DNA from: Bacteriovorax sp. BAL6_X | GTDB lineage: Bacteria > Bdellovibrionota > Bacteriovoracia > Bacteriovoracales > Bacteriovoracaceae | Assembly (NCBI RefSeq): GCF_000443995.1 | Contig: NZ_AUMC01000003.1 | Location: forward strand, 186,001-250,000 | Length of the DNA: 64,000 bases | Reading direction: 5' to 3' | Part shown: piece by piece, positions 1 through 64,000 of the stretch | How the letters are laid out: every line of letters begins with the position of its first letter | Numbering within the stretch: the stretch's first letter is position 1 | Program-made: the position numbers and the translations under genes | The notes under the pieces: model-generated | What the model was told of the DNA's origin: nothing | Seen by the model: the letters and a program-made list of their open reading frames with translations, nothing else | Database searches by the model: none

Positions 1-1
1 A

Positions 2-163
2 GGAAAAATCGAGCCATTTCGATTTGATGAAACTTCACAGGCCTTCTTAGAAAGATTAGATGCCATGAGTTTAAAAGTAATTGCAAGCTACACTCAGGAT
101 CTTCGAGGACTTACGTACTTTATTCCTCTTGATGAGATCATAAAGTTTCCAGATGCTTCATAA
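2..163 (+). CDS. C-terminal end of a truncated gene, unrecognised
   Basis: An open frame enters from the left edge and stops at TAA 161-163, giving about 53 residues that end in DEIIKFPDAS. The codon use looks like that of the neighbouring genes (AT-rich third positions), so it is probably the tail of a real protein. No motif can be recognised in so short a piece. It ends about 80 bp before umuD, and the umuD promoter sits in that gap, so it is probably a separate transcription unit. Confidence 0.5.
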   Translation, partial: GKIEPFRFDETSQAFLERLDAMSLKVIASYTQDLRGLTYFIPLDEIIKFPDAS

Positions 164-205
164 GTATCTGTAATTATTTGTTATGTAGGAAAGTAATTCT
201 TTTCC

Positions 206-239
206 TTGTGCGTAAGTTATGCGTAAGTTATACTAACTT
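206..239 (+). promoter_or_regulatory. umuDC promoter with palindromic operator candidate
   Basis: TTGTGC (206-211), a 17-nt spacer and TATACT (229-234) form a good sigma-70-type promoter. The -10 lies inside a perfect inverted repeat, AAGTTA-TAC-TAACTT (225-239), and an 11-bp unit GCGTAAGTTAT is repeated in tandem at 210-220 and 221-231. A palindrome over the -10 of an SOS gene suggests a LexA-type operator. It does not match the TTAC-N3-GTAA box I recall for Bdellovibrio, so the regulator is inferred. Transcription would start next to the ATG at 242. Confidence 0.6.
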
Positions 240-241
240 TC

Positions 242-637
242 ATGGAAAAGAAAATTAGAGCAAAACTACCGATTGCAAATTGTGGACTCTTTGGAATCAG
301 TGAGGATCACATACAAAATTATCAATCTTTAGATGATCGTTTTGTACAGAATCGTTCTGCGACATTTTTCTTTGAAGCACAAGGTGACTCGATGGAGCCA
401 TTGATTATGCCCGGTGACGTCCTGGTTATCGATCGATCTTTAGAAGTAAGGAGTGGTCGAGTTGCCGTGGTTTATCTGGACGGAGAGTTCTTGTGCAAGA
501 GATTCATTAGACAAAATGGAGAAGTCATTTTGCGCTCACACAATCCTCTGCACCGAGACATTACCATCTCTGAGGAGATGGACTTCTTGGTGTGGGGGCC
601 AATTGTGGCCGTGGCCCGTGACATGAAAGAACTATGA
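242..637 (+). CDS. umuD: UmuD-like S24 peptidase, SOS mutagenesis subunit
   Basis: 131 residues; E. coli UmuD has 139. The protein is a LexA-fold serine protease that, stimulated by RecA filaments, cuts off its own N-terminus to give UmuD', the accessory subunit of the translesion polymerase UmuC. The sequence shows the Cys14-Gly15 cleavage site, nucleophile Ser50 in GDSM and general base Lys86 in FLCKR, matching Ser60 and Lys97 of E. coli UmuD. The ATG at 242 has no Shine-Dalgarno and lies only 8 nt after a strong -10, so translation is probably leaderless. umuC follows after 7 bp, making a classic umuDC operon. The assignment is secure; regulation by LexA is inference. Confidence 0.95.
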   Translation: MEKKIRAKLPIANCGLFGISEDHIQNYQSLDDRFVQNRSATFFFEAQGDSMEPLIMPGDVLVIDRSLEVRSGRVAVVYLDGEFLCKRFIRQNGEVILRSHNPLHRDITISEEMDFLVWGPIVAVARDMKEL

Positions 638-644
638 GGGCCTT

Positions 645-1916
645 ATGGAAAAAGTGTATGCACTGGTGGATTGTAATTCCTTCTTTTGTTCATGTGAAAG
701 ATTATTTCGACCTGGATTAAGAAATAAACCTGTTGGTGTCTTATCAAATAATGATGGGTGCTTCGTTTCTCGTACTCCTGAACTTAAGGCGTTGGGAGTA
801 AAAATGGGGGACCCGTACTTTAAAGTAAGGAGGCTTTGTGAGTCACACAATGTTCATGTTTTTTCTTCTAATTTTTCTCTGTATACAAATATCAGTGATC
901 GGGTAATGCACGTTCTTGCAACCTTTGCTCCATCAATTGAAATTTACTCTGTTGATGAAGCCTTTATTGATTTAACTGGAGTAAGCGGAGACTTAAACGA
1001 ATACTGTCAGCGTATTCGCCGAACTGTCTTTCAGTGGACAGGCATTCCCGTTAGTATTGGTGTTGCACCAACCAAGACTCTTGCGAAGGTGGCCAATCAT
1101 ATTGGGAAGAAGTCACAGAAGGCCCAAGGTGTTGTTTGTATTTTAAATGAGAAATTGCAGGATGTTGCTCTTGAGCGCACACCAATTGAAGACGTTTGGG
1201 GAGTTGGAAGAAAGAATAGTATTAAGCTTAAAAGTATTGGCGTGAAAACAGCATACGACTTTAAGAAGTTTAAAAATACTCATGTCATTCAAAAGCTTCT
1301 AACAAAGTTAGGGCGCATGACACAAGATGAATTACGAGGAATAGCTTGCTTTGAGTTAGAAGAGGCACAGCCTAAGAAGAAGGAAATTCTTTGTTCTCGA
1401 AGTTTTAGCTCAGGTGTTGTGGACTTAAAAAGTTTAAGAGAGTCAGTGGCCAATTATGTCACAAATGCTAGTGAGAAGATGCGTAACCAGCAAAGCCTAT
1501 GCTCAACAATTGAAGTGTTTTGCCTAAGTGATCCGCATAAAGTTGACCAAACTCCATACTACGCAAGAGATAAGGTGAAACTCCTTGGCCCAACAAGTGA
1601 TACAAGAAAAATTATTAAATACGCATGGGCGGCGCTTGATGATCTCTTTCGTATGGGAGTCTGTTTTAAAAAGGCCGGGGTTAAGTTGGGAGAGTTCTCT
1701 GACTCTGAAATTGTGCAACAAAGCCTTTTTGAGGAGTTGGATGACCCTCGAAGTGTGAGGCTTATGGAAGTTATTGATAGGATTAACAAACGTGAGGGAA
1801 GTGGCATGGTTAGATCCATGGCCTGTGGAGTCGATAATCAAGCTTGGAAAATGAGGCGAGAGATGGTCTCGCAAAGATTTGTGACAGGCTGGGGCCAGTT
1901 ACCAAAATGTTCATAA
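645..1916 (+). CDS. umuC: UmuC, catalytic subunit of translesion DNA polymerase V
   Basis: 423 residues, the usual length. A Y-family polymerase that copies past DNA lesions together with UmuD'. Catalytic acids are visible as Asp9 (ALVDCNSFF) and Asp104-Glu105 (YSVDEAFIDL). The fingers motif VLSNNDGCF is at 32-40 and the palm/thumb segment SIGVAPTKTLAKVANHIGKK at 137-156. QQSLF at 358-362 looks like a beta-clamp binding peptide. The C-terminal segment with MRREMVSQRFVTGWGQLP resembles the UmuC-specific tail. It is transcribed with umuD, 7 bp upstream. DinB is a less likely alternative because of the length, the clamp motif position and the umuD partner. Confidence 0.95.
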   Translation: MEKVYALVDCNSFFCSCERLFRPGLRNKPVGVLSNNDGCFVSRTPELKALGVKMGDPYFKVRRLCESHNVHVFSSNFSLYTNISDRVMHVLATFAPSIEIYSVDEAFIDLTGVSGDLNEYCQRIRRTVFQWTGIPVSIGVAPTKTLAKVANHIGKKSQKAQGVVCILNEKLQDVALERTPIEDVWGVGRKNSIKLKSIGVKTAYDFKKFKNTHVIQKLLTKLGRMTQDELRGIACFELEEAQPKKKEILCSRSFSSGVVDLKSLRESVANYVTNASEKMRNQQSLCSTIEVFCLSDPHKVDQTPYYARDKVKLLGPTSDTRKIIKYAWAALDDLFRMGVCFKKAGVKLGEFSDSEIVQQSLFEELDDPRSVRLMEVIDRINKREGSGMVRSMACGVDNQAWKMRREMVSQRFVTGWGQLPKCS

Positions 1917-1991
1917 GGATTCCAATAAAGGTGCGTAGCGTTAAGTATGACTATTATTGCCTTTGGTCGAAGAGGTGACTATAATGGCCAA

Positions 1992-2672
1992 ATGAGCATA
2001 TTTAAAGACAAGATTAATATATTTGAAGTAGTAGTATTAACATCAATCGCCCATATGGTAATTTTTGGGATGTATTTTGCAAGTGCAAACCCTGAATGGT
2101 TTTCGGGCGTCTATACAGTTGAAGATGGTTTCTTAGAAGTACAGCAGGCCATCTACTTATTACTAGTTTCATTTGTTTGTCTCTGGCGCTACTTTAAGTT
2201 AAAAGGTACGAAGCCAAAATTATTCTCTTTTGCACTTCTTGGATTTGCTGCACTTTTCTTCTTTGGTTTTGGAGAAGAAATTGCTTGGGGACAGAGGATT
2301 TTTAATGTCGCGGCCCCTGAGTTTTTTCAGCAATACAATACTCAAAATGATATCACACTTCATAATTTAAAATTTGGTGACTTTAAAGTTAATAAAATTA
2401 TTTTTGGTCTTATCATTGGAATTATTGTTGGTGTTTACGTTTTATTTCTTCCGTTCCTATATAGAGCAATAGGATTCATTCAGTATCTTGTCGATGACTT
2501 TGCTATTCCCGTTCCTAAGTTAATGCACTCTCTCTTTTATCTGCTAATGTTTATCTTAGTAAGTCTAATCGACCATGGTAAAAAAGGGGAAGTTGGAGAG
2601 CTCGTAGGATGTGCAATGTTCTTTGTTATTTTCTTATTTCCATATAACGACAAGGCTTTCCAGAGGTCATAG
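1992..2672 (+). CDS. Polytopic membrane protein with EExxWGQR motif, copy 1
   Basis: 226 residues with about six hydrophobic segments (near 10-30, 52-68, 78-94, 137-158, 179-195 and 205-219). Function unknown. The strongest feature is EEIAWGQRIF (95-104), followed by APEFF and an N-x-Q...LHN segment ending at 125; DDFAIPVPKLMH comes near 168. A second gene at 15532-16212 has the same length and the same landmarks. From memory, similar EExxWGQR proteins of unknown function occur in many bacteria. An in-frame ATG at 1947 would add 15 residues; I prefer 1992 because the second copy then has exactly the same length. The conserved charged residues within or beside membrane segments suggest a catalytic or binding site, which is inference. 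Confidence 0.75.
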   Translation: MSIFKDKINIFEVVVLTSIAHMVIFGMYFASANPEWFSGVYTVEDGFLEVQQAIYLLLVSFVCLWRYFKLKGTKPKLFSFALLGFAALFFFGFGEEIAWGQRIFNVAAPEFFQQYNTQNDITLHNLKFGDFKVNKIIFGLIIGIIVGVYVLFLPFLYRAIGFIQYLVDDFAIPVPKLMHSLFYLLMFILVSLIDHGKKGEVGELVGCAMFFVIFLFPYNDKAFQRS

Positions 2673-2673
2673 G

Positions 2674-3630
2674 ATGAAGGGCTTCGATGAGTTAAATGCC
2701 ATATGCGAATTAACTAATATCGAAGACCCTTTAATTAGTTGTCGAGAAATTACCCGAATTAATCACAATGGTGAAAGCTATCCAATTCACAGTTTTGAAA
2801 TTGGAAGTAATGATCCTGCCGCTCCTGTGTTGGGGCTATTTGGTGGTATTCACGGACTTGAAAAAGTCGGTACTCAAGTTGTGGTGACGTATCTTTCATC
2901 ACTATTTAAACAGCTCTCTTGGGATGAAGAGTTAAGAAGAAGTCTTGAGAAGTTTAGAATTGTTTCAATTCCTCTTATTAATCCATGGGGGATGTATCAT
3001 CATCGTCGTTCAAACCCTAATAATGTGGACCTTATGAGAAACTCACCATCAAAAACCCAAGAAAAAACAAAATTTCTTCTCTCTGGTCATAAACTTTCAG
3101 ATAAGCTTCCTTGGTATCAGGGGAATAGCGATGAGATGGAGCATGAGCTTCAGACCCTTGTGGACTATGTAAAAGAACATATTTTTGCTTCTAAACGTGC
3201 TATCTCTGTGGACTTTCACTCTGGCTTTGGACTAAGAGATCGTCTTTGGTATCCCTATGCTAGAACACTTACGCCATTTAAGCATATAACAGAAATGGAG
3301 AACCTTGAGCACTTATTAAATGAGACTCATCCTCACCATATTTATCGAATTGAACCAACTTCGCAAAGCTATACAATTCAAGGGGATGCCTGGGATTACT
3401 TATACGATGAGTACGTCACTAAAAATCCTGATGGAGTTTATCTTCCATTGACTCTTGAGATGGGAAGTTGGATTTGGGTGAAAAAAAACCCATTACAGAT
3501 TTTTAGAAGGGGAGGCTTATTTAACCCTCTTAAGTCTCACCGTTATGATCGAACGATGAGAAGACATATTATGTTAATCAAATTTCTCTTTCGAGCTGTT
3601 GGGAGTTCAAAAGCATGGGTGAAAAGGTAA
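2674..3630 (+). CDS. M14-like zinc carboxypeptidase
   Basis: 318 residues without a signal peptide, so probably cytoplasmic. It has the M14 metallocarboxypeptidase layout: zinc ligands His60 and Glu63 in GGIHGLE, a substrate-binding segment NPWGMYHHRRSNPNNVDLMR (103-122), third zinc ligand His182 in VDFHSGFG and probable catalytic Glu262 in LTLEMGSW. Such enzymes remove C-terminal residues from peptides or amidated cell-wall peptides; the substrate here is unknown. The start at 2674 follows AGAGG and begins one base after the previous stop. The next gene begins 3 bp downstream, so the three genes are probably one unit. A divergent succinylglutamate desuccinylase/aspartoacylase-type enzyme is less likely because of the NNVDLMRN segment. 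Confidence 0.8.
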   Translation: MKGFDELNAICELTNIEDPLISCREITRINHNGESYPIHSFEIGSNDPAAPVLGLFGGIHGLEKVGTQVVVTYLSSLFKQLSWDEELRRSLEKFRIVSIPLINPWGMYHHRRSNPNNVDLMRNSPSKTQEKTKFLLSGHKLSDKLPWYQGNSDEMEHELQTLVDYVKEHIFASKRAISVDFHSGFGLRDRLWYPYARTLTPFKHITEMENLEHLLNETHPHHIYRIEPTSQSYTIQGDAWDYLYDEYVTKNPDGVYLPLTLEMGSWIWVKKNPLQIFRRGGLFNPLKSHRYDRTMRRHIMLIKFLFRAVGSSKAWVKR

Positions 3631-3633
3631 GTT

Positions 3634-4386
3634 ATGAACTGGTTACTTCTTAGAGGTTTAGCAAGAGATAGTCGTCATTGGTATGAATTTCCAGAATACG
3701 TGGAAAAAATGAAGAGTACACAAAAGGTCTTTGCCATTGATTACTTAGGAGTTGGTAGCAAGAACGACGAAAAGTCGCCTCTTAAGATTTCAGATTATGT
3801 CGAAGATATGAGAGATGAGTGGCTAAAACTTAAAGAAGAAAACGAGGGCCCATGGAGTGTCATAGGTATTTCAATGGGTGGAATGATGGCCCTTGATTGG
3901 TGTGAACGCCACGCCGATGACTTTGAGCATGCTGTTCTTCTTAACACTTCAACAAGTGATTCAGGTAAGATTTATCATCGAATGTCTCTTGAGGCGATGA
4001 GAACCTTTTCAAAACTTATTTTTAATAAAAATCACCGCGAACGTGAAAGAAAAGCACTTTCACTTACTGTTAAGATGAAAGATTTATCAGATGACCTTCT
4101 TGACGCTTATGCTACGTACTTTGAAGAAAGACCTCTTAATCGAGTTAACTTTGTTAGACAATTGATTGCAGCTTCACACTATCGTTTACCGAAGAAAGTA
4201 AAGGCCGATGTCTTATTACTTGCAGGAAAGCAAGATAAGCTGGCCCATTATAAATGTAGTGTCGAAATTTCTAAAAGGCTTGGTGCCACGCTTGAGCTTC
4301 ACGAACAAGCGGGACACGATTTACCTATAGATGACCCAGAATGGATTATAAAAAAGATTGAAGAACATTACTTTGATAGTAAGTAA
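3634..4386 (+). CDS. Alpha/beta hydrolase
   Basis: 250 residues. The fold is shown by the nucleophile elbow GISMGG with Ser80, the acid Asp201 in LLLAGKQDK and His228 in QAGHDLP, in the right order and spacing for an alpha/beta hydrolase. The N-terminal LLLRGLARDSRHW supplies the oxyanion-hole region. There is no signal peptide. The likely reaction is ester or amide hydrolysis, but the substrate cannot be read from sequence. It starts 3 bp after the M14-like carboxypeptidase stop and is probably translated from the same message. Its 3' end overlaps the convergent glycosyltransferase gene by 19 bp. Confidence 0.8.
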   Translation: MNWLLLRGLARDSRHWYEFPEYVEKMKSTQKVFAIDYLGVGSKNDEKSPLKISDYVEDMRDEWLKLKEENEGPWSVIGISMGGMMALDWCERHADDFEHAVLLNTSTSDSGKIYHRMSLEAMRTFSKLIFNKNHRERERKALSLTVKMKDLSDDLLDAYATYFEERPLNRVNFVRQLIAASHYRLPKKVKADVLLLAGKQDKLAHYKCSVEISKRLGATLELHEQAGHDLPIDDPEWIIKKIEEHYFDSK

Positions 4387-5939
4387 ACTTCCTCTTTTAA
4401 TGGTTCATAAGAGCGTGCTTTTAGGGCCGCCTTAATATGAGGCCACTTTACTCTTCTTTTCCACTTTTGCCACTTGGCAACAACTCTATAGTCCTTGCGG
4501 TATTCAAGTGGGGTCTTTGATTCCGCAGTTATCACAACGGCATCATTTTTTTCTAAAAAAGCAGTGATTTGACTATATTTAATCGGCTCAACATTCATTT
4601 CTAATGTTTGCTCATAAAAGTAAGAACGACGATCAACTAGAGCGACTGTCTTATCTTTGAAAAGGCCATGAGCTGCTTGTGGAACTGGTAAGATATAAAA
4701 TTGAGAAGCAACAACTGACCAAAGAAAAATTAAATAAAGTCCCATGGTATTGAAAGCAACAAGTATTTTCTTTTTGAAAATAAAAATATTGGTCACAATA
4801 ATAAGAGAAACAAATAGCAAGTTACCAACGATTGTAGCTCCATCTGAAAAGTAGAGAAGTAGAAAACCAACGGCCAAGAAAAGTAGGTTTATTGGTAAGA
4901 AGATTAAAAGTATTCCTTTTGCCTTTTCTCTAAGTGTTACTAGATTAATTTGTAATAGCATAAATGCCATAAGAAATGGAATCGATGGGATTGCATAGTG
5001 ATGCGATCTCTGTGACGGAATTAACCAAGTGATAAAGAAACATAGAAAATGGACAAAGAAAAAATAGGTTTCATTATTAAGGCCTTTAAAATTCTCTCTG
5101 ACTTTCTTCCAAACAAATGGAAGAACAAGTAACCATGGTAGTGCATAGAGGATTAGACCTTGGAATACCTTAATCATTGGCATTGGCTTTTGATCAAATT
5201 TTCCAACATTCTCTCTAACAAAAAAGTAATTAAAGAACTCCTCACCATAGTTGATATAGCTGATGAAGTACCAAAGACAGCTTAGAACTGTAATTGAAAG
5301 AAAGTAGAAAAAGCATTCTTTAATAATAAAACGCTTCTCTTTCTTGAATAAGAAGACTTGATAAAGTGACATGGCAAGAAAGCTCATTACAATTGTAACA
5401 GGCCCTTTTATAAGTGCACCAGCAGCTCCAAAGAGAACTGCCCATATAAAGTACTTCTTTGATTTTGTTTTTAAGTAATCAAAGAGAAAGAGGGAACTAA
5501 CAAATGGAAGAAGTGATAATGATGTTTCCATCATAAATGTTCGGCCAAACTTAATTGCGCCATAGCTTCCTAAAAAGAAAGCAAGTGACAAAAGAGGTTC
5601 AATACTAAATCTTCTCTTTAACCAAACTGCCGCTAAAACACCTAGGGCAATTGTCAAAAATGCCATGGAAGCACGAGCTCCAGTCAGAGAAGATTCTCCC
5701 ATTAGTACATAGATAGGAAATGGAAGCCAAAAATGAACTGGTGGTTTAGACCAATGTCTATCTCCGCGGTAGTGTGGAGTCATTATATTATTTGTGTCAT
5801 ACATCTCTTGTGAGATTTGCACATATAATGATTCTGTTCCTTGTCTTGGAGCACTGATATTTCCAATGTCCCAAAAATAAAGAATTGAAAATAGGAATGT
5901 AAAAATAATAAATAACTTTTTATTTGAAATATTTGTCAT
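4368..5939 (-). CDS. ArnT/PMT-family integral membrane glycosyltransferase
   Basis: 523 residues with a dozen or so hydrophobic segments. The first periplasmic loop holds the family hallmark: an acidic residue soon after TM1 in a region reading ISAPRQGTESLYVQISQEMY, then HWSKPPVHFWL. This matches the GT83/PMT_2 group (ArnT-like), which move sugars from undecaprenyl-phosphate carriers to lipid A, glycans or proteins at the outer face of the inner membrane. The short hydrophilic C-terminus (after about 430) carries many basic and aromatic residues. It is the last gene of the gpmI-pfkA unit, 15 bp after pfkA. Acceptor and donor are unknown. Confidence 0.75.
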   Translation of the reverse strand: MTNISNKKLFIIFTFLFSILYFWDIGNISAPRQGTESLYVQISQEMYDTNNIMTPHYRGDRHWSKPPVHFWLPFPIYVLMGESSLTGARASMAFLTIALGVLAAVWLKRRFSIEPLLSLAFFLGSYGAIKFGRTFMMETSLSLLPFVSSLFLFDYLKTKSKKYFIWAVLFGAAGALIKGPVTIVMSFLAMSLYQVFLFKKEKRFIIKECFFYFLSITVLSCLWYFISYINYGEEFFNYFFVRENVGKFDQKPMPMIKVFQGLILYALPWLLVLPFVWKKVRENFKGLNNETYFFFVHFLCFFITWLIPSQRSHHYAIPSIPFLMAFMLLQINLVTLREKAKGILLIFLPINLLFLAVGFLLLYFSDGATIVGNLLFVSLIIVTNIFIFKKKILVAFNTMGLYLIFLWSVVASQFYILPVPQAAHGLFKDKTVALVDRRSYFYEQTLEMNVEPIKYSQITAFLEKNDAVVITAESKTPLEYRKDYRVVAKWQKWKRRVKWPHIKAALKARSYEPLKEEVYLLSK

Positions 5940-5954
5940 ACTTTTAAACTTTGT

Positions 5955-6962
5955 TTATTTTGATAGAGTTTTTACCATATCGACGTATTTATCTTCCACT
6001 TCAAATTTTTTACCAAGGCATTTTTCCAAGTCCTCGATAACAACTTGACCATTTTGTTCGGCCGTCACAATGGCGGTTTTTCCTTCAAGAAGTGATTTAA
6101 CTGCAAGGTGTCCCATCTGAGTAGCGATAAAGCGGTCTCGCCCTGTTGGGTTACCTCCACGTTGGATGTGACCAAGGATACAAACTCGTGAGTCTATTTT
6201 ATGATCTTGAAGTAGCTTGTTGTGAACATAGCGTGAGAGACCTTCTGTTTCACCTTCGGCAGCTATTATAATTGAAGAGCCTTTCCCGCGCTTTATTCCA
6301 CGCTTAATGTCAGCAGCAATTGTATCGACGTCAACATTGCTTTCGTCTTGAACAGGAAAGATTATATTTTCAGCGCCTGTGCATAGACCTACATGAAGTG
6401 CAATGGCCGGTGATTTTCGCCCCATGACTTCAACGATGAATGTGCGATCGTGAGAGTGGGCCGTATCTCGAATTTTATCGACGGCTTCGATTGCAGTTTG
6501 TACTGCTGTATCAAAACCGATTGAATAATCTGTTCCTTCGATATCATTATCAATTGTTCCTGGGATTCCAACAACCGGAACACCATGTTCCTTGTGAAGC
6601 TCCCAAGCTCCATTAAAAGATCCATTTCCACCGATAACAATTAGTGCATCAATATTCTTTCTTTTAAGAATGTGGGCCGCCTCTTTTCTAATCTCTGGTT
6701 GCATAAATTCAGGACAACGTGAAGTTTGCAGAATAGTTCCACCTTTTTGAAGAATATTCCCTACACTAGCTGCATCCATTTTATGTTGTGAACCTTCAAG
6801 TAGGCCTGCGTATCCACGTCGAATTCCATAAATTTCAATATCGTTTGCAATACAAGTACGAACTACTGCTCTAATAGCACAGTTCATCCCCGGGCTATCG
6901 CCTCCACTACAAAGGACTGCAATTGTTTTAATCGACTTTACATCTTTTTCAGCTTCGCTCAT
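5955..6962 (-). CDS. pfkA: 6-phosphofructokinase
   Basis: 335 residues, close to the 320 of E. coli PfkA. It phosphorylates fructose 6-phosphate to the 1,6-bisphosphate in glycolysis. Visible motifs: nucleotide-binding GGDSPGMN (20-27), PGTIDNDIEGTD (134-145) with catalytic Asp138 and Asp140, VEVMGR, and the substrate-binding HIQRGGNPTGRDR. The motif IGGNGS (110-115) has Asn113 where ATP-dependent enzymes usually have Asp (GGDGS); Gly114 is kept, which favours ATP over pyrophosphate as donor. The gene starts 8 bp after gpmI. About 10 extra residues at the N-terminus are unusual but harmless. Confidence 0.93.
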   Translation of the reverse strand: MSEAEKDVKSIKTIAVLCSGGDSPGMNCAIRAVVRTCIANDIEIYGIRRGYAGLLEGSQHKMDAASVGNILQKGGTILQTSRCPEFMQPEIRKEAAHILKRKNIDALIVIGGNGSFNGAWELHKEHGVPVVGIPGTIDNDIEGTDYSIGFDTAVQTAIEAVDKIRDTAHSHDRTFIVEVMGRKSPAIALHVGLCTGAENIIFPVQDESNVDVDTIAADIKRGIKRGKGSSIIIAAEGETEGLSRYVHNKLLQDHKIDSRVCILGHIQRGGNPTGRDRFIATQMGHLAVKSLLEGKTAIVTAEQNGQVVIEDLEKCLGKKFEVEDKYVDMVKTLSK

Positions 6963-6970
6963 AAATATTC

Positions 6971-8494
6971 CTATTCAAAAATATGATGGCCAGTAAAACT
7001 CGCTGGACGATCAATCCCCATAATATAAAGACACGTTGGAGAAACATCCATTAGTGAATGATCTCCTGGTGCAATAGTAAAAGCTTTGTCTTTCAATGCT
7101 CTATTAACAACACAAAATGGAACAGGTGCACCTGTATGCGCAGTATGTGGCGTTCCATCTTTGTGTGTCATTTCATCACTATTTCCATGATCAGCAGTTA
7201 TAACTACTGTTATATTTTCATCTAGACATTTTTTTACAATTTTTCCGACACATTCATCAAGTGCTTCAATGGCCTTAACGGCAGCTTCGTATTTTCCTGT
7301 GTGACCAACCATATCTGAGTTCGCAAAGTTTACAACACTAAAGTCAAAGTCACTTAACTTTTCCATTAATTGTTCTGTCACTTCTGGTGCACTCATTTGT
7401 GGCTTTTGATCATAAGTTGAAACTTCCTTAGGTGAAGGAATTAGAAAGTGCTCTTCATTTGGAAACGGCTTCTTTTCTCCACCATTAAAAAAGAAAGTGA
7501 CGTGTGCATACTTCTCTGTTTCAGCAATCTTTAATTGCTTTTTACCAATACTACTTAAGTACTCAGTCATCGTTCCTTTCAGTTTTTCTTTATCAAATAA
7601 AATTGGAAGGTCCATTTCATCTGGAATGTATGGTGTCATACATAAGAACATGGCCGGAAAGAATGGTCTTTTAAACTCAGTAAACTCTGGGTAGTTAAAT
7701 GCCATTGTTAACTGAATAGCACGATCTGGTCTAAAGTTTGTAAAGAAGACGCAGTCTCCTTCTTTAATAGCATAGTCTTTATTAAAAAGTGCCGGTGCTA
7801 TAAATTCATCTGTTCTGCCTGCTTCATATTCACTATTTAAATAGTCAATAGGTGATAAGTCTGTGACATCACCATGGCCTAGGAACATATCATATGCTTT
7901 TTTGATTTTTTCCCAACGACGATCGCGGTCCATACCGATTGAACGACCTTGCATAGAAGCAAAGTTCGAGTCTTCAAATCCTACGATTTCTTTAAGGTAG
8001 ATCTCTCCACATGACGGTGGTGTATCTCGACCATCCATAAAAGCATGTAAGAAAACTTCAACGCCCTCTTTCTTAAGGCATTTAATTATCTCTTTAGTAT
8101 GTTCAATATGTGAGTGAATTCCACCGTCAGATAAAAGTCCCATTAAGTGGATGCGATTGTTGTTCTTCTTTGCAACTTCGACTAGCTCCCTTAGTTTAGG
8201 TAGTTCACCAAAAGTATGATTATTAATTGATTCATTTATACGGACAAGGTCCTGACGAATAGCGCGTCCGGCACCTAGATTCATGTGGCCAACTTCAGAG
8301 TTTCCAACAACTCCTTTAGGAAGACCAACTAAAACACCTCCCGCCTGAATCGTCGTAGCTGGATAATCTTTAAACAGTCCATCTAAAACAGGAGTTTTCG
8401 CATCTCGAATCGCATTCTTTTCTGTATTTTTGCTTATTCCAAAGCCATCTAAGATAATTAGAAGTGCTTTTTCACTAATGTTTTTAATCGACAT
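6971..8494 (-). CDS. gpmI: Phosphoglycerate mutase, cofactor-independent
   Basis: 507 residues from the ATG at 8494, the usual length for the bisphosphoglycerate-independent enzyme that interconverts 3- and 2-phosphoglycerate. Alkaline-phosphatase-superfamily signatures are clear: metal ligand Asp16 in LIILDGFG, catalytic Ser66 in GNSEVGHMN, HAFMDGRDTPP, FTNFRPDRA, then VVNFANSDMVGHTG and VVITADHGNSDEM with further metal ligands. An in-frame start 17 codons upstream exists, but the 8494 start aligns with the family and has a GGGAAT ribosome-binding site. First gene of the minus-strand gpmI-pfkA-glycosyltransferase unit. Confidence 0.95.
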   Translation of the reverse strand: MSIKNISEKALLIILDGFGISKNTEKNAIRDAKTPVLDGLFKDYPATTIQAGGVLVGLPKGVVGNSEVGHMNLGAGRAIRQDLVRINESINNHTFGELPKLRELVEVAKKNNNRIHLMGLLSDGGIHSHIEHTKEIIKCLKKEGVEVFLHAFMDGRDTPPSCGEIYLKEIVGFEDSNFASMQGRSIGMDRDRRWEKIKKAYDMFLGHGDVTDLSPIDYLNSEYEAGRTDEFIAPALFNKDYAIKEGDCVFFTNFRPDRAIQLTMAFNYPEFTEFKRPFFPAMFLCMTPYIPDEMDLPILFDKEKLKGTMTEYLSSIGKKQLKIAETEKYAHVTFFFNGGEKKPFPNEEHFLIPSPKEVSTYDQKPQMSAPEVTEQLMEKLSDFDFSVVNFANSDMVGHTGKYEAAVKAIEALDECVGKIVKKCLDENITVVITADHGNSDEMTHKDGTPHTAHTGAPVPFCVVNRALKDKAFTIAPGDHSLMDVSPTCLYIMGIDRPASFTGHHIFE

Positions 8495-8696
8495 AAATAT
8501 ATTCCCGTTAAAAGCTTGTTCAATCCTTATTCTAATACTACCCAAAAATTAGACAAAATACTCTATCGTGTTCACTTTTTAAACACCACGACTTTCTAAA
8601 GGACTGTAATCTCATCTTAAAACTTGGCACACAACTTGTATATATATAGGCAAATAGTTTAAACACGCACTAACACAGAAGATATTGGAGAATACT

Positions 8697-9452
8697 ATGA
8701 AATTTAACTTTAAGAACAGTCTGTTATCAGCATTTGTTTTGTCCCTACTTGTTGGCTGTGGATCTGACGGTGGAACTGGCAGTGCCGGTAAGTATGGTGA
8801 TTATGCCGTTGGAGCTGCTAGTGAATATGTTGACTCTGCTAGAGGACTACCAAATAACTTAAGTACTGCTGATGATTTATCACAAGCAATTGTGAATAAT
8901 AATTTTGCAAATAGAAGTACTGGTGATACTGAGTACCCAATTTATACAATCTCTAGCTTTGATAACTTATCAGGATCAAGCAATTCTGGCGATTGCGACG
9001 ACTTTGAAATATTCGGAATGAGTTTAGGTACTATCTGTACTTCATCATCATCTTCTTCTTCGTTGAATTATGCTGTTGGTGGGTATCGCGGATTATATAG
9101 AGATGGAAGACTTGCACGTAGTAATGAATCTTTAGATGGAGCATTTGGATCATCTATTTCTGAATTAGCAAGTTTCTTGGCCAATAAGGTTCAAGAATCG
9201 GATGCAAATGGTACGCTTTTCAAGCGCTATGGAAATGGATATGCGCCATATAAAGATGGAATGTGCAACGACTATAATTGGGTTAGAAACTACTATAGTG
9301 GATATATTCAATTTTGTCAGCAGGTTGCACAATCTTATGCAGTAGAGTGGATTGTGACAATAAATGGTAAAAGAATGTTAATCAATATGAATGCACCACT
9401 TGCCTTGCAGCCTGTCTTAAGAGCAACAGGTGTAGGGGTTTCTGCTTACTAA
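8697..9452 (+). CDS. Putative outer-membrane lipoprotein, function unknown
   Basis: 251 residues. The N-terminus MKFNFKNSLLSAFVLSLLVG followed by Cys21 is a type II signal peptide with lipobox LVGC. The mature part has Gly/Asp/Ser-rich stretches, including a run of seven serines after a Cys (near 117-125), and six further cysteines that could form disulfides in the periplasm. No known domain is evident. The ATG at 8697 has GGAG six bases upstream; the upstream TTG is rejected. The gene is divergent from gpmI and followed by a strong terminator, so it is monocistronic. Confidence 0.7.
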   Translation: MKFNFKNSLLSAFVLSLLVGCGSDGGTGSAGKYGDYAVGAASEYVDSARGLPNNLSTADDLSQAIVNNNFANRSTGDTEYPIYTISSFDNLSGSSNSGDCDDFEIFGMSLGTICTSSSSSSSLNYAVGGYRGLYRDGRLARSNESLDGAFGSSISELASFLANKVQESDANGTLFKRYGNGYAPYKDGMCNDYNWVRNYYSGYIQFCQQVAQSYAVEWIVTINGKRMLINMNAPLALQPVLRATGVGVSAY

Positions 9453-9485
9453 TCGATAACAAACGACTTTAAATTTATACCTGAC

Positions 9486-9516
9486 AAAAAAGCGCGGCAA
9501 TGTCTGCGCTTTTTTA
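9486..9516 (+). terminator. Rho-independent terminator of lipoprotein gene
   Basis: AAAAAAGCGC (9486-9495) pairs with GCGCTTTTTT (9506-9515) around a 10-base loop, ending in a T run. It lies 33 bp after the lipoprotein stop. The A-tract/T-tract symmetry lets it work on either strand. Confidence 0.85.
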
Positions 9517-9620
9517 TTAAATTTAACCTAATTTACTCCGGCTATTTTGTGTCTACACGTGCATGAAATCTGAACATCCATTATAATAGAACTGTTTTAG
9601 TATTAAAAAAGGACTATTAT

Positions 9621-11345
9621 ATGGCAAAGTATCGTACAGATTTAATGGATGTGAATTTCAATCTATTTAAAGCGTGCAAAATTCAAGACGAAGCAAGCGA
9701 GCTTGGGTATGGTGAAGCTGATTTAAAAGATATCCTAACTCAATTTGATAAATTCGTTGAAAATGAAATTTATCCAACTCGACAAATTAGTGATGAAATT
9801 GGCGTAAAGCACGTTGATGGAAAAGTTATTGTTCCAGAAGTTTTTCACCAAGCAAATAAGGCCTTCTATGAGAATGGTTGGTATGCACTTGGTTATCCTG
9901 AAGAGGTTGGTGGAATGCCAGCTCCTCACGCAATGAAAGTTGCATGTACTTCAATGGCAATTGGTTCAAATGTTGCGTGGTCGATGTACTACGGACTGTC
10001 TCAAGGTGCTATGAATGTAATTCTAAAGGTTGGCTCTCAAGAGCAAAAAGATCTTTTCGTTACCAAAATGATGACAGGTGAATGGGGAGGCACAATGTGT
10101 CTTACTGAGCCTGGTGCGGGGTCTGATGTTGGGAATGCAAATACAACCGCGAAGCCACTTGAAAACGGAAAATATGCAATTAATGGTGTGAAGATCTTTA
10201 TCTCTTCTGGAGAAAGTGATCTATATGAAAATAATATTCACCTCGTTCTTGCAAGAACTCCTGGGGCACCAGAAGGAACGAAAGGACTTTCTCTATTTAT
10301 CGTTCCACGCTTTAACGTCGAAACTGGTGAATCAAATAATGTTAAGTGTACGAAGCTTGAGCACAAAATGGGAATCCATGCACAAGCGACATGTGAGTTA
10401 ACATTTGGGCAAGACGGTGAGTGTATTGGTGAGCTGATTGGTAAAGAATTTGATGGAATGAAGAATATGTTTATCATGATGAATGAAGCAAGGCTTCTTT
10501 GCGGACTTCAGGGGGAAGCACAGTCAAATCTTTGCTTTGAATTAACTGAGCAATATGCAAAAGAGCGCTCACAATTTGGTACTGAAATTATCAATATGCC
10601 AGATGTTAAGAGAATGCTTCTTAAAATGAGATCAACTGGACGAGGTCTTAGGGCCCTATCTCTTTATACGGCAAACCTATTTGATAAGGCCGAAAAGGGT
10701 GATGAAGAAGCGGATAAGGAAATCGCTCTTTTTACACCAATATGTAAGGGATTCTGTACAGATGAAGGTGTGAATATCGCCAGTGATGGTGTTCAAGTTC
10801 ATGGTGGTTATGGATATTGTACTGAATATGGAATTGAGCAGTTTATGCGCGATACAAAAATTGCGACAATCTATGAAGGAACAAACGGGATTCAGGCCAT
10901 CGACTTTGTTATGAGAAAAATTCTTATGGATAAGGGGGAAACATTCTTCAATGTCGGAAAGAAGATTCACGCAACTATGAATAGAGAAGAAGCAAAAGCT
11001 TATCCACACGAAGTTTCAATGATTGGGAAATCAATGGAAATGAGTGAAGAAGTTGTAAAGAAATTTGGTTCTTTTATGGCTGCAAAAAATCAGAGTGCGG
11101 TACTTGCACATGCAACTGATTTCTTAAGCTATTGTGGAAACCTCGTTGTTTCATGGTTACTTCTTGAACATGCTTGTATTGCTCAAAATGAATTGAAGAC
11201 AGCAACAAGTGAAGAAGAGAAGAAATATTATCAGTCTAAAATCGATGATTTTAAAGTTTTCTGTCAGTACCAATTAACTAGAAATATTGGGCTCGCACAT
11301 AGTGTTTTAAACTTCGAGGAAGATTTAACTTCGATTAATGTTTAA
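9621..11345 (+). CDS. Acyl-CoA dehydrogenase, long (DmdC-like) type
   Basis: 574 residues, longer than the 380-residue classical enzymes and typical of the roughly 600-residue group that includes 3-methylmercaptopropionyl-CoA dehydrogenase. An FAD enzyme that oxidises acyl-CoA to 2-enoyl-CoA. FAD/substrate-binding signatures: CLTEPGAGSDVGN near 157-169, GVKIFISSGE, ERSQFGTEI, then GGYGYCTEYGIEQFMRD and IYEGTNGIQAIDF with probable catalytic base Glu419. The extra C-terminal helical region (about 450-574) is the family's extra domain. The native substrate (fatty acyl-CoA or a DMSP-derived thioester) cannot be told. A TATAAT at 9582-9587 may be its -10. The nuclease-like gene follows after 30 bp. 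Confidence 0.88.
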   Translation: MAKYRTDLMDVNFNLFKACKIQDEASELGYGEADLKDILTQFDKFVENEIYPTRQISDEIGVKHVDGKVIVPEVFHQANKAFYENGWYALGYPEEVGGMPAPHAMKVACTSMAIGSNVAWSMYYGLSQGAMNVILKVGSQEQKDLFVTKMMTGEWGGTMCLTEPGAGSDVGNANTTAKPLENGKYAINGVKIFISSGESDLYENNIHLVLARTPGAPEGTKGLSLFIVPRFNVETGESNNVKCTKLEHKMGIHAQATCELTFGQDGECIGELIGKEFDGMKNMFIMMNEARLLCGLQGEAQSNLCFELTEQYAKERSQFGTEIINMPDVKRMLLKMRSTGRGLRALSLYTANLFDKAEKGDEEADKEIALFTPICKGFCTDEGVNIASDGVQVHGGYGYCTEYGIEQFMRDTKIATIYEGTNGIQAIDFVMRKILMDKGETFFNVGKKIHATMNREEAKAYPHEVSMIGKSMEMSEEVVKKFGSFMAAKNQSAVLAHATDFLSYCGNLVVSWLLLEHACIAQNELKTATSEEEKKYYQSKIDDFKVFCQYQLTRNIGLAHSVLNFEEDLTSINV

Positions 11346-11375
11346 TTAAAGATTAAGCACAAGGGTATGTGAGAG

Positions 11376-12188
11376 ATGGAAGTAATGGAAAAAGGTGTTG
11401 ACCTATTTAATGAGGCGACTCGTGGTAGTACCGACTACTACAAAGACAATGTTTATATTATGAAGAAAAAAGGAGAGTATGCTCCTTTAAGCTTCATGAA
11501 GAAGAAAGTTGAAGGCTTTGATGAGGAAAGCTTACTAAGCCGTGGTTTTATCTATGACTCTTTAGAGCTCGTAGGTGATAAAGAATTTTTAGAATGGTAT
11601 GAAAAGCAATTTTCTCGCAAGATGAAGAGAACGCATGCTAAGCAAGTTCTAATTATTCACTTACCAGATAATAAAAGAATCTTTGATGCCATTGAAACAG
11701 TTAATAAGGTTTATGACATCCTTCGTGATGAACGTATTATCTTCAATGGTAAGAAACTTCCTGTACAGCTAGGAGAATGGTACGCAAAATGTATCTTCGG
11801 ACTAATGCAGAAGAAGTCGACTTCCCAGCGTGGGTTTGATTTCTACGTTGGTGAAAAAAGAATTGAAGTTGTCGTTCACTGGGGAGATCAAACTTCACCA
11901 AAGGGTGTGAAGGTTAGAAAGTCTCTTTGTGATCTTTCGGCAAGTGTTATCATCATTTATCTTGCACGTAATTTTATGATTAGAGATATTTGTCTCTTGG
12001 ACTCTGATTATGTTCTTAGAAAATTTGCAGGAAAAGGACATACACTATTCTTAAAAGATTCCGATATTGGAACTTATTTCTTTTCAAAGTCGACAAAGCA
12101 TAAGGATAAAGTTGTAAATAAGAATGCACTTCTTAAATACGCACTACCTAAGCTTGCGATGAATTTAACTGAATTCTTAGAAGGTTAA
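11376..12188 (+). CDS. Unknown protein with nuclease-like core
   Basis: 270 residues, no signal peptide or membrane segment, basic. No function can be assigned. The segment from Glu124 (LGEWYAK) through Asp145 (QRGFDFYVG) to Glu154 (KRIEVVVHW) has the order and hydrophobic pattern of a PD-(D/E)XK nuclease core, in which a strand reading E-x-K follows a catalytic Asp. Here the usual Lys is Val156, so catalysis may be lost or a different residue used. The later part (AGKGHTLFLKDSD) is well ordered but not recognised. It lies 30 bp after the acyl-CoA dehydrogenase and probably shares its message. It ends 2 bp from the convergent methyltransferase gene. Confidence 0.7.
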   Translation: MEVMEKGVDLFNEATRGSTDYYKDNVYIMKKKGEYAPLSFMKKKVEGFDEESLLSRGFIYDSLELVGDKEFLEWYEKQFSRKMKRTHAKQVLIIHLPDNKRIFDAIETVNKVYDILRDERIIFNGKKLPVQLGEWYAKCIFGLMQKKSTSQRGFDFYVGEKRIEVVVHWGDQTSPKGVKVRKSLCDLSASVIIIYLARNFMIRDICLLDSDYVLRKFAGKGHTLFLKDSDIGTYFFSKSTKHKDKVVNKNALLKYALPKLAMNLTEFLEG

Positions 12189-12190
12189 AA

Positions 12191-13426
12191 TTAAAGTAAT
12201 TCATATTTTAAAAGGCGGCATTCAATGTCGCCATTTAAAAACTCAGTTTTCTTACTTGTTTTCAAACGAATATTCTTTCTAAGTGGCCCATGAGCTGTAA
12301 GAATGAATGCAGTTGAACCTTTGAAGTTATTCTTAAGAGTTTCACCCATTTCAAAATAGAAGTCGTTTATCTCTAGTCCACCAATGGCCTGAATACGCTC
12401 TCCGTAAGGTGGGTTAAATAGCATCATACCTCTTTCAAAGCCTGCTGGAGCCTGAGAGTTAATGAAGTTTTCACAACCAAAGTTTACGAAGTCAACACGG
12501 CCAAAGCAGTTGAGAAGGTGAGTTCTCATTAACTTGAAGTTTTCAACATCGGCGTCATTGCAATAGAACTTATCACTTGGAATTGAATCAATTCTTTCCT
12601 GAGAGTCCTTCATGATTTCGTGGACCTTATCAAAGTACCAGTCAACTAGGTTCGAATCATGAAACCATGGTTGTCCTGTAAATGAATACGGAGTTGTATT
12701 TTGCTTAAGCCTTAGGAAGGCCGGCGATAATTTTAAGTAATAGAAAATTGCTTCAATGAGAATTGTTCCAGAACCTGCCATTGGATCGTAGAATGGCCCT
12801 TGGCAATCCCATTTTGTTTCAGCGACAAGAGAAGCTGCTAAGTTTTCTCTTAGAGGAGCGCGGTGACCTGATTCACGGTAGCCACGTTTATCAAGAGAAG
12901 TTCCAACCATGTCAGCATAGATGATAACCTTGCAACCTTCTTTAACTTTTTCAACACGTTGAAGAAAGCTCACATTTGGTTCGTTAGTCTCAACATTTGG
13001 ACGCTTATTAAATTTCTCTCTCATATAATCAACAAGAGAGTCTTTTAGAGTTTGAGATAAGAAAATTGAACTTCTAAAAAGCTCTTTACTTTCTCCATCT
13101 AGAAGAGTGTTGATTTTGAAAGTTTGCTCTGGAGTAATGTAATCTTCCCATGGAAGCTCACTTGCTCTCTTATAGATTTGTTTTTCATCGCGAATATAGA
13201 AGAAGCCAACCTCCTTAAAAACACGAGAAGCAATTCTAGCATTAAAAATATATTCAATCGTTGCCTTGTTGCGGGCCTTGAATGAAGCTCCACCACGTCC
13301 AGCCTTGGCCTCTATTCCGTTGGCACGTAGCTCATTTACTAGGTATTGCTCACATCCTCTTGGGCATGAGGCAAAATAAAAACTTTTGTCATTAATGACT
13401 TTGTTCGACTTCTTATAATTTTCCAT
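12191..13426 (-). CDS. THUMP-domain RNA methyltransferase, RlmL-like
   Basis: 411 residues. An N-terminal ferredoxin-like/THUMP part (about 15-160) begins YFASCPRGCEQYL, typical of this family. Then comes DKRGYRESGHRAPLRENLAA, followed by a Rossmann SAM methyltransferase with motif I DPMAGSGTILIEA and motif IV LFNPPYGERI (NPPY marks base N-methylation). This layout matches the N-terminal half of E. coli RlmKL, which makes m2G2445 in 23S rRNA, and also RlmL/Trm14 proteins. The RlmK half is absent, as is common outside gammaproteobacteria. The exact RNA target is inferred. Monocistronic, with a divergent ahcY promoter region upstream. Confidence 0.85.
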   Translation of the reverse strand: MENYKKSNKVINDKSFYFASCPRGCEQYLVNELRANGIEAKAGRGGASFKARNKATIEYIFNARIASRVFKEVGFFYIRDEKQIYKRASELPWEDYITPEQTFKINTLLDGESKELFRSSIFLSQTLKDSLVDYMREKFNKRPNVETNEPNVSFLQRVEKVKEGCKVIIYADMVGTSLDKRGYRESGHRAPLRENLAASLVAETKWDCQGPFYDPMAGSGTILIEAIFYYLKLSPAFLRLKQNTTPYSFTGQPWFHDSNLVDWYFDKVHEIMKDSQERIDSIPSDKFYCNDADVENFKLMRTHLLNCFGRVDFVNFGCENFINSQAPAGFERGMMLFNPPYGERIQAIGGLEINDFYFEMGETLKNNFKGSTAFILTAHGPLRKNIRLKTSKKTEFLNGDIECRLLKYELL

Positions 13427-13611
13427 AGGCGAGATTTATGCTTTATTTAGGTATGTGTCAAAGAAAAAGCCTTAAGTTGGTAAAAATTCGTTCATTTTCC
13501 TCAATAAAATAGGCTAAATTCCTTCGTATAGGCTTCAAACTTGACGGATATACTGTTATAGTTTCGGACATAAAATATATTAGAATTTATTCATACATAA
13601 AGTGAGGAAAC

Positions 13612-14907
13612 ATGAGTTTTACAGATTACAAAGTAGCAGACATCTCTCTAGCTGACTGGGGAAGAAAAGAAATTAAAATCGCTGAAACTGAAATGCCGGG
13701 ACTAATGTCTCTAAGAAAAGAGTTTGGAGCGTCAAAGCCACTTAAAGGTGCAAAGATTGCAGGTTGTCTTCACATGACTATTCAAACAGCTGTGCTTATC
13801 GAAACTCTAGTTGAGCTAGGTGCTGAAGTAAGATGGTCTTCATGTAATATTTATTCAACTCAAGATCAAGCTGCTGCGGCAATCGCTGCTGCTGGAATTC
13901 CTGTTTTTGCTTGGAAAGGTATGAACGAAGAGGAATTTGACTGGTGTATCGAGCAAACTCTTAAATGGGCAGATGGATCAGCACTTAATATGATCCTTGA
14001 TGATGGTGGTGACCTTACAAATATGGTTCACGACAAATATCCTGAGCTAATCGAAGGAATCAAAGGTCTTTCTGAAGAAACAACTACTGGTGTTCACAGA
14101 CTATATGAAAGAGTTAAAGCAGGAACACTTAAAATGCCAGCAATCAATATCAATGACTCTGTTACAAAGTCTAAGTTTGATAACCTTTATGGATGTAGAG
14201 AATCTTTAGTAGATGGTATTAAGCGTGCAACTGACGTAATGATCGCAGGTAAGACTTGTGTTGTTGTTGGTTACGGTGATGTTGGTAAAGGTTCAGCTCA
14301 GTCTTTCAAAGGTCTTGGAGCTAGAGTAATCGTTACTGAAATCGATCCAATCTGTGCTCTTCAAGCAGCTATGGAAGGTTTCGAAGTAATGAAAATGGAT
14401 AAAGCAGCTGCTGAAGGTGATATTTTCGTTACAACGACTGGTAACTACCACGTAATCAATGCATCTCACCTTGATAAGATGAGAGATGGTGCAATTGTTT
14501 GTAACATTGGTCACTTTGATAATGAAATCGACATCAAGCACCTACATAACAACTACGAAGAAGATAATATCAAGCCACAAGTTGATCTTTATACAGGAAA
14601 AGATGGTAAGAGAATCATTCTTCTTGCTCAAGGTCGTCTAGTTAACCTTGGTTGTGCAACTGGGCACCCTTCATTTGTTATGTCGAACTCATTTTGTAAC
14701 CAAGTTATTGCTCAAATGGAACTTTGGGACAATGCTGGAAAATATGAGAACAATGTTTATATGCTACCTAAGCACCTAGATGAAAAAGTTGCTCGTCTTC
14801 ACCTTAAGAGAATTAATGTTGAAATCGATGAACTTTCTCCTCAGCAAGCTGAATACATCAGTGTACCTGTTGAAGGTCCATATAAGCCAGAACACTACCG
14901 TTACTAA
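13612..14907 (+). CDS. ahcY: Adenosylhomocysteinase
   Basis: 431 residues. It hydrolyses S-adenosylhomocysteine to adenosine and homocysteine, clearing the product of SAM-dependent methylation. The NAD-binding fingerprint [20 protein letters not shown] is present, with [20 protein letters not shown] near the N-terminus and the family's C-terminal tail ending in PEHYRY. It lacks the roughly 40-residue insertion of some bacterial forms. The start has a GAGGAAA ribosome-binding site. A structured RNA-like element begins 4 nt after the stop, then a terminator. Homocysteine made here could feed the CBS/cystathionine lyase genes at 35-38 kb. Confidence 0.97.
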
Positions 14908-14911
14908 GCAG

Positions 14912-15010
14912 CTGCGAAATTGACTGGCTACGGCCAGTCTATTGTTCGCGGTGCTAGCTCCCCATGAAAGGAGTAGGCTCCAATCGAGAGCGAGGGTTCA
15001 AGCCCGAGCG
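14912..15010 (+). ncRNA. Unknown structured 3'-UTR RNA element, copy A
   Basis: CTGCGAA (14912-14918) pairs with TTCGCGG (14945-14951), enclosing ATT, a GACTGGC/GCCAGTC hairpin with a TACG loop (14922-14939), and TATTG. One base later comes GCTAGCTCCCCA (14953-14964), then 29 variable bases and the hairpin core GGGTTCAAGCCCG (14994-15006). A second copy at 23011 keeps the two blocks and all outer pairs while changing their bases, which argues for selection on RNA structure. I do not recognise a named family. It may be a processed 3'-UTR RNA or an RNA of its own ending at the terminator 15045-15076. Confidence 0.6.
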
Positions 15011-15044
15011 GTTCGCTTAAGGAGCAAAAAGAATGTATAATATG

Positions 15045-15076
15045 AAAAGAGCCTCGTTTATGAGGCTCTTTTTTTT
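15045..15076 (+). terminator. Rho-independent terminator after ahcY and element A
   Basis: AAAAGAGCCTC (15045-15055) pairs with GAGGCTCTTTT (15062-15072) around a 6-base loop and runs into T8. It separates ahcY plus the RNA element from rpiB, whose ATG is only 10 bp further on. Confidence 0.9.
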
Positions 15077-15086
15077 GAGGTAAATC

Positions 15087-15527
15087 ATGAGTAAGAAAAT
15101 TTTCCTAGCAACAGATCACGGTGCATTTGAACAAAAAGAAGCGGTAAAGAAATTCTTAATTGAAGAAGGTTATGAAGTAGTGGATCTTGGAACGCATTCA
15201 ATAGATTCATGCCACTATCCTGAGTATGCAGTTTCTTTAGCAAAGGCCGTGCAAAAAGAGGGTAAAGGTATTCTTCTTTGTGGGTCGGGAATTGGAGTAT
15301 GTATGGTTGCCAATAAGTTTAAGGGAATCAGGGCAGCTCTTTGTCATAACGTCGATCTTGCAAGGCTTTCTCGTGAGCACAACAACGCAAATGTAATTTG
15401 CTTTGGTGGCCGTATTTCAACTAGTGAAGAAGTTTTGGCCATGACTAAGGTATGGCTTGCGACTGAGTTTGAAGGTGGCAGACATCAGACGCGCATTGAC
15501 ATGTTCACTGACCTCGGTGAAAATTAA
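15087..15527 (+). CDS. rpiB: Ribose-5-phosphate isomerase B
   Basis: 146 residues, normal size. It interconverts ribose 5-phosphate and ribulose 5-phosphate in the pentose phosphate pathway. ATDHGAFEQK (Asp10-His11), the catalytic-cysteine loop LLCGSGIGVCMVANKFKGIRA with Cys65, and REHNNANVICFGGR mark the RpiB/LacAB family. It sits right behind the terminator at 15076, and the EExxWGQR membrane gene starts 4 bp after it, so these two are co-transcribed. A GAGG ribosome-binding site lies 7 bases before the ATG. Confidence 0.95.
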   Translation: MSKKIFLATDHGAFEQKEAVKKFLIEEGYEVVDLGTHSIDSCHYPEYAVSLAKAVQKEGKGILLCGSGIGVCMVANKFKGIRAALCHNVDLARLSREHNNANVICFGGRISTSEEVLAMTKVWLATEFEGGRHQTRIDMFTDLGEN

Positions 15528-15531
15528 TCTT

Positions 15532-16212
15532 ATGTTTAAAGTTAAATGGACTGAATATATCTCATTCTTTGTTATCTTAGTTATTGGTATCTATAGCCTA
15601 TATATATCAAGAACTGATTTAGCTTATTTTGATAACGTACTTAGCGTACAAAATGGACTACTTGAATGGTTTACTTTTGTTGGCCTATGTCTCATTTCAT
15701 TTGGTTACTTTTACAGACGTAGAGTTCTCGCAAAATTTAGAGACTCAAAGTTTCTACTTATGCTTGTCGCTCAAGGTGTTTTTTATGTTATTTGTGCCTT
15801 GGAAGAGGTGAGCTGGGGACAACGTATTTTTGATTGGAATTCTCCTGAAATGTTTAGGGATATTAATAGTGTCCTTCTAGAAACCAATTTTCAAAATTGG
15901 TTAATTGCTCGTGGAGTTTCTCATGAGTCTTGGAACCTCTTTCTAAGAGTCATCTTATTTATTTACCTTTTCGCTATTCCTATTTCATATTTAAAAGTTG
16001 AAAAGGCTAAGCAATTCATTGATAAATTTGCACTTCCTGTACCAAAGGCAACTCATATTATAAGTTTCATGATTCTTCTTGTGATCACACTTTTTATTCC
16101 AAGTGATAATAAAGTGCAATTTGCAGAGTTCTGTTTGACTTGGGTTTTAACGGCCCTAACATTAGAGCCATTTAACCGCGGTATGTTTTCTCGTCGTAGT
16201 TTAGTTCGCTAG
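15532..16212 (+). CDS. Polytopic membrane protein with EExxWGQR motif, copy 2
   Basis: 226 residues, the same length as its relative at 1992-2672. Six or so hydrophobic segments. Shared landmarks in the same order: NGLLEWFTFV near 41, EEVSWGQRIF (91-100), SPEMF, an N-x-Q segment, and DKFALPVPKATH near 164. It lacks the LHN of copy 1. The function is unknown; the charged EE...W-GQR motif at a membrane border looks like an active or binding site. The ATG at 15532 lies 4 bp after the rpiB stop and has GGTGAA upstream; a longer frame that begins inside rpiB is rejected. It ends exactly where the convergent DCC-protein gene ends. Confidence 0.75.
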   Translation: MFKVKWTEYISFFVILVIGIYSLYISRTDLAYFDNVLSVQNGLLEWFTFVGLCLISFGYFYRRRVLAKFRDSKFLLMLVAQGVFYVICALEEVSWGQRIFDWNSPEMFRDINSVLLETNFQNWLIARGVSHESWNLFLRVILFIYLFAIPISYLKVEKAKQFIDKFALPVPKATHIISFMILLVITLFIPSDNKVQFAEFCLTWVLTALTLEPFNRGMFSRRSLVR

Positions 16213-16599
16213 TTAGGCGTGCTTTACACAGCTTGTACATTTTCTTTTTAGCATTCTTCTGTAAGCACTCGTTGTCTTATGAAAGTAACTTGTAGCCTTT
16301 TGACCCATATCGCTTTCAATTAGCCAGCTAAACTTATTTACAAGAGGGTAGAGTTTTGCAAGGTGAGTAATCACTTCGTCACCCTTTAAAATTTTCTTAT
16401 CACTTGTGATGTAGTGAACAATTTCTTGGCACTCTTTTTTATTAAGTTCTGGATACACTTGATAGAGCTTCTCATCGTTAACACTGACAAAATTAACGGA
16501 CTTTGCCTCTTCTAGACGAGCTAGAGAATCCTTGAACCTTACACATAGTGGACATTCATCATCGAAAATGAGAATTGGTAATTTATAATTTTCTTCCAT
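16213..16599 (-). CDS. DCC-family thiol-disulfide oxidoreductase-like protein
   Basis: 128 residues, no signal peptide. LIFDDECPLCVRF (Cys16, Cys19) fits the DUF393 'DCC' signature D-x-x-C-x-x-C, a thioredoxin-related family of poorly known role. A second CxxC (Cys121, Cys124 in KRKCTSCVKHA) at the extreme C-terminus is unusual and could bind metal or exchange electrons with the first pair. It follows the Cys-rich exported protein gene by 18 bp and is probably co-transcribed, which suggests a thiol-related partnership, though the two proteins would sit in different compartments. Confidence 0.75.
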   Translation of the reverse strand: MEENYKLPILIFDDECPLCVRFKDSLARLEEAKSVNFVSVNDEKLYQVYPELNKKECQEIVHYITSDKKILKGDEVITHLAKLYPLVNKFSWLIESDMGQKATSYFHKTTSAYRRMLKRKCTSCVKHA

Positions 16600-16617
16600 G
16601 AAACAACCTTTTAATAC

Positions 16618-18363
16618 TTATTGTGCTCCTAATTTCTTAGACGCTGAGTAACGATATCTTCTTGATATGATCTCAAAAATATTACTTGATTTATCTTTTG
16701 TAATTCCTGCATTTCTTTGTGCTCTTTTTGAGAAGTCTAAAATTTCTGCACTAGCATTTGCATTATCTTTCTTTTTCTTCTTTAGTAGGTGAGCGTACGG
16801 ATTTACGGCCTTTTTCTTATTCTTCTTTTTATTATCTAAACCGCTACCACCTCTAAAGTAGAGTCCATTATTTTTCGGCTTATATGATGCTGTATACTTT
16901 CCAACTTTTCCTCTTAGTCCTGAAGCGCGAGATTTTAATTTTGCTTCTGCGGATTTACTTTCACTAGTTTCTGGTGTGGCCGAAATTGCATTCGCTACGG
17001 CACCGTCAAATCCAAGTTTTCTCAGTCCCTCAGCTATTTTTGCATCTTTCTTCTTATAATTAGCAGGCAGATTGATCTTGTTTAAGCCTTCTTTTAGTTT
17101 ATCGTTTGCCATGGCAAAGATCTTTCCTGATGTTGACTTGAAGCTATTTGAGCTATCACCAGGAGTAGAGATACCATTTGTCATTTTATAGAAGTCATCA
17201 AGACTTGTTCCAAGTCCACCAGGAATGTACATTCCTCCGATCTTTGATGAAATTCTTGAATCGAGACATGAGTTCGTTTGACGACAAGTACAGTTAAGGT
17301 CTTCTTTTACATTATTATCGACACAGGTAACTTGCCAGTTATTATTCTGAGCAGTTCTCTGTCTAATTTGCGGATAACAATATTTAACATCATTCATTGT
17401 TTCAGGCTGACTACAGTAGCAATCACGATCTGAAACAGGGTTACACTTACCTTTACCACTTAATTTATTTGCTACATTGTTTAATTTATCAGCAGCATCA
17501 CCGTGCATTTTATGTTCCCACATATAGTAACTTGTCATAAGAGTTGAAGCACCTAGCTTTACCCAGTTACTCCAGCCGCTTGTGAATCCACCTTGTGTTG
17601 CCATCGAGGCAATATAACAAACAGTCGTTGCTCCCCAGCCTTTTCTTTGGATATCTACCGACTTCTGGCGGTCGCGATGAGAACGTGCCTGCTTATAAAG
17701 TGCCTGGCTTTGAGCATTTTCAACATCTGGCTCTGTTGCAAGGGCAAACTCATCACTTTTTTGTTGTGTTACACGTGCGATAACTTCTGCACCCATTGGA
17801 ATATATTGGCAGTAATCAGTACCTTCTTTCTCGCTTGCCTTGTCATGTTCTTCTTGAGCAGCATCAAGGTCTTTTTGTTCGACTTGAGTGTCGGCCATTG
17901 GTTCTGCCTTACCTTCTTGATCGAAACTAATACCTTTTTCACTGTATTTGGCCGCAACGTCTTTCTTAGTCACAACATCAATCTGATTGAATTTTCCACC
18001 GCCTCCAGCTTGAGACATGGCCGGCATAATAATAGAGTAGGCTTGTCCTACGGCCTTAAACATTGAAGGCGACATTCCCATGAATTTCTCACCGTCAGTT
18101 GCATCGCCACCATTTCTGATACTCTCACACTCTTGAGAAGTTCCACATTCCTCAGCCCACTTTTCATCAGCTTCTCTTTGCTGATAGCCGGCGTGTGTAT
18201 AATTCTCCATTGTATGTTTATCCTTGTCCGTAATATTTCCAGACTCAACATCGGCTTCGGAAGGAGCCTCATAGTTACTATTTTGTCCATAAGACAATAA
18301 TGAACTCGTTACTAATAGAAACGACACGAGAGTGGTAAATATTTTTGATTTTGGCCTCAACAT
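16618..18363 (-). CDS. Large Cys-rich exported protein, function unknown
   Basis: 581 residues. The N-terminus (MLRPKSKIFTTLVSFLLV then TSSLLSYGQ) is a cleavable signal peptide. The middle has a Gly-rich patch (AGGGGKF), a helical Lys/Glu/Asp-rich stretch (150-200), two short hydrophobic segments (near 230-270), and a cluster of eight cysteines within about 65 residues (near 305-370: KCNPVSDRDCYC...NCTCRQTNSC). The C-terminal 150 residues are very basic, with KKKNKKK and LKKKKKD runs. No known domain is recognised. It probably acts in the periplasm or at the surface, held by disulfides. Co-transcribed with the DCC thiol protein. Confidence 0.65.
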   Translation of the reverse strand: MLRPKSKIFTTLVSFLLVTSSLLSYGQNSNYEAPSEADVESGNITDKDKHTMENYTHAGYQQREADEKWAEECGTSQECESIRNGGDATDGEKFMGMSPSMFKAVGQAYSIIMPAMSQAGGGGKFNQIDVVTKKDVAAKYSEKGISFDQEGKAEPMADTQVEQKDLDAAQEEHDKASEKEGTDYCQYIPMGAEVIARVTQQKSDEFALATEPDVENAQSQALYKQARSHRDRQKSVDIQRKGWGATTVCYIASMATQGGFTSGWSNWVKLGASTLMTSYYMWEHKMHGDAADKLNNVANKLSGKGKCNPVSDRDCYCSQPETMNDVKYCYPQIRQRTAQNNNWQVTCVDNNVKEDLNCTCRQTNSCLDSRISSKIGGMYIPGGLGTSLDDFYKMTNGISTPGDSSNSFKSTSGKIFAMANDKLKEGLNKINLPANYKKKDAKIAEGLRKLGFDGAVANAISATPETSESKSAEAKLKSRASGLRGKVGKYTASYKPKNNGLYFRGGSGLDNKKKNKKKAVNPYAHLLKKKKKDNANASAEILDFSKRAQRNAGITKDKSSNIFEIISRRYRYSASKKLGAQ

Positions 18364-18464
18364 TAGCTAACCCCAATTATTTAGATTCCCTTTGATTTTA
18401 ACACGCTGTGGTGTCGCTCGGGAGGTCTGTAATATATGCCTCGTTAAAATATACGTGAATTCAG

Positions 18465-18585
18465 TAGGTTATGTGATTAATTACTTTAGAAATCTTAAAA
18501 AACGATGCACATTATTTGGGGCATCTTCTAGGGGCCATTAGTTGCCAAAAATACCTGAAATTGCTAGATTAAAGGCATAACCTAA
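18465..18585 (+). promoter_or_regulatory. Pair of DtxR-type half-sites upstream of regulator gene
   Basis: TAGGTTATG (18465-18473) and its exact reverse complement CATAACCTA (18576-18584) flank about 100 bp upstream of the DtxR-like gene. TAGGTTA/TAACCTA are the halves of the classical DtxR iron box. The right copy lies 16 bp before the ATG at 18601, suitable for self-repression. A full 19-bp box is not present, so binding is inference. The rest of the 237-bp gap 18364-18600 shows nothing else I can support. Confidence 0.4.
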
Positions 18586-18600
18586 TTTGTGAGAAATATC

Positions 18601-19173
18601 ATGGTAAATACATCAACAAAAGCTAATACTAATGACAAAAAACCTCGTGAAGCTGAGCTATCTCACTCTATGGTTCACTATCTTTTAGCTATACATAAGC
18701 TAAAAGAAGAAAAGGGTTATGCTAGAGTTACAGATATTGCCAAAGATTTAGGTTTAACTAAGGGATCAGTTTCAACGGCCCTTAATAATCTGAAAAAACG
18801 TAATCTAGTTAAAGAGGAAGATGATACGAAATTTCTTCTTTTAACTGATGACGGTCATGATGAAGTTCACAAGACTTTAACTTCTCGTACTCTTCTTTAT
18901 TATTTTCTGAAGGACTTTGTTGGAGTTTCAGAAGCAATTGCTGAAAAAGACTCTTGTATGATCGAGCACCTTTTAAGTGAGGAAACTAGTACAAAGTTCT
19001 TTGAGTTTATGAAGACACTTTCTTGCTCATGTGACGATCTTGCAAAAAGTGGTAAACTTCCTAAAGGTTTTAATTTTCAGACAACTTTAAGTCTTTGTGA
19101 TTACAAGACTGCTGAAGAATTCATGGAAGGTCAAAAGGGTGATACGTACTTACAGGAAGAAAAAGACGCTTAA
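18601..19173 (+). CDS. DtxR/MntR-family metal-dependent regulator
   Basis: 190 residues. A winged helix at about 22-90 (MVHYLLAIHKLKEEKGYARV, then DIAKDLGLTKGSVSTALNNL) is followed by the dimerisation/metal domain with DSCMIEHLLSEE. Cys119, Glu122 and His123 match the C-x-x-E-H ligands of iron-type DtxR/IdeR rather than the Glu of MntR. Other usual ligands near the N-terminus and in helix 4 are not conserved, so metal binding may differ. A CSC pair (132-134) adds thiols. There is no SH3/FeoA domain. I chose ATG 18601 over GTG 18589 because of GAGA upstream. It overlaps the next gene, tying the regulator to a transporter. Confidence 0.8.
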   Translation: MVNTSTKANTNDKKPREAELSHSMVHYLLAIHKLKEEKGYARVTDIAKDLGLTKGSVSTALNNLKKRNLVKEEDDTKFLLLTDDGHDEVHKTLTSRTLLYYFLKDFVGVSEAIAEKDSCMIEHLLSEETSTKFFEFMKTLSCSCDDLAKSGKLPKGFNFQTTLSLCDYKTAEEFMEGQKGDTYLQEEKDA

Positions 19174-19723
19174 ATTCTTATTTCTTTTAACACTGGTCAT
19201 ATCACTAACTACTGCATCGGCAACAGAGTATTGCTTTAATCGAAAACGACCTATTCATACTATTCGTATGGATTTGTTGAAGTACGTTATCGAGGGTGAG
19301 AAAATTAGAATTAACTCCCATAAGAACTGCTTAAATGTTGAAGTTAAGTCATACCGCCAAGAATTATTTCGAAAATTAGTAAACAAATACTTTCCAAATG
19401 AATTAGAGAAAAGCTCACTATCTCATTACACTCAAGAAATGTGTAAATTCAAAATGAAAGAAGTCACAAAGCTTAATGATAAGGTCAATGAGCAGCTCTC
19501 GGACATCATTAGCTCGCAAGGCAATGATTTTGAAATGGATTTCGGTGGTGAAGTCTATCACGTAATATGTAAGAAAAAGGGGAGTGTGTACCTTCTTGAT
19601 TTTAGAAATAAGAAGAATAAGGACCAATTAACGACCTTAACTTTTAGTCTGGGAAAATGGGTCGACTTAACTTCACTGACTAAGCTTGAAAATAAAGAAT
19701 ACTCTCTTATGGTGATTGAATAA
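19139..19723 (+). CDS. Small exported protein, function unknown
   Basis: About 194 residues. A basic N-terminus (RTYRKKKTLK) and hydrophobic core (FLFLLTLVISLTTASA) form a signal peptide, predicted to be cut before TEYCF. The mature part has four cysteines, many Lys/Glu residues and no recognised domain. The start is uncertain: GTG 19139 is the nearest in-frame start that keeps the signal peptide, and it overlaps the DtxR-like gene by 35 bp. The stop shares one base with the ATG of the following transporter gene (TAATG), so translation of the two is coupled. Confidence 0.6.
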   Translation: MIRTYRKKKTLKFLFLLTLVISLTTASATEYCFNRKRPIHTIRMDLLKYVIEGEKIRINSHKNCLNVEVKSYRQELFRKLVNKYFPNELEKSSLSHYTQEMCKFKMKEVTKLNDKVNEQLSDIISSQGNDFEMDFGGEVYHVICKKKGSVYLLDFRNKKNKDQLTTLTFSLGKWVDLTSLTKLENKEYSLMVIE

Positions 19724-20940
19724 TGAAAAATATTATTACGGCCGTTAAGGAGATCAATGCTGGTCTTTTTGGGTTATCTCAAGACGAGAGAAGAAATATT
19801 CTCTTAGTTACATTTACACTTTTTTTAGCTTTCTTTTCATACCCAATGATTCGCTCTAGCTCAACTGCTCTCTTTATTCAAAGCTATGGAGCAAAGAGTA
19901 CACCGTGGATTTGGTTATCTTCGGTAATATTTCTTGGTCTCAGTGTTAGTATTATTAATGAACTACAAAAGTACTTTTCTATTACGATAATTTTTAACGG
20001 TATTGTGGCAATTTCATTGGCCCTTATGGGTGGCTCTCTAATAGTACTTGGAAATGGCTTTGCTTACGGAAGTGGTGTTTTTGCAGTATGGAAAGAAGTT
20101 TATATTATTTTAGTTGTTCATTTATCATTGGGGTATCTGAATTCTGTTATTGATTTCAGAGTTGCAAAGCTCGTCTATGGCCCACTAGGGGCCTTGGGCT
20201 CACTTGGAGGAATCTTTGGAGGACTTCTTACAACAAAGCTGATGAAGGGGATGGGGGTTTTCTATGCTGCTTCTTGTGGACTACTCATTCTTGCTCTGGT
20301 CATTGTTATTTTTAGTTTTACCCAAAAGCAATTTTTAGCACTTAAAGAAAAGTCTCCAATCTCTTCACTTGCAGATAAGAAGCTTTATGTCTTTTTTATT
20401 TGTGGCCTAATTATTCTTTCCCAAGTGGTAATTAACCTGGCAAATTATAAATTTAATCTAGGACTTGAAATATTTAAGGATGCTAATGAAAAGGGTGCCT
20501 ATCTTGGTAATATTTATTCATCGATTAATGCCATTTCATTAGTTGTTCAAATTGTTATTATTCCAATTGCATTTAAATATTTTAAAGTTTCTTCAGTTCA
20601 TATCTTTATTCCATTTGTTTTCTTTGTCTTAATATTATTGGATCGACTGGAATACTTAGGTTTACTTGGAACAGCAATTTTATTTGTCGGTTTTAAAGGT
20701 TTAGATTATTCGATCTTTTCGGCGGCCAAAGAGATGCTATATTTTCCTTTGAGTAAAGAACAAAAGTACGGGGCAAAGTATGTTGTGGATATGGTTATTT
20801 ACCGTTCGTCAAAAATGGGAATTTCAGCTCTACTATTAGTGTTTACAAGTTTGGCTTTTACTCAAAATATGCTAATAATATCAGTGTTACTCTGGCTAGT
20901 TCTAGCGGCCTTTATGGCCATTAAATTTCGCACAGAGTAA
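19723..20940 (+). CDS. ATP/ADP carrier (NTT/TLC)-like membrane transporter
   Basis: 405 residues, about 11-12 hydrophobic segments. Similarity to the nucleotide translocases of Rickettsia, Chlamydia and plastids is seen best in AAKEMLYFPLSKEQKYGAKY, followed by VVDMVIYRSSKMG, and in the N-terminal pattern F-x-x-YPMIRSSSTALFIQSYGA. The protein is shorter than the roughly 500-residue classical carriers, as in the broader bacterial group with MFS-like fold. Transport of nucleotides is possible but unproven; a general MFS permease is the alternative. Third gene of the overlapping regulator/exported protein/transporter unit. For an organism that grows inside another cell, a carrier of host nucleotides would be apt. 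Confidence 0.65.
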   Translation: MKNIITAVKEINAGLFGLSQDERRNILLVTFTLFLAFFSYPMIRSSSTALFIQSYGAKSTPWIWLSSVIFLGLSVSIINELQKYFSITIIFNGIVAISLALMGGSLIVLGNGFAYGSGVFAVWKEVYIILVVHLSLGYLNSVIDFRVAKLVYGPLGALGSLGGIFGGLLTTKLMKGMGVFYAASCGLLILALVIVIFSFTQKQFLALKEKSPISSLADKKLYVFFICGLIILSQVVINLANYKFNLGLEIFKDANEKGAYLGNIYSSINAISLVVQIVIIPIAFKYFKVSSVHIFIPFVFFVLILLDRLEYLGLLGTAILFVGFKGLDYSIFSAAKEMLYFPLSKEQKYGAKYVVDMVIYRSSKMGISALLLVFTSLAFTQNMLIISVLLWLVLAAFMAIKFRTE

Positions 20941-20971
20941 TGCCTTTAATAAAATTCGTTTAGGAGTTTAT

Positions 20972-23005
20972 ATGTCTAATCCATTATTAGAAAAATTTAC
21001 AAATCCACATGGTGCAAGGCCATTTGATACAATCAAAAATGAGCACTATATGCCGGCCATTAAAGAGGCCATCAAAATGCACAAAGAAGAAATCGAAGCG
21101 ATTAAAAACTTTGATGGTGAACTTACATTTGCAAATATCATTGAGCCATATGCAAATTCAGGAAGTGCAATTGAAGATATTTCAATGATCTTTTTTAACC
21201 TAAAGTCAGCAAACACAAATGATGAGATGAATGAAATCGCAAAAGAATTCTCACCATTATTAACTGCTCATGGTAACGACGTTAACCTTGATGCTGATCT
21301 TTTTGCTAAGGTTAAAGTTGTTTTTGATAACAAAGAAAATGAAGACTTAAACGCTGAGCAGATGACTCTTCTTACAAAGATCTATAAAGGATTCGTAAGA
21401 AATGGTGCTCTTTTAAGTGAAGAAGATAAGAATAAAGTAAGAAAGATTGATGAAGAGCTTTCTAAGCTAGGTCTAGAGTTTTCGGATAATCTTTTAAAAG
21501 AAACGAATAAATTCGAAATGATTTTAGATAATAAAGAAGATTTAGCAGGTCTTCCTGAAGGACTTATTGAAGCTGCTGCAATGACAGCAACTGAAAAGGG
21601 TCATGAAGGTAAGTGGGTATTTACTCTTGATTACCCAAGCTTTGGTCCATTTATTACATACGCGCAAAATCGTGAATTACGTAAGAAGATGACAATCGCT
21701 TCTGGGACTAAGTGTGCTAAAGGAGATGAACTTGATAATCAAGAAAACGTAAAAAGAATTGCTCAGCTTCGTTTTGAAAGAGCTGGAATTCTTGGATACA
21801 AGAGTCACGCTGATTATATCTTAGAAGAACGTATGGCCATGAGTGCTCAAAACGTTTTTGATCTTTTAAATAACTTAAAAGAAAAAGCAATGCCGGCAGC
21901 TGTTGAGCATATGGATGAAGTTAAAGCCTATGCAAAAGAACAAGATGGTGTGGAAGACTTCTCTTCATGGGACTATATGTACTACTATGAGAAGTTAAAG
22001 AAAGAAAGATATAGCATTGATGATGAAATGCTAAAGCCATACTTCAAGTTAGAGAATGTTCTTAATGGTGTTTTTGAAGTTGCAACTAAGCTTTATGGAC
22101 TAAACTTTAAAGAAGTATCTAATATTCCAAAGTATCACCAAGATGTTATGACTTATGAAATTACTGATCGTGATGGAAATTTCATTTCATTATTCTACGG
22201 AGATTACTTCCCACGTTCGTCTAAGCGTGGTGGAGCATGGATGACTGCATTTAGAGAACAATATGTACTTAATGGTGAAGATGTTCGTCCACATATTGCA
22301 AACGTTTGTAACTTTACAAAGCCAACAACGACGAAACCATCACTTCTAACTTTCAATGAAGTAACAACTCTATTCCATGAGTTTGGTCACGCTCTTCACG
22401 GTATTCTAACTAAGTGTCAGTACCGTATGCTTTCAGGTCCAAATGTATACTGGGATTTCGTTGAGCTACCTTCACAAATTTTAGAAAACTGGTGTTTTGA
22501 AAAAGAATGTTTAGACCTATTTGCTAAGCACTATGAAACTGGAGAGTTAATTCCTGCTGAATTAGTACAAAAATTAAAAGACAGTTCTAACTTTGGAGAA
22601 GGTCGTCACACGATTCGCCAATTAAGCCTTGGCCTACTTGATATGGCATGGCACTCAGGTGATCCATCAAATATTACAAATGTTGAAGAATTTGAAAATC
22701 TTGCAACTCAAGATGTTCAACTTCTTCCAAAAGTTCCAGGAACAATGGTTTCTACTTCATTTGGTCACATCTTTGCGGGTGGATACTCAGCTGGTTACTA
22801 TTCGTACAAGTGGGCCGAAGTTCTAGATGCAGATGCATTTGAATTATTCTTAGAAGAGGGGATCTTCAATACAACAATTGCAGATCGCTTTAGAGAGAAT
22901 ATCCTTGAAAAAGGTGGTTCAGAGCACCCAATGGATCTTTATAAGAGATTCCGTGGCCGAGAGCCAGAGGTTGATGCTCTACTTAGACGTGGTGGTCTTA
23001 TTTAA
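20972..23005 (+). CDS. M3-family oligopeptidase (Dcp/OpdA-like)
   Basis: 677 residues, full length for peptidyl-dipeptidase Dcp or oligopeptidase A. The zinc site HEFGH (469-473) in TTLFHEFGHALHG and the downstream FVELPSQILENW with the third ligand are intact. FGHIFAGGYSAGYYSYKWAE near the C-terminus is a family hallmark. It degrades short peptides in the cytoplasm or periplasm; no signal peptide is seen, so cytoplasmic. Dcp and OpdA cannot be separated with confidence here. It lies 31 bp after the transporter gene with a TAGGAG ribosome-binding site. RNA element copy B begins 5 nt after its stop. Confidence 0.92.
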   Translation: MSNPLLEKFTNPHGARPFDTIKNEHYMPAIKEAIKMHKEEIEAIKNFDGELTFANIIEPYANSGSAIEDISMIFFNLKSANTNDEMNEIAKEFSPLLTAHGNDVNLDADLFAKVKVVFDNKENEDLNAEQMTLLTKIYKGFVRNGALLSEEDKNKVRKIDEELSKLGLEFSDNLLKETNKFEMILDNKEDLAGLPEGLIEAAAMTATEKGHEGKWVFTLDYPSFGPFITYAQNRELRKKMTIASGTKCAKGDELDNQENVKRIAQLRFERAGILGYKSHADYILEERMAMSAQNVFDLLNNLKEKAMPAAVEHMDEVKAYAKEQDGVEDFSSWDYMYYYEKLKKERYSIDDEMLKPYFKLENVLNGVFEVATKLYGLNFKEVSNIPKYHQDVMTYEITDRDGNFISLFYGDYFPRSSKRGGAWMTAFREQYVLNGEDVRPHIANVCNFTKPTTTKPSLLTFNEVTTLFHEFGHALHGILTKCQYRMLSGPNVYWDFVELPSQILENWCFEKECLDLFAKHYETGELIPAELVQKLKDSSNFGEGRHTIRQLSLGLLDMAWHSGDPSNITNVEEFENLATQDVQLLPKVPGTMVSTSFGHIFAGGYSAGYYSYKWAEVLDADAFELFLEEGIFNTTIADRFRENILEKGGSEHPMDLYKRFRGREPEVDALLRRGGLI

Positions 23006-23010
23006 GCGTT

Positions 23011-23115
23011 CCGCAAAATTGGCCGCCCAAAGGCGGGCTATTGTTTGCGGCGCTAGCTCCCCAGTCTTTAGCTAATAAATTATTTCAACAAGCCGGGTTC
23101 AAGCCCGGCTTTTAT
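23011..23115 (+). ncRNA. Unknown structured 3'-UTR RNA element, copy B, with terminator
   Basis: CCGCAAA (23011-23017) pairs perfectly with TTTGCGG (23044-23050), enclosing ATT, a CCGCC/GGCGG hairpin with a CAAA loop (23023-23036), and TATTG. One base later is GCTAGCTCCCCA (23052-23063), identical to copy A. After 31 bases comes AAGCCGGG-TTCAAG-CCCGGCTT (23090-23111) followed by TTT, which should act as a terminator for the M3 peptidase message. The 13-mer GGGTTCAAGCCCG (23095-23107) is also identical in copy A. Positions 2 and 5 of the outer stem differ between copies but still pair. Confidence 0.6.
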
Positions 23116-23242
23116 ATTCAGGATGAATGGTATGTCCACGAAGGCAGGATCCGAGAGTGGACTGTTGTTTCTGGAGCCAAGGATGGGAAAGTTATCGCAA
23201 AAGAAAAGCGACACTTTAGCTTTGCTAAAGTTAGCAAAGGAA

Positions 23243-24304
23243 CTACTTATTAGCAGACTTTTTCGCCTCAAAAATCTCTTTAGCATGTGCCCAAGTAAAA
23301 TACTCCTTCGCATTCTTAAGCTCAAGTAGATGAGGAATCAACTGATTCGAATAGTCAATCGAACTCTCTTTTGGAAGCGCGGAAGGAAGATTATCAATGG
23401 CAATAATATTACACTCATGATCAATCGAACTTTCAATTTTATGAAGCGGATTATCCCAAGTTGTATGAACATCGTAAACAGGTATCGGGTTTAGCTCACT
23501 ATTTGGATCACAGCTAACATCACAAATATAAGATAGTTTTTTATTTTTCTCCATAAGAGACTTGTCTAGAAATGGAGGTATTTTTGATGTCATGAGAACT
23601 GTATTAATAAAAATATCAGCATTAAGAATTTCAGCAAATGGGCCACCTACTTTCGTTTCTTGAATATCCCAATTAATTGATTCAAGACCTAAGTCAGTAA
23701 GAAGTTCTCTTGCTCCACTTCCACAACGTCCTAGAGCACCAATGATAAAAGTTGAAGGGTTTTGTTTGCCAGTTCTTTTCTCATTGATAATTTTAAGCCA
23801 TTCATCTTTAGAAGAGTAGTGCCTAAGAGTGGCAGGGCCATTCGAAAAAAAGTTCTCAATACTTAGTGCTGCACCAACATAGCCGGCCCAATAACCAAAA
23901 GCAGCAACACGTCTTCTGTCTTCGTTGAGTAGGAATTCGAGATCGAATAGAGTTCCTGTACCATTTCGATAGCGATCAAAGACCTTCTGTGAACCATTTT
24001 GACCTTTGTAAATATGGGCAAAGTAAATGTGATTATGTTTTAGTGGAAAATCGTCAGTTTCTTTTAGTTCTTTTAAACCTAAAATAAAAACATCATCACC
24101 AACTGGAGCTTCAGTAATCCAAGCATGGCTTTCCTTTATTTCACAGCCTATCTTCTTGTATTCTTCGATTGGAAAAATTCGATCTTTTGATTTTTCTACA
24201 ATTACTTTATAACCGGCATCGATTAATTTTTTTGCATTTTCTGGCGTTAGAGGAGTTCTTTTTTCAAATGCCTTATCTTCGTCTCTTAACCATACTGTTG
24301 TCAT
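23243..24304 (-). CDS. Saccharopine dehydrogenase (lysine-forming, Lys1-type)
   Basis: 353 residues. The N-terminal alanine-dehydrogenase/PNT-like part has EKRTPLTPENAKKLIDAGYK. The middle carries HIYFAHIYKGQNGSQKVFDR, GTGTLFDLEFLLNEDRRRVA and FGYWAGYVGAALS, close to yeast Lys1. IIGALGRCGSGARELL is the nucleotide-binding loop. Lys1 oxidises saccharopine to lysine and 2-oxoglutarate with NAD+; most bacteria make lysine through diaminopimelate, so a related role (lysine or opine breakdown, carboxy-polyamine metabolism) is also possible. Last gene of the three-gene minus unit; ends convergent to the M3 peptidase region. Confidence 0.82.
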   Translation of the reverse strand: MTTVWLRDEDKAFEKRTPLTPENAKKLIDAGYKVIVEKSKDRIFPIEEYKKIGCEIKESHAWITEAPVGDDVFILGLKELKETDDFPLKHNHIYFAHIYKGQNGSQKVFDRYRNGTGTLFDLEFLLNEDRRRVAAFGYWAGYVGAALSIENFFSNGPATLRHYSSKDEWLKIINEKRTGKQNPSTFIIGALGRCGSGARELLTDLGLESINWDIQETKVGGPFAEILNADIFINTVLMTSKIPPFLDKSLMEKNKKLSYICDVSCDPNSELNPIPVYDVHTTWDNPLHKIESSIDHECNIIAIDNLPSALPKESSIDYSNQLIPHLLELKNAKEYFTWAHAKEIFEAKKSANK

Positions 24305-24325
24305 ATTTAATAACCTTGTCTTTAA

Positions 24326-25573
24326 TTAGATTTTATCTTGTATTGATGTATCCCTATCGACGGTTTCGTTGTTTAAGTTAAATAATGCTTTCATGTCTGA
24401 AAATAACATTCTCGGGAAAATTAGTGCACAGAATGCAATGCAGACGACGATAAGGATCTCTTCAGTAGCAAATTGATTTCCTACAAATGTTAGGATAATT
24501 CCGCCTAATATATTTGGGACAACAAAGCCAAGGTCTAGTAAGGCAAATATCCTCGCTAAGTACTTCGTTTCTACTTTAAGGGAAACATAATTTAGTTGAT
24601 TTGTAATACGAACGAATACAACAAATCCCCAAATCGCGAAAATCATTAACGTTGCAGTGTAAGAAGCTGTGTAGAGCCAAATGCCCATTAGAATAGGTTC
24701 TAAATAGAGAGTTGTAATAATTAATCTGCCAACAGGCTTGTCTTTTAAAATTGTAGAACTCGCCCAACCACCAAATAGGCCTCCAAGACCAAAGAGTGCA
24801 AGAGCTATTCCGTAGTCTTGCTTCGAGGCACCAAGTGTTTCGGTAAGATATGGTAGAATAAGGGGAAACATAAACCCAAGAACTAAGCCTTCAATGATGA
24901 CATTAGAAATGACCGCAAAGAGTTCTTTTTGTGTTCGAGCGTATTTAATACCGTTCTTAATTTCAGAAAAGAAACTCTCACTATCAACCTCTTGTTTAGG
25001 AGGGTTATAAGTTAAGTTCATAATAAAGTAGATTCCAACAATATAGGTTAGAAAATCGAGAGCGATAACTTCCTTTATTCCACCAAATGCTGTGAACATT
25101 GTTGCACCAAGAAATGGCCCAATCATGTGTAGAACAGCGAAAGCGGAACCAAATAGTGCATTGGCCCGATTCATGTCTTTTTGGGGTACAATATCATTTA
25201 CCATTGCTTGTCTTGTAGGATTGTACATCCCTGTGAAAAGGGCGATTAGTCCATCACAAAGAATGACTACTTCTGGAGTCTTGGCAAAGATAATTGTGAA
25301 AATAATTGGAATACGAATATAGTTAGTAAATAGAAGAACGCTCTTGCGATTATATTTTTCGCCAATGACCCCACCGATCAAGTTTCCGATTGTTAGAAAG
25401 AAGAGGAATACTGCACGTGCGGCACCTAGATAGCTCTTGTTATGATTTGATAATTCAAATACTAAGAGCATTAGCGCTGTTTCTGAAACAAATGAGCCAA
25501 GCTCTGATGTGAGGCCTGCTATATAGAGCCTTCTAAAATTTTGATAACGTAAAACCTTAGGAAGCTTGAACAT
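24326..25573 (-). CDS. MFS transporter, drug/siderophore exporter type
   Basis: 415 residues with about 12 hydrophobic segments. LPKVLRYQNFRRLYIAGLTS and GNLIGGVIGEKYNRKSVLLF (the loop 2-3 motif in variant form) place it in the MFS_3 exporter group (EntS/macrolide-efflux-like), as does MNRANALFGSAFAVLHMIGP in the middle. The substrate is unknown. It starts 2 bp after the nitronate monooxygenase stop and ends 21 bp before the saccharopine dehydrogenase start, so it belongs to one transcript. Confidence 0.85.
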   Translation of the reverse strand: MFKLPKVLRYQNFRRLYIAGLTSELGSFVSETALMLLVFELSNHNKSYLGAARAVFLFFLTIGNLIGGVIGEKYNRKSVLLFTNYIRIPIIFTIIFAKTPEVVILCDGLIALFTGMYNPTRQAMVNDIVPQKDMNRANALFGSAFAVLHMIGPFLGATMFTAFGGIKEVIALDFLTYIVGIYFIMNLTYNPPKQEVDSESFFSEIKNGIKYARTQKELFAVISNVIIEGLVLGFMFPLILPYLTETLGASKQDYGIALALFGLGGLFGGWASSTILKDKPVGRLIITTLYLEPILMGIWLYTASYTATLMIFAIWGFVVFVRITNQLNYVSLKVETKYLARIFALLDLGFVVPNILGGIILTFVGNQFATEEILIVVCIAFCALIFPRMLFSDMKALFNLNNETVDRDTSIQDKI

Positions 25574-25575
25574 AA

Positions 25576-26562
25576 TTAGGATCTTTTAGCTAAGAATTCA
25601 TCAACGGAAGTATCAAATTCTGCAACAATTCTATCGACAATTTCTTTTACTGTTTCAATCTTTTCAATGAACTCAATTGATGGACCGGCAACCCATACAG
25701 TTTTATAAGTAGCACCAAAAGCTGCATTCTCAACGGCTTTCATTCCTTTGTAACCAGTAAGCATCTTTGCATATTTTTTTAGCTTCTTATTCTTGCTCAT
25801 GGCCTTTTCAATAATATTTTGTTCAGTTCCGATCTTTTGAACATATGGAGTATTGATAACTGTACAAGGAGTACCTGAAATTTTATTCGACATCACAATA
25901 TCTTTAGCACCGTATTGAACAACGGCTTCTTTGTATGCATCGGAAACAATTGATTCTTTAGTGGCTATAAAAGGGGAACCAATTGAAACGCCTTCACATC
26001 CTAGGGCCATGATACTGAATAGGCCCGAACCTGTTGCAATTCCACCAGCTGAGATAACAGGGATATCTAAACTCTTCTTAAGTAGAGGAACGAGGATACT
26101 TGCTGGTGTTGGTCCTGCGTGGCCTCCTGCTCCCGAATTTACAGCAATAACTGCATCGGCACCTTGCTCTTGCACTTTTTGAGCATACTTTAAATCGACA
26201 ACATCACAGATGATTTTAGTTCCTTGTGGACGACACTTTTCGATAACTTCCTTCGGGTTTCCAAGTGAAGTGATAATGAAGTCTGGCGCGTATTTAGCAC
26301 ATAGATCAATCTGTTTGTGCATGTGAATGTTTGACTGGTTTACAATGATATTGATCCCAAATGGACCTTCACACCTTTGCTTTAATTCCTTTAGTCCGGC
26401 TTCAAACTCTTCTGGTGTTCGCCAGTTAAGTGCCGGAATACAACCCATAATACCAGCTTTAGAAGCTTCTACTAGCATATCAATACTAGTCACTAGAAAC
26501 ATCGGTGCCATAATAATAGGGTACTTAATATTAAAAGTTTCAGTTAGCCATGTTTTCATCAT
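25576..26562 (-). CDS. Nitronate monooxygenase family FMN enzyme
   Basis: About 328 residues, the usual size. A TIM-barrel FMN enzyme of the 2-nitropropane dioxygenase family: YPIIMAPMFLVTS at the N-terminus, GAGGHAGPTP (catalytic His region), VISAGGIATGSG and GVSIGSPFIATKES for phosphate binding. True members oxidise toxic alkyl nitronates such as propionate 3-nitronate; some relatives are enoyl-ACP reductases (FabK) or quinone reductases. The ATG at 26562 is preferred over the TTG two codons upstream because of GAATGG at a normal distance. First gene of the unit with the MFS and saccharopine dehydrogenase genes. Confidence 0.85.
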   Translation of the reverse strand: MMKTWLTETFNIKYPIIMAPMFLVTSIDMLVEASKAGIMGCIPALNWRTPEEFEAGLKELKQRCEGPFGINIIVNQSNIHMHKQIDLCAKYAPDFIITSLGNPKEVIEKCRPQGTKIICDVVDLKYAQKVQEQGADAVIAVNSGAGGHAGPTPASILVPLLKKSLDIPVISAGGIATGSGLFSIMALGCEGVSIGSPFIATKESIVSDAYKEAVVQYGAKDIVMSNKISGTPCTVINTPYVQKIGTEQNIIEKAMSKNKKLKKYAKMLTGYKGMKAVENAAFGATYKTVWVAGPSIEFIEKIETVKEIVDRIVAEFDTSVDEFLAKRS

Positions 26563-26668
26563 ATGCAATCCATTCTCTATATGTTTATTGCTTAATTATA
26601 ATGTATTTTTTTGTATTTAACACCTAAGATTACTTGCACAATTTCTTCCCTCAACGTACTCTTAAAGA

Positions 26669-29332
26669 ATGAGCTCACAAGAAATAAATAAGCTACCTGA
26701 CTTCTCTGCAATTCGAGAAAATATAGAAACAGAACGTAAAACGATTATTAAGGTCAATAATTTTTCCGATGATGATAGTTATGTTAGAGCAAGTGATGAT
26801 GCTCTTGTTGTTCTTGGCTTTCTTGAATCAACACTAACTAAGTTATGGACAGTTTTTGATGAGAATCCATCTTTAGTTTATTTCTTTAACAAAGACTTCA
26901 CTAATTTTAATTTATTAATTAAACAAGATAATATCCTTGATTTGATTTTTATTGACGATTGTATGATTCCAGAAAAGGAAGCAATCTTCTTTGGTCAAGA
27001 TGGTGGCTTATCTCAAAATATCCTCTCTCTTCATGAGAAAACATTCTATGAATGGGGACAAAAGGTTTTAAATCAACATAATGAGACTCAAACTTTTATT
27101 CGTTCAGATATTGATTTAACAAAACATAAAATCAGTGAGCTCAAGTGTCAGTGTATTAAGTGTGTGAATGACTTTAGGGCACTCCTAAGAGACTCTGTTT
27201 ATGAAAATTGTGTTGAAATCATCGAAACGACAAAGGAACAAATAAAAGAAGAAATTGATAGTGGAATTCATGTTGTTTCAGATATTGTATTTAAACTTCA
27301 AAAAACTCTCGATAAGAATTTCTACAAATTAAGAAATACAATTAAAAGATCTTCTTTAAATAGATTAGAGAATCAGGTTAAGCAATATTTTAAATCAGAA
27401 TTTGCTTATCCATCAGAGCTTGCTTCTCTTCACCGAAGAAATGTAAGTATGTTATTTGATCAATACTTAGAAGCAAATGAGCTTAGTACTGATCTAATTA
27501 CGGATGCTGAATATGACAAATTCTATCGTTCTCTTTCAACTCATTACTGGAGAAATGAAAGATATCTTGAGCGTGAATTTAAGAAATTTGTAAAATCAAT
27601 TATCATTCTTAAAAAGAAAGACGTTTCTTCAACAATTCTACAAGAGTACCTTGGAGAGTTCTGGACACACTCATCTGCAAGACAAATGAAGAGAAAGATC
27701 GTCTACCATATGGGGCCTACGAACTCAGGTAAAACTTATCATGCAATTGAAAAGTTATCGACTGTCCCTAAAGGTTGCTACCTTGCTCCTCTAAGACTTC
27801 TGGCCGCAGAGCTTTACGATACACTAAATTCAAAAGGTGCTGTCACAACTCTACTTACTGGTGAAGAAGTAATCGAAAGAGAAGGTGCAACACACTACTC
27901 GTCGACTATTGAAATGGCGCGATTACAAGAAGTTTTTGATTGTTGTGTAATTGATGAAATTCAAATGATTACTGACCCTTCACGCGGGTGGGCGTGGACG
28001 AGAGCACTTGTTAATATTATGGCCGATGAGGTTCATCTTTGTGGTGATGCTTCTGCTCTTGATCTCGTAAAAGTTATCGTTGAGCTTTGTGGCGATGAAC
28101 TAATTATTAATGAATATACACGTATGACAGAGCTTTCAGTTGAGAGGCATCCTATTGTTCTAGCTGATATGCAAAAGAATGACGCCCTTATTGTGTTTTC
28201 AAGAAAAAATGCCCTCAGACATAAAAGAGATTTAGAACGATTGGGTTATAAAGTTTCGATTGTTTATGGAAGACTTTCTCCTGAAGTTCGTCGAGAACAG
28301 GCACGTAAATTTGATCAAGGGGAAACAGATGTAATTGTTTCAACTGATGCTATTGCAATGGGAATGAACCTTCCTATTAAGAGAGTTGTTTTCTCAACTC
28401 TTTCTAAATTCTATGATGGTCATCAACATGATATCTCAGTAAGTGAGATAAAGCAGATCGGTGGACGTGCAGGACGTTTCCAAAGATTTCCTCGCGGAAC
28501 GGTAACATGTCTAAGAAAGGTCGAAGATGGAATTGAATCAATTAATGAAGCATTAAGTGCAACCCTTGATCAAAGTGATCAGTGTATGGTTGGGCCAGAC
28601 CTCGATATTTTCAATCAAGTTAATAAAGCACTAATTGATAATAATCTTCCAAAACTTAAGCTGTCAGAATTTCTACGTTTATTTAATACGATGACATTCC
28701 AAGCTCCTTTTTATTGTGTTGATATGAAGGAAATGATTGAGTTAGCTGAGATGGTTGAGGATGCTGACGCAAATGGTATTCTAACTGATGCTGAAATATT
28801 TGGATTTGCCTGTGCTCCAGTAAACCTAGGGCTAATGGATCACGTTCAATTCTATAATTGGATCCTACATAAATACGTTAATATGGAGGGGATTCCTTGT
28901 GAGCCGATTGAACATGGCTCAAATGATATTGACTATCTTGAAACTTCGATTAAATGTGTTGAGCTTTATCAATGGCTCTCTAGGCACTTTAATAATAAGA
29001 ATTTTGTGTACTCTGAAGTTGAACTCCTGAATAATAAGCAACTTGCTATTGATCAACTTAATGAACTTCTTTCACAAAAAATTATTGCTAGATGCTCTTC
29101 ATGTAGTGTTAAGTTACCTGAAGATTCTCGTTTTCCTATCTGTGAAGAGTGCTTTGAGAAGCGTAAGGCCAATCGTCGTAAACCTGGCGGTGGACGTTTT
29201 AAAGGCAAACCTGGGAGGGGTGGTGCCTCTAAGGGATCGACAGGAAGAAACTTCAAGGGGAAAGGTCGTCCTGGACAGAGTCGAAAAAGAAATGTAAGTC
29301 GTAAGAGAAAAAATACTACTTCTAAACCTTAG
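26669..29332 (+). CDS. SUV3-like DExH RNA helicase with zinc and Arg/Gly-rich tail
   Basis: 887 residues. Residues 1-340 are a helical region without recognised domain, with a CQCIKC pair near 166-171. The helicase core starts with Walker A MGPTNSGKT (348-356), then PLRLLAAELYD, DEIQ (429-432), GDASALDLV, STDAIAMGMNLPI and QIGGRAGRF, all close to mitochondrial SUV3/SUPV3L1, which unwinds RNA for degradation. The C-terminus adds a four-Cys zinc site (Cys809, 812, 825, 828) and a basic tail rich in Arg, Lys and Gly (about 835-887) that probably grips RNA. Bacterial SUV3 proteins are known in alphaproteobacteria and relatives but are uncommon. It precedes the DUF455 gene by 5 bp. Confidence 0.88.
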   Translation: MSSQEINKLPDFSAIRENIETERKTIIKVNNFSDDDSYVRASDDALVVLGFLESTLTKLWTVFDENPSLVYFFNKDFTNFNLLIKQDNILDLIFIDDCMIPEKEAIFFGQDGGLSQNILSLHEKTFYEWGQKVLNQHNETQTFIRSDIDLTKHKISELKCQCIKCVNDFRALLRDSVYENCVEIIETTKEQIKEEIDSGIHVVSDIVFKLQKTLDKNFYKLRNTIKRSSLNRLENQVKQYFKSEFAYPSELASLHRRNVSMLFDQYLEANELSTDLITDAEYDKFYRSLSTHYWRNERYLEREFKKFVKSIIILKKKDVSSTILQEYLGEFWTHSSARQMKRKIVYHMGPTNSGKTYHAIEKLSTVPKGCYLAPLRLLAAELYDTLNSKGAVTTLLTGEEVIEREGATHYSSTIEMARLQEVFDCCVIDEIQMITDPSRGWAWTRALVNIMADEVHLCGDASALDLVKVIVELCGDELIINEYTRMTELSVERHPIVLADMQKNDALIVFSRKNALRHKRDLERLGYKVSIVYGRLSPEVRREQARKFDQGETDVIVSTDAIAMGMNLPIKRVVFSTLSKFYDGHQHDISVSEIKQIGGRAGRFQRFPRGTVTCLRKVEDGIESINEALSATLDQSDQCMVGPDLDIFNQVNKALIDNNLPKLKLSEFLRLFNTMTFQAPFYCVDMKEMIELAEMVEDADANGILTDAEIFGFACAPVNLGLMDHVQFYNWILHKYVNMEGIPCEPIEHGSNDIDYLETSIKCVELYQWLSRHFNNKNFVYSEVELLNNKQLAIDQLNELLSQKIIARCSSCSVKLPEDSRFPICEECFEKRKANRRKPGGGRFKGKPGRGGASKGSTGRNFKGKGRPGQSRKRNVSRKRKNTTSKP

Positions 29333-29337
29333 AGATT

Positions 29338-30165
29338 ATGAATACTTTCGAGTACGCAAGGCTACTGCTAGAGTCTCCATTTCTTGAAGACAAACTAACG
29401 ACATCTGCTGTTGTTACGGATCTAAATTATCATAAAACAAAAGATGGAATAAAGGATCTTCGTCCCGCTAGAGAGGGAAAGATCATTTTCTCTTGTGAAC
29501 AACTGAAATTTCCAAAAAGAGGTAGTTTTCACTTAGATGAAAAGAAGGCGACGGCCTTACACTTCTTCGCAAATCATGAACTTTTAGCTATTGAAATGAT
29601 GGCCACTGCCTTGATGTATATCCCAATAGAAGATAAGTCTCAATACAAGAGGATTGCCTCTGGTCTGTTACAAACTATTGATGATGAAATCAAACATTTT
29701 AATCTTTACCGAAAAAGAATGAATGACTTTGGGATTGATTTTGGAGATCTTCCTGTTAATGACTTTTTTTGGCGACAGATGCAAAAAATCACAAGTTTTG
29801 AAGAGTACTTTGCTGTGATGGCCTTAACTTTTGAAGCGGCAAACTTAGATTTTGCAAAATTTTATCGTGATATCTTTCAAGGTGTTGACGATAAAAAGTC
29901 AGCAGCAATTTTAAATGTTGTTTACGAAGATGAGATTTCTCACGTTGGCTTTGGCGTTCACTGGCTAAATAAGTGGCGTAATCAAAGTGATCTATGGGAA
30001 TTCTATGTACAGTCGCTACCAGATCTTCTTTCACCTGCTCGTGCAAAGGGAATGATATTTGATCGTGAAGGACGAGTAAGAACTGGGATGGATGACGACT
30101 TTATTTCTCGTATTGAGAATTTTAAAGATGAATTTATCGTCACGAATCGCAAGGAGTGGAAGTGA
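29338..30165 (+). CDS. DUF455 ferritin-like protein
   Basis: 275 residues. Four-helix metal-site signatures: HFFANHELLAIEMMATAL (E and NHE), IDDEIKHFNLYRKRM (DE..H), FEAANLDFA and VYEDEISHVGFGVHW (E..H). These match DUF455, a ferritin-like family thought to hold a di-iron or di-manganese centre; its reaction is unknown, and a relation to tRNA-modifying MiaE has been proposed. The gene begins 5 bp after the helicase stop and overlaps the next gene by 4 bp (GTGA), so the three are probably one operon. Confidence 0.82.
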   Translation: MNTFEYARLLLESPFLEDKLTTSAVVTDLNYHKTKDGIKDLRPAREGKIIFSCEQLKFPKRGSFHLDEKKATALHFFANHELLAIEMMATALMYIPIEDKSQYKRIASGLLQTIDDEIKHFNLYRKRMNDFGIDFGDLPVNDFFWRQMQKITSFEEYFAVMALTFEAANLDFAKFYRDIFQGVDDKKSAAILNVVYEDEISHVGFGVHWLNKWRNQSDLWEFYVQSLPDLLSPARAKGMIFDREGRVRTGMDDDFISRIENFKDEFIVTNRKEWK

Positions 30166-31052
30166 AGTATCGTGTTAATCTCGACTTTGATGCTGCTCTT
30201 GCTGCTAATAATCCAAAAATTAAAATTGATAAGTACTTAACAGAGTTAGAGTATATATTCTTCCTAGTTAATGACTCTAGTGAAAATACTCTGTGTTCAA
30301 AATTAACTTATACACAAGAGTACTTAGATCACTTGTCTCACTTTGGTTTTATAACAGGGACTGTAACAAGGGATTTTAGTCATTATATAAATTGGTGGGG
30401 GGATCTTAGAGATTTCAAAAATACCCAGCTTTTAAATTCGAAATGTTGGTTGGCCAGTTGGCATAGGCCCTTAGCTGATCTAATTATAAATAAGAATGAT
30501 AATGTTGAAATTCATGGTATACATTTCTATCGTCCTGATCAAACCTTTTCCGGTATTGGTAATAAGATAATTAACAACCATGCGGATTTAGAACGTGTGA
30601 ACTTACCAGGTGTTCTTTCTAAATATGTTAAGGTTATTAAAACCTTTGGTATTACATACGATTTTAAAAAACAAGACTTCTTTGTTGTTGAAAACTTAAC
30701 GGGTCCAAATGGCCAGTTTAAGGGTGGTCGTCTTATTGATTTAGTTGAAATTGGATTGGAATTCAACCTCAACTCTATTATCAATCTAATCAAAGAGAAC
30801 TTACCGAGTAATTCGGTACAAAAAATTCAATTCGATAATATGATCTATGAAGATGAGAGTGGAGAGCTAAAACTTTGCCCACTTGTTGAGTTAAATTACC
30901 GTCGGACTATGGGAGAAGTTATTTTTAATGTGACGAAAACTCTGGGAAAAGGAACACTCCACTTTGGCGATAAACAGTATCTTAATAAAGATTCTGTCAT
31001 TCTATCACCTCCATTCGTTAAAAATATTTGCTACTATAACCGAGCTGTGTAG
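30162..31052 (+). CDS. Putative ATP-grasp-like protein coupled to DUF455
   Basis: 296 residues. No signal peptide. FSGIGNKI (a glycine loop), FVVENLTGPNGQFKGGRLID and LVELNYRRTMGEVIF (acidic plus Asn-x-Arg) occur in the order seen in ATP-grasp ligases, but similarity is weak and the fold is my inference. GTG 30162 is chosen because AAGGAG lies five bases upstream and the GTGA overlaps the stop of DUF455; this overlap implies coupled translation. No specific product can be named. Confidence 0.55.
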   Translation: MKYRVNLDFDAALAANNPKIKIDKYLTELEYIFFLVNDSSENTLCSKLTYTQEYLDHLSHFGFITGTVTRDFSHYINWWGDLRDFKNTQLLNSKCWLASWHRPLADLIINKNDNVEIHGIHFYRPDQTFSGIGNKIINNHADLERVNLPGVLSKYVKVIKTFGITYDFKKQDFFVVENLTGPNGQFKGGRLIDLVEIGLEFNLNSIINLIKENLPSNSVQKIQFDNMIYEDESGELKLCPLVELNYRRTMGEVIFNVTKTLGKGTLHFGDKQYLNKDSVILSPPFVKNICYYNRAV

Positions 31053-31145
31053 TTGGTTAAGATTGCTAAATAGATAATATTCCTTCGAGGATTCTCAATT
31101 ATAAAGTAAAATGGAAGAGTTCTTTGGTTTAGATTAGGAGTATTT

Positions 31146-32546
31146 GTGGCCAAGAAAGGTTTTTTTGACAAGATGAAAGGGAAGCTAAAGAAGTCTGAAG
31201 AAGACGAAGAGCTACTCGAAGAATTTGAAGAAGATGAATTTGAATCTGATGAGGATGATTCTGACTTTGATGATGCAACATCAACAGATGTAAAAATACC
31301 TAGTGCCCAAGAATTGGAAGATACTGAACTTGAAGACGAATCTGATACAGCTGATGTTACTCCTCCACAATCTCACGAGGAAATCTTAGATGAAGATGAT
31401 GAAGAGTATGACGAAGAAGACGAAGATGACGAAGATGACGAAGACGACGAAGATGATGAAGATGAGTCCTTTGTTGAAAAATATTTTCCATCTGTAGCAA
31501 AGCTTTTTAACAAAAAATCATCTGAAGAAGATGATCTAGATGAGGATGATGATCTAGAGTCTGAAAACGACGATGAAGAAGATAAGTCATTTCTTGAAAA
31601 GCAACTTCCATTCTTAGCTAAGATATTGAAGAAGAAATCGTCTAAAGATAGTAACGATGAAGACGAAGACGAAGACGAAGACGATGAAGATAGCGATGAA
31701 TATGACGATGACGAAGATGATAAAAAGGCCAACGATAAAAGTAAGCTAATTAAAATTGTTCTTATTGTTGCAGTTGTTCTTTTAGCGATCGATCAATTTG
31801 TGTTAAATGACAGTAGCGATAATGAGGTCCCAGAAGTTCCTCCTGTCAAAAGGCAGAAGAAGCCACGTAAGAAAAAGCCAAAAAAGGTAACAGAAACAAA
31901 GGAATTACCGAAGGCCGTTGGACAAGCTGAACCACGAGTTGAAAAACCGGTACAACAACAAGACGAAGTTAAGATAGAAGAGACTAAGGAAGTTCAACAA
32001 GATCCTACTCCTGACGTACAACCGGAACAAAAAACTGAAGAGCTAGTCCAAGAACCTGTTGTTGTGCCTAGTGAGCCTCAAGTTGAAGAAACAGACCCTG
32101 AGCCAAGTTTAGAACTTGGAGAAAAGAATACTGAGTCTATTCCAGAAGAAGTCATTACTCCAACAACTCCTGTCGATTCTAGTATCAACTTTGGAGAGAA
32201 AGACGATGAAGTTGAAGAGAAGGCCGACTCTCTTGATAATCAATTAGATAAAATTGTTGATAAATTAGAAGAAGAGAAGAAAGAGGTCGTTGAAAAATTA
32301 GATTATGTTGCCCCTCCGAAATACACGGAGTTTGGACGTGGTCTAGTTTATAACTGTAAAGGAAAACATTGGGCCTGTATTGATCGCGATGCCTATATTA
32401 AATGTGAAGATAATATGAAGTGGGCACAACAAGAAGGTAAAGCTAATGAATGTGCAACTTCTAAGATTTTAGCATCAGAATATGACTGTAGAACTTTACA
32501 GGAGTACTATATTAATACTGTTGCTGAAACACCAAATTGTAATTAA
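31146..32546 (+). CDS. Acidic-repeat membrane protein, function unknown
   Basis: 466 residues from GTG 31146 (AGGAG nearby). Residues 20-198 are extremely rich in Asp and Glu. Three short basic-hydrophobic units break this up: GFFDKMKGKLKKS (5-17), SFVEKYFPSVAKLFNKKSS (from 108) and SFLEKQLPFLAKILKKKSS (from 148), the last two exactly 40 residues apart. One membrane helix (about 200-222) follows, then a very basic stretch (KRQKKPRKKKPKK), a Pro/Glu/Val linker and a C-terminal domain with six cysteines (YNCKGKHWACID...CEDN...EC...DC...NC). Inferred layout: acidic part in the cytoplasm, Cys domain in the periplasm. No known family recognised. Confidence 0.7.
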   Translation: MAKKGFFDKMKGKLKKSEEDEELLEEFEEDEFESDEDDSDFDDATSTDVKIPSAQELEDTELEDESDTADVTPPQSHEEILDEDDEEYDEEDEDDEDDEDDEDDEDESFVEKYFPSVAKLFNKKSSEEDDLDEDDDLESENDDEEDKSFLEKQLPFLAKILKKKSSKDSNDEDEDEDEDDEDSDEYDDDEDDKKANDKSKLIKIVLIVAVVLLAIDQFVLNDSSDNEVPEVPPVKRQKKPRKKKPKKVTETKELPKAVGQAEPRVEKPVQQQDEVKIEETKEVQQDPTPDVQPEQKTEELVQEPVVVPSEPQVEETDPEPSLELGEKNTESIPEEVITPTTPVDSSINFGEKDDEVEEKADSLDNQLDKIVDKLEEEKKEVVEKLDYVAPPKYTEFGRGLVYNCKGKHWACIDRDAYIKCEDNMKWAQQEGKANECATSKILASEYDCRTLQEYYINTVAETPNCN

Positions 32547-33343
32547 GCGGCGTCTTTCTTAAAGAGGCCATCGATGATTGTAAGCGTGAAAGTCTTTTCT
32601 TGTTTCACTTCTTCTTTTTTCATCGCTCTGATAAATGCTTTTGCTAACTCTGGGTCAAATTGTGATCCAGAGAACTCTTCTAGCTCAGCATAGGCAACTT
32701 CATAATCAAGTCCTTTACGATAAACTCGAGTTGATGTCATAGCGTCGAAAGTATCGGCAATTAGAATGATACGAGAAAATAATGGAATATCTTCACCCTT
32801 AAGTCCGTCTGGGTATCCTCGTCCATCCCATCTTTCGTGGTGATATTTTGCAAATGTTGCGACTTTTTCAAAGTGGGTAAAACCTTGTAAAATTTCAAAT
32901 GATTTTTCAGGGTGACTTTTCATTTGAAGAAACTCATCTTCTGTAAGTCGTGAGGGCTTATTTAGTACCTCATCAGGCACACCTATTTTACCAATATCAT
33001 GAAATAAAGCAGAAAGTTCTAGGTCATATAATTCGTCTTCGTTTAGTCCTATTTCTTTTCCAAGAGTTAGACTAAAGTAGGCAACACGCGTACTGTGTCC
33101 GTAAGTGTAGTGGTCTTTACAATCTAGTGCATGAAGAATCGTTCTTGCGGCCATTTCGCAAATCTTTTTCTGCTCAAGCTTTAGTGCTTTATTCTCAGCT
33201 TCTAATCTCTGTGTTGGATCATCAGTTACACCCTTAGCATTAACGATGGTTTTTTTGGAGTGACTCTTCTTTGCTGTCGTGCTTTTGCGCGTACTAGCTT
33301 TCTTACGCCTCTCTCCTAAATTTACGATTTTACTCTTCTTCAT
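32543..33343 (-). CDS. HD-GYP domain protein, likely c-di-GMP phosphodiesterase
   Basis: 266 residues. The HD pair (FHDIGKIG, His115-Asp116), further ligands HSTR, HPEKS and YHHERWDGRGYPDG with the GYP triad (176-178), and DTFDAMTSTRVYRKG are all intact, so hydrolysis of cyclic-di-GMP is expected. There is no receiver or membrane domain; instead the first 37 residues are very basic (KK, RRKK, SKK), perhaps for binding nucleic acid or an acidic partner. A short helix (45-60) links the two. It overlaps the convergent acidic-repeat gene by 4 bp. The upstream 186-bp gap holds the divergent start of the next gene. Confidence 0.88.
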   Translation of the reverse strand: MKKSKIVNLGERRKKASTRKSTTAKKSHSKKTIVNAKGVTDDPTQRLEAENKALKLEQKKICEMAARTILHALDCKDHYTYGHSTRVAYFSLTLGKEIGLNEDELYDLELSALFHDIGKIGVPDEVLNKPSRLTEDEFLQMKSHPEKSFEILQGFTHFEKVATFAKYHHERWDGRGYPDGLKGEDIPLFSRIILIADTFDAMTSTRVYRKGLDYEVAYAELEEFSGSQFDPELAKAFIRAMKKEEVKQEKTFTLTIIDGLFKKDAA

Positions 33344-33529
33344 TTATAAGACCTAGTGTTACAGTCGGGTTATACCCATATTCTAATAATTCTTCGGGTC
33401 ATTCTTAAGGAATCTTTAATTTAATCGGCTCATTTATATGATATTGGTTGCTTAATATGCTAAAATGAATTTTCAAGATGCCAAAAATTCGTGTCATCGC
33501 TATTTAATTTTAAATACTTAGGAAGAGTT

Positions 33530-34600
33530 ATGCGTATTAGAATCATCGAGACAAATCTCGATAAAATTGCCGTAGATAAGCTCAATAATCTACTAGAATT
33601 GTTAGAGCTTTCAGATCTTAATAAAGAAACTTCAGAAGAAAATAACGAGTCGGCCGCGAGTCAAGTTGCCTTTACCAAGTCACATCTCGATGTATCAAAT
33701 GATGAGTACTTCATTGTTGTATTTAATGACGGGGATCAGATAGACAAATCAATTCTAGAAAATGAAATGTGCTTAGGTGTATTCTTTGCTGAGAAAACAG
33801 TAGATGAAAACCTTCTCAATATGAAAAATGCAATTGAGGGCCTAAAGGCCATGGAGCTACAAAAAAAGCTTCTTTATAAGATGAACAGTGTTATGGAAGG
33901 ACTTGTTGGACAAGTTGAAAGCATCAAGGAGATGCATAAGAATATGGCACCGTTTAGAAGTGAAAAGATTCGTGGTGTTGGAATCACATCTCGTTTTTGT
34001 GCGGGAACATCTAACGGCGGAGAGTTCTTTGACTTCTTTAAAGTTGGTGGAGATGTTTGGATTATCTCTCTTCATGCTTCTTCTTATATGTTAATTGGAA
34101 ATTTCTTAACAATGATTGAAGGATGGAAGGCCGAGGGCACTCTCTCTATGGATAAGATACTTAATCACTTAGAAAGTCGCCAAGAAGATTTTTCTGAATT
34201 TGGAGAGGCTTCAATTCTTGTTTCTAAATTAACTCTCGCCGATCTAACTCTTGAGAGTGTTAATATAGGTGGCCATGAAATTCTCTCTCATAAAGATATT
34301 CTTGTTAATTCTAATGAATATAGTTTTCCTAAATCATATGAAATTAAGAAAGAAAGTACACAGTTAGAAAAAGGAAAGGGAGTTCTTTTACTGTCTCCTG
34401 GATACTTCAAAAATAATGACCACATCGTAAATGGTGAAGAATATATCTCTTTTATTAAGAAAAATTGGTCTTCCCCAGTCGAGTTAATTAGTGAATTAAC
34501 ATTTCAGAGTAAAAAGGGATATAATGAAGATGAGTTTTTACCAAACGATCAAACCATCTTAATGGTAGAGGTAGATAAAAATGCAATTTCTAAAATCTAG
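33530..34600 (+). CDS. Degenerate SpoIIE/PP2C-like protein
   Basis: 356 residues from ATG 33530 with GGAAGAG upstream; a GTG 13 codons earlier lacks a site. A helical segment (about 95-135) leads to SRFCAGTSNGGEFFDFFKVG, which lines up with the GGDFFD-type start of SpoIIE-like phosphatases. The C-terminal PNDQTILMVEV fits their last strand (D-D-x-T). Where active enzymes have D-V-x-G-H-G, this protein reads IISLHASSYML, and GGD is GGE. Metal-binding aspartates are thus largely missing, suggesting a non-catalytic binding or partner-switch protein. The next gene overlaps by 20 bp. Confidence 0.55.
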   Translation: MRIRIIETNLDKIAVDKLNNLLELLELSDLNKETSEENNESAASQVAFTKSHLDVSNDEYFIVVFNDGDQIDKSILENEMCLGVFFAEKTVDENLLNMKNAIEGLKAMELQKKLLYKMNSVMEGLVGQVESIKEMHKNMAPFRSEKIRGVGITSRFCAGTSNGGEFFDFFKVGGDVWIISLHASSYMLIGNFLTMIEGWKAEGTLSMDKILNHLESRQEDFSEFGEASILVSKLTLADLTLESVNIGGHEILSHKDILVNSNEYSFPKSYEIKKESTQLEKGKGVLLLSPGYFKNNDHIVNGEEYISFIKKNWSSPVELISELTFQSKKGYNEDEFLPNDQTILMVEVDKNAISKI

Positions 34601-35255
34601 TATAATTACCTTAGTTGCTACAGGCTCGATGGCCTTTACTGGAACAGAGTGTTTTCAATCTTCATTCGATGTAACTGTAAAACATAAATCTGCGCCATTT
34701 GGACTTTTGAACAAGACAATTACTATTAGCAAGAAAGAATGTGAAATAGAAATAGCCCATAATCAGTACAAGTACATGAATCGTAATTGGCTTATCGATA
34801 TTTGTCGTGATCCAATCCACGTAAAATCGACTTCTAACTCTGTTGATGTATATCGCAAACAAGGTGAGTGTCATGCGACTTCAAATGAGTTTTGTGATGA
34901 GTATAAAACAATCAAGAAAATTATTGAGGATGACGGTTTAATCTTTGCCTCAGGTGCAAAGAATAGTCTCAATGATGATCATGGCCGTGTGTTTTGTGCA
35001 AAACTTTTAGTTGAAGAGTATTTAAATACTAATACAGTCTTTGGCCGTAACGGTAATTATGATTACTTAATGATTAAAAAGCCAATAGCAAGAATTCCGG
35101 AAGACCTTAAAAGAAAGAGAGCTGAATTTAAAGCGGCTCAAGAAAATGTTGAAATAAAAGAAGATGATGGCCAAGATAAGTCGAATACAGAATCGACAAT
35201 TGAGTCTTCTAGTGATTTTCAAATTGATGAAAACGCTGGTCCTGGCAGTTTCTAG
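34581..35255 (+). CDS. Exported protein, function unknown
   Basis: 224 residues. A short signal peptide (MQFLKSSIITLVATGSMAF) precedes a mature part with six cysteines spread over residues 24-140 and an acidic, Ser-rich C-terminus (EIKEDDGQDKSN...). It has the same flavour as the exported protein at 19139: both have Cys-containing, Lys-rich short periplasmic parts, but I cannot show homology. It overlaps the end of the SpoIIE-like gene by 20 bp and the convergent cystathionine lyase gene by 4 bp. Confidence 0.6.
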   Translation: MQFLKSSIITLVATGSMAFTGTECFQSSFDVTVKHKSAPFGLLNKTITISKKECEIEIAHNQYKYMNRNWLIDICRDPIHVKSTSNSVDVYRKQGECHATSNEFCDEYKTIKKIIEDDGLIFASGAKNSLNDDHGRVFCAKLLVEEYLNTNTVFGRNGNYDYLMIKKPIARIPEDLKRKRAEFKAAQENVEIKEDDGQDKSNTESTIESSSDFQIDENAGPGSF

Positions 35256-36418
35256 ATTGATTTAAAGGCGGACTCTAGATCGTCAATCAAATCATCGACA
35301 TCTTCAATACCGACAGATAATCGAATAAGGTTATCTGTCAGTCCAATACTTTCACGAACACTTTTTGGAACTGAAGCATGAGTCATAATGGCCGGATGTT
35401 CGATTAAGCTTTCAACTCCGCCAAGACTTTCAGCAAGTGAGAAAATTTCTACTTTTTGTAAAAACTTTTTTGATTTTTTTATATCACCTTTCAAAAAGAA
35501 GGTAATCATCCCACCAAAGCCTGACATTTGCTTCTTAGCAAGTTTGTGCTGTGGATGTGACTTAAGCCCTGGATATGAAACTTTTTCTACTTTTGGATGG
35601 GATTCTAGGTACTTTGCCACCTTCATAGCATTCTTAGCATGAGCTTCCATTCGTATCGCAAGAGTTTTAATACCCCTTAGTACGAGCCAAGAGTCAAAAG
35701 GTGATTGAGTCGGCCCTAAGGATTTTTGCAATGTCCACAACTTCTCATAGAGTTTCTTATTATTTAACATACATGCACCGCCTACAACATCAGAATGGCC
35801 ATTGATATATTTTGTCATTGAGTGCATGACAATATCGGCACCTAGATTAAGTGGGTTTTGGAAGTAGGGGCTCATAAATGTATTATCAACAACAGTAATG
35901 GCCTTGTGTGTTTTAGCTAGCTTAGAAATCTTTTCAATATCAGATATTTTTAAAAGTGGATTTGTTGGTGTCTCAACCCATACGAGTTTAGGCTTATGCT
36001 CTTTTAAAGCTGCTTCAACTTTCTTAACATCAGTAGTATCCACAAAAATATAATTATGAATTTTATTAAAGACAGTCGTAAAGAGTCGGTATGTACCACC
36101 ATAGACATCATCACCACATAGGATTGTTGAACCTACAGGGAGTGCGTGCATAATAAGCATTTCAATTGAGACACCACTTGAAGTTGCTAGTGCGTACTTT
36201 GCATTTTCAAGAGCAGCAAGTGATTCCTCTAGTCTTGTACGAGTAGGGTTGTGGCAACGAGAGTATTCATATCCTTGATGTACTCCCGGACTTGTTTGAG
36301 CATAGGTGGTTGTCTGATAAATTGGAGGCATTACTGCGCCTGTCTCTTTATCTGGATAACCACCAGCGTGTACGCACACTGATGACTTACCTGCCGATTT
36401 CAGTGTGCGCTTCTTCAT
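35252..36418 (-). CDS. Cystathionine gamma-lyase/synthase family PLP enzyme
   Basis: 388 residues. A Cys/Met metabolism PLP enzyme: YEYSRCHNPTRTRLEESLAA, the aromatic stacking region GDDVYGGTYRLF, VVDNTFMSPYFQNPL and the PLP lysine in SMTKYINGHSDVVGG. Sequence alone does not separate gamma-lyase (cystathionine to cysteine), gamma-synthase and beta-lyase. Its 1-bp overlap with the CBS gene upstream points to gamma-lyase, completing reverse transsulfuration from homocysteine to cysteine. Last gene of the minus unit. Confidence 0.88.
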   Translation of the reverse strand: MKKRTLKSAGKSSVCVHAGGYPDKETGAVMPPIYQTTTYAQTSPGVHQGYEYSRCHNPTRTRLEESLAALENAKYALATSSGVSIEMLIMHALPVGSTILCGDDVYGGTYRLFTTVFNKIHNYIFVDTTDVKKVEAALKEHKPKLVWVETPTNPLLKISDIEKISKLAKTHKAITVVDNTFMSPYFQNPLNLGADIVMHSMTKYINGHSDVVGGACMLNNKKLYEKLWTLQKSLGPTQSPFDSWLVLRGIKTLAIRMEAHAKNAMKVAKYLESHPKVEKVSYPGLKSHPQHKLAKKQMSGFGGMITFFLKGDIKKSKKFLQKVEIFSLAESLGGVESLIEHPAIMTHASVPKSVRESIGLTDNLIRLSVGIEDVDDLIDDLESAFKSI

Positions 36419-37800
36419 TAGTTTGAGCCTTTTTCAGACATGTATTGAAGAACATCAATTTCAGAAAGTAAGTCTGAAACTTTTCCACCTTTTGTGATCA
36501 CTGCAACTTCCTTCTTTAGAAGAGCATCAGCAACAGTCTCAAGTAGTTCATTGCAATCAACAACACGGTATTTGTTTGTGATCGCTAGTGAAATATTATC
36601 ATCTTTTTGGAATTCACCCATAATAACAGGCTTAATAAGACTTCTTTCAGTACATAGACCAAGTACATCACCGTCCTTGTTTAGAACAGGAACTTGAGAG
36701 ATGTTTTTTTCTTCCATTAGTGTAATGGCCTCTCCGATAGTTGTCGTGTCTTGTACCGTAATAATATTTCCGTCCTTACCTAGAGTATTTAATACTTCTG
36801 AGATTTGAACATTAAATGATGAATCAAGGTAGCCACCATCACTCATCCAATCATCATTATAGATTTTTGAAGCGTAACGGTTTCCTGAATCGTGAAGAAG
36901 AATTAGGATCTTCTTTGGTTCAGTTTGCTTAGCTGCGTACTTTAGAGCACCTTCAATTACGGCCCCAGCAGAACCACCAGCATAAATACCTTCTTCTTTA
37001 AGAAGCTTTCTTGTCATTAAAAATGATTCTTTGTCATTAACAACTTCAAAGTCGTCAATTAGATCAAAGTCGTAGTTTTCAGGAATAAAGTCTTCACCAA
37101 CACCCTCTAGAACATATGAGTGAGCTTGACCCATCTCTCCTGTTTTGTGGTAACCAGCGATGATTGAACCAACACAGTCAACACCAACGACTTCTACCTT
37201 ATCCATTTTTTCTTTGAAGTAACGGCCACATCCACTGATTGTTCCACCAGTTCCAACTGCTGCCATGAAAACATCAAAATCACCTTGAGTTTGCTCATAC
37301 ATTTCTGGAGCAGTCCAAGTATAGTGAGTATTTCTGTTATGTAGATTATCGTATTGATTTACGTAAAATGAATTTGGAATAGTTTCTGAAAGTTTTTTAG
37401 AAACAGAGTAGTAAGAGCGTGGATCTTCCGGCTCAACATTTGTTGGACATACAACAACTTTTGCACCGAATGCTCTAAGGTTATCTATTTTTTCTTTTGA
37501 CTGCTTGTCTGCTAGTACGAAAATACACTTGTAACCGTGAACAGCTGCCCACATTGCAAGACCAACACCTGTGTTTCCAGAAGTACCTTCAATAATTGTA
37601 CCACCTGGTTTTAGAACGCCTTCTTCAACGGCACGATCTAGCATATAAGCACCGATGCGATCTTTTGTTGATCCACCAGGGTTCATATACTCTAATTTTA
37701 CATAGAACTCGCAATTTGTATCTTTACCAATACTATTTAATTTTACGATTGGCGTATTACCAATTGCTTCAACAACGTTTGCCTTAGCACCTTTCATCAT
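36418..37800 (-). CDS. Cystathionine beta-synthase with CBS-domain pair
   Basis: 460 residues. The PLP fold-II catalytic part (1-320) has GNTPIVKLNSI, the PLP lysine Lys46 in NPGGSTKDR, GTSGNTGVGLA and GTGGTISG. A regulatory pair of CBS domains follows (about 335-455; VQDTTTIGEAITLMEEKNIS and then QVPVLNKDGDVLGLC), the layout of eukaryotic CBS without the heme domain. It condenses serine and homocysteine. ATG 37800 overlaps the stop of the upstream ATPase gene (ATGA), so translation is coupled; an earlier TTG is rejected. A plain cysteine synthase would lack the CBS pair. Confidence 0.92.
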   Translation of the reverse strand: MMKGAKANVVEAIGNTPIVKLNSIGKDTNCEFYVKLEYMNPGGSTKDRIGAYMLDRAVEEGVLKPGGTIIEGTSGNTGVGLAMWAAVHGYKCIFVLADKQSKEKIDNLRAFGAKVVVCPTNVEPEDPRSYYSVSKKLSETIPNSFYVNQYDNLHNRNTHYTWTAPEMYEQTQGDFDVFMAAVGTGGTISGCGRYFKEKMDKVEVVGVDCVGSIIAGYHKTGEMGQAHSYVLEGVGEDFIPENYDFDLIDDFEVVNDKESFLMTRKLLKEEGIYAGGSAGAVIEGALKYAAKQTEPKKILILLHDSGNRYASKIYNDDWMSDGGYLDSSFNVQISEVLNTLGKDGNIITVQDTTTIGEAITLMEEKNISQVPVLNKDGDVLGLCTERSLIKPVIMGEFQKDDNISLAITNKYRVVDCNELLETVADALLKKEVAVITKGGKVSDLLSEIDVLQYMSEKGSN

Positions 37801-38798
37801 AATTCTTTCTCCGTTTGCTTCCAATATTCCTGTAGCGCCCTTAGTTGCTCTATAGGATCAAAAGTCACAAGATCTGGAAACGTTAGAGTTTCGATATTAG
37901 ACTTTTTTGAAATGGAAGTTTTTATTTCTTCTTGTTTAATTATTGTTTTTTTAAACTCTTTCATTCTTGCAGTTTTTGGCTGCCAAGATGTGAGGTTGTT
38001 ATACCATGATTTATTGATAATAAGGTAACGTTCGGTGTCCATTTGGGCCTGAATTGAGTCAAAGATTTGCTTTGTCTCAACTTCTTTCATATGTTCGGCC
38101 GATGTTACTAAGTACCACCTTGAGTGAGCAGGATCATTTAAAGTCTTTTCTACACTTAGTCCATCGATAAATTTCTCACGATTTCCGTAGAGGATTGAAA
38201 TAGCCTCAAGGAAGTCGTTGATAAAGCCCTGGCCAGTGACACTTTCTAAGTAACTTAGAAATTTCTCAATTCCTGTTGAAATAATGCGATTGAAAAAACG
38301 CCCTGGTTTATTCTGATTAGTTATATAGTTAAAAGCTTCTGCAAAAGTTTTATTAAAAAAGCGATTGATTTTCTTTGATGAGTTTAGGAAATCTAGAAAG
38401 TTTTTTCCTGGTGCCGTGTCTACAACAATTGCATCATAGATATTGCGATTTATTTGCGTTTGTATTTCAAGAACGGCAAGAATCTCGTTGAGGCCACCTC
38501 TTGAACTTGTTAGATTTTCTAAAATTTTATTATCAACTTTAGAACCAAGAATTTTTTCAAAAGATGACTTACAATCTAATAGGAGAACATCAAAAGAAAT
38601 CTTTTCATTCTTAAATTCAACTATTTCTGATTGGTCTTTTAAGTTCAATAATTGTCTTAGGCGCTTGGCCGGATCAATAGTGATTAAAAGAACTTTCTTA
38701 TTATCAGCTGCTAATGAAAAGGCACGGGATGCAGAGATTGTTGTTTTTCCAACACCTCCTGTTCCACAAAAAATTTCAATTTTTTTAAAGTCCTTCAC
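37797..38798 (-). CDS. ArsA/GET3-like ATPase, copy 2
   Basis: 333 residues. The deviant Walker A GTGGVGKTT (12-20), the ITIDPAKRLRQLL segment after it and VVDTAPGKNFLDFL (switch region) identify the ArsA/GET3 group of the SIMIBI NTPases. The central part is helical and rich in Lys/Asn; C-terminal residues hold many charged repeats. Arsenite export is unlikely because no arsB or arsR is nearby and the ArsA cysteine ligands are not visible. It follows copy 1 by 18 bp and overlaps CBS by 4 bp. Together the two copies may form a heterodimer with an unknown client. Confidence 0.82.
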   Translation of the reverse strand: MKDFKKIEIFCGTGGVGKTTISASRAFSLAADNKKVLLITIDPAKRLRQLLNLKDQSEIVEFKNEKISFDVLLLDCKSSFEKILGSKVDNKILENLTSSRGGLNEILAVLEIQTQINRNIYDAIVVDTAPGKNFLDFLNSSKKINRFFNKTFAEAFNYITNQNKPGRFFNRIISTGIEKFLSYLESVTGQGFINDFLEAISILYGNREKFIDGLSVEKTLNDPAHSRWYLVTSAEHMKEVETKQIFDSIQAQMDTERYLIINKSWYNNLTSWQPKTARMKEFKKTIIKQEEIKTSISKKSNIETLTFPDLVTFDPIEQLRALQEYWKQTEKEL

Positions 38799-38816
38799 TA
38801 GTAAGCCTATTTTAAA

Positions 38817-39629
38817 TTATTTTGTTTTAAAGATATCCATTTTTTCAATTAGCAGGTCACTTAATGCTTTTACTTGTTGCTCTTGGTTCTGAGCAATAAT
38901 TAGCGGGAAGTGTAGATCATATTTTACCTGAAACTTCATCTGCAATTGCTTTTGATTCTCAATCTTTACTTTAATAAAGTCGGGAGTATCATCTTCAGGG
39001 AACTTATTCAAAGTTAAGTCACAATTGAGTATTTCAATTGTTGAAATACTGTATTCATCAGCGAGTTCAGTTCTTAATTCAACACCTTCTTCAACTGCAA
39101 GCTCTGTTGGAATACTAACCACTACACATTGAGTGTGTTCTTTATTCGTTAAGAAGTTATGCATCTTATCGATATCGTTTGCAATTGGCCCAATTTTAAA
39201 AATATCTTTAAAGACCTTAGGTGAGTGGATTGTAGAAAGTAGATGTCCAGATGCTGGTGCATCTACTATCACAATATTCTCTTCATCTTTTGCAAGGTCA
39301 ATAATGTGCCCAAGAAAAATGAGTTGACCAAAGCTTGGCACCATATCAAAGAGGGCCTTAAAGAAAGAAGTTGAAACAATCCACTTTGCAATTGTCTTAG
39401 AGTTGAGTTTTCGAGCAATATACTCTTGTACAGAGCTTAGATGAGTTAGTTCAACTGTATTGATATCGAGAGACTTGATTAGTTCTTTATCTTCATTTTG
39501 TTCAAACGAGAAATAATAAACATTCTTATTATGATTGAGGTCTGAAATCGACTTAGTAAGCGCCAGGGAAGTGAGGCTTTTTCCAACGCCTCCTTTTCCC
39601 GTGACGATATATAAGTCTTTAAACTTCAT
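38817..39629 (-). CDS. ArsA/GET3-like ATPase, copy 1
   Basis: 270 residues, shorter than copy 2. GKGGVGKSLTSLAL is the deviant Walker A. IVIVDAPASGHLLSTIHSP is the ArsA DTAPTGHTL-type switch II, better preserved than in copy 2, while the switch-I-like segment reads SFEQNEDKEL instead of DPA. The gene starts at the last base of the barrel-protein stop (TAATG), so the two are translationally coupled. Paired ArsA-like ATPases of this kind occur, as I recall, in myxobacteria and Bdellovibrio relatives; function unknown. Confidence 0.82.
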   Translation of the reverse strand: MKFKDLYIVTGKGGVGKSLTSLALTKSISDLNHNKNVYYFSFEQNEDKELIKSLDINTVELTHLSSVQEYIARKLNSKTIAKWIVSTSFFKALFDMVPSFGQLIFLGHIIDLAKDEENIVIVDAPASGHLLSTIHSPKVFKDIFKIGPIANDIDKMHNFLTNKEHTQCVVVSIPTELAVEEGVELRTELADEYSISTIEILNCDLTLNKFPEDDTPDFIKVKIENQKQLQMKFQVKYDLHFPLIIAQNQEQQVKALSDLLIEKMDIFKTK

Positions 39630-40279
39630 TAGAATTTGTAGAAGACCGTAAGTAGAACTTTAAAGTAGTATCCCTCAACATCAGAGCGATTCTCTTGATC
39701 TACATCAAACGGATCGTTGAATGTGGCCATAGCACCAACAGAGATTTTTCTATTTAAATCAAAGTCTGCACCTGCGCCAAGTTGATAACCAAACACCGTC
39801 TTTGCATCTGACTTATAAGATTCAGTCTTAATTTGTGGTCTAAAAAAACCAAGACCTGCTGCAAGGAATGGTTGGAAAGCATCGTAATGAAATAGTTTTC
39901 CTTTCGCTCCAAAAATAAGCCCTGCTGTTTTTGAATATGTGTCTTCAAATTCATGCTTTGAATAATGTAGGTTGGCGTAAAAATCAAATGAGTAAGACGC
40001 TTTATAGTTATAGAATAATTCGGCCGTAATTTTATCTTCACCGTTATCTTTTAGATCACTCATTAGAAGTGTTTGTCCAATTCCGATCCCAACTGAATGA
40101 ATGTGAAGCTCTTGACCACTAAGTAGGGCCGCTGCCGCTGCAGCACCAGAATTTTTCTTCGCTGATTTTGAAGAAGTGAGCTGTTTAACTGTTTGTGCTT
40201 GTGTTTGAACACCAAAAATAAAAAGGCCTGCTAAAATAACTGCAGGCCTTAATATAGATTTTGAAATTTTAGAAATCAT
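39629..40279 (-). CDS. Outer-membrane beta-barrel protein, OmpW/OmpA-barrel style
   Basis: 216 residues. Signal peptide with AQA cut site (FIFGVQTQAQ), a low-complexity Ser/Lys/Ala region (SAKKNSGAAAAAALLSG), then alternating strands such as AELFYNYKASYSFDFYANLH, PFLAAGLGFFRPQI and GYQLGAGADFDLNRKISVGA. It ends in an aromatic residue (VFYKF), the usual outer-membrane insertion signal. An eight-stranded barrel is likely. The pairing with two ArsA-like ATPases through a 1-bp stop/start overlap is unexpected. It lies 45 bp after the PhaR-like gene. Confidence 0.72.
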   Translation of the reverse strand: MISKISKSILRPAVILAGLFIFGVQTQAQTVKQLTSSKSAKKNSGAAAAAALLSGQELHIHSVGIGIGQTLLMSDLKDNGEDKITAELFYNYKASYSFDFYANLHYSKHEFEDTYSKTAGLIFGAKGKLFHYDAFQPFLAAGLGFFRPQIKTESYKSDAKTVFGYQLGAGADFDLNRKISVGAMATFNDPFDVDQENRSDVEGYYFKVLLTVFYKF

Positions 40280-40324
40280 TTCACCCTCTAAACTAAATAT
40301 ATATGCAGTAATAACTGCCTTATA

Positions 40325-40714
40325 TTAGTTTAAAGTAGTCGTTGTTTCAACAGAAGAGTTTAGGTTTGCTGCACTGTTGAAAGCGTTGAAAGTTTGAGCT
40401 GGAGCTTCTTCAACAACTGGAGCTTCAATACCTTCTAGACCTCTAATATATCCAGTGAATGTACCTTCTTCACCACGGATAACTCTTTTAAGAAGTTCTA
40501 CGTCACCTGGCTTAGTTGACTTTTTCTCTTGATCAAAAAGAAGTTGAATTTGAGTCATGTAAGTGATGTCGTTTTTAGTCTTGTTATCGATAACTTGAAT
40601 CTCGTGACCTTCTCTGATGATTTGAGCGATCTCTTCAAGTGTTACATAGCAACTTTGGTGTGTGTCATAAAGTTTTCTGTTTTGGTACCTTTTAATAATT
40701 CTTACATCATTCAT
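40325..40714 (-). CDS. PHA-synthesis-regulator (PhaR) N-terminal domain protein
   Basis: 129 residues. RIIKRYQNRKLYDTHQSCYV, then TLEEIAQIIREGHEIQVIDN and KTKNDIT, is the DNA-binding domain of PhaR/PhbR, which represses phasin genes and senses polyhydroxyalkanoate. The rest is short (about 60 residues), with LLKRVIRGEEGTF resembling the family's linker, and a Thr/Ala-rich tail (VETTTTLN). No PHA synthase or phasin gene lies in the window, so the target may differ. It is the first gene of the minus run towards the ArsA-like and transsulfuration genes. Confidence 0.8.
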   Translation of the reverse strand: MNDVRIIKRYQNRKLYDTHQSCYVTLEEIAQIIREGHEIQVIDNKTKNDITYMTQIQLLFDQEKKSTKPGDVELLKRVIRGEEGTFTGYIRGLEGIEAPVVEEAPAQTFNAFNSAANLNSSVETTTTLN

Positions 40715-41205
40715 TCTACTACCCCTATTGGTTTACGAATATATCTCAAGTTTAATTTTAGAATTCTCTTGAGCTAAAACGAGTTAATAATTAACACGAC
40801 GCTTTCTAATAGTTAAGCTTTTTGTATAAATTTCACCGTTAATATATATCAAGTAAAATTAAATACTTACTAGTTCAACTTATTACAAAAGACAGGTTGG
40901 TGTTCATATATTTTATTGATTCCCGCTGTGTCTATTGCTGAGCGTTTTGAAATTTGCATCAGAGAAGTAACAGTCTATGACAGTAACTGTCAAGGGATAG
41001 GCTTCTTAATTTTATCTAAATTCAAAGAGAATCCATTTATTTGCCATGATTTCAACTATTTATCATGCATTAGGTCGAGCTAATGCAAGTTGTTGATTCT
41101 TGAGTACTTACTTATGTTGCCCCTACGAAATTAAGGATTAATTTTCTTTAAGAAATATCTATTTAGGACGATGAGTGAATGAGGCAGTAAGGCCAAGGAT
41201 ATTAA
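40715..41205. other. 491-bp intergenic region with two perfect palindromes
   Basis: No open frame of note between the divergent PhaR-like and TPR genes. Two sites stand out: TGACAGT-A-ACTGTCA (40978-40992), a 15-bp palindrome, and TGCATTAG-GTCGAG-CTAATGCA (41066-41087), an 8-bp stem with six-base loop. Neither is followed by a T run, so they look more like operators or RNA folds than terminators. An AAGGAT ribosome-binding site precedes the TPR gene. I see no convincing promoter pair. Confidence 0.55.
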
Positions 41206-43077
41206 ATGTTTAAAATTTTCATTAAAAATTCACTCTGCACCGTAGCTTTAGTAACACTTGTTGGTTGTGCGACGACTAGCAGTGTTAAAGATGATTCTGA
41301 CTCTAAGACTAATGTAGAATCTCAGCTTTCAAATACGATTACTGATATTGAAAAGGCAAGGCGTGCCCAGGAGTTTGTTGATCAATCTCTTTCAGAAATT
41401 GTAGAAGAGGCAAAGACAAAGGGTGAGGTGACAGTTAACTTTATTGCTAGTGATCTATTCCTAAAAGCCGCGGATGCCTCGTTAAGTGGTGACTCTGTTT
41501 CGGCTTCGCTAATTTTAAAACACGTTGTTGAGCTAAAGCCTAAAGATATTTACCTTAGAAAAAAGTATGCAGTAGAGTTAATCAAATCGAGCCAACTAGA
41601 AGATGGAAAAAAAGAACTAGAGTACCTTATAAAGCACGCAGATAAAGAGATTAAGGTGAAGGCCAAGTTGTTACTTGCTGGTGTATATGGTGCCCTTGGT
41701 AGCTCAAAGAAATCAATTCAGTTATATCGTCAACTAGTCTATAAAACGAAACCAATTTTAAGTGAAGCTTGTATTTACTTATCGAAGGCGTATGTTGATG
41801 CAAAAAAATTCAAGAAAGCTGTTGGTACATTAAGTTATTGCTCTAAAAAAGACCGTGAAAATCGCAGTGAGTATGCTTTCCATAAAGGTAAGATTTATTT
41901 TGAAAAATCTGATTACAAGAATGCGAAGAAGTACTTTAATAACTCACTAAAGCTAGATCCAACAAATCAGCAGAGCACTATTCTTCTTGGTATGATTTAC
42001 GAGCAAGAAGGAAACTTTGAATCTGCAAAAATCCTTTATCATAAATTTTTAAAGTATGACTCAAATAATTATACAGCTCTTGGGAAGTACGTTAATTTAT
42101 TATTCTCAGATGGAGAGTATAAAAAAGTTGTTCCATATTTAGAGAAATTACTAGCACTTGATCCTGAAAATCTAAATTTAAAAGTTAGGTTAGGGGTTAT
42201 TTACACAGAGACTGATAGAATTGAAGATGCAAAGGGTATCTTTAAAGAGATCCTTTCTGTTATACCAGATTCTGATAAGGTTCTGTACTATCTAGCAAGT
42301 CTATATCAGAAGTCTAACGAGGGTGACTTAGCTGTAACATATTTTTCACGTATTAAAGAAGACAGTTCACTCTTTCATGAGTCTAATATTCAAATTGCTA
42401 ATATCTTAAATACCTATGCACAAAAAGACCGATCTCAAGAAAAGCGTTTTGTTGAATTCGTTAAAGAACGCTCGCTAACATCGAAAGAGTTACGCTTTGA
42501 GCTAGAGGTGATTCTTGCGGGCTACTACGAAAATAGAAAAGACCTTGGAAGAGCGATAGCTCTAATGGAGTCTCAAGTTGAGCACGATAGCTATACTGAT
42601 GGACATGCATACTACCTAGCTTCATTATATGAAAAAGATAAAGCCTTCACAAAAGCAGAGAAAATCATGCTTGATATCTTAAAGCGTGATCCTAATAATT
42701 CTCATGCACTAAATTTTCTAGGATACACATATTTAGAGCAAGGTGTTCATATGGATAAGGCCTATGCTTATATTAAAAGAGCTGTTCAGCTTAATCCACA
42801 AGATGGTTATATCCGAGACTCTTTAGGTTGGTATTATTATAAAACTGGTGAGTATCAAAAAGCATACCGCGAAATTAAGAAGGCCTTTGCCCTTGTTAGT
42901 GATGATGTGGTCATTGCAAAGCACCTAGGGCTCATATATACTTCTCTAAAGAAGCCAGAAAAGGCTCGTCAATATTATGTCGAGGCACTTAAAAATTGTA
43001 CGAAAGTAAACGAACGCGAAGAAATTCTAAATTATATCGAAAAGCTGGATTCTGTGCGCTTGCCGGCATCTCGTTAA
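41206..43077 (+). CDS. TPR-repeat lipoprotein
   Basis: 623 residues. The signal peptide MFKIFIKNSLCTVALVTLVG ends in lipobox LVGC with Cys21 (not counting the next CATTSS). From about residue 90 to 600 the protein is built of tetratricopeptide repeats; clear ones read YAFHKGKIYFEKSDYKNAKK, LGMIYEQEGNFESAKILYHK, VRLGVIYTETDRIEDAKGIF and SLGWYYYKTGEYQKAYREIK. It should sit at the inner leaflet of the outer membrane as a scaffold. The next lipoprotein gene overlaps its end by 82 bp. A TPR plus LolB-like pair is familiar from other proteobacteria. Confidence 0.85.
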   Translation: MFKIFIKNSLCTVALVTLVGCATTSSVKDDSDSKTNVESQLSNTITDIEKARRAQEFVDQSLSEIVEEAKTKGEVTVNFIASDLFLKAADASLSGDSVSASLILKHVVELKPKDIYLRKKYAVELIKSSQLEDGKKELEYLIKHADKEIKVKAKLLLAGVYGALGSSKKSIQLYRQLVYKTKPILSEACIYLSKAYVDAKKFKKAVGTLSYCSKKDRENRSEYAFHKGKIYFEKSDYKNAKKYFNNSLKLDPTNQQSTILLGMIYEQEGNFESAKILYHKFLKYDSNNYTALGKYVNLLFSDGEYKKVVPYLEKLLALDPENLNLKVRLGVIYTETDRIEDAKGIFKEILSVIPDSDKVLYYLASLYQKSNEGDLAVTYFSRIKEDSSLFHESNIQIANILNTYAQKDRSQEKRFVEFVKERSLTSKELRFELEVILAGYYENRKDLGRAIALMESQVEHDSYTDGHAYYLASLYEKDKAFTKAEKIMLDILKRDPNNSHALNFLGYTYLEQGVHMDKAYAYIKRAVQLNPQDGYIRDSLGWYYYKTGEYQKAYREIKKAFALVSDDVVIAKHLGLIYTSLKKPEKARQYYVEALKNCTKVNEREEILNYIEKLDSVRLPASR

Positions 43078-43694
43078 TATCCTGTACAACAAATCCAATC
43101 AAAGATGATATAGATGCTAAGGGCTCAACTGATAAAGTTGTGGCCCATAAGCTTCTTAGCAGTGGATTATGCAATGAGTTTAAAGGTCGAGGCCGCTTAA
43201 AATTTGGTAAAAATCAGGATCGATTTACTTATAATGCTATTTTGAATAAAAAATCTTTTAGTTTGGCCATTGATGTTCCTTTTAAAGGTCAAGAAACTCT
43301 TATTCTTCCACTCGACGCCTCTAGGCCAATTCAAGGAACTCTTTATAAGAAAATTTCAACCGAGTTAGTGAAGGCGGGGCGTTATTCCTCTTTAAAAATT
43401 TTAGATGACTTTTTATTAAAAAATCGACTCTTCTTCAGTGACTTGAAAAATATCGATAGCAATTATTGTGACAGTGGGTGTCTTGAAGGGAAACTTACAC
43501 ATTACAGCAATGGCAATGTAGACTTCGAAAGAAAGATGCTTGGAAAGTATGAGTATCATGCAAGCTTCGGCCAACTCGAGGCCAACGAATATAGATTCAT
43601 AAGGCTGGAAGGTGTTAGACAAACGAAAAATTCACAAAAAGAGCAGAGAGTTTTGGCCTTAGATCTAATCGTAGATAGCTGCGGTTCTATCTAG
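42996..43694 (+). CDS. LolB-like lipoprotein (tentative)
   Basis: About 232 residues from TTG 42996. The N-terminus has RKAGFCALAGISLISC, a type II signal peptide with lipobox LISC (cut before Cys30). The mature part begins with a helical region, then FKGRGRLKFGKNQDRFTYNA and FSLAIDVPFKGQETLILPLD, a pattern like the first strands of LolB (outer-membrane lipoprotein receptor). This is weak similarity supported by its place behind a TPR lipoprotein. The start lies 82 bp inside the TPR gene; no later start keeps the signal peptide. Confidence 0.5.
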   Translation: MYESKRTRRNSKLYRKAGFCALAGISLISCTTNPIKDDIDAKGSTDKVVAHKLLSSGLCNEFKGRGRLKFGKNQDRFTYNAILNKKSFSLAIDVPFKGQETLILPLDASRPIQGTLYKKISTELVKAGRYSSLKILDDFLLKNRLFFSDLKNIDSNYCDSGCLEGKLTHYSNGNVDFERKMLGKYEYHASFGQLEANEYRFIRLEGVRQTKNSQKEQRVLALDLIVDSCGSI

Positions 43695-43800
43695 CAGCGC
43701 AACACCATCTCCTAATAAATTCTAGTAAATTTATCTTATCTCTTGTATAAATTACTCTAGTATTATTCTATGCAATAATTTTTTGAACAAAGGATGGTTT

Positions 43801-45564
43801 ATGAAATCAAGGAATCTTGTTTCATTTTTAATCATGGGACTATTAACTTTAACAGTTTCATGTACAAAAAAAGTAGATCTTAGTGAAAAAGTTCTACACC
43901 TGGCCGTTACTTCAGAAGTGAAGGGAATGGATCCAATTTACTCAAACGACAAGTACTCTTCAAATGAAGTTGGTCGTGTTTACGAAGGTCTACTAGAGTA
44001 TCATTACTTAAAAAGACCATACACGCTTGTGCCAAATCTTGCAGAATCTCTTCCAGAAGTTTCTGAAGATGGACTAACTTATACTTTCAAAATTAAACAA
44101 GGTGTTCTATTTCACGATGATGCTGCTTTTAAAGACGGTAAAGGTCGTGAGTTAGTTGCAGAAGATTTCGTATACTCAATTAAAAGACTTGCTGATCCAA
44201 AGCTTCAGGGACTTGGTTGGTGGTTACTTCAAGACAAGGTAGTTGGTCTTGATGAGTGGCGTGAGAAAAATTCTAAAAAAGATACTGTTGATTATACGGA
44301 AGTTATTGAAGGTCTAAAGACTCTTGATAAGTATACTCTTCAGTTTAAATTAAAAAAGCAGTTCCCACAATTCCTATACTCTCTTGCTATGCCATTCACA
44401 TTTGTTGTCGCTAAAGAGGTAGTTGATCACTACGGGAAAGAATTCCTTAATCACCCTGTTGGTACAGGACCGTTTATGCTTAAGGAGTTCCGTCAGTCTG
44501 CAAAGAAATTTACTTACGAGAGAAATCCTAACTTTAGAAAGAAACTTTTCCCAACTGAAGCAAGTGATGAATTCAAGCACATGCTTAAGTATGCTGGTAA
44601 GCCAGTTCCTTTTGTAAATAAAATCGAAGTTAATATTATTAAAGAAGATCAACCAAGATGGCTAAACTTCCTAAAGGGTAGAGTAGACTATATTGGTATT
44701 CCTAAAGATAACTTTGAATCAGCTGTTACACCAGGTAAGGGACTAGGGGATGAGTTTGCTAAGAAAGGAATTGAACTTTCAGTTTCACCATCTCTAGATG
44801 TTACTTACACAGCATTCAATCACGATTTAAAACTATTTCACAATGTTGACTTAAGAAGAGCACTTGCTCTTGCTTATAATGTTAAAGAGTTTAATAAGTT
44901 ATTCTATAATGACACAGCTCTTCCTGCACAATCAGTTGTTCCTCCGGGAATTGCTGGTAATAAGCCTGACTACGTAAACCCTTACAGAAACCGTGACCTT
45001 GAAAAAGCCAAAGCACTACTTGCAAAAGCTGGTTACCCAGAAGGTAAAGGTCTGCCTGAAATTACTTATGACTGTCCAAGTTCTTCAACTTCAAGACAGA
45101 TTGGTGAGCTATTCAAGAAACAAATGGCAGAAATTGGTGTAAACATCAAAGTTGTTCAAAACTCGTGGCCAGAGCTTCAGAAAAAAATCACTGCTCGTCA
45201 GGTTATGCTTTATGGAATCGCATGGGGCGCGGACTACCCAGATGCTGAAAACTTCCTACAGCTACTTTACGGACCAAATCGTTCACCAGGTGCTAATGGA
45301 TCAGGTTACGACAATCCAAAGTTCAATGAACTTTTCGCAAAAGCTTCAATTATGCAAGATTCTCCAGAGAGAACTGCAATTTATGAGCAGCTTAATAAGT
45401 TGGCCGCTGAAGAAGTTCCATGGCTTTACGGTGTTCACCGTCAGTCATACCTAATCAAGCATAGCTGGTTAAAGAACTACATCACAACTGACTTCGAAGC
45501 TGGTCAAGCTCAATATCTAGATATTGATCTTGAAGCTAAAAAGAATATGCAATCAAAATTATAA
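43801..45564 (+). CDS. Peptide ABC transporter substrate-binding lipoprotein OppA-type
   Basis: 587 residues. Signal peptide MKSRNLVSFLIMGLLTLTVS with lipobox and Cys21. A family-5 extracellular solute-binding protein: LHLAVTSEVKGMDPIYSND, VYEGLLEYHYLKRPYTLVPN, LAESLPEVSEDGLTYTFKIK and NHPVGTGPFMLKEFRQS are typical. ATG 43801 is preferred to the TTG 18 bp upstream because AAGGATGG precedes it. Two hairpins lie between it and oppB. It should bring oligopeptides to OppBC. The ATPase genes oppD and oppF are not found within the window. Confidence 0.9.
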   Translation: MKSRNLVSFLIMGLLTLTVSCTKKVDLSEKVLHLAVTSEVKGMDPIYSNDKYSSNEVGRVYEGLLEYHYLKRPYTLVPNLAESLPEVSEDGLTYTFKIKQGVLFHDDAAFKDGKGRELVAEDFVYSIKRLADPKLQGLGWWLLQDKVVGLDEWREKNSKKDTVDYTEVIEGLKTLDKYTLQFKLKKQFPQFLYSLAMPFTFVVAKEVVDHYGKEFLNHPVGTGPFMLKEFRQSAKKFTYERNPNFRKKLFPTEASDEFKHMLKYAGKPVPFVNKIEVNIIKEDQPRWLNFLKGRVDYIGIPKDNFESAVTPGKGLGDEFAKKGIELSVSPSLDVTYTAFNHDLKLFHNVDLRRALALAYNVKEFNKLFYNDTALPAQSVVPPGIAGNKPDYVNPYRNRDLEKAKALLAKAGYPEGKGLPEITYDCPSSSTSRQIGELFKKQMAEIGVNIKVVQNSWPELQKKITARQVMLYGIAWGADYPDAENFLQLLYGPNRSPGANGSGYDNPKFNELFAKASIMQDSPERTAIYEQLNKLAAEEVPWLYGVHRQSYLIKHSWLKNYITTDFEAGQAQYLDIDLEAKKNMQSKL

Positions 45565-45573
45565 TTAATTTAT

Positions 45574-45632
45574 AGCGCTGGAGTTTTCTCCGGCGCTTAT
45601 TTAATGAAGCAATCGAAATGGTTGCTTTTTTA
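45574..45632 (+). terminator. Tandem hairpins between oppA and oppB
   Basis: AGCGCTGGAG-TTTT-CTCCGGCGCT (45574-45597) is a 10-bp stem with one or two G-T pairs. AAGCAATC-GAAAT-GGTTGCTT (45607-45627) follows, with a T run to 45631. The second is a standard intrinsic terminator. In an opp operon this arrangement usually lets oppA be made in excess over the permease genes by partial termination or 3'-end protection; that role is inference here. Confidence 0.75.
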
Positions 45633-45678
45633 AATAAGCGAAATGCTTTAATTAAGTAAGAGCTAAGGAGCTGTTTTT

Positions 45679-46620
45679 GTGAATACTTGGTCATATATTT
45701 TAAGAAGATTACTTTATACGATCCCTATCATTCTTGGGGTGTGTTTAATTATTTTCGCAATCTTTAATCTTTCTGGGTATGATCCTGCCCAACTTCTATT
45801 AGGTAAGCACGCAAGTGCGAAGCAAATTGCAGAGGTAAGACACGAGCTAGGTTTAGATCGTCCTCTTGTTGAACAATATATTGGTATCGTAAAGTCTGCG
45901 TTTACATTCGATTTTGGTCGTTCATGGGCAACTAAGCAGAGTATTATTGAAATGATCAAAGAAGGTGCGATTCCATCACTTACGTTAACACTTCCGGCTT
46001 TCTTAATATCGACTATTCTTTCAATCTTATTGGCGATTGTCGTATCGTTCTTTAGGGGGAAAGCAATTGATAGAATATTAGTTATTATAAGTGTTTCTTT
46101 AATGAGTATTCCTTCTCTTGCATATATTCTTTTCTTCCAAAAGTTTTTTGCATATGAGCTAGGTTGGTTTGAAATTTCAGGTTACGAACATGGATTCCCT
46201 TACTTCATTCCTTACATCATTCTTCCTGTTATTATTATGGTGGTCTTAAATTTAGGTCCAGACCTTCGTTACTTTAGAACAGTTATTCTAGATGATATTT
46301 ACCAAGACTATGTTCGTACTGCTCGTGCAAAAGGTCTTAGTGAAAGAGTTGTTCTTTTAAAGCACGTTTTAAAAAATTCATTAATCCCAATTATTACATA
46401 TGTAGTTATTCAAATCCCTTTCCTTATTTTAGGTGCTCTACTTCTTGAGAGTTTCTTCTCAATTCCAGGGCTAGGTGGATTAACTGTAAAAGCTGTATTT
46501 GATAATGACTTTCCTGTTATTAAGGCAATGACGATTCTTTCGGCAATGGCCTATATCATCTTCACAGTAATTACGGATATTCTATATACAATCGTTGATC
46601 CAAGAGTAAGGTTAAAGTAG
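45679..46620 (+). CDS. Peptide ABC transporter permease OppB-type
   Basis: 313 residues, GTG start with AAGGAG upstream. Six hydrophobic segments. N-terminal YILRRLLYTIPIILGVCLII, then the EAA loop DYVRTARAKGLSERVVLLKH and SFFSIPGLGGLTVKAVFDND, are signatures of dipeptide/oligopeptide permeases of the OppB/DppB group. It forms the inner-membrane channel with OppC, 8 bp downstream. A GTG start and one moderate ribosome-binding site may lower its output relative to OppA. Confidence 0.92.
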   Translation: MNTWSYILRRLLYTIPIILGVCLIIFAIFNLSGYDPAQLLLGKHASAKQIAEVRHELGLDRPLVEQYIGIVKSAFTFDFGRSWATKQSIIEMIKEGAIPSLTLTLPAFLISTILSILLAIVVSFFRGKAIDRILVIISVSLMSIPSLAYILFFQKFFAYELGWFEISGYEHGFPYFIPYIILPVIIMVVLNLGPDLRYFRTVILDDIYQDYVRTARAKGLSERVVLLKHVLKNSLIPIITYVVIQIPFLILGALLLESFFSIPGLGGLTVKAVFDNDFPVIKAMTILSAMAYIIFTVITDILYTIVDPRVRLK

Positions 46621-46628
46621 GAGTTGTC

Positions 46629-47501
46629 ATGTCAGCAAATTTATCAAGCGAATCAAAATCACTATGGGGACATGCTTGGACTGAGCTTAAAAAAGATAAA
46701 GCCGCAGTCTTCAGTATGGTTGTTATTGGATCATATGTATTACTAGCTGCTCTTACTTTTTTTGGAGTCATTGCAGGTGAATGGTCAAAAGAAATTGGTG
46801 CATCTTATATGCCACCAAGTGCCGATGCATTATTTGGAACAGACATTTTCGGACGCTCTGTTGTTTATAAAACGCTTAAGGGTGCAGAGATGGCAATTGG
46901 GATTGGTTTCTCAACTGCAATGATCTCGACAGTAATTGGTGTTACTCTAGGTCTTATGGCCGGATACTTTGGTGGTAAAGTCGATGAAATCATCGTTTGG
47001 TTTTATACTTCACTTGCATCGATTCCATATATCATGCTTCTTTTTGCTGTAACAATGGTACTAGGGAAAGGAACGTCGTCATTATTCTTAGCTCTTGGGG
47101 TAACTTCTTGGGTCGGTCTGTGTCGACTTGTGCGAGGTGAAGTTCTTCGTCACAAGGAAAGAGAGTATGTCCAAGCGGCGGCAGCTCTTGGTGCTGGTAA
47201 TATGAGAAGAATGTTTAAGCATATTCTTCCTAATATCTTTCACATTGTTATCATTCAATTCTCTTTGAGATTTCAACAGGCGATTAAGTCTGAGGTTATC
47301 CTTTCTTATTTAGGACTTGGTGTTCAAGGCCAGCCATCTTGGGGAACAATGATTGATGATTCAAAACTTGAACTTGCTCGTGGTGTTTGGTGGCAGCTTT
47401 CTGCGGCAACATTAGCAATGTTTGTACTTGTTCTTGCACTAAACCTTCTTGGAGATGCACTTCGTGACTCTCTAGATCCAAAGCTTAAAGGTAAAGCGTA
47501 G
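46629..47501 (+). CDS. Peptide ABC transporter permease OppC-type
   Basis: 290 residues. After a cytoplasmic N-terminus, LFGTDIFGRSVVYKTLKGAE is the DppC/OppC hallmark, and REYVQAAAALGAGNMRRMFK is the EAA loop that docks the ATPase. The end LNLLGDALRDSLDPKLKG is typical of the family. It starts 8 bp after oppB and is followed by a terminator-like hairpin, closing the operon without oppD/oppF. The ATPases must come from elsewhere in the genome. Confidence 0.92.
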   Translation: MSANLSSESKSLWGHAWTELKKDKAAVFSMVVIGSYVLLAALTFFGVIAGEWSKEIGASYMPPSADALFGTDIFGRSVVYKTLKGAEMAIGIGFSTAMISTVIGVTLGLMAGYFGGKVDEIIVWFYTSLASIPYIMLLFAVTMVLGKGTSSLFLALGVTSWVGLCRLVRGEVLRHKEREYVQAAAALGAGNMRRMFKHILPNIFHIVIIQFSLRFQQAIKSEVILSYLGLGVQGQPSWGTMIDDSKLELARGVWWQLSAATLAMFVLVLALNLLGDALRDSLDPKLKGKA

Positions 47502-47567
47502 GAAAACACTCTACTATTAAAAAATAGCTTAATTTATTTACTTAATATTCCGATAAATATTGTTAAG

Positions 47568-47594
47568 AGGGCCTAGAAATAGGCCCTAATTTTA
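47568..47594 (+). terminator. Terminator-like hairpin after oppC
   Basis: AGGGCCTA-GAAA-TAGGCCCT (47568-47587), a perfect 8-bp stem with GAAA tetraloop, followed by AATTTTA. The T run is short, so termination may be partial. It lies 67 bp after the oppC stop and 15 bp before the next start. Confidence 0.7.
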
Positions 47595-47609
47595 TGAACT
47601 TACGGGATT

Positions 47610-48440
47610 ATGAGAGAGATAAACTTAAGCCTCCAGCAGATTAAAAACAACCCTCTCCTTAAAGGGGAGTTGTATTGGTCACGTCCAAGTGGCAGACGAC
47701 TTCTTATTGGTCGTGCTGGAGAGTTTGTAAATCTCGAATTAGTAGAAAAACTTTCTCAACAAAATGATCAATTTTTCCAAAAAATAATCATCGATGAAGA
47801 GCGAGTCTCTAAGGTTGTCGATCACTTTATGGATCTTCAGAAGGCCCAGTTGGAAGAGGTTAAACTACGTTATCGTAATCTTATATTGGTGGACTTCTAT
47901 CGTGCTTTAAAAGATAGTGAGAAATCTTCTACACTAGACTTCGTTTTTATTTGTCATGAAACTTTCTATGAATTTAATAATGAAAATATAAATCTTGAAG
48001 AACAATTTATTAAAACAAGTGCAATTACTTTTAAGAAGGCACAAGTTATCGCTTCTTCTGTTGTTTACTTGTCACTAGTGTCTGGCTATCTCGACTTTAA
48101 ATTTTTAAAGGAAGTTTTTAACACTATTCTGCTGACATATTATTCATACGTTTGCCGAAGCGGTGTTTGTGTTACAGATCAGTTATCAAGCCTAGAAGAG
48201 ACATATGACAATGTTAAGTATTTAAAGAGCCTATCTAAGGACTTTTTTGAGGTCGATTATAACTTGAATGACGATGTTAGTGGGCTATGGCGTAAGGTTC
48301 ATGATCGAGTGTTCGCCTTAGAGATAGAGTTTGATTCTAATGATATTGAAGTTATCTTTAAATCGATTTTAGAAAATGTAAAAGACTATCGTTACTTTAA
48401 TGAAATCTTCTCGCAAGAAGATATCGATAGGAGCGCTTAG
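47610..48440 (+). CDS. Unknown protein, first of a two-gene unit
   Basis: 276 residues, cytoplasmic by sequence (no signal or clear membrane segment), mixed helical. I do not recognise a domain. Notable stretches are SRPSGRRLLIGRAGEFVNLE near the N-terminus and a helical middle (residues 130-180) with hydrophobic patches. The next gene starts with GTG immediately after its stop codon, so the pair is translated together. It may be lineage-specific. Confidence 0.65.
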   Translation: MREINLSLQQIKNNPLLKGELYWSRPSGRRLLIGRAGEFVNLELVEKLSQQNDQFFQKIIIDEERVSKVVDHFMDLQKAQLEEVKLRYRNLILVDFYRALKDSEKSSTLDFVFICHETFYEFNNENINLEEQFIKTSAITFKKAQVIASSVVYLSLVSGYLDFKFLKEVFNTILLTYYSYVCRSGVCVTDQLSSLEETYDNVKYLKSLSKDFFEVDYNLNDDVSGLWRKVHDRVFALEIEFDSNDIEVIFKSILENVKDYRYFNEIFSQEDIDRSA

Positions 48441-50486
48441 GTGACTAATAGAATTGAAATTTACACGTTCATTGAGCAAGAGCTTTTTGGTAAGCTTGTT
48501 GAATTAATGTGTGAAGACTTAAATTTTATTCAAGTCGAAAACATCACTGAGCTAGCGGATAAGAAAAATATTATTGTTGATGATATTACTTATAAGAATA
48601 CTAATCCAATGGGAAAAGTAGTCTATATTAGTGAAGAAGTTAAAATTGGTGAAGTCAGTCTTACTCCCGATGCCATCTATACTGAAAACTCATTTATTTT
48701 AAATGAAATTGAAAATTACTTTGGTGTTTTACAAACTCCTAAAAATCGTATTTTTCCACAATTTACGAAAGTAAAGCAGTACAAAATTCTTTCTCGCTTT
48801 AGTGTCGGTTACTACTGTGATCTCGCAAATTTTAAGGCACATGAAAACGGATTTGATATTAAAAACCTCTCGTTAAGTTTACAAGGAGTGCTTAATGGTA
48901 TTGTCTTAGTAAGAGAATGTGCTCCTGTTGAAATGGAAATGCTATTTAGTGACGAAGAGCTACTCATTAGTATGAATATTTCTTCTATTTTTATAGATGA
49001 TGAATTGATTAATGAGATTTATCGTTTTATATCGAATGACTTTTCATACCTTTGCCTAAGAGTAAATCGTAAGAAAGGAAAATTGGATTTAAGATTCTCT
49101 CTACAAAAGAAGAAGTCATATATCGCGCGTTTTGATTATGAAGTAGAAACGTCTAGAGTTGGTATTAATAGTGAACTCGCGGTAAACCCTAATGGGAAAA
49201 TTGTAGATCACTCTAACTTCCATGATCCAATCGTAAAAAAAGTAACACTTAAAGAATTAAAGCGTATGATCGACTTTCTTTCTAAGAGGGACGTTACAAA
49301 CGATGACTTTCTCGATCACCTAGAGGCTTATTCAGATAAACAAATGTTAAAAGTTCTTGCTGATGATGATATCGAGTTTATTAAAAAGTCAGTTCTTAAA
49401 AAAGAGAGAGCGGAGAGCTTAAAAGAAGCGATCAGGCTTACTGTTACTAATAGTTTTGAGGATCAAAGTCGCGAAGAGTTTAATGAAAACTTCTTTAACA
49501 AGATAGATAGACATACTTTAAAAGACCTTGTTAAAGCCGAGAATTGGCCAGTTGATAATGACTCTCTAAAAGAAGAAATTAAGTCTAAAATTCTTAATGG
49601 GAAAGGTCCAGAAACCTATAATGAATATCTGAATTCACTTCAAGGCTATGTTGAAGAAAATTATAATATTCCAAGAGAAGACTTTGAAACAGTTAAAGAA
49701 GGTGTTGAAGGAAGTCTTGTCGAAGAGGTTCTAGAGAGCAGTGGTAAGTCTGTAGAGCAATTTATAAGAGAGTCAGAATACTTTGCCATGAAAGAAAAAG
49801 TAGCTCGTATGAGTCACTTATTTGAGCAAATGCATACCAAGTTAGAGCAAGCAAAGCAATCATCGAGCAATGCCGCTCCTGATAGTGTTGAAGATGGTGA
49901 ATCTCCTCTAGGAGGTATGGGAGAACAACGTGCAACTCAAGATTTAGAAGAAAAGGTTAAACAACTTTCAAAAGAACTCGAACTTAAAAATGATTCAATC
50001 GAAGTAATGAGTCAAAAAGTTGATGCTGCTAATATATCAGCAGCAGAAGATAAACAAGAGCTTTCTCTGGCCCAACAAAAGCTTAAAGAAGAGATCTTAA
50101 AGGTTGAGGGCCTAGAAAAAGAATTATCAAAGTTTAATGGGGGAGCATCTAGTGGTGCTGACTCAGGTGAAGATATTGAGACAAAGCTAAAAGACGCTAA
50201 TATTGAAATTAAGATGTATAAGCAAAGACTTAAATTTGCTCAGTCTCAAATTCAAACACTAGAAAAAGCAAAGAAGGCCGCTGCAAGTGGTGGAGTAGGA
50301 AATAAGAAAATTGCTCACCTTGAGAAGCTAATGGATAAACAAAATAAGATTAAATCGAAGATGGAAACAGAAATATCCTCTTTAAAAAAAGATAATCATA
50401 AAATAAATCAAGAAAATAAAATTCTTTCAAATAAAATTAAAGACTTAGAGAGAAAGCTGAATAATAAAAATAAAACAGCAGCTTAA
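48441..50486 (+). CDS. Unknown coiled-coil protein, second of a two-gene unit
   Basis: 681 residues, GTG start abutting the previous stop. The N-terminal 430 residues are mixed alpha/beta without recognised domain. From about 450 to 681 it is a long coiled coil (heptads through MKEKVARMSHLFEQMHTKLE and LEEKVKQLSKELELKNDSIE), interrupted by two Ser/Ala/Gly-rich hinges (SSSNAAPDSVEDGESPLGGM near 475 and GGASSGADSGED near 570) and ending in a Lys/Asn-rich tail. A cytoskeletal, scaffold or SMC-like role is possible but unsupported. After the stop comes the tRNA-Leu gene. Confidence 0.65.
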   Translation: MTNRIEIYTFIEQELFGKLVELMCEDLNFIQVENITELADKKNIIVDDITYKNTNPMGKVVYISEEVKIGEVSLTPDAIYTENSFILNEIENYFGVLQTPKNRIFPQFTKVKQYKILSRFSVGYYCDLANFKAHENGFDIKNLSLSLQGVLNGIVLVRECAPVEMEMLFSDEELLISMNISSIFIDDELINEIYRFISNDFSYLCLRVNRKKGKLDLRFSLQKKKSYIARFDYEVETSRVGINSELAVNPNGKIVDHSNFHDPIVKKVTLKELKRMIDFLSKRDVTNDDFLDHLEAYSDKQMLKVLADDDIEFIKKSVLKKERAESLKEAIRLTVTNSFEDQSREEFNENFFNKIDRHTLKDLVKAENWPVDNDSLKEEIKSKILNGKGPETYNEYLNSLQGYVEENYNIPREDFETVKEGVEGSLVEEVLESSGKSVEQFIRESEYFAMKEKVARMSHLFEQMHTKLEQAKQSSSNAAPDSVEDGESPLGGMGEQRATQDLEEKVKQLSKELELKNDSIEVMSQKVDAANISAAEDKQELSLAQQKLKEEILKVEGLEKELSKFNGGASSGADSGEDIETKLKDANIEIKMYKQRLKFAQSQIQTLEKAKKAAASGGVGNKKIAHLEKLMDKQNKIKSKMETEISSLKKDNHKINQENKILSNKIKDLERKLNNKNKTAA

Positions 50487-50569
50487 TTTTTTTCTTGCCA
50501 TTTTGAATGAACTCCCTTATAAATATTCTCACGCCTTACCAATGAAATTTTTGAAAAATTTTTAATTGT

Positions 50570-50653
50570 GCCCAGATGGTGAAATTGGTAGACACGCTAG
50601 ACTTAGGATCTAGTGCCTTTGGCGTGGAGGTTCAAGTCCTCTTCTGGGCACCA
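50570..50653 (+). tRNA. tRNA-Leu (anticodon UAG)
   Basis: Acceptor GCCCAGA (50570-50576) pairs with TCTGGGC (50643-50649), then A and an encoded CCA (50651-50653). The anticodon arm CTAGA-CTTAGGA-TCTAG places TAG at the anticodon, reading CUA/CUN leucine codons. The long variable arm (GTGCCTTTGGCGT) and GGTTCAAGTCC T arm fit a class II tRNA-Leu. A terminator follows within 12 bases. Confidence 0.97.
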
Positions 50654-50664
50654 TCTTTTTGGTA

Positions 50665-50689
50665 GATCGCTTTCGCGGTCTTTTTTTTT
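50665..50689 (+). terminator. Terminator of tRNA-Leu
   Basis: GATCGC (50665-50670) pairs with GCGGTC (50675-50680; one G-T pair) around TTTC, followed by nine T residues. Confidence 0.9.
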
Positions 50690-50696
50690 GCCTTTT

Positions 50697-50786
50697 TTGC
50701 AGGCGGCAATTAGTAATAGGCTAATTGAAGCCGTGCAACCCTGATGAGCGACCATGATGGGAGCGAAAGAGGGTCCCATGCAATCT
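50697..50786 (+). ncRNA. Structured segment C with partial hammerhead-like core
   Basis: TTGCA (50697-50701) can pair with TGCAA (50734-50738), stacking on CGGC/GCCG and a perfect AATTAG/CTAATT stem (loop TAATAGG). Next comes CTGATGAG...CGAAA (50741-50769) with a GCGACC/GGGAGC stem holding tandem G-A pairs, which looks like the stem-II core of a hammerhead ribozyme. ACCC upstream can also pair with GGGT, and ATGGGA with TCCCAT (50757-50762 and 50774-50779), giving an H-type pseudoknot. The other hammerhead elements (U-H cleavage site and stem III) are missing. It is outside any gene, between the tRNA terminator and a promoter. Confidence 0.35.
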
Positions 50787-50877
50787 TGTTAACTCAATTT
50801 AAACCTCCAACTTCGTAAAATTAATTAATCGTATTACTTGTTTAAACGATCCTATGTTCCACTCTGCACGTAGAAGG

Positions 50878-50905
50878 TTGCTTCAAATCAATCATTTGCT
50901 ATAAT
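50878..50905 (+). promoter_or_regulatory. Sigma-70-type promoter for the 50939 gene
   Basis: TTGCTT (50878-50883), 16-nt spacer and perfect TATAAT (50900-50905). Transcription would begin near 50912 and give a leader of about 27 bases before GTG 50939. The region 50787-50877 has no other feature I can support. Confidence 0.7.
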
Positions 50906-50938
50906 TAAATATATATTGTGGTTAAAAATTGGATCTAA

Positions 50939-51988
50939 GTGAAAATTATCAAGGTAATTCTAATAACTCTCTTTTGTTTCTTTACTGTAAGTGCAGAGCC
51001 AATTGATTTTAAAGAAGTAGTTAGTAGTAAAAATGTCGACTTTATTAAATTCCCATATCAAATAGCTTTTGATGGAGAACGACTATCTGAAATATATAAG
51101 AAGTTTATTATTGATGAAGCTGTCGTCAGTATTAACCACGAAATGGTTAAGCGAACAATGAAGGCGAATCAAATAGACTTTTCAAAACTCCACAAGGATA
51201 CGATTCTTCAGCTTTATATTTCAGTCGATTTACTAGATTATAATAAATTCACTGTTTACCAACATCAGCTGAATAAGACAGAACAAATAAGTCAAAATAG
51301 TATGAATAGAATAAAAGAAAAGCTAGAGCAAAATACATTTCGTTCTTCTGTTTTTTATATGGCCTCTTATGGAAAGTTTTCACAAGCTAACCCATCTTAT
51401 GCGGATGTTAGCTTTTTGCAAAATTCACCAGTCTCTCTAGGTTTAAGCTCTGCTTATTATCCAAAGGATAGTTCATATAATATTTCTGGCAGTCTTTACT
51501 ATTCTTATCTAACGACTGCTGAGATAGACAACTATACTAGTGATGAAGTTAAGGTCGATCCTGAAATTGGCGGCAATATTTATTTTTCTTATCGCTTACA
51601 GTCTCCTGCTATCTCATTGTATGCAGGCTTTGATTTTGAAAAGTTTAATACTTTCAATCTTGAAAATTTACAGAAGAACGACCTTGTTACTTTCGATACA
51701 AATGAAGTGCTCTACCTTACTGTAGGAGCCTCTCGTTCAATAGAGGTACTAGGACATAGGATTTTTACTAAATTAAGCTATTCACAGTCGCTATCATCTC
51801 AAAGAAGCATAAGTTTAGCTAACGCAGAAAATACACAAAGTTTTACTGGTAGCAAAATTCTCTTATACCTGTTTAAAAACGTCGGGAATAACTTCTTTGC
51901 TCATAGCTTAATTAAATATCATTGGATGAGCGGCCCATCAGATATCACAACACTACGAGTGGGGCTGGGTTTTGGCTATATTTTATAA
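50939..51988 (+). CDS. Outer-membrane beta-barrel-like exported protein
   Basis: 349 residues from GTG 50939. Signal peptide (VKIIKVILITLFCFFTVSAE). Residues 20-135 are mixed helical; from about 137 the chain is a row of amphipathic strands (VSLGLSSAYYPKDSSYNISG, SLYYSYLTTAEID, GGNIYFSYRLQSPAISLYAG, LTVGASRSIEVLGHRIFTKL) ending in VGLGFGYIL, as expected of a barrel C-terminus. It is probably an outer-membrane protein of about ten strands. First gene of a run of envelope genes up to 53.5 kb, behind a clear promoter. Confidence 0.65.
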   Translation: MKIIKVILITLFCFFTVSAEPIDFKEVVSSKNVDFIKFPYQIAFDGERLSEIYKKFIIDEAVVSINHEMVKRTMKANQIDFSKLHKDTILQLYISVDLLDYNKFTVYQHQLNKTEQISQNSMNRIKEKLEQNTFRSSVFYMASYGKFSQANPSYADVSFLQNSPVSLGLSSAYYPKDSSYNISGSLYYSYLTTAEIDNYTSDEVKVDPEIGGNIYFSYRLQSPAISLYAGFDFEKFNTFNLENLQKNDLVTFDTNEVLYLTVGASRSIEVLGHRIFTKLSYSQSLSSQRSISLANAENTQSFTGSKILLYLFKNVGNNFFAHSLIKYHWMSGPSDITTLRVGLGFGYIL

Positions 51989-52036
51989 AACTTAAACTTT
52001 TGCTCACTAATGCCGACAATATATATTGAGGTGTGT

Positions 52037-52747
52037 GTGAAAAAGTATAATTTTACTACAGTATTGTTTATCGCTCTTATTTTTCAATCTTGTTCATTTG
52101 ATACTTATAGGCTTTATTCAGATGAAAACTCAGTTGTTGAAGGTGATACTCTCGTTCTAACTCAAGATGACCTTGTCTTCAATCTTGGAACTGATAGTGA
52201 GAAAAATGATCTCTTGCGTTCGGATACTATCTACGAAGATATCCCAAAAAGAAATATCATTGAAAAAGAAACCTCATTTAAAGATAATCGTGCACCAGCA
52301 TCTGCAAGTATAGACTATGATTTATATGTTGTTCAAAAGTTTGATACGACCATGAAAATTGCTTTCTATCTCTACAAAGATATTCGTAGGTGGAAGGAGA
52401 TTAGGGATCTAAATGGAACAGTCGATCTCCATGTTGGACAAACAATTAAGGTTCCAAGAATTCCTGAAAATATAAAATATATAAGACCTGAAGGAGAGCC
52501 ATACTTAATTAAGAAGGATGATACTCTTGGGAAAATTTCTCAATATGTATATGAAGGCAATAGTCGATTCTGGATTAATATTTGGGATAATAACAAAGAG
52601 ATTATTGATGATTATGATCTTATTTTTCCTGGTTTTACTTTATATTACAAAGACTTTGTTGCAGTTCAAAAGGAATATCGTACTGTAAGAAAAAAATATG
52701 ACTTTTCAAATCCGAAAAGAAGAGAGATCAGTTCTGAAAAAAAATAG
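52037..52747 (+). CDS. LysM-domain lipoprotein
   Basis: About 236 residues from GTG 52037, which has GAGGTG upstream; the frame-extending ATG 52010 is rejected because the signal peptide starts at the GTG. YNFTTVLFIALIFQSC is a type II signal peptide, cut before Cys19. Two LysM-like repeats follow: VVQKFDTTMKIAFYLYKDIR, then NGTVDLHVGQTIKVP, and IKKDDTLGKISQYVYEGNSR, then FWINIWDNNKE. LysM binds peptidoglycan glycan chains, so the protein links outer membrane and wall. It lies 48 bp after the barrel gene and overlaps the next frame by 50 bp. Confidence 0.8.
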   Translation: MKKYNFTTVLFIALIFQSCSFDTYRLYSDENSVVEGDTLVLTQDDLVFNLGTDSEKNDLLRSDTIYEDIPKRNIIEKETSFKDNRAPASASIDYDLYVVQKFDTTMKIAFYLYKDIRRWKEIRDLNGTVDLHVGQTIKVPRIPENIKYIRPEGEPYLIKKDDTLGKISQYVYEGNSRFWINIWDNNKEIIDDYDLIFPGFTLYYKDFVAVQKEYRTVRKKYDFSNPKRREISSEKK

Positions 52748-53489
52748 AACTAATTATTTAATTTTATTTTCTTTGATCGTTGTTGGAATTGTCATTGCTT
52801 CAACTTTTTTGAATCCTCCTAAAGATAAAATTGTAACTCCTAAATTAGAAATCAAGAAAACTACTGAAGTTATAAAAGAGGTTGAGGATATTAAGAAAGA
52901 CGATATTCAACAGATTGTGATTGAAAGGGGACAACCTAAAAATAAAAAGGAAATGATTATTGAATCTTTTAGTTGGACGTCTCTTAAACAACGATCTCCA
53001 TCTGGTAAATATATTGTCGAAGTTCTCAACAGCAAAGGTGAAGCCATAAATAGAGAGAAAGTTGATCAAAGTATATTTTTCTTCAAGGAAAATCAAACTG
53101 GCCATTATAAATTAAAAGTCTCTCATTTTGAAAATAATCAACTCGTTTCTTTTGGTGAAATAAACTTCATTCTTACACCTCCTAAAAATAGTAAGCCGAT
53201 TCAATTAAATAAGTATGTGATGAAATATAATTCAAAAGGTAAGTGTTACCGAGTCGATCTTCCGGATTATAAGACCGCAATGAAATACTATGTTGAAATT
53301 TATCGCGATAAGAAGATGAAGCGAATTGTTAGGGAGATCTGGTCTGATAAGTCAGAGTTTTGTTGGCATAGCTCTCGCGATGGGCGCTATTACTTTCGCT
53401 ATAAGTATATTGATTACTGGGGAGGACGTTCTCTATTTTCCGGTTCATCAGAAGTTATTTTTCCCATATCTCCAATGACAAATTTCTAA
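52698..53489 (+). CDS. Inner-membrane-anchored periplasmic protein, unknown
   Basis: About 263 residues. A single hydrophobic segment NYLILFSLIVVGIVIASTFL (near 19-38) after a basic N-terminus acts as a signal anchor. The rest is periplasmic: a Lys/Glu-rich linker (PKLEIKKTTEVIKEVEDIKK), then two beta-rich parts (SWTSLKQRSPSGKYIVEVLN and CYRVDLPDYKTAMKYYVEIY) that look like Ig/FN3-type strands with aromatic pairs. The start is uncertain: ATG 52698 lies 50 bp inside the LysM gene, and no strong ribosome-binding site is seen. Its place behind the barrel and LysM genes suggests an envelope-spanning complex. Confidence 0.6.
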   Translation: MTFQIRKEERSVLKKNRTNYLILFSLIVVGIVIASTFLNPPKDKIVTPKLEIKKTTEVIKEVEDIKKDDIQQIVIERGQPKNKKEMIIESFSWTSLKQRSPSGKYIVEVLNSKGEAINREKVDQSIFFFKENQTGHYKLKVSHFENNQLVSFGEINFILTPPKNSKPIQLNKYVMKYNSKGKCYRVDLPDYKTAMKYYVEIYRDKKMKRIVREIWSDKSEFCWHSSRDGRYYFRYKYIDYWGGRSLFSGSSEVIFPISPMTNF

Positions 53490-53616
53490 GGGTATTAATG
53501 CTCGGTTAATATTTTCTTAAACTCTCTCAATTTGTATGAACTTGGTTTGTCGACCTAGTTAGAATGTTGATAGGTTTTCTCATAAGAAAATGTAAATTCT
53601 ATTGAGAGGAGGGTTT

Positions 53617-53991
53617 ATGCCTAAAATGTTAAAGGGATTATTGTCTATACTTGTGCTTATTGTGGGACTTAACTCGTTTGCAAGTGATCAAACGACTGAA
53701 CCGTTGCCCGTGCCGCTAAGTACAGCTTGTATGGTACAAGGAAATTTTGGTGATAACTTACCTGTTAGAATAAAAATGAGTCGTGTTTTTCATGAATGGG
53801 CCAGAAAGCGTATTATTGATAATACAACTGTAGAGGAGTGTTATGAGATCGCTGGTGACATTGCCAATCTTGATATTGGAATAAAAGATGTAAAAACTGG
53901 TGAGACCTTAAAGACTGTCTCTGCGAAGCTTTGGTTTAAGAATTTTGAAACTTCTGAATTCATTGAAGACGAAGTATTTCGCGATCTATAA
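53617..53991 (+). CDS. Small exported protein, unknown
   Basis: 124 residues. ATG 53617 has GAGAGGAGG upstream, one of the strongest ribosome-binding sites in the window, so expression may be high. Signal peptide MPKMLKGLLSILVLIVGLNS ends at FAS. The mature part has two cysteines (CMVQGNFGDNLP and EECYEIAG), probably one disulfide, and no recognised domain. A TTTTCT-CATA-AGAAAA stem (53575-53590) lies in the leader. Downstream, GGGGCCT...GGGCCTC near 54008-54036 may form a weak terminator. Confidence 0.65.
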   Translation: MPKMLKGLLSILVLIVGLNSFASDQTTEPLPVPLSTACMVQGNFGDNLPVRIKMSRVFHEWARKRIIDNTTVEECYEIAGDIANLDIGIKDVKTGETLKTVSAKLWFKNFETSEFIEDEVFRDL

Positions 53992-54151
53992 AAGAATTTC
54001 AGCTATTTGGGGCCTTTTGAAATTGCAAGGGCCTCAATAATTTCTTGTGCATCATTTGTACAGTACTTGTAATGCTTTCATGATTAGATACAGTATTATT
54101 TGTTGATGATAATCTGATTTTAGTTCAGTTTTTAAATTAAAGGAAATAATC

Positions 54152-54541
54152 ATGAAGATATTATCAATCGCATTCTTAACTCTATTGATATCAGTTAATT
54201 CATTTGCTGGTGAATTTGATCTAGAGCTAGAAAAGAAGTTAATTACAATCAAAGAGGAAGTTTATCATCAAGAGCATGATAGCACATCCCTCGATATTTC
54301 AATTATAAAGAGGCAAAAGGCCCTTGATAGTCTTCTCTTAAAAAGACAAATTTTAGCAGAAGAAACGGCATTACAACATGTTATAAGAAGCTTAGAGGAT
54401 CGTCTTGCCCATAATGAATACTCTGCTGATGAAGAAGATCGTATTCTCGATGCGATGATTACATTACTAGAAGTTAGCGCGGAAGAGGGTGAAGATGCAG
54501 TTGATCGATTCTTCAACGATCATAAAGATAATAGAGAATAA
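54152..54541 (+). CDS. Small exported helical protein, unknown
   Basis: 129 residues. Signal peptide MKILSIAFLTLLISVNSFAG, then a nearly all-helical, acidic mature part (ELEKKLITIKEEVYHQEHDS and ALQHVIRSLEDRLAHNEYSA) with alternating charge typical of coiled coil. No cysteine. No recognised family. It has its own AAAGGAAA ribosome-binding site and is flanked by gaps of 160 and 76 bp. Confidence 0.6.
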   Translation: MKILSIAFLTLLISVNSFAGEFDLELEKKLITIKEEVYHQEHDSTSLDISIIKRQKALDSLLLKRQILAEETALQHVIRSLEDRLAHNEYSADEEDRILDAMITLLEVSAEEGEDAVDRFFNDHKDNRE

Positions 54542-54617
54542 TATAGTTTTATTTGGCCACTTTTATTTTGGTCCTATTGTCTTTGCCCAACTTTTCAAAT
54601 GGTGGTAAATAAATGGC

Positions 54618-55310
54618 ATGAAGACACTTATTTTAGTAATTACTGCAATCTCATCATATGCATTTAATATTAAAAATTTTGAAATAGACTACCGTGAAAA
54701 ATCAAAGGAATATGATGTTTCAATGCTTTCTGGAAAAAAGAAGGGAATTCGTTTCTATCAGGGGACAATAAGCGATACGATTGCTCAGCCTGTTGATAAG
54801 GTTTTAAAGACTGTGCTTGCTTTTGATAAACGTTGTAATAATAAATACAAGGATAAGCGTACACTTTCTGCCAAAACTTTCACATGTCCATACTCAAGTG
54901 ATTCTCTTATTGAATCAGTAATAATCAAAGATCTTAAAGTTAAAAAACTGGATAAGAATGAAATCAAGCGTTTTGTTGTTAAGCGCAGGTCGTATAATCG
55001 CGGTCTTTATACATATAATGACCTTATTCGTGTCTATCGTTATATGGACGGATTCAAAATCACGATGGAGATGATGAATGATAAACAGTCGAAGTCCTAT
55101 ATCTCATTTCCTCTTAGTAATAACAGTGTGATGCAGACTTCTGGTGGGGTTTACTATATTATGCCGTCCGCTAGTGGTAAAACTCGTTATACGTACACAT
55201 TTACTTGCAGTACAGACCATTGGTTGCTTAATAAATCGATAACGGTCTCAACATTTTTCAGTAATATGGCCAAAAATTTAAGATCTGAGCTTAATACAAT
55301 TAATAATTGA
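54618..55310 (+). CDS. Exported protein, possible START/SRPBCC fold
   Basis: 230 residues. A short signal peptide (MKTLILVITAISSYAF). The mature part has DTIAQPVDKVLKTVLAFDKR near 50, RRSYNRGLYTYNDLIRVYRY and GGVYYIMPSASGKTRYTYTF, then a C-terminal amphipathic helix (ISTFFSNMAKNLRSELNTIN type). This order of a helix, long beta-sheet and final helix fits START-like lipid-binding domains, and the 'P-V-x-x-V' start is usual for SRPBCC. That is a guess from pattern only. It is followed by the deaD promoter region. Confidence 0.5.
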   Translation: MKTLILVITAISSYAFNIKNFEIDYREKSKEYDVSMLSGKKKGIRFYQGTISDTIAQPVDKVLKTVLAFDKRCNNKYKDKRTLSAKTFTCPYSSDSLIESVIIKDLKVKKLDKNEIKRFVVKRRSYNRGLYTYNDLIRVYRYMDGFKITMEMMNDKQSKSYISFPLSNNSVMQTSGGVYYIMPSASGKTRYTYTFTCSTDHWLLNKSITVSTFFSNMAKNLRSELNTINN

Positions 55311-55334
55311 ACAATTGTATTATTTCCACGGCCC

Positions 55335-55363
55335 TTGAAACACAGCGTCTAGCATGTTAGAGT
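55335..55363 (+). promoter_or_regulatory. Candidate promoter for DEAD-box helicase gene
   Basis: TTGAAA (55335-55340), 17-nt spacer and TAGAGT (55358-55363). It would give a leader of about 110 bases before TTG 55481. Long leaders are common for cold-induced RNA helicase genes; regulation by temperature is inference. Confidence 0.4.
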
Positions 55364-55480
55364 CCCAGAAATTATGAAAATACGCCTATTAAAAATGACG
55401 GTCACTTAGTCATTATCCCGCTCTTGTCGAGTAAAAAAATCCGTGGCCAGCATTCTAGGCTTGCGTTTAAGGAGTCAAAA

Positions 55481-57262
55481 TTGAATTTTAACGAAATTCC
55501 ACTTAAGGAATCGCTGCTTCGTGCACTCGAAGATAGAGGGTTCGCAACAGCTACAGATATCCAGTCTAATGCTATTCCATTACTAATTGAAAAAGATACT
55601 GACTTTGTTGGTCAGGCCCAAACTGGTACAGGTAAGACTGCGGCTTTCTCTCTTCCACTACTTCATCGTATTGATGGAAATGAGAAAAATATCCAAGCAA
55701 TAATACTTTCTCCAACGAGAGAGCTTGCCAACCAAATCAATGAAGAAATTAAAAAGTTTTCAACATTTGAATCAGTTAAAACGATGTCAGTTTATGGTGG
55801 TACACCAATTGACAATCAAATTAGAAATCTTAAAAAGATTAAACCACAAATTGTTGTAGGTACGCCAGGACGTGTTCTTGACCTTATCGATCGTGGAGTA
55901 CTTAAGCTTGAAAATGTTAAGTACGCAGTTCTTGATGAAGCAGATGAAATGCTTGATATGGGATTCCTTGATGATGTTAAGGATATTCTTGCTCAAGCTG
56001 AAAATAAGAAGACGTGGATGTTCTCTGCAACGATGCCACCAGCAATTCTTGATCTAATCAAAAACTACCTAGATAACCCTGAGATCGTAAGAGTCCAAAA
56101 GAAGACTCTTTCAAATGATAATATCACTCAGAAGTTCTACCTAGTACGTGACCAAAACATGAGAGAAGCGGTTTGCCGACTTCTTGATGCTGTTGAAGAT
56201 TACTACGGGATTATCTTTACAAAGACAAAGCTTGAAGCAAGCTCTCTTTGTGATGAATTAAACCTTAGAGGTTATCTTGCAGATTCTCTTCACGGAGATA
56301 TGGATCAGAAGCACCGTGATGTAACAATGAAGAAATTCAAGAATAAGAAAGTTAAACTTCTTGTTTGTACAGACGTTGCTGCACGTGGGATTGATGTTGA
56401 TCACTTAACTCACGTTTTCAACTATGGCCTTCCACAAGATCTTGAGTCTTATGTACACCGTATTGGTCGTACAGGGCGTGCAGGTCAAAAAGGTCTAGCT
56501 CTTTCAGTTGTTTCACCAAGTGAAATTAGAAAGATCTCTGCTCTTGAAAGACTAACAAAAGCGAAAATCGAAAGAGAAAGAATTCCAACTGTCGATACTC
56601 TTAAAGGTGCAATGGTTCGTCGTAAGCTTAATCACTTTGATGAAATCTTTGAAGAACTTGAAGGTGATGATAACCTTGATGAAAGCTTCAATATTTTCGC
56701 TGAAAACTTTGATCATTTAGAAAAAGAACAAGTTCTAAGAGCTATGTACATGTCACTATTTTCTGATAATTTAAAGCGTTTTGAAATGAATCCAATCATT
56801 GATATGGAGCCAAGACAAAGAGGTGAGAGAGGAGCTCGTGGTGAAGTTCGAGCTGACAACCGTGGAAATATCCGTTGTTTCGTAAACTACGGACGTGATG
56901 ACGGTGCTCAAATTAAGTCTTTCTTAGATGCAATTGCAGGAGAGCTTAATATTGACCAGAGGAAGATCCGTAACGTTCAGTTAAAAGATAAATTCTCTTT
57001 CATTGATATTCCTATCGAAAGTGGAAAACTACTTATTAACGGTGAAGAGCAAGTATTTATCGGTAATAAAAAGCTAAGATTTGAAGCGACAAAAGAGCGC
57101 TCACGTGATGGTGGACGCGATGGTAGTCGTGGTGGACGTTTTGGCCGTGGTGGTGATCGCGGTGGACGCGGTGGTGATCGTGGCGGTCGTGGTGGCTTTG
57201 GTAACCGTCGTAACTCAGGACGTTCAAACGGTAATAGAGGAAACTCTCGCAACTCATTCTAA
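55481..57262 (+). CDS. deaD: DEAD-box RNA helicase, DeaD/CsdA-like
   Basis: 593 residues from TTG 55481, chosen because TAAGGAG lies seven bases upstream and the sequence FNEIPLKESLLRALEDRGFA then matches the usual helicase start. Motifs are in order: Q motif region TATDIQSNAIP, AQTGTGKTAAF, PTRELANQ, GTPGRVLDL, DEADEMLDMGF, FSATMP, then ARGIDVDHLTH and YVHRIGRTGRAG. After the core comes a DbpA-like RNA-binding domain (about 455-535) and a C-terminal tail full of RGG/GRGG units. It probably helps ribosome assembly and RNA turnover. The HI0933-type gene starts 4 bp later. Confidence 0.92.
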   Translation: MNFNEIPLKESLLRALEDRGFATATDIQSNAIPLLIEKDTDFVGQAQTGTGKTAAFSLPLLHRIDGNEKNIQAIILSPTRELANQINEEIKKFSTFESVKTMSVYGGTPIDNQIRNLKKIKPQIVVGTPGRVLDLIDRGVLKLENVKYAVLDEADEMLDMGFLDDVKDILAQAENKKTWMFSATMPPAILDLIKNYLDNPEIVRVQKKTLSNDNITQKFYLVRDQNMREAVCRLLDAVEDYYGIIFTKTKLEASSLCDELNLRGYLADSLHGDMDQKHRDVTMKKFKNKKVKLLVCTDVAARGIDVDHLTHVFNYGLPQDLESYVHRIGRTGRAGQKGLALSVVSPSEIRKISALERLTKAKIERERIPTVDTLKGAMVRRKLNHFDEIFEELEGDDNLDESFNIFAENFDHLEKEQVLRAMYMSLFSDNLKRFEMNPIIDMEPRQRGERGARGEVRADNRGNIRCFVNYGRDDGAQIKSFLDAIAGELNIDQRKIRNVQLKDKFSFIDIPIESGKLLINGEEQVFIGNKKLRFEATKERSRDGGRDGSRGGRFGRGGDRGGRGGDRGGRGGFGNRRNSGRSNGNRGNSRNSF

Positions 57263-57266
57263 TTAA

Positions 57267-58424
57267 ATGAAAAAATATGATGTCATAATCATTGGTGCTG
57301 GTGCCGCAGGTTTATTCTGCGGCATTCATGCTGCCAAGAGAGGAAGAAGTGTTCTCATTCTTGAAGGCTCCAAGGGCCCAGGAAAGAAGATTCTTGTCTC
57401 TGGTGGAGGCCGTTGTAATTTCACTAATCTTGATATCACTCCAAATTTCTATGTTTCAAGTAATCCACATTTTTGTAAATCGGCCTTAAGCCAATACACT
57501 AATTGGGACTTCATTTCTTTTATTTCTGAACATAATCTAACGTATACAGAAAAGACTCTAGGGCAGCTCTTTTGTGATCAGAAGTCTCGTGGGATTCTAG
57601 AGGCTCTACAAAAATCTATTCCAAGCAACTGTGAGTTAAGAGTAAATAGTCGTGTAGTCAATGTTGAACACGAAGATGATTATATAATTTCTTTAAGTGA
57701 TGGGATAACCTTCAAAAGTGAAACACTTGTTATTGCAACGGGGGGCCTTTCTTTTCCTGGCCTTGGTGCAACGGATATCGGTTATCGTGTGGCCAAGAAG
57801 TTTGGTCATAAACTAATCGAGACGACGCCAGCACTTGTTCCGTTCACGCTGGACAAGGTTAATGCAAATTTAGCAGGAATTGCAATTGAATCGGAAGTAA
57901 AAGTAGGTAATAAGAAATTTCTTGAAAATATCCTATGGACTCACAAGGGACTAAGTGGCCCATCAATTCTAAAAGCGTCTTTGTATTGGAATAAGAAAGA
58001 TGAAGTGAAAATTAATTTTCTGCCTAAATCTGATCTTTATGGAATCTTAAAAGAGCATAAGAAAAAGAATTTAGTGAATGCTCTAAAGGGACATCTCCCA
58101 ACTCGCTTTGTAGAGCTTTGGCTTGCTCAGCACGAGCTTCCTTTAAATAGAAATTGTGCGGAATTGTCAGGAGCAGAGAAAGAAAAGCTTATCGAAGTTA
58201 TACACCATTGGACATTTGTACCTAGTGGTACTGAAGGTTATCGAAAGGCAGAAGTTACTAGAGGTGGCGTCGATACAAATCAAGTAAGTTCTAAATCAAT
58301 GGAGAGCCGATTGCAAAAGAATCTTTACTTTGTTGGTGAAGTACTTGACGTTACAGGACTACTTGGAGGATATAACTTCCAATGGGCCTGGTCCTCTGGC
58401 TATGTAGCTGCAAAATATGTATAA
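57267..58424 (+). CDS. HI0933/YhiN-family FAD-dependent oxidoreductase
   Basis: 385 residues, family length. IIIGAGAAGLFCGIHAAKRG is the FAD dinucleotide fold, SGGGRCNFTN is the family hallmark, and near the end comes KAEVTRGGVDTNQVSSKSME with LYFVGEVLDVTGLLGGYNFQ. HI0933-type flavoproteins are widespread; the reaction is not settled. It lies 4 bp after deaD and overlaps the MurG-like gene by 8 bp, so the three are probably transcribed together. Confidence 0.88.
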   Translation: MKKYDVIIIGAGAAGLFCGIHAAKRGRSVLILEGSKGPGKKILVSGGGRCNFTNLDITPNFYVSSNPHFCKSALSQYTNWDFISFISEHNLTYTEKTLGQLFCDQKSRGILEALQKSIPSNCELRVNSRVVNVEHEDDYIISLSDGITFKSETLVIATGGLSFPGLGATDIGYRVAKKFGHKLIETTPALVPFTLDKVNANLAGIAIESEVKVGNKKFLENILWTHKGLSGPSILKASLYWNKKDEVKINFLPKSDLYGILKEHKKKNLVNALKGHLPTRFVELWLAQHELPLNRNCAELSGAEKEKLIEVIHHWTFVPSGTEGYRKAEVTRGGVDTNQVSSKSMESRLQKNLYFVGEVLDVTGLLGGYNFQWAWSSGYVAAKYV

Positions 58425-59499
58425 TTTCTCTATGAGAAATATCAAAAAAGAAAAAGCAGTCGTATTTACTGGTGGTGGAAGTGGCGGACACGTTGTTCCT
58501 GCCCTTACTTTAATTGAAAAATTAAAGGAGAAGGGAGTAAGGATTTACTATATCGGCTCATATACTGGAATTGAGTCAAAACTAACTGAAGGTAAAGTTA
58601 ACCGCTATATTGCTGTTTCGACGGGGAAACTTAGAAGATATTTAGACTGGCAAAATGTGACAGATGTTTTTCGCCTAGTTATTGGATTAATCCAATGTTT
58701 TTATTATCTCGCCCATATTCGAATGAGAGCAAATACGATTGTATCAATGGGAGGCTTCGTAAGTGTTCCTACTGTAATTGCAGGAAAACTTCTAGGTTAT
58801 AAAATTATTGTTCATGAGCAGACTTCTCGCGTGGGGCTCGCAAATAAGATTGCTTCACTTTTTGCTCATCGTGTATTTGTAAGTTTTAGAGATTCATTAA
58901 AGTACTTTCCTGAAAAAGTTGTTCGCTACTCTGGTTACCCTGTACGAGATGAGTTTAAAACAACTCAGTTAAAAACTCGTACCTTCAAAGGTATTGAATT
59001 AAAAGATTCTGAGGCTCCTTTGTTCTTTGTCACTGGTGGAGGAAATGGTTCAAAGCTTTTAAATGATAAAATTAAAGCGAATTTAGATTCGCTAACGAAG
59101 CAATTCGTTGTAATTCATCAAGTAGGAAGCCAGTATATAGATGAGTATAAAACTTTAGAAAGTAGTCGTTACTATCCAGTTGCTTTTCTTGGCGATGAAA
59201 TGCCTGATTTAATGAAGGCCGCAAAGTATATTATTTCTCGCTCTGGCGCAGGGACGGTAGCAGAGCTAATTGCGATTGGTAAACCGAGTCTTTATATTCC
59301 ACTGAAAATAGCCCAAAAAAATGAACAGTATCACAATGCGATGGAAGCAAACCGTCTTTTGGGATCGGTTGTTATTACTGAAGATGAATTTGGAAGCTGT
59401 GATTTACTTCAAGAAATTAAAAAAATCCCATCACATGCTACCCCTCAAGATAGGGAGCATGCGAGTGAGATTATATTGAAAGAAATTCTACAGTCTTAG
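58417..59499 (+). CDS. MurG-like UDP-GlcNAc glycosyltransferase
   Basis: 360 residues. FTGGGSGGHVVPALTLIEKL is the MurG glycine loop, ANTIVSMGGFVSVPTVIAGK and IVHEQTSRVGLANKIASLFA the central signature, and IISRSGAGTVAELIAIGKPS the UDP-GlcNAc-binding motif. MurG converts lipid I to lipid II at the inner membrane. It is not in a division/cell-wall cluster here, so it may be the sole MurG moved elsewhere or a second copy. An in-frame ATG at 58432 would remove five residues; neither start has a clear ribosome-binding site, and coupling to the previous gene is likely. Its end overlaps the convergent regulator gene by 12 bp. Confidence 0.85.
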   Translation: MYNFSMRNIKKEKAVVFTGGGSGGHVVPALTLIEKLKEKGVRIYYIGSYTGIESKLTEGKVNRYIAVSTGKLRRYLDWQNVTDVFRLVIGLIQCFYYLAHIRMRANTIVSMGGFVSVPTVIAGKLLGYKIIVHEQTSRVGLANKIASLFAHRVFVSFRDSLKYFPEKVVRYSGYPVRDEFKTTQLKTRTFKGIELKDSEAPLFFVTGGGNGSKLLNDKIKANLDSLTKQFVVIHQVGSQYIDEYKTLESSRYYPVAFLGDEMPDLMKAAKYIISRSGAGTVAELIAIGKPSLYIPLKIAQKNEQYHNAMEANRLLGSVVITEDEFGSCDLLQEIKKIPSHATPQDREHASEIILKEILQS

Positions 59500-60189
59500 T
59501 AGGACACCACGAGACTTAATCGTCTTGATGTAGTTTGAGAAAGGTTTAATCTTTCTTCTTAGGTTCGATAGGTGAGTATCAATATTTTGTGAGTTCACAT
59601 CACTGTCGGCCCATACAACTTGAGAGATATGATCTCTTGAAAAGATTTTGTTAGGGTTTGAGGCCAATAACGTGATGATCTTATACTCAGTAGTCGTAAG
59701 CTTAATCTCTTTACCTTCTAGAGTAACATTTTGTTGATCAAGATTGATTGAAAAATTATGATCTTCAAAATTAATCTCGTTCTTCTTTTTACGGCGGTGC
59801 TTACTTTTCTTAGCTTCAACTTTGTTTTTAATACGAGCAACTAGTTCATTGATGGTAACTGGCTTAACAATAAAGTCTTGTGCACCAATCTGTAGTCCTT
59901 TTACACAAGCTTCCTCAGAAGGATCTCCCGTTAAGAAGATAACGGGTGTGCGAGGAGCTAACTCTCTGGCCTTGCTGAATAATTCGAAACCATTCACTTC
60001 AGGCATGTGAAGATCGAGTACCATAATGTCTGTTTTATTGGTGTTTAAGAAACTTAGTAACTCCAGTGGATTTTGAATTAATTCTAGATCAAAATCATCC
60101 TCAAGAAGATCTTGGTAGTTTTCTAAGTTATCGCTGTCGTCGTCAACGATTGTTACGTGTGGCTTTTGCGCCTTTAAAGATTTTGACAT
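59488..60189 (-). CDS. OmpR-family response regulator (orphan)
   Basis: 233 residues. Receiver domain with DDDSDN (acidic pocket), phospho-acceptor Asp57 in MVLDLHMPEVNG, Thr in VIFLTGDPSEE, and Lys in FIVKPVT. A very basic linker (KKSKHRRKKKNE) precedes the winged helix (LTTTEYKIITLLASNPNKIF, then NIDTHLSNLRRKIKPF), which ends in SRGVLLRL instead of the common RGVGYRL. No sensor kinase gene is adjacent, so its signal is unknown. It may start from the AT-rich gap at 60190-60350. Confidence 0.9.
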   Translation of the reverse strand: MSKSLKAQKPHVTIVDDDSDNLENYQDLLEDDFDLELIQNPLELLSFLNTNKTDIMVLDLHMPEVNGFELFSKARELAPRTPVIFLTGDPSEEACVKGLQIGAQDFIVKPVTINELVARIKNKVEAKKSKHRRKKKNEINFEDHNFSINLDQQNVTLEGKEIKLTTTEYKIITLLASNPNKIFSRDHISQVVWADSDVNSQNIDTHLSNLRRKIKPFSNYIKTIKSRGVLLRL

Positions 60190-60348
60190 GATTCAACTTC
60201 TCATTCTTTAGTTTTGAACTATAACATATTGATTTTAAAGGTTGGTTTATATAATCGTCAATAAGATAAATATATGCTCGTCGCGTCTTTTGGGAATAAT
60301 TTATAGAATTTCTTTAATTATAGGTACTTAAGGGGCTGTAATTTTGAT

Positions 60349-60378
60349 AAAAAAAGCCCCTAGTTTATCTCTAGGGGC
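60349..60378 (-). terminator. Terminator of typA
   Basis: On the minus strand GCCCCTAG-AGATAAA-CTAGGGGC (60378-60356) is followed by seven T residues (60355-60349). It lies 43 bp after the typA stop. The rest of 60190-60348 shows only AT-rich sequence that should hold the regulator's promoter. Confidence 0.9.
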
Positions 60379-60421
60379 CTATATTTATAGCTTAAAATAA
60401 ATTTAATACCGATATATTTGC

Positions 60422-62263
60422 CTAATCTTTGCTCTTTTTCTCTTTTCTAACTACAGAACGTTTATTAGCAGCAAGCTCCTTCTTTCGGATTCGGATATTT
60501 TGTGGAGTAACTTCAACCCATTCGTCATTATCAATCCAGTCTAGTGCCCACTCAAGAGTTCTCGGTCTAACTGGAGGAAGAATGATGTTTTCATCTTTAC
60601 CAGCTGTTCTTACTGATGTTAGTTGCTTCCCACGACAAACATTTACGTTCGCGTCGTTTTCTTTTTTACTTTCACCAACGACCATTCCTTCATAAACCAT
60701 ATCACCTGGCTCTACAAAGAATTCACCATTATTAAGAAGGTTAAATAGAGCATAACCTGTAACTTTACCTGTTCTATCTGAGATGATTGCTCCGTTTTGA
60801 CGAGCAAGCATGTCACCAGCATATGGACGGTAACCTAGAAATTCCGTTGAAAGGATTCCTTCACCACGAGTGTCTGTCATGAAAGCACCACGGTATCCAA
60901 TTAGACCACGTGATGGAATTTCAAACTCAACTCTTGTACGTCCTTCACCAATTGGCATCATTGAAGACATGATCCCTTTTCTAATTGAAAGCTTCTCAGT
61001 TACAACACCTGTGAAGTCTTCAGGAACATCAAGAACTGCTAGTTCGTATGGTTCATGCTTTTGACCATCTATATCTTGGAAAAGAACTTCAGGTCTTGAA
61101 ACCATAAGCTCAAACCCTTTACGTCTTAGCTCTTCGAATACAATAGCAATTTGAAGTTCACCACGTCCTTTAAGCTTATATACTTTAGCATCGTCAGTTC
61201 CTTCGTATTGAAGGGCAACGTTTAAACGACAAGCATCTTGTAAGAATTCTTCTAACTTTCTAGAAGTTAGGTATTCTCCTTCTTGTCCACTCATTGGAGA
61301 TGTTGAAACGGAAACGTTTACAGCAACGGTTGGTGGCTCAACTTCAATTCTCTCTAGAGGATTTTGAGCTGTTGTTGGAGTGATTGTATCTCCAATATGA
61401 ACTTCTTCAATACCTGCACAGATTACGATCTCACCAGCATGGGCCTCATTAACCTCAACTGTTTGTAGACCAGAGTAAGTTTGAATATTTGAAACTTTAA
61501 AGTTTTTCGTTTTACCATCACCGATACAAGTAAATTGTTGGTTTTTAACAATTGTACCTTTGTGGATACGACCTACAAACTGTTGTCCTAGGAATTTAGA
61601 GTATGTAAGATTCGATACTAGAAGTTGTAGTGGAGACTCAACATCTCGTTCTGGTTCAGGGAAATAGTCAGACACCATAAAGTCTAGAACAGGAATCATA
61701 TCTTCTCTAACTACACCTGGCTCCATTGCTGCCCAACCATTTTTAGCTGAAGCGTAGATGAAAGGGATATCAATGTCGAAGTCTTCAACTTCAAGTTCAG
61801 TAGCAATTTCAAGAAGTAGGTCTTCACATTCACCTTTAACTTCGTCAATTCTTTGGTCTGGACGGTCAACCTTGTTGATAATAACGGCAACCTTAAGTCC
61901 TCGTGAAAGTGCTTTTCTAAGTACAAAACGAGTTTGTGGAAGAGGCCCTTCTGAAGCGTCTACTAGAAGTAGGACACCATCAACCATCATTAGTGATCTT
62001 TCTACTTCTCCACCAAAGTCCGCGTGGCCTGGAGTATCAAGTAGGTTAATCTTTGTGTCTTTGTAAAAGAAAGAACAGTTCTTAGCTGTAATTGTAATCC
62101 CGCGTTCTTTTTCGATCTCGCCAGAGTCCATTACTCTCTCTTCAACTTCAGCGCGTTCGTCAAAAGTGTTTGATTGCTTTAGGATTTCATCAACCATGGT
62201 TGTTTTACCGTGGTCAACGTGCGCAACTACTGCGATGTTTTTTAATTTCTCGAATTGACTCAT
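60422..62263 (-). CDS. typA: Translational GTPase TypA/BipA
   Basis: 613 residues, normal length. G1 AHVDHGKTT (14-22), the switch region [14 protein letters not shown]3 [20 protein letters not shown] and G4 NKVD are complete. The C-terminal EF-G-like domains include [20 protein letters not shown] and [20 protein letters not shown], which separate TypA from EF-G and LepA. It binds 70S ribosomes and helps 50S assembly, mainly under cold and stress. A strong AAAGGGG ribosome-binding site precedes the ATG. The gene is divergent from the ABC-F gene with a 64-bp shared gap. Confidence 0.97.
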
Positions 62264-62327
62264 TGTGCCCCTTTCTTGTCTGTCTTATCTGCTTTCTATT
62301 AATGAATTTATTTGCTACACAATATAT

Positions 62328-64000
62328 ATGATTCAGCTTGTAAATGTAACTAAATCTTTTGGTGGCCGAACGCTTTTTGAAGAAGTGACCTTCTCCCTCA
62401 ATACGGGTGAAAGAATAGGCCTAGTCGGACGTAACGGAACTGGTAAATCGACTTTGTTTAAGGTTATTACTGGTGCTGAGTCCTATGATAGTGGTGAGGT
62501 GAAGATACCAAAATCTTATAAAATCGGTACTTTAGATCAGCATATCCACTTTGCACATGAGACAGTATTGGCCGAATGTATGTCGGCATTAGGTCCAGAG
62601 TTTGAATATGAAACTTATCGAGCTGAAAAACTCTTAACTGGACTAGGCTTTTCTGATGAAGATTTCCTCAAGAGTCCCCAAAGTTTCTCTGGTGGCTATC
62701 AGATTCGAATTAATTTAGTTAAAACTCTTTTAACTGAGCCAGATTGCCTATTATTAGATGAGCCAACAAATTATCTTGATATTGTTTCACTTCAGTGGCT
62801 TCGTTCATTTTTAAGAACATTCCAAGGTGAAGTGATTATTATTACTCACGACCGCTCTTTTATGGATTCGGTGACAACGCATACAATGGGTGTTCATCGT
62901 GGAAAGCTTAGAAAAATAAAGGGGCCGACCAAGAAGTACTACGAGCAGCTTGAACAAGATGAGATAATTTATGAACAAACTCGTGTGAATCAAGAAAAGA
63001 AAATAAAGCATATGATGGATTACGTGGATAAGTACCGCGTAAGTGCTAGGGGAGCATCGCAAGCTCAGTCGCGTCTTAAGGCGATTGAAAAAATGCAAGA
63101 TATGAAGCAGCTTGAAAAAATTGCTGACTTAGACTTCTCGTTTAATCATACTTCTTGTCCAGGAAAACAGATTATGAAAGTTCGTGACCTAAGCTTTGGC
63201 TATGATCATGAAGACTTATTTTCAGGCGTTAGCTTTGAAGTCGACCGCGAAGATCGAATTGGGATTATTGGAAAAAATGGAAAGGGGAAGTCGACTCTTC
63301 TCAATGTTCTCTCCCATGAACTTAAGCAAAGGACTGGAGAGATTTGGGAACACCCAAGTCTTGCTCTTGGTCACTTCGGCCAGACAAATGTAAAACGCCT
63401 GCACGCTGAAAATACAATTGCTCAAGAGATTCAAGAAGTTAATACAGAACTTCCTATTACAAGAGTAAAGGCCATTGCTGGGACCATGCTCTTTACTGGT
63501 GAAGATTCTGATAAGAGAATCTCTGTGCTGTCAGGTGGTGAGAAAGCAAGAGTTATGCTTGGAAAGATTTTAGCAAAAAAAACAAACTTACTTTTCTTGG
63601 ATGAGCCGACAAACCACTTGGATATGGAAAGCATCGAGTCTCTTGGTGAGGCCATAAATGATTATGAAGGGGCATGTCTTATTGTTACCCACAATGAAGA
63701 TCTTCTAAGATCTTGTGTTAATAAGCTTGTGATCTTTAGAAGAGATGGCGCTGAGTTTTTTGAAGGTACTTATGACGAGTTCCTTGAAAAGATTGGTTGG
63801 GAAGAAGATGTTAAACCATTAAAAGAAAAGTCTGTGCCTGTAAAGGTGGAACCAGCTAAGGAAGAAGAGCCTAAAGTATCTGGAAATAAATACAAAGAAG
63901 AAGAGGTTATGGCCCAGATCGAAACTTTGGAAAAATATCAAGCAGTTCTTGAAGAAAAAATTCAGAATGCATCAGCTGCCGGTGACACCGATGCAATAAC
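62328..64000 (+). CDS. ABC-F ATPase (Uup-like), partial at the right edge
   Basis: The frame opens at ATG 62328 and is still open at the window end, giving 557 codons. It has two ABC ATPase cassettes: the first with GRNGTGKST (34-42), FSGGYQIR and LLLDEPTNYLD, the second with GKNGKGKST, LSGGEKARV and LFLDEPTNHLD. An Arg/Lys-rich linker (QAQSRLKAIEKMQ) joins them. No membrane segment is seen, so it is an ABC-F protein working on ribosomes. The start of a C-terminal coiled coil (EEEVMAQIETLEKYQAVLEE) favours the Uup branch, which also binds branched DNA. The last few dozen residues lie outside the window. Confidence 0.92.
   Translation, partial: MIQLVNVTKSFGGRTLFEEVTFSLNTGERIGLVGRNGTGKSTLFKVITGAESYDSGEVKIPKSYKIGTLDQHIHFAHETVLAECMSALGPEFEYETYRAEKLLTGLGFSDEDFLKSPQSFSGGYQIRINLVKTLLTEPDCLLLDEPTNYLDIVSLQWLRSFLRTFQGEVIIITHDRSFMDSVTTHTMGVHRGKLRKIKGPTKKYYEQLEQDEIIYEQTRVNQEKKIKHMMDYVDKYRVSARGASQAQSRLKAIEKMQDMKQLEKIADLDFSFNHTSCPGKQIMKVRDLSFGYDHEDLFSGVSFEVDREDRIGIIGKNGKGKSTLLNVLSHELKQRTGEIWEHPSLALGHFGQTNVKRLHAENTIAQEIQEVNTELPITRVKAIAGTMLFTGEDSDKRISVLSGGEKARVMLGKILAKKTNLLFLDEPTNHLDMESIESLGEAINDYEGACLIVTHNEDLLRSCVNKLVIFRRDGAEFFEGTYDEFLEKIGWEEDVKPLKEKSVPVKVEPAKEEEPKVSGNKYKEEEVMAQIETLEKYQAVLEEKIQNASAAGDTDAI

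Follow-up and report, generated by a model that had tools for sequence, protein, structure and literature searches.

The conserved hairpin found directly 3' of ahcY in the window (the 64,000-nucleotide stretch of the Bacteriovorax sp. BAL6_X genome analyzed here) is a member of a family of dispersed structured repeats, 115-175 nt long, that begin exactly at the in-frame stop codons of their host genes. The preliminary description of this feature is confirmed as a real observation, and the family is larger than was noted there. Repeats near gene ends are common in bacteria; here, every locus found lies exactly at an in-frame stop. In our view, these sequences are probably REP-like mobile elements of the 3' UTR that are transcribed and act in cis at the stop. 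As far as our search of the literature shows, no structured repeat family had been described for Halobacteriovorax before this one.

Both members in the window lie on the forward strand. Copy A (14905-15025) runs from the stop codon of the S-adenosylhomocysteinase gene ahcY (13612-14907, forward strand; TAA at 14905-14907, at the foot of P1) to the end of the P2 helix, and copy B (23003-23177) from the TAA stop (23003-23005) of a gene for a prlC-like oligopeptidase of the M3 type (20972-23005, forward strand; named from its sequence only) to the GGAGC that ends P2. The general architecture comprises a P1 hairpin, a long-range P2 helix and a P4 hairpin, with a small P3 in some copies. P1 of copy A (14907-14955, forward strand) shows all the parts described earlier: the outer stem 14912-14918/14945-14951, the ATT/TATTG internal loop, and the inner stem GACTGGC/GCCAGTC (14922-14928/14933-14939) with the loop TACG. 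The start had been placed 4 nt past the stop; the outer stem, however, has four further pairs (14907-14910/14952-14955) that reach the last base of the stop codon, and the start of the element is therefore the stop codon itself. The blocks GCTAGCTCCCCA (14953-14964) and, 29 bases later, GGGTTCAAGCCCG (14994-15006) were found as reported, and they recur from 23011 on in the second copy, which actually starts with the TAA stop codon at 23003. Within the former block, a 12-mer, GCTCC (14957-14961, forward strand) forms the 5' arm of P2; the 3' arm, GGAGC, lies at 15021-15025 (forward strand), while the P4 hairpin of variant A, CGAGAGCGAGGGTTCAAGCCCGAGCGGTTCG, occupies 14985-15015 (forward strand). 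The span of copy B includes an extra module (23112-23165, forward strand) with TTCAGGATGAA and GTCCAC...GTGGAC hairpins, and similar modules are present in the copies 3' of the relA/spoT-type and metG genes. The strong terminator reported near the end of copy A does exist (15046-15076, forward strand), but this intrinsic terminator is distinct from the element, which ends at 15025. The computed folds of copies A and B have energies of -54.3 and -62.2 kcal/mol; their MFE z-scores (-4.7 and -3.1, respectively), together with the covariation seen across over 20 additional copies, argue that the element is not a product of chance.

Loci were gathered with three covariance models, R1, R2 (P1 only) and R3. 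A short-pattern search had returned six true copies in the BAL6_X genome (G000), BLAST with copy A revealed more, among them a three-unit tandem array (C10:754890-755251), and the covariance models yielded a second array (C9:300312-300903). This genome contains 16 intact loci with approximately 22 copies, two tandem arrays and one groEL remnant. Six more loci are present in three other Halobacteriovorax species, so that the covariance-model search of relatives proposed in the preliminary description did recover further copies with covarying stems; the P1 core also matches two contigs of Halobacteriovorax sp. ARS37. Model R1 hit 4 of 144 genomes and model R2 hit 4 of 38, and every matching genome falls within Halobacteriovorax. 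The element was not found in the phages, viral contigs and plasmids that were searched as carriers. A scan against Rfam, at gathering and permissive thresholds, gave weak chance matches only and no family, in agreement with the initial failure to recognize one. A larger, autonomous version bearing an ORF was considered and rejected, as the P1-only model recovered the same loci and none new. The frequency of the pattern TAGCTCCC was not clearly above that of its reversed control.

The selection on RNA-like structure suspected from the comparison of two copies is borne out by the whole family. An alignment of 27 copies (26 distinct rows) that represent four species has 94.0% of its cells paired, as compared to 70.3% in shuffles; two-sided changes occur at 29 of the 33 pairs, the covariation score is 0.519 versus 0.172, and pairing falls to 34-42% if the partners are slid by 1-3 columns. 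These values are somewhat inflated because the alignment (A6) was fitted to the model. A ten-copy alignment shows 97.7% of cells paired and two-sided changes at 17 of 33 pairs, and in a structure-free MAFFT alignment (A4) 97.5% of the P1 cells are paired, with two-sided changes at 11 of 18 pairs. As regards the two compensatory changes originally noted between copies A and B, the one at stem position 5 (G-C to A-T) is indeed two-sided, but the one at position 2 (T-G to C-G) is one-sided only. In most copies the internal loop of P1 is 3x5. P4 occurs as one or the other of two isosteric variants, and the right end of the element is poorly defined. G-U pairs outnumber A-C mismatches 20 to 5 (counts from related copies, with one loop-closing pair left out); this excess favors the sense strand and suggests that it is the strand that folds.

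The 12-mer GCTAGCTCCCCA had been called invariant, but its GCTCC pairs with the GGAGC located about 60 nt downstream, and this P2 helix is replaced by GGCC/GGCC or GGCCC/GGGCC in other copies. The C-rich block is thus swapped together with a compensating partner and is therefore conserved as a helix. This result bears on the earlier suggestion of a 3'-UTR-derived small RNA, which can be extended to a family of stand-alone RNAs released from 3' UTRs and acting in trans through GCUAGCUCCCCA. The strong conservation of the C-rich block, the invariable location in 3' UTRs and the terminator that follows some copies are in keeping with such a role, but the supposed seed is an arm of a covarying helix, no promoter-like site was found just upstream, and exact anchoring at a stop codon would be unnecessary. 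We regard a trans-acting RNA as improbable and describe the element instead as a repeat that is scattered over the genome but tied to stop codons. The compact fold, with its multiple helices and internal loops, and the precise insertion could in principle also fit a small ribozyme or an RNA resembling an intron, with insertion or cleavage beside the stop codon. We find this reading very improbable, given the lack of an Rfam match, the mainly helical location of the conserved positions and an internal loop that differs among subfamilies.

At 21 of 21 loci checked, the element is in sense orientation and its first bases are the in-frame stop, TAA or TAG, of a long ORF; a groEL copy found in genome G005 during the ortholog survey raises the number of stop-anchored loci to 22 of 22, counting first copies. 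In these first copies the stop codon lies at or within the foot of P1; the second and later units of tandem arrays are located away from stop codons. Seven complete copies have TAG as the stop, and in each of these the opposite strand of P1 reads CTA. In copies with TAA it reads TTA, or GCTA that pairs via a bulge (the exception is the atpD copy, with TTTGCTT), and some of the terminal pairs at the stop in these copies are weak or bulged. The sequence 5' of the stop is gene-specific and shows no conservation, and the base preceding TAG can be A, G or C. The hosts, more than 20 genes, are mostly housekeeping: ahcY, ychF, rpsA, atpD, an etfA-type gene, lpdA, a NifU-like gene, nqrF and a peroxiredoxin gene were recognized by family search or from the translated sequence, and guaA, metG, tex, the relA/spoT-type gene, a nuoI-type ferredoxin gene, groEL, fusA and the M3 peptidase gene from the sequence alone. 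Three further hosts are atypical or have no clear identity; the product of one of them (L006 397-1458) is a repeat protein, rich in lysine and similar to histone H1, with no NCBIfam match. Where the canonical C-terminus is known (...HYRY in AhcY, ...PPGTIEWE in GuaA, and ...GGMPGMM in GroEL), the ORF ends in it, so that the host proteins are unchanged by the element. A structure that adjoins the stop codon, like the bacterial SECIS or readthrough hairpins found immediately 3' of it, might be taken for a recoding or readthrough signal. Here, however, the stops are UAA and UAG, never UGA, and the in-frame extensions range from 2 to 44 codons, are unrelated across subfamilies and preserve no readthrough frame, and we deem a recoding function extremely improbable.

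To trace the history of individual copies, orthologs of the host genes were located in five sister species and the 3' flanks were read at 68 stops, a few of them at short or ambiguous ORF ends. The element is present at only one of these orthologous stops, that of groEL in G005, where it begins at the stop (R3 E = 0.002); fusA of G004 is a weak candidate (E = 0.33). At the remaining stops there is mostly a short spacer followed by a terminator, and the atpD orthologs are separated from atpC by a gap of 10-15 nt. With almost all orthologous stops empty, the sequences indicate that the element has been gained repeatedly between the stop codon and the terminator. In a tree built from 16 gene ends and ahcY, G001 pairs with G004 and G002 with G005 (a tree of ahcY alone is unresolved). 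Since G004, the sister of G001, lacks the element 3' of ahcY, as do G002, G005 and G003, two gains are the simplest explanation for the copies at ahcY in G000 and G001.

How the element would move is a separate issue. The tandem arrays, the swapped variants of P1, P2 and P4 and the insertion of a hairpin module with AGGA show that it recombines, and the BAL6_X genome possesses four genes of the RAYT-type Y1_Tnp family. The patchy dispersal, the arrays and the modularity of the copies would also fit a selfish DNA element of the MITE or REPIN kind, the folded single strand of which is moved in trans by an HUH/Y1 (RAYT-type) or another transposase, its placement at stops being tolerated or chosen at the DNA level, with no function in cis; REPs with the GTAG tag often give flanking ORFs their TAG stop (PMC3733652). 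None of the 14 Y1_Tnp loci inspected across eight genomes is flanked by the element, the inverted repeats at RAYT loci are different from it, and no transposase could be tied to it; RAYT was therefore rejected as a mobility partner. Target-site duplication around the insertions is not above that of permuted pairs (permutation p = 0.52), and apparent duplications, e.g. ATAAG at atpD, vanish under the same test. Moreover, the occurrence of all 22 loci at in-frame stops is hard to explain from the DNA sequence alone, and the structure has been kept despite divergence. We consider selfish DNA with no role in cis somewhat unlikely, and prefer the cis-acting 3'-UTR element. The RAYT-type genes themselves, in BAL6_X and relatives (L101, L106, L111, L018 and L039), have inverted repeats such as GGTGCCATGCACCTTTGGTTTCGCA at their borders, and repeats of this type also occur singly elsewhere, e.g. 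5' of lpdA and 3' of the NifU-like gene.

Among known systems, the element most resembles REP/BIME/REPIN sequences, which are also dispersed palindromes near gene 3' ends that are transcribed (as the element presumably is), and some of which provide a stop codon (PMC3733652). Orthodox RAYT-associated REPs, however, are palindromes of 20-40 bp with a GTAG or CGTC tag at one end (PMC3733652), usually present in more than 100 copies per genome, whereas our element is 115-175 nt long with several helices, one of them long-range, has neither tag nor RAYT linkage, occurs at 16 intact loci in about 22 copies, is restricted to one genus, and lies at every locus exactly at the stop codon. Its hairpin lies, as in REPs, near ORF 3' ends (22 of 22 loci), from where it may affect translation. 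RAYT transposons with long terminal inverted repeats (PMC3733652) inhabit the same genome, and GGTGCCATGCACC-type repeats are found nearby, but they differ from the element in sequence and structure, and it is absent from the flanks of the RAYT genes examined. The element is similar to enterobacterial MITEs of the ERIC/RU type in size (~127 bp for the latter), in likely transcription and in frequent location near 3' ends. ERIC is a single long imperfect palindrome that targets TA; the element, by contrast, has several helices and no detected target duplication, and its two ends are by inspection not the terminal inverted repeats of ERIC-like, IS630-type MITEs. We would class it as a new family, REP-like but neither REP (by tag, size, copy number or RAYT linkage) nor MITE (by inverted repeats or duplication).

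We propose that a structured non-coding repeat spreads within Halobacteriovorax by inserting exactly at the stop codon, ahead of the host gene's own terminator. Once transcribed, the stop codon would form the foot of a stable P1 hairpin, followed by a domain closed by P2 and containing P3 and P4, and the element would most likely act in cis, at message ends or on ribosomes completing translation. It might slow termination and lower expression, which is the effect in E. coli of REP hairpins no more than 15 nt from the stop, or block 3'-to-5' exonucleases and so preserve the mRNA. A passage of PMC12306157 that cites Liang et al. 2015 states that E. coli REPs less than 16 nt from the stop lower translation, and REPs are reported to stabilize upstream mRNA (Newbury et al. 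1987). The element described here is an extreme case of such a location. By analogy with this REP precedent, we favor a putative cis role, either in termination or in protecting the 3' end. That insertion itself is targeted to in-frame stops, e.g. via an RNA intermediate or via mRNA on which translation is in progress or terminating, with the stop codon taken into the element's own hairpin foot, we hold to be unlikely; if true, this would be a class of elements addressed to translation termination sites. The presence of every locus at an in-frame stop and the empty sites in sister species make two questions testable, namely how a small element locates stop codons, and how a hairpin rooted in the stop codon affects termination, ribosome recycling and mRNA decay.

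Several individual copies deserve mention. The groEL remnant of BAL6_X (C10:67060-67120, L043) retains the right half of the element after the stop codon and is missing P1, and groEL genes in G003 and G005 carry full or diverged copies. Approximately 53 nt of P1 and linker are identical between the rpsA copy of BAL6_X (L005 1459-1511) and the peroxiredoxin copy of G005 (L053), i.e. across species and unrelated genes, which suggests a possible recent activity of this subfamily, or transfer. In L018, L036 and L006, extra P1-like hairpins beyond the right end of some copies suggest decayed tandem units. Finally, the hairpin module of the GGC-AGGA-GCC type is inserted in several copies (23134-23162 in the window; L017, L044 and L057), at two different positions within the element, and as the reverse complement in a copy from G005.

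Follow-up and report, generated by a model that had tools for sequence, protein, structure and literature searches.

The element downstream of the M3 peptidase gene

Within a 64,000-nucleotide stretch of the genome of Bacteriovorax sp. BAL6_X (hereafter the window), a structured element lies at the 3' end of a gene encoding an M3 peptidase of the oligopeptidase A family, and a related element lies 3' of ahcY. We refer to these as copy B and copy A respectively, and the coordinates of their parts are collected in Table 1. Both had been recognised in a first-pass annotation through a stem and two shared blocks, a 12-mer and a 13-mer. In copy B these blocks were found where the annotation had placed them (the 12-mer at 23052-23063), in copy A they begin at 14953 and 14994, and their recurrence is far above chance; no other site in the window comes within one mismatch of either block, the numbers expected from shuffled sequence being 0.08 and 0.01. 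The CCGCAAA/TTTGCGG stem of copy B is exact, and what was described as the same stem in copy A has the same shape with different letters (CTGCGAA/TTCGCGG). Minimum free energy z-scores are -3.1 for copy B and -4.6 for copy A.

Table 1. Coordinates, within the window, of copy B, copy A and their parts.
Feature	Position	Strand	Remarks
Copy B, whole element	23003..23191	+	From the stop codon through the conserved tail, GGATGGGAAAG
TAA stop codon of the M3 peptidase (oligopeptidase A family) gene	23003..23005	+	Base of P1
Copy B P1 hairpin	23006..23053	+	Outer arms 23011-23017/23044-23050
Copy B P1 internal loop	ATT 23018-23020 / TATTG 23039-23043	+	
Copy B P2 5' arm, GCTCC	23056..23060	+	Within the 12-mer; partner co-varies in other copies
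Copy B P2 3' arm, GGAGC	23173..23177	+	From alignment with other copies
Copy B P4 hairpin, U-tailed type, terminator-like	23090..23111	+	Contains the 13-mer, 23095-23107
Copy B extra domain, two AGGA(U)-bearing hairpin segments	23112..23165	+	Common to L075 and L079
Copy A, whole element, 3' of ahcY (L067)	14905..15031	+	P2 arms 14957-14961 and 15021-15025
Separate intrinsic terminator after copy A	15048..15077	+	

The boundaries of copy B had to be redrawn. It does not end at 23115, as first supposed, but runs to approximately 23191, because the GGAGC partner of GCTCC sits beyond an extra domain; and its start, given as 4-5 nt past the stop codon, is indeed stop-proximal but coincides with the stop codon itself. 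The extra domain, of about 55-60 nt, lies between the P4 hairpin and the P2 3' arm, and two further copies in this genome have one. Copy B scores 83 bits with covariance model R1, although the model ends before this domain. Hairpin loops containing AGGA(U) (AUUC-AGGAU-GAAU) occupy 23116-23163 of the extra domain and occur likewise in L075 and L079; they resemble CsrA-type binding sites. After copy B there is a second, P1-like hairpin at 23208-23235 (GCGACACTTTAGC..GCTAAAGTTAGC), with a near-identical one after the L064 copy, and these are possibly remnants of a tandem unit.

A lineage-restricted family at stop codons

A genome-wide search had been proposed for these blocks. Pattern and BLAST searches of this genome gave further copies, and a covariance model built from 12 of them returned 23 copies at 17 loci, copies A and B among them. 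Fifteen loci hold single copies, one a three-unit array with a 119-bp period and one a five-unit array with a 117-bp period. Among congeners the models matched G003 five times, G001 once and G005 twice, and in G005 two more diverged copies, 3' of groES and 3' of groEL, were seen only by way of the orthologous site; all genome-wide counts are lower bounds, since the first filter can miss diverged copies, as it did the G005 groEL copy. The models found no copy in the remaining 125 genomes searched from the order, and viral contigs, phages and plasmids yielded either nothing or 37-nt, chance-like matches to the hairpin. Rfam 15 gave no family match at gathering or relaxed thresholds, and a literature search found no earlier description of the module in Halobacteriovorax. 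The family, whose members are approximately 100-190 nt long and comprise the helices P1, P2 and P4, is, among the genomes searched, restricted to the Halobacteriovorax lineage, with copies in this genome and diverged relatives in three congeners.

At each of the 17 loci in this genome, the element is in sense orientation to the preceding gene and comes immediately after its stop codon. In the 16 that retain P1, its 5' arm starts either at the stop codon or inside it (TAAGC... or ATAGCG...); from the groEL copy P1 has been lost. From the gene density of the window, the probability that 18 loci out of 18 fall at such sites is approximately 2e-22, a rough value computed for 18 loci where the actual count is 17, a difference that leaves the conclusion unchanged. 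The suggestion that a 3'-end position on the same strand matters is upheld by this placement, together with the strong covariation described below, and the random positions and orientations that would have pointed to a mobile repeat are not seen in this genome. The exception comes from a congener, in which one copy (L095, G003:C21:238005-238123) adjoins a tRNA-Ser gene instead of lying at a stop codon. A 13-bp repeat (CGGAGAATTGGCC) of the start of the tRNA flanks this block on the side preceding the element, which looks as if it had been inserted with target duplication.

Housekeeping genes had been named as the hosts, correctly for most loci in this genome: ychF, rpsA, ahcY, atpD, guaA, the oligopeptidase A-type M3 peptidase gene, relA/spoT-type, nifU-like and electron-transfer flavoprotein alpha genes, lpd, metG, tex, groEL and one gene with a NuoI-like product. 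Three upstream genes gave no family match. One interpretation of this placement is a translational brake, with ribosomes stalling at the stop codon and thereby lowering expression or triggering mRNA cleavage. That P1 starts at the stop codon in every locus of this genome having P1 would suit such a brake, as would the analogy with E. coli REPs lying no more than 15 nt from a stop codon, as reported in PMC12306157, citing Liang et al. 2015. A brake would however be costly where the hosts mostly need high expression (rpsA, groEL, atpD and, in G005, fusA), and we consider this explanation quite improbable.

Secondary structure and covariation

The module opens with a hairpin, P1, anchored at the stop codon and interrupted by an asymmetric internal loop (in most copies of this genome, ATT facing TATTG); a helix, P2, then closes a hairpin-bearing domain. 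RNAalifold predicted 32 pairs from 12 copies, with double changes in 23 of them. Across 28 distinct alignment rows, 91.9% of cells are paired, double changes affect 28 of the 32 pairs, and the covariation score is 0.48 as against 0.16 for shuffled and at most 0.10 for slid alignments, values which lean towards the covariance model to which that alignment was fitted. Covariation in the module is very strong; sequence turns over and pairing is kept by compensatory change. By eye, P2 alone takes approximately six complementary forms (GCUCC/GGAGC, GGCC/GGCC, GCACC/GGUGC, ACCUC/GAGGU, GCCCU/AGGGC and probably GCGC/GCGC), and P4 occurs in two types, one U-tailed (AACAAGCC...GGCTTTGTT) and one without the U-tail (CGAGAGC...GCGGTTCG). 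The types of P1, P2 and P4 combine differently to give mosaic copies, and the unit that ends the five-unit array is itself a hybrid. The bases between the shared blocks, at first called unrelated, prove otherwise across the family, in which most copies carry a CTTTAGCTA segment and one of the two P4 hairpin types. On the sense strand, G-U wobble cells number 19 against 8 A-C cells, a weak hint that this is the strand that folds.

In the ahcY copies of this genome (L067) and of G001 (L091/L112), GCUCC could pair with either of two partners, a nearby GGAG(C) separated from it by an 8-nt loop or the distant GGAGC, which makes a two-state fold possible. Downstream of fusA in G005 (L097), a variant has two more hairpins inside P1, with the ATT/TATTG internal-loop motif apparently repeated.

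A further proposal is that the module gives rise to 3'-UTR-derived small RNAs whose seed would be the C-rich stretch GCUAGCUCCCC. This stretch, which follows P1, is kept in nearly all copies, and copies ahead of separate terminators could give discrete 3' fragments. But GCUCC is mostly paired in P2, and where it has become GGCC, GCACC or ACCUC its partner has changed with it; the seed is thus not fixed, and a small-RNA source is hardly probable at all. Other readings were tried and rejected. A tRNA or tmRNA interpretation of the T-arm-like GGGTTCAAGCCC fails since ARAGORN returned only a tRNA-Leu elsewhere and other copies have not retained the loop; stop codon readthrough into a hidden repeat peptide fails since, by inspection, the post-stop frame is open in few copies and the frames of the TAA and TAG types differ; and AGGAGC as a Shine-Dalgarno sequence fails since it is missing from the GGCC subtype.

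Transcription termination

Copy B had been proposed to double as the terminator of its gene, through an 8-bp hairpin followed by T residues. Hairpin and T residues are both present, with nine pairs rather than eight ahead of TTATATT, and the hairpin fits the terminator pattern; the combination belongs to the U-tailed subtype, copy B included, and is absent from the other. Six copies without a U-tailed P4 (ahcY, rpsA and L061 in this genome; peroxiredoxin, groEL and nqrF in congeners) are each followed by an intrinsic terminator of their own 36-86 nt after the element. U-tailed copies, by contrast, mostly lack a separate terminator (Fisher p 0.002-0.016, the value varying with the way in which the etfA array enters the count).

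If the module were mainly a transcription terminator, the 3' hairpin and T residues would end the transcript, and the U-tailed P4 found at 12 loci in this genome, mostly without another terminator, is what such a role would predict. Yet the T-run of copy B is internal to the element, the P2 3' arm and the tail downstream of the hairpin are conserved, and in most copies the T-run is broken (TTTGTTG). Intact elements also lie inside operons, between groES and groEL in G005 and between atpD and atpC, where read-through is required if the downstream gene is on the same transcript. Moreover, terminator-like sites in the region are no more numerous than in shuffled sequence. A principal role in termination is very improbable. 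Given the operon-internal copies and the separate terminators after non-U-tailed copies, termination is at most an added property that the U-tailed subtype may have; as a general role it is not supported, and copy B may nonetheless terminate.

Gain and loss at orthologous sites

None of the five congeners has the element at its M3 peptidase gene, where three of them show an ordinary terminator instead, and so the element is not needed there. In a comparison that took in G000, G001, G002, G003, G005 and G007, the ahcY element was present in the first two and absent from the other four. At groEL, an element occurs in G003 and, diverged, in G005, a remnant in G000, and plain terminators in G001, G002 and G004; at the atpD loci of congeners, no clear element emerged from cmsearch run with its filters off. 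The patterns at the M3 peptidase, ahcY and groEL sites indicate that the module is gained and lost, and where a site is shared across species (ahcY and groEL), sequence turnover is near-complete while pairing is kept.

Sporadic presence and tandem arrays show that the module spreads, so that being a module and being a spreading repeat do not exclude one another in this case. The first-pass annotation had argued for a 3'-end module and against a random repeat; the 3'-end module is supported, and it also spreads.

Spread could be all there is, were the module a selfish, non-autonomous mobile repeat (REP/BIME- or MITE-like), tolerated only beside stop codons and with hairpins that serve a single-stranded DNA transposase rather than the host. 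Its sporadic occurrence among orthologs, its arrays and its mosaics are as expected of such a repeat, four Y1_Tnp genes are present in the same genome, and the tRNA-Ser copy of the congener has its flanking 13-bp repeat. The palindromes next to Y1_Tnp genes nevertheless differ in sequence from the module, inspection finds no terminal inverted repeats or TA duplication, the copies in this genome are always sense at stop codons, and complementary change has been kept in many helices. A purely selfish repeat is possible, though unlikely.

Comparison with known repeats and RNA families

Like the REP/BIME elements of E. coli, the module is dispersed, forms hairpins, lies 3' of genes and is sometimes tandem. 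It differs in size (a REP/BIME unit of 20-40 nt against approximately 100-190 nt with several helices), in being always sense at a stop codon in this genome, and in its strong helix-by-helix covariation. E. coli REPs are described in PMC12306157 as stabilising mRNA and as stalling ribosomes when no more than 15 nt from a stop codon, roles that offer analogies to the module and not membership. No palindrome is common to the module and the flanks of 12 Y1_Tnp loci in six genomes, where the flanking palindromes are GGTGCCATGCACC.. and GTATCGACGTACC-like, and a RAYT-driven REP was rejected on this mismatch. In this genus, the RAYT-type genes at L135, L136, L137 and L129 are bordered by distinct REP-like families (GGTGCCATGCACC..TTTGGTTTCGCA and GTATCGACGTACC).

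As regards MITEs, the 5' end (TAAGCA..) and the 3' end (..GGAGCAATGGGAAAG) form no inverted repeats, and a TA pair was not seen on inspection; the 13-bp repeat at L095 is a single case. The MITE-like ERIC/YPAL/RU-type repeats are similar in being structured, intergenic and approximately 100-170 nt long, and some have been reported close to stop codons; the module differs from them in lacking terminal inverted repeats or a TA duplication (by inspection), in its fixed orientation, and in its mosaic domains and closing helix P2. The best weak match in Rfam was Pseudomon-groES RNA (RF01721), a structured RNA linked by name to the gro operon, which scored 20.9 bits where the gathering score is 50 (E 0.075) and showed many broken pairs, and this resemblance is probably coincidence. 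No described family among those searched fits the module, and its size, stop-codon anchoring and covariation are unusual for structured dispersed 3'-UTR repeats.

Proposed action and significance

Conserved pairing and a fixed 3' position and orientation, by which a cis-acting 3'-UTR RNA may be known, were both found, and we infer that the module acts in cis, as RNA, on the upstream mRNA. Since sequence changes while shape is kept, and at stop codons, it very probably affects the end of host mRNAs. Most likely, a compact fold at the end of the reading frame would block 3'-to-5' exonucleases and so keep the coding region intact. Since the stop codon is where the 5' arm of P1 starts, the fold would probably be coupled to translation termination; a ribosome at the stop codon has a footprint that would cover this arm, P1 forming only when no ribosome is there, and a terminating ribosome would thus open it. 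The U-tailed subtype, copy B included, may additionally end transcription. On this model the module probably protects mRNA ends, senses the terminating ribosome, or both.

Sporadic presence weighs against this model, the M3 peptidase gene being without an element in five of five congeners, and spread, arrays and mosaics would fit a selfish repeat as well. In our judgement there is an even chance that the copies form a family of structured RNA modules of the 3'-UTR, restricted to one lineage, that act in cis on the upstream gene, probably as a barrier at the mRNA end. A bolder version, a new class of self-spreading, stop-codon-targeted RNA whose ribosome-opened P1 links mRNA decay or protection to the frequency of full translation, is improbable.

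Most described structured bacterial RNA elements act at gene starts. If the proposed action is true, a multi-helix, covarying and still-spreading module anchored at the stop codons of core genes would be a natural system in which to ask how 3' ends, translation termination and mRNA decay are connected, in a marine predatory lineage with little-known RNA regulation, and would illustrate the recruitment of a repeat as a portable part of the 3'-UTR.
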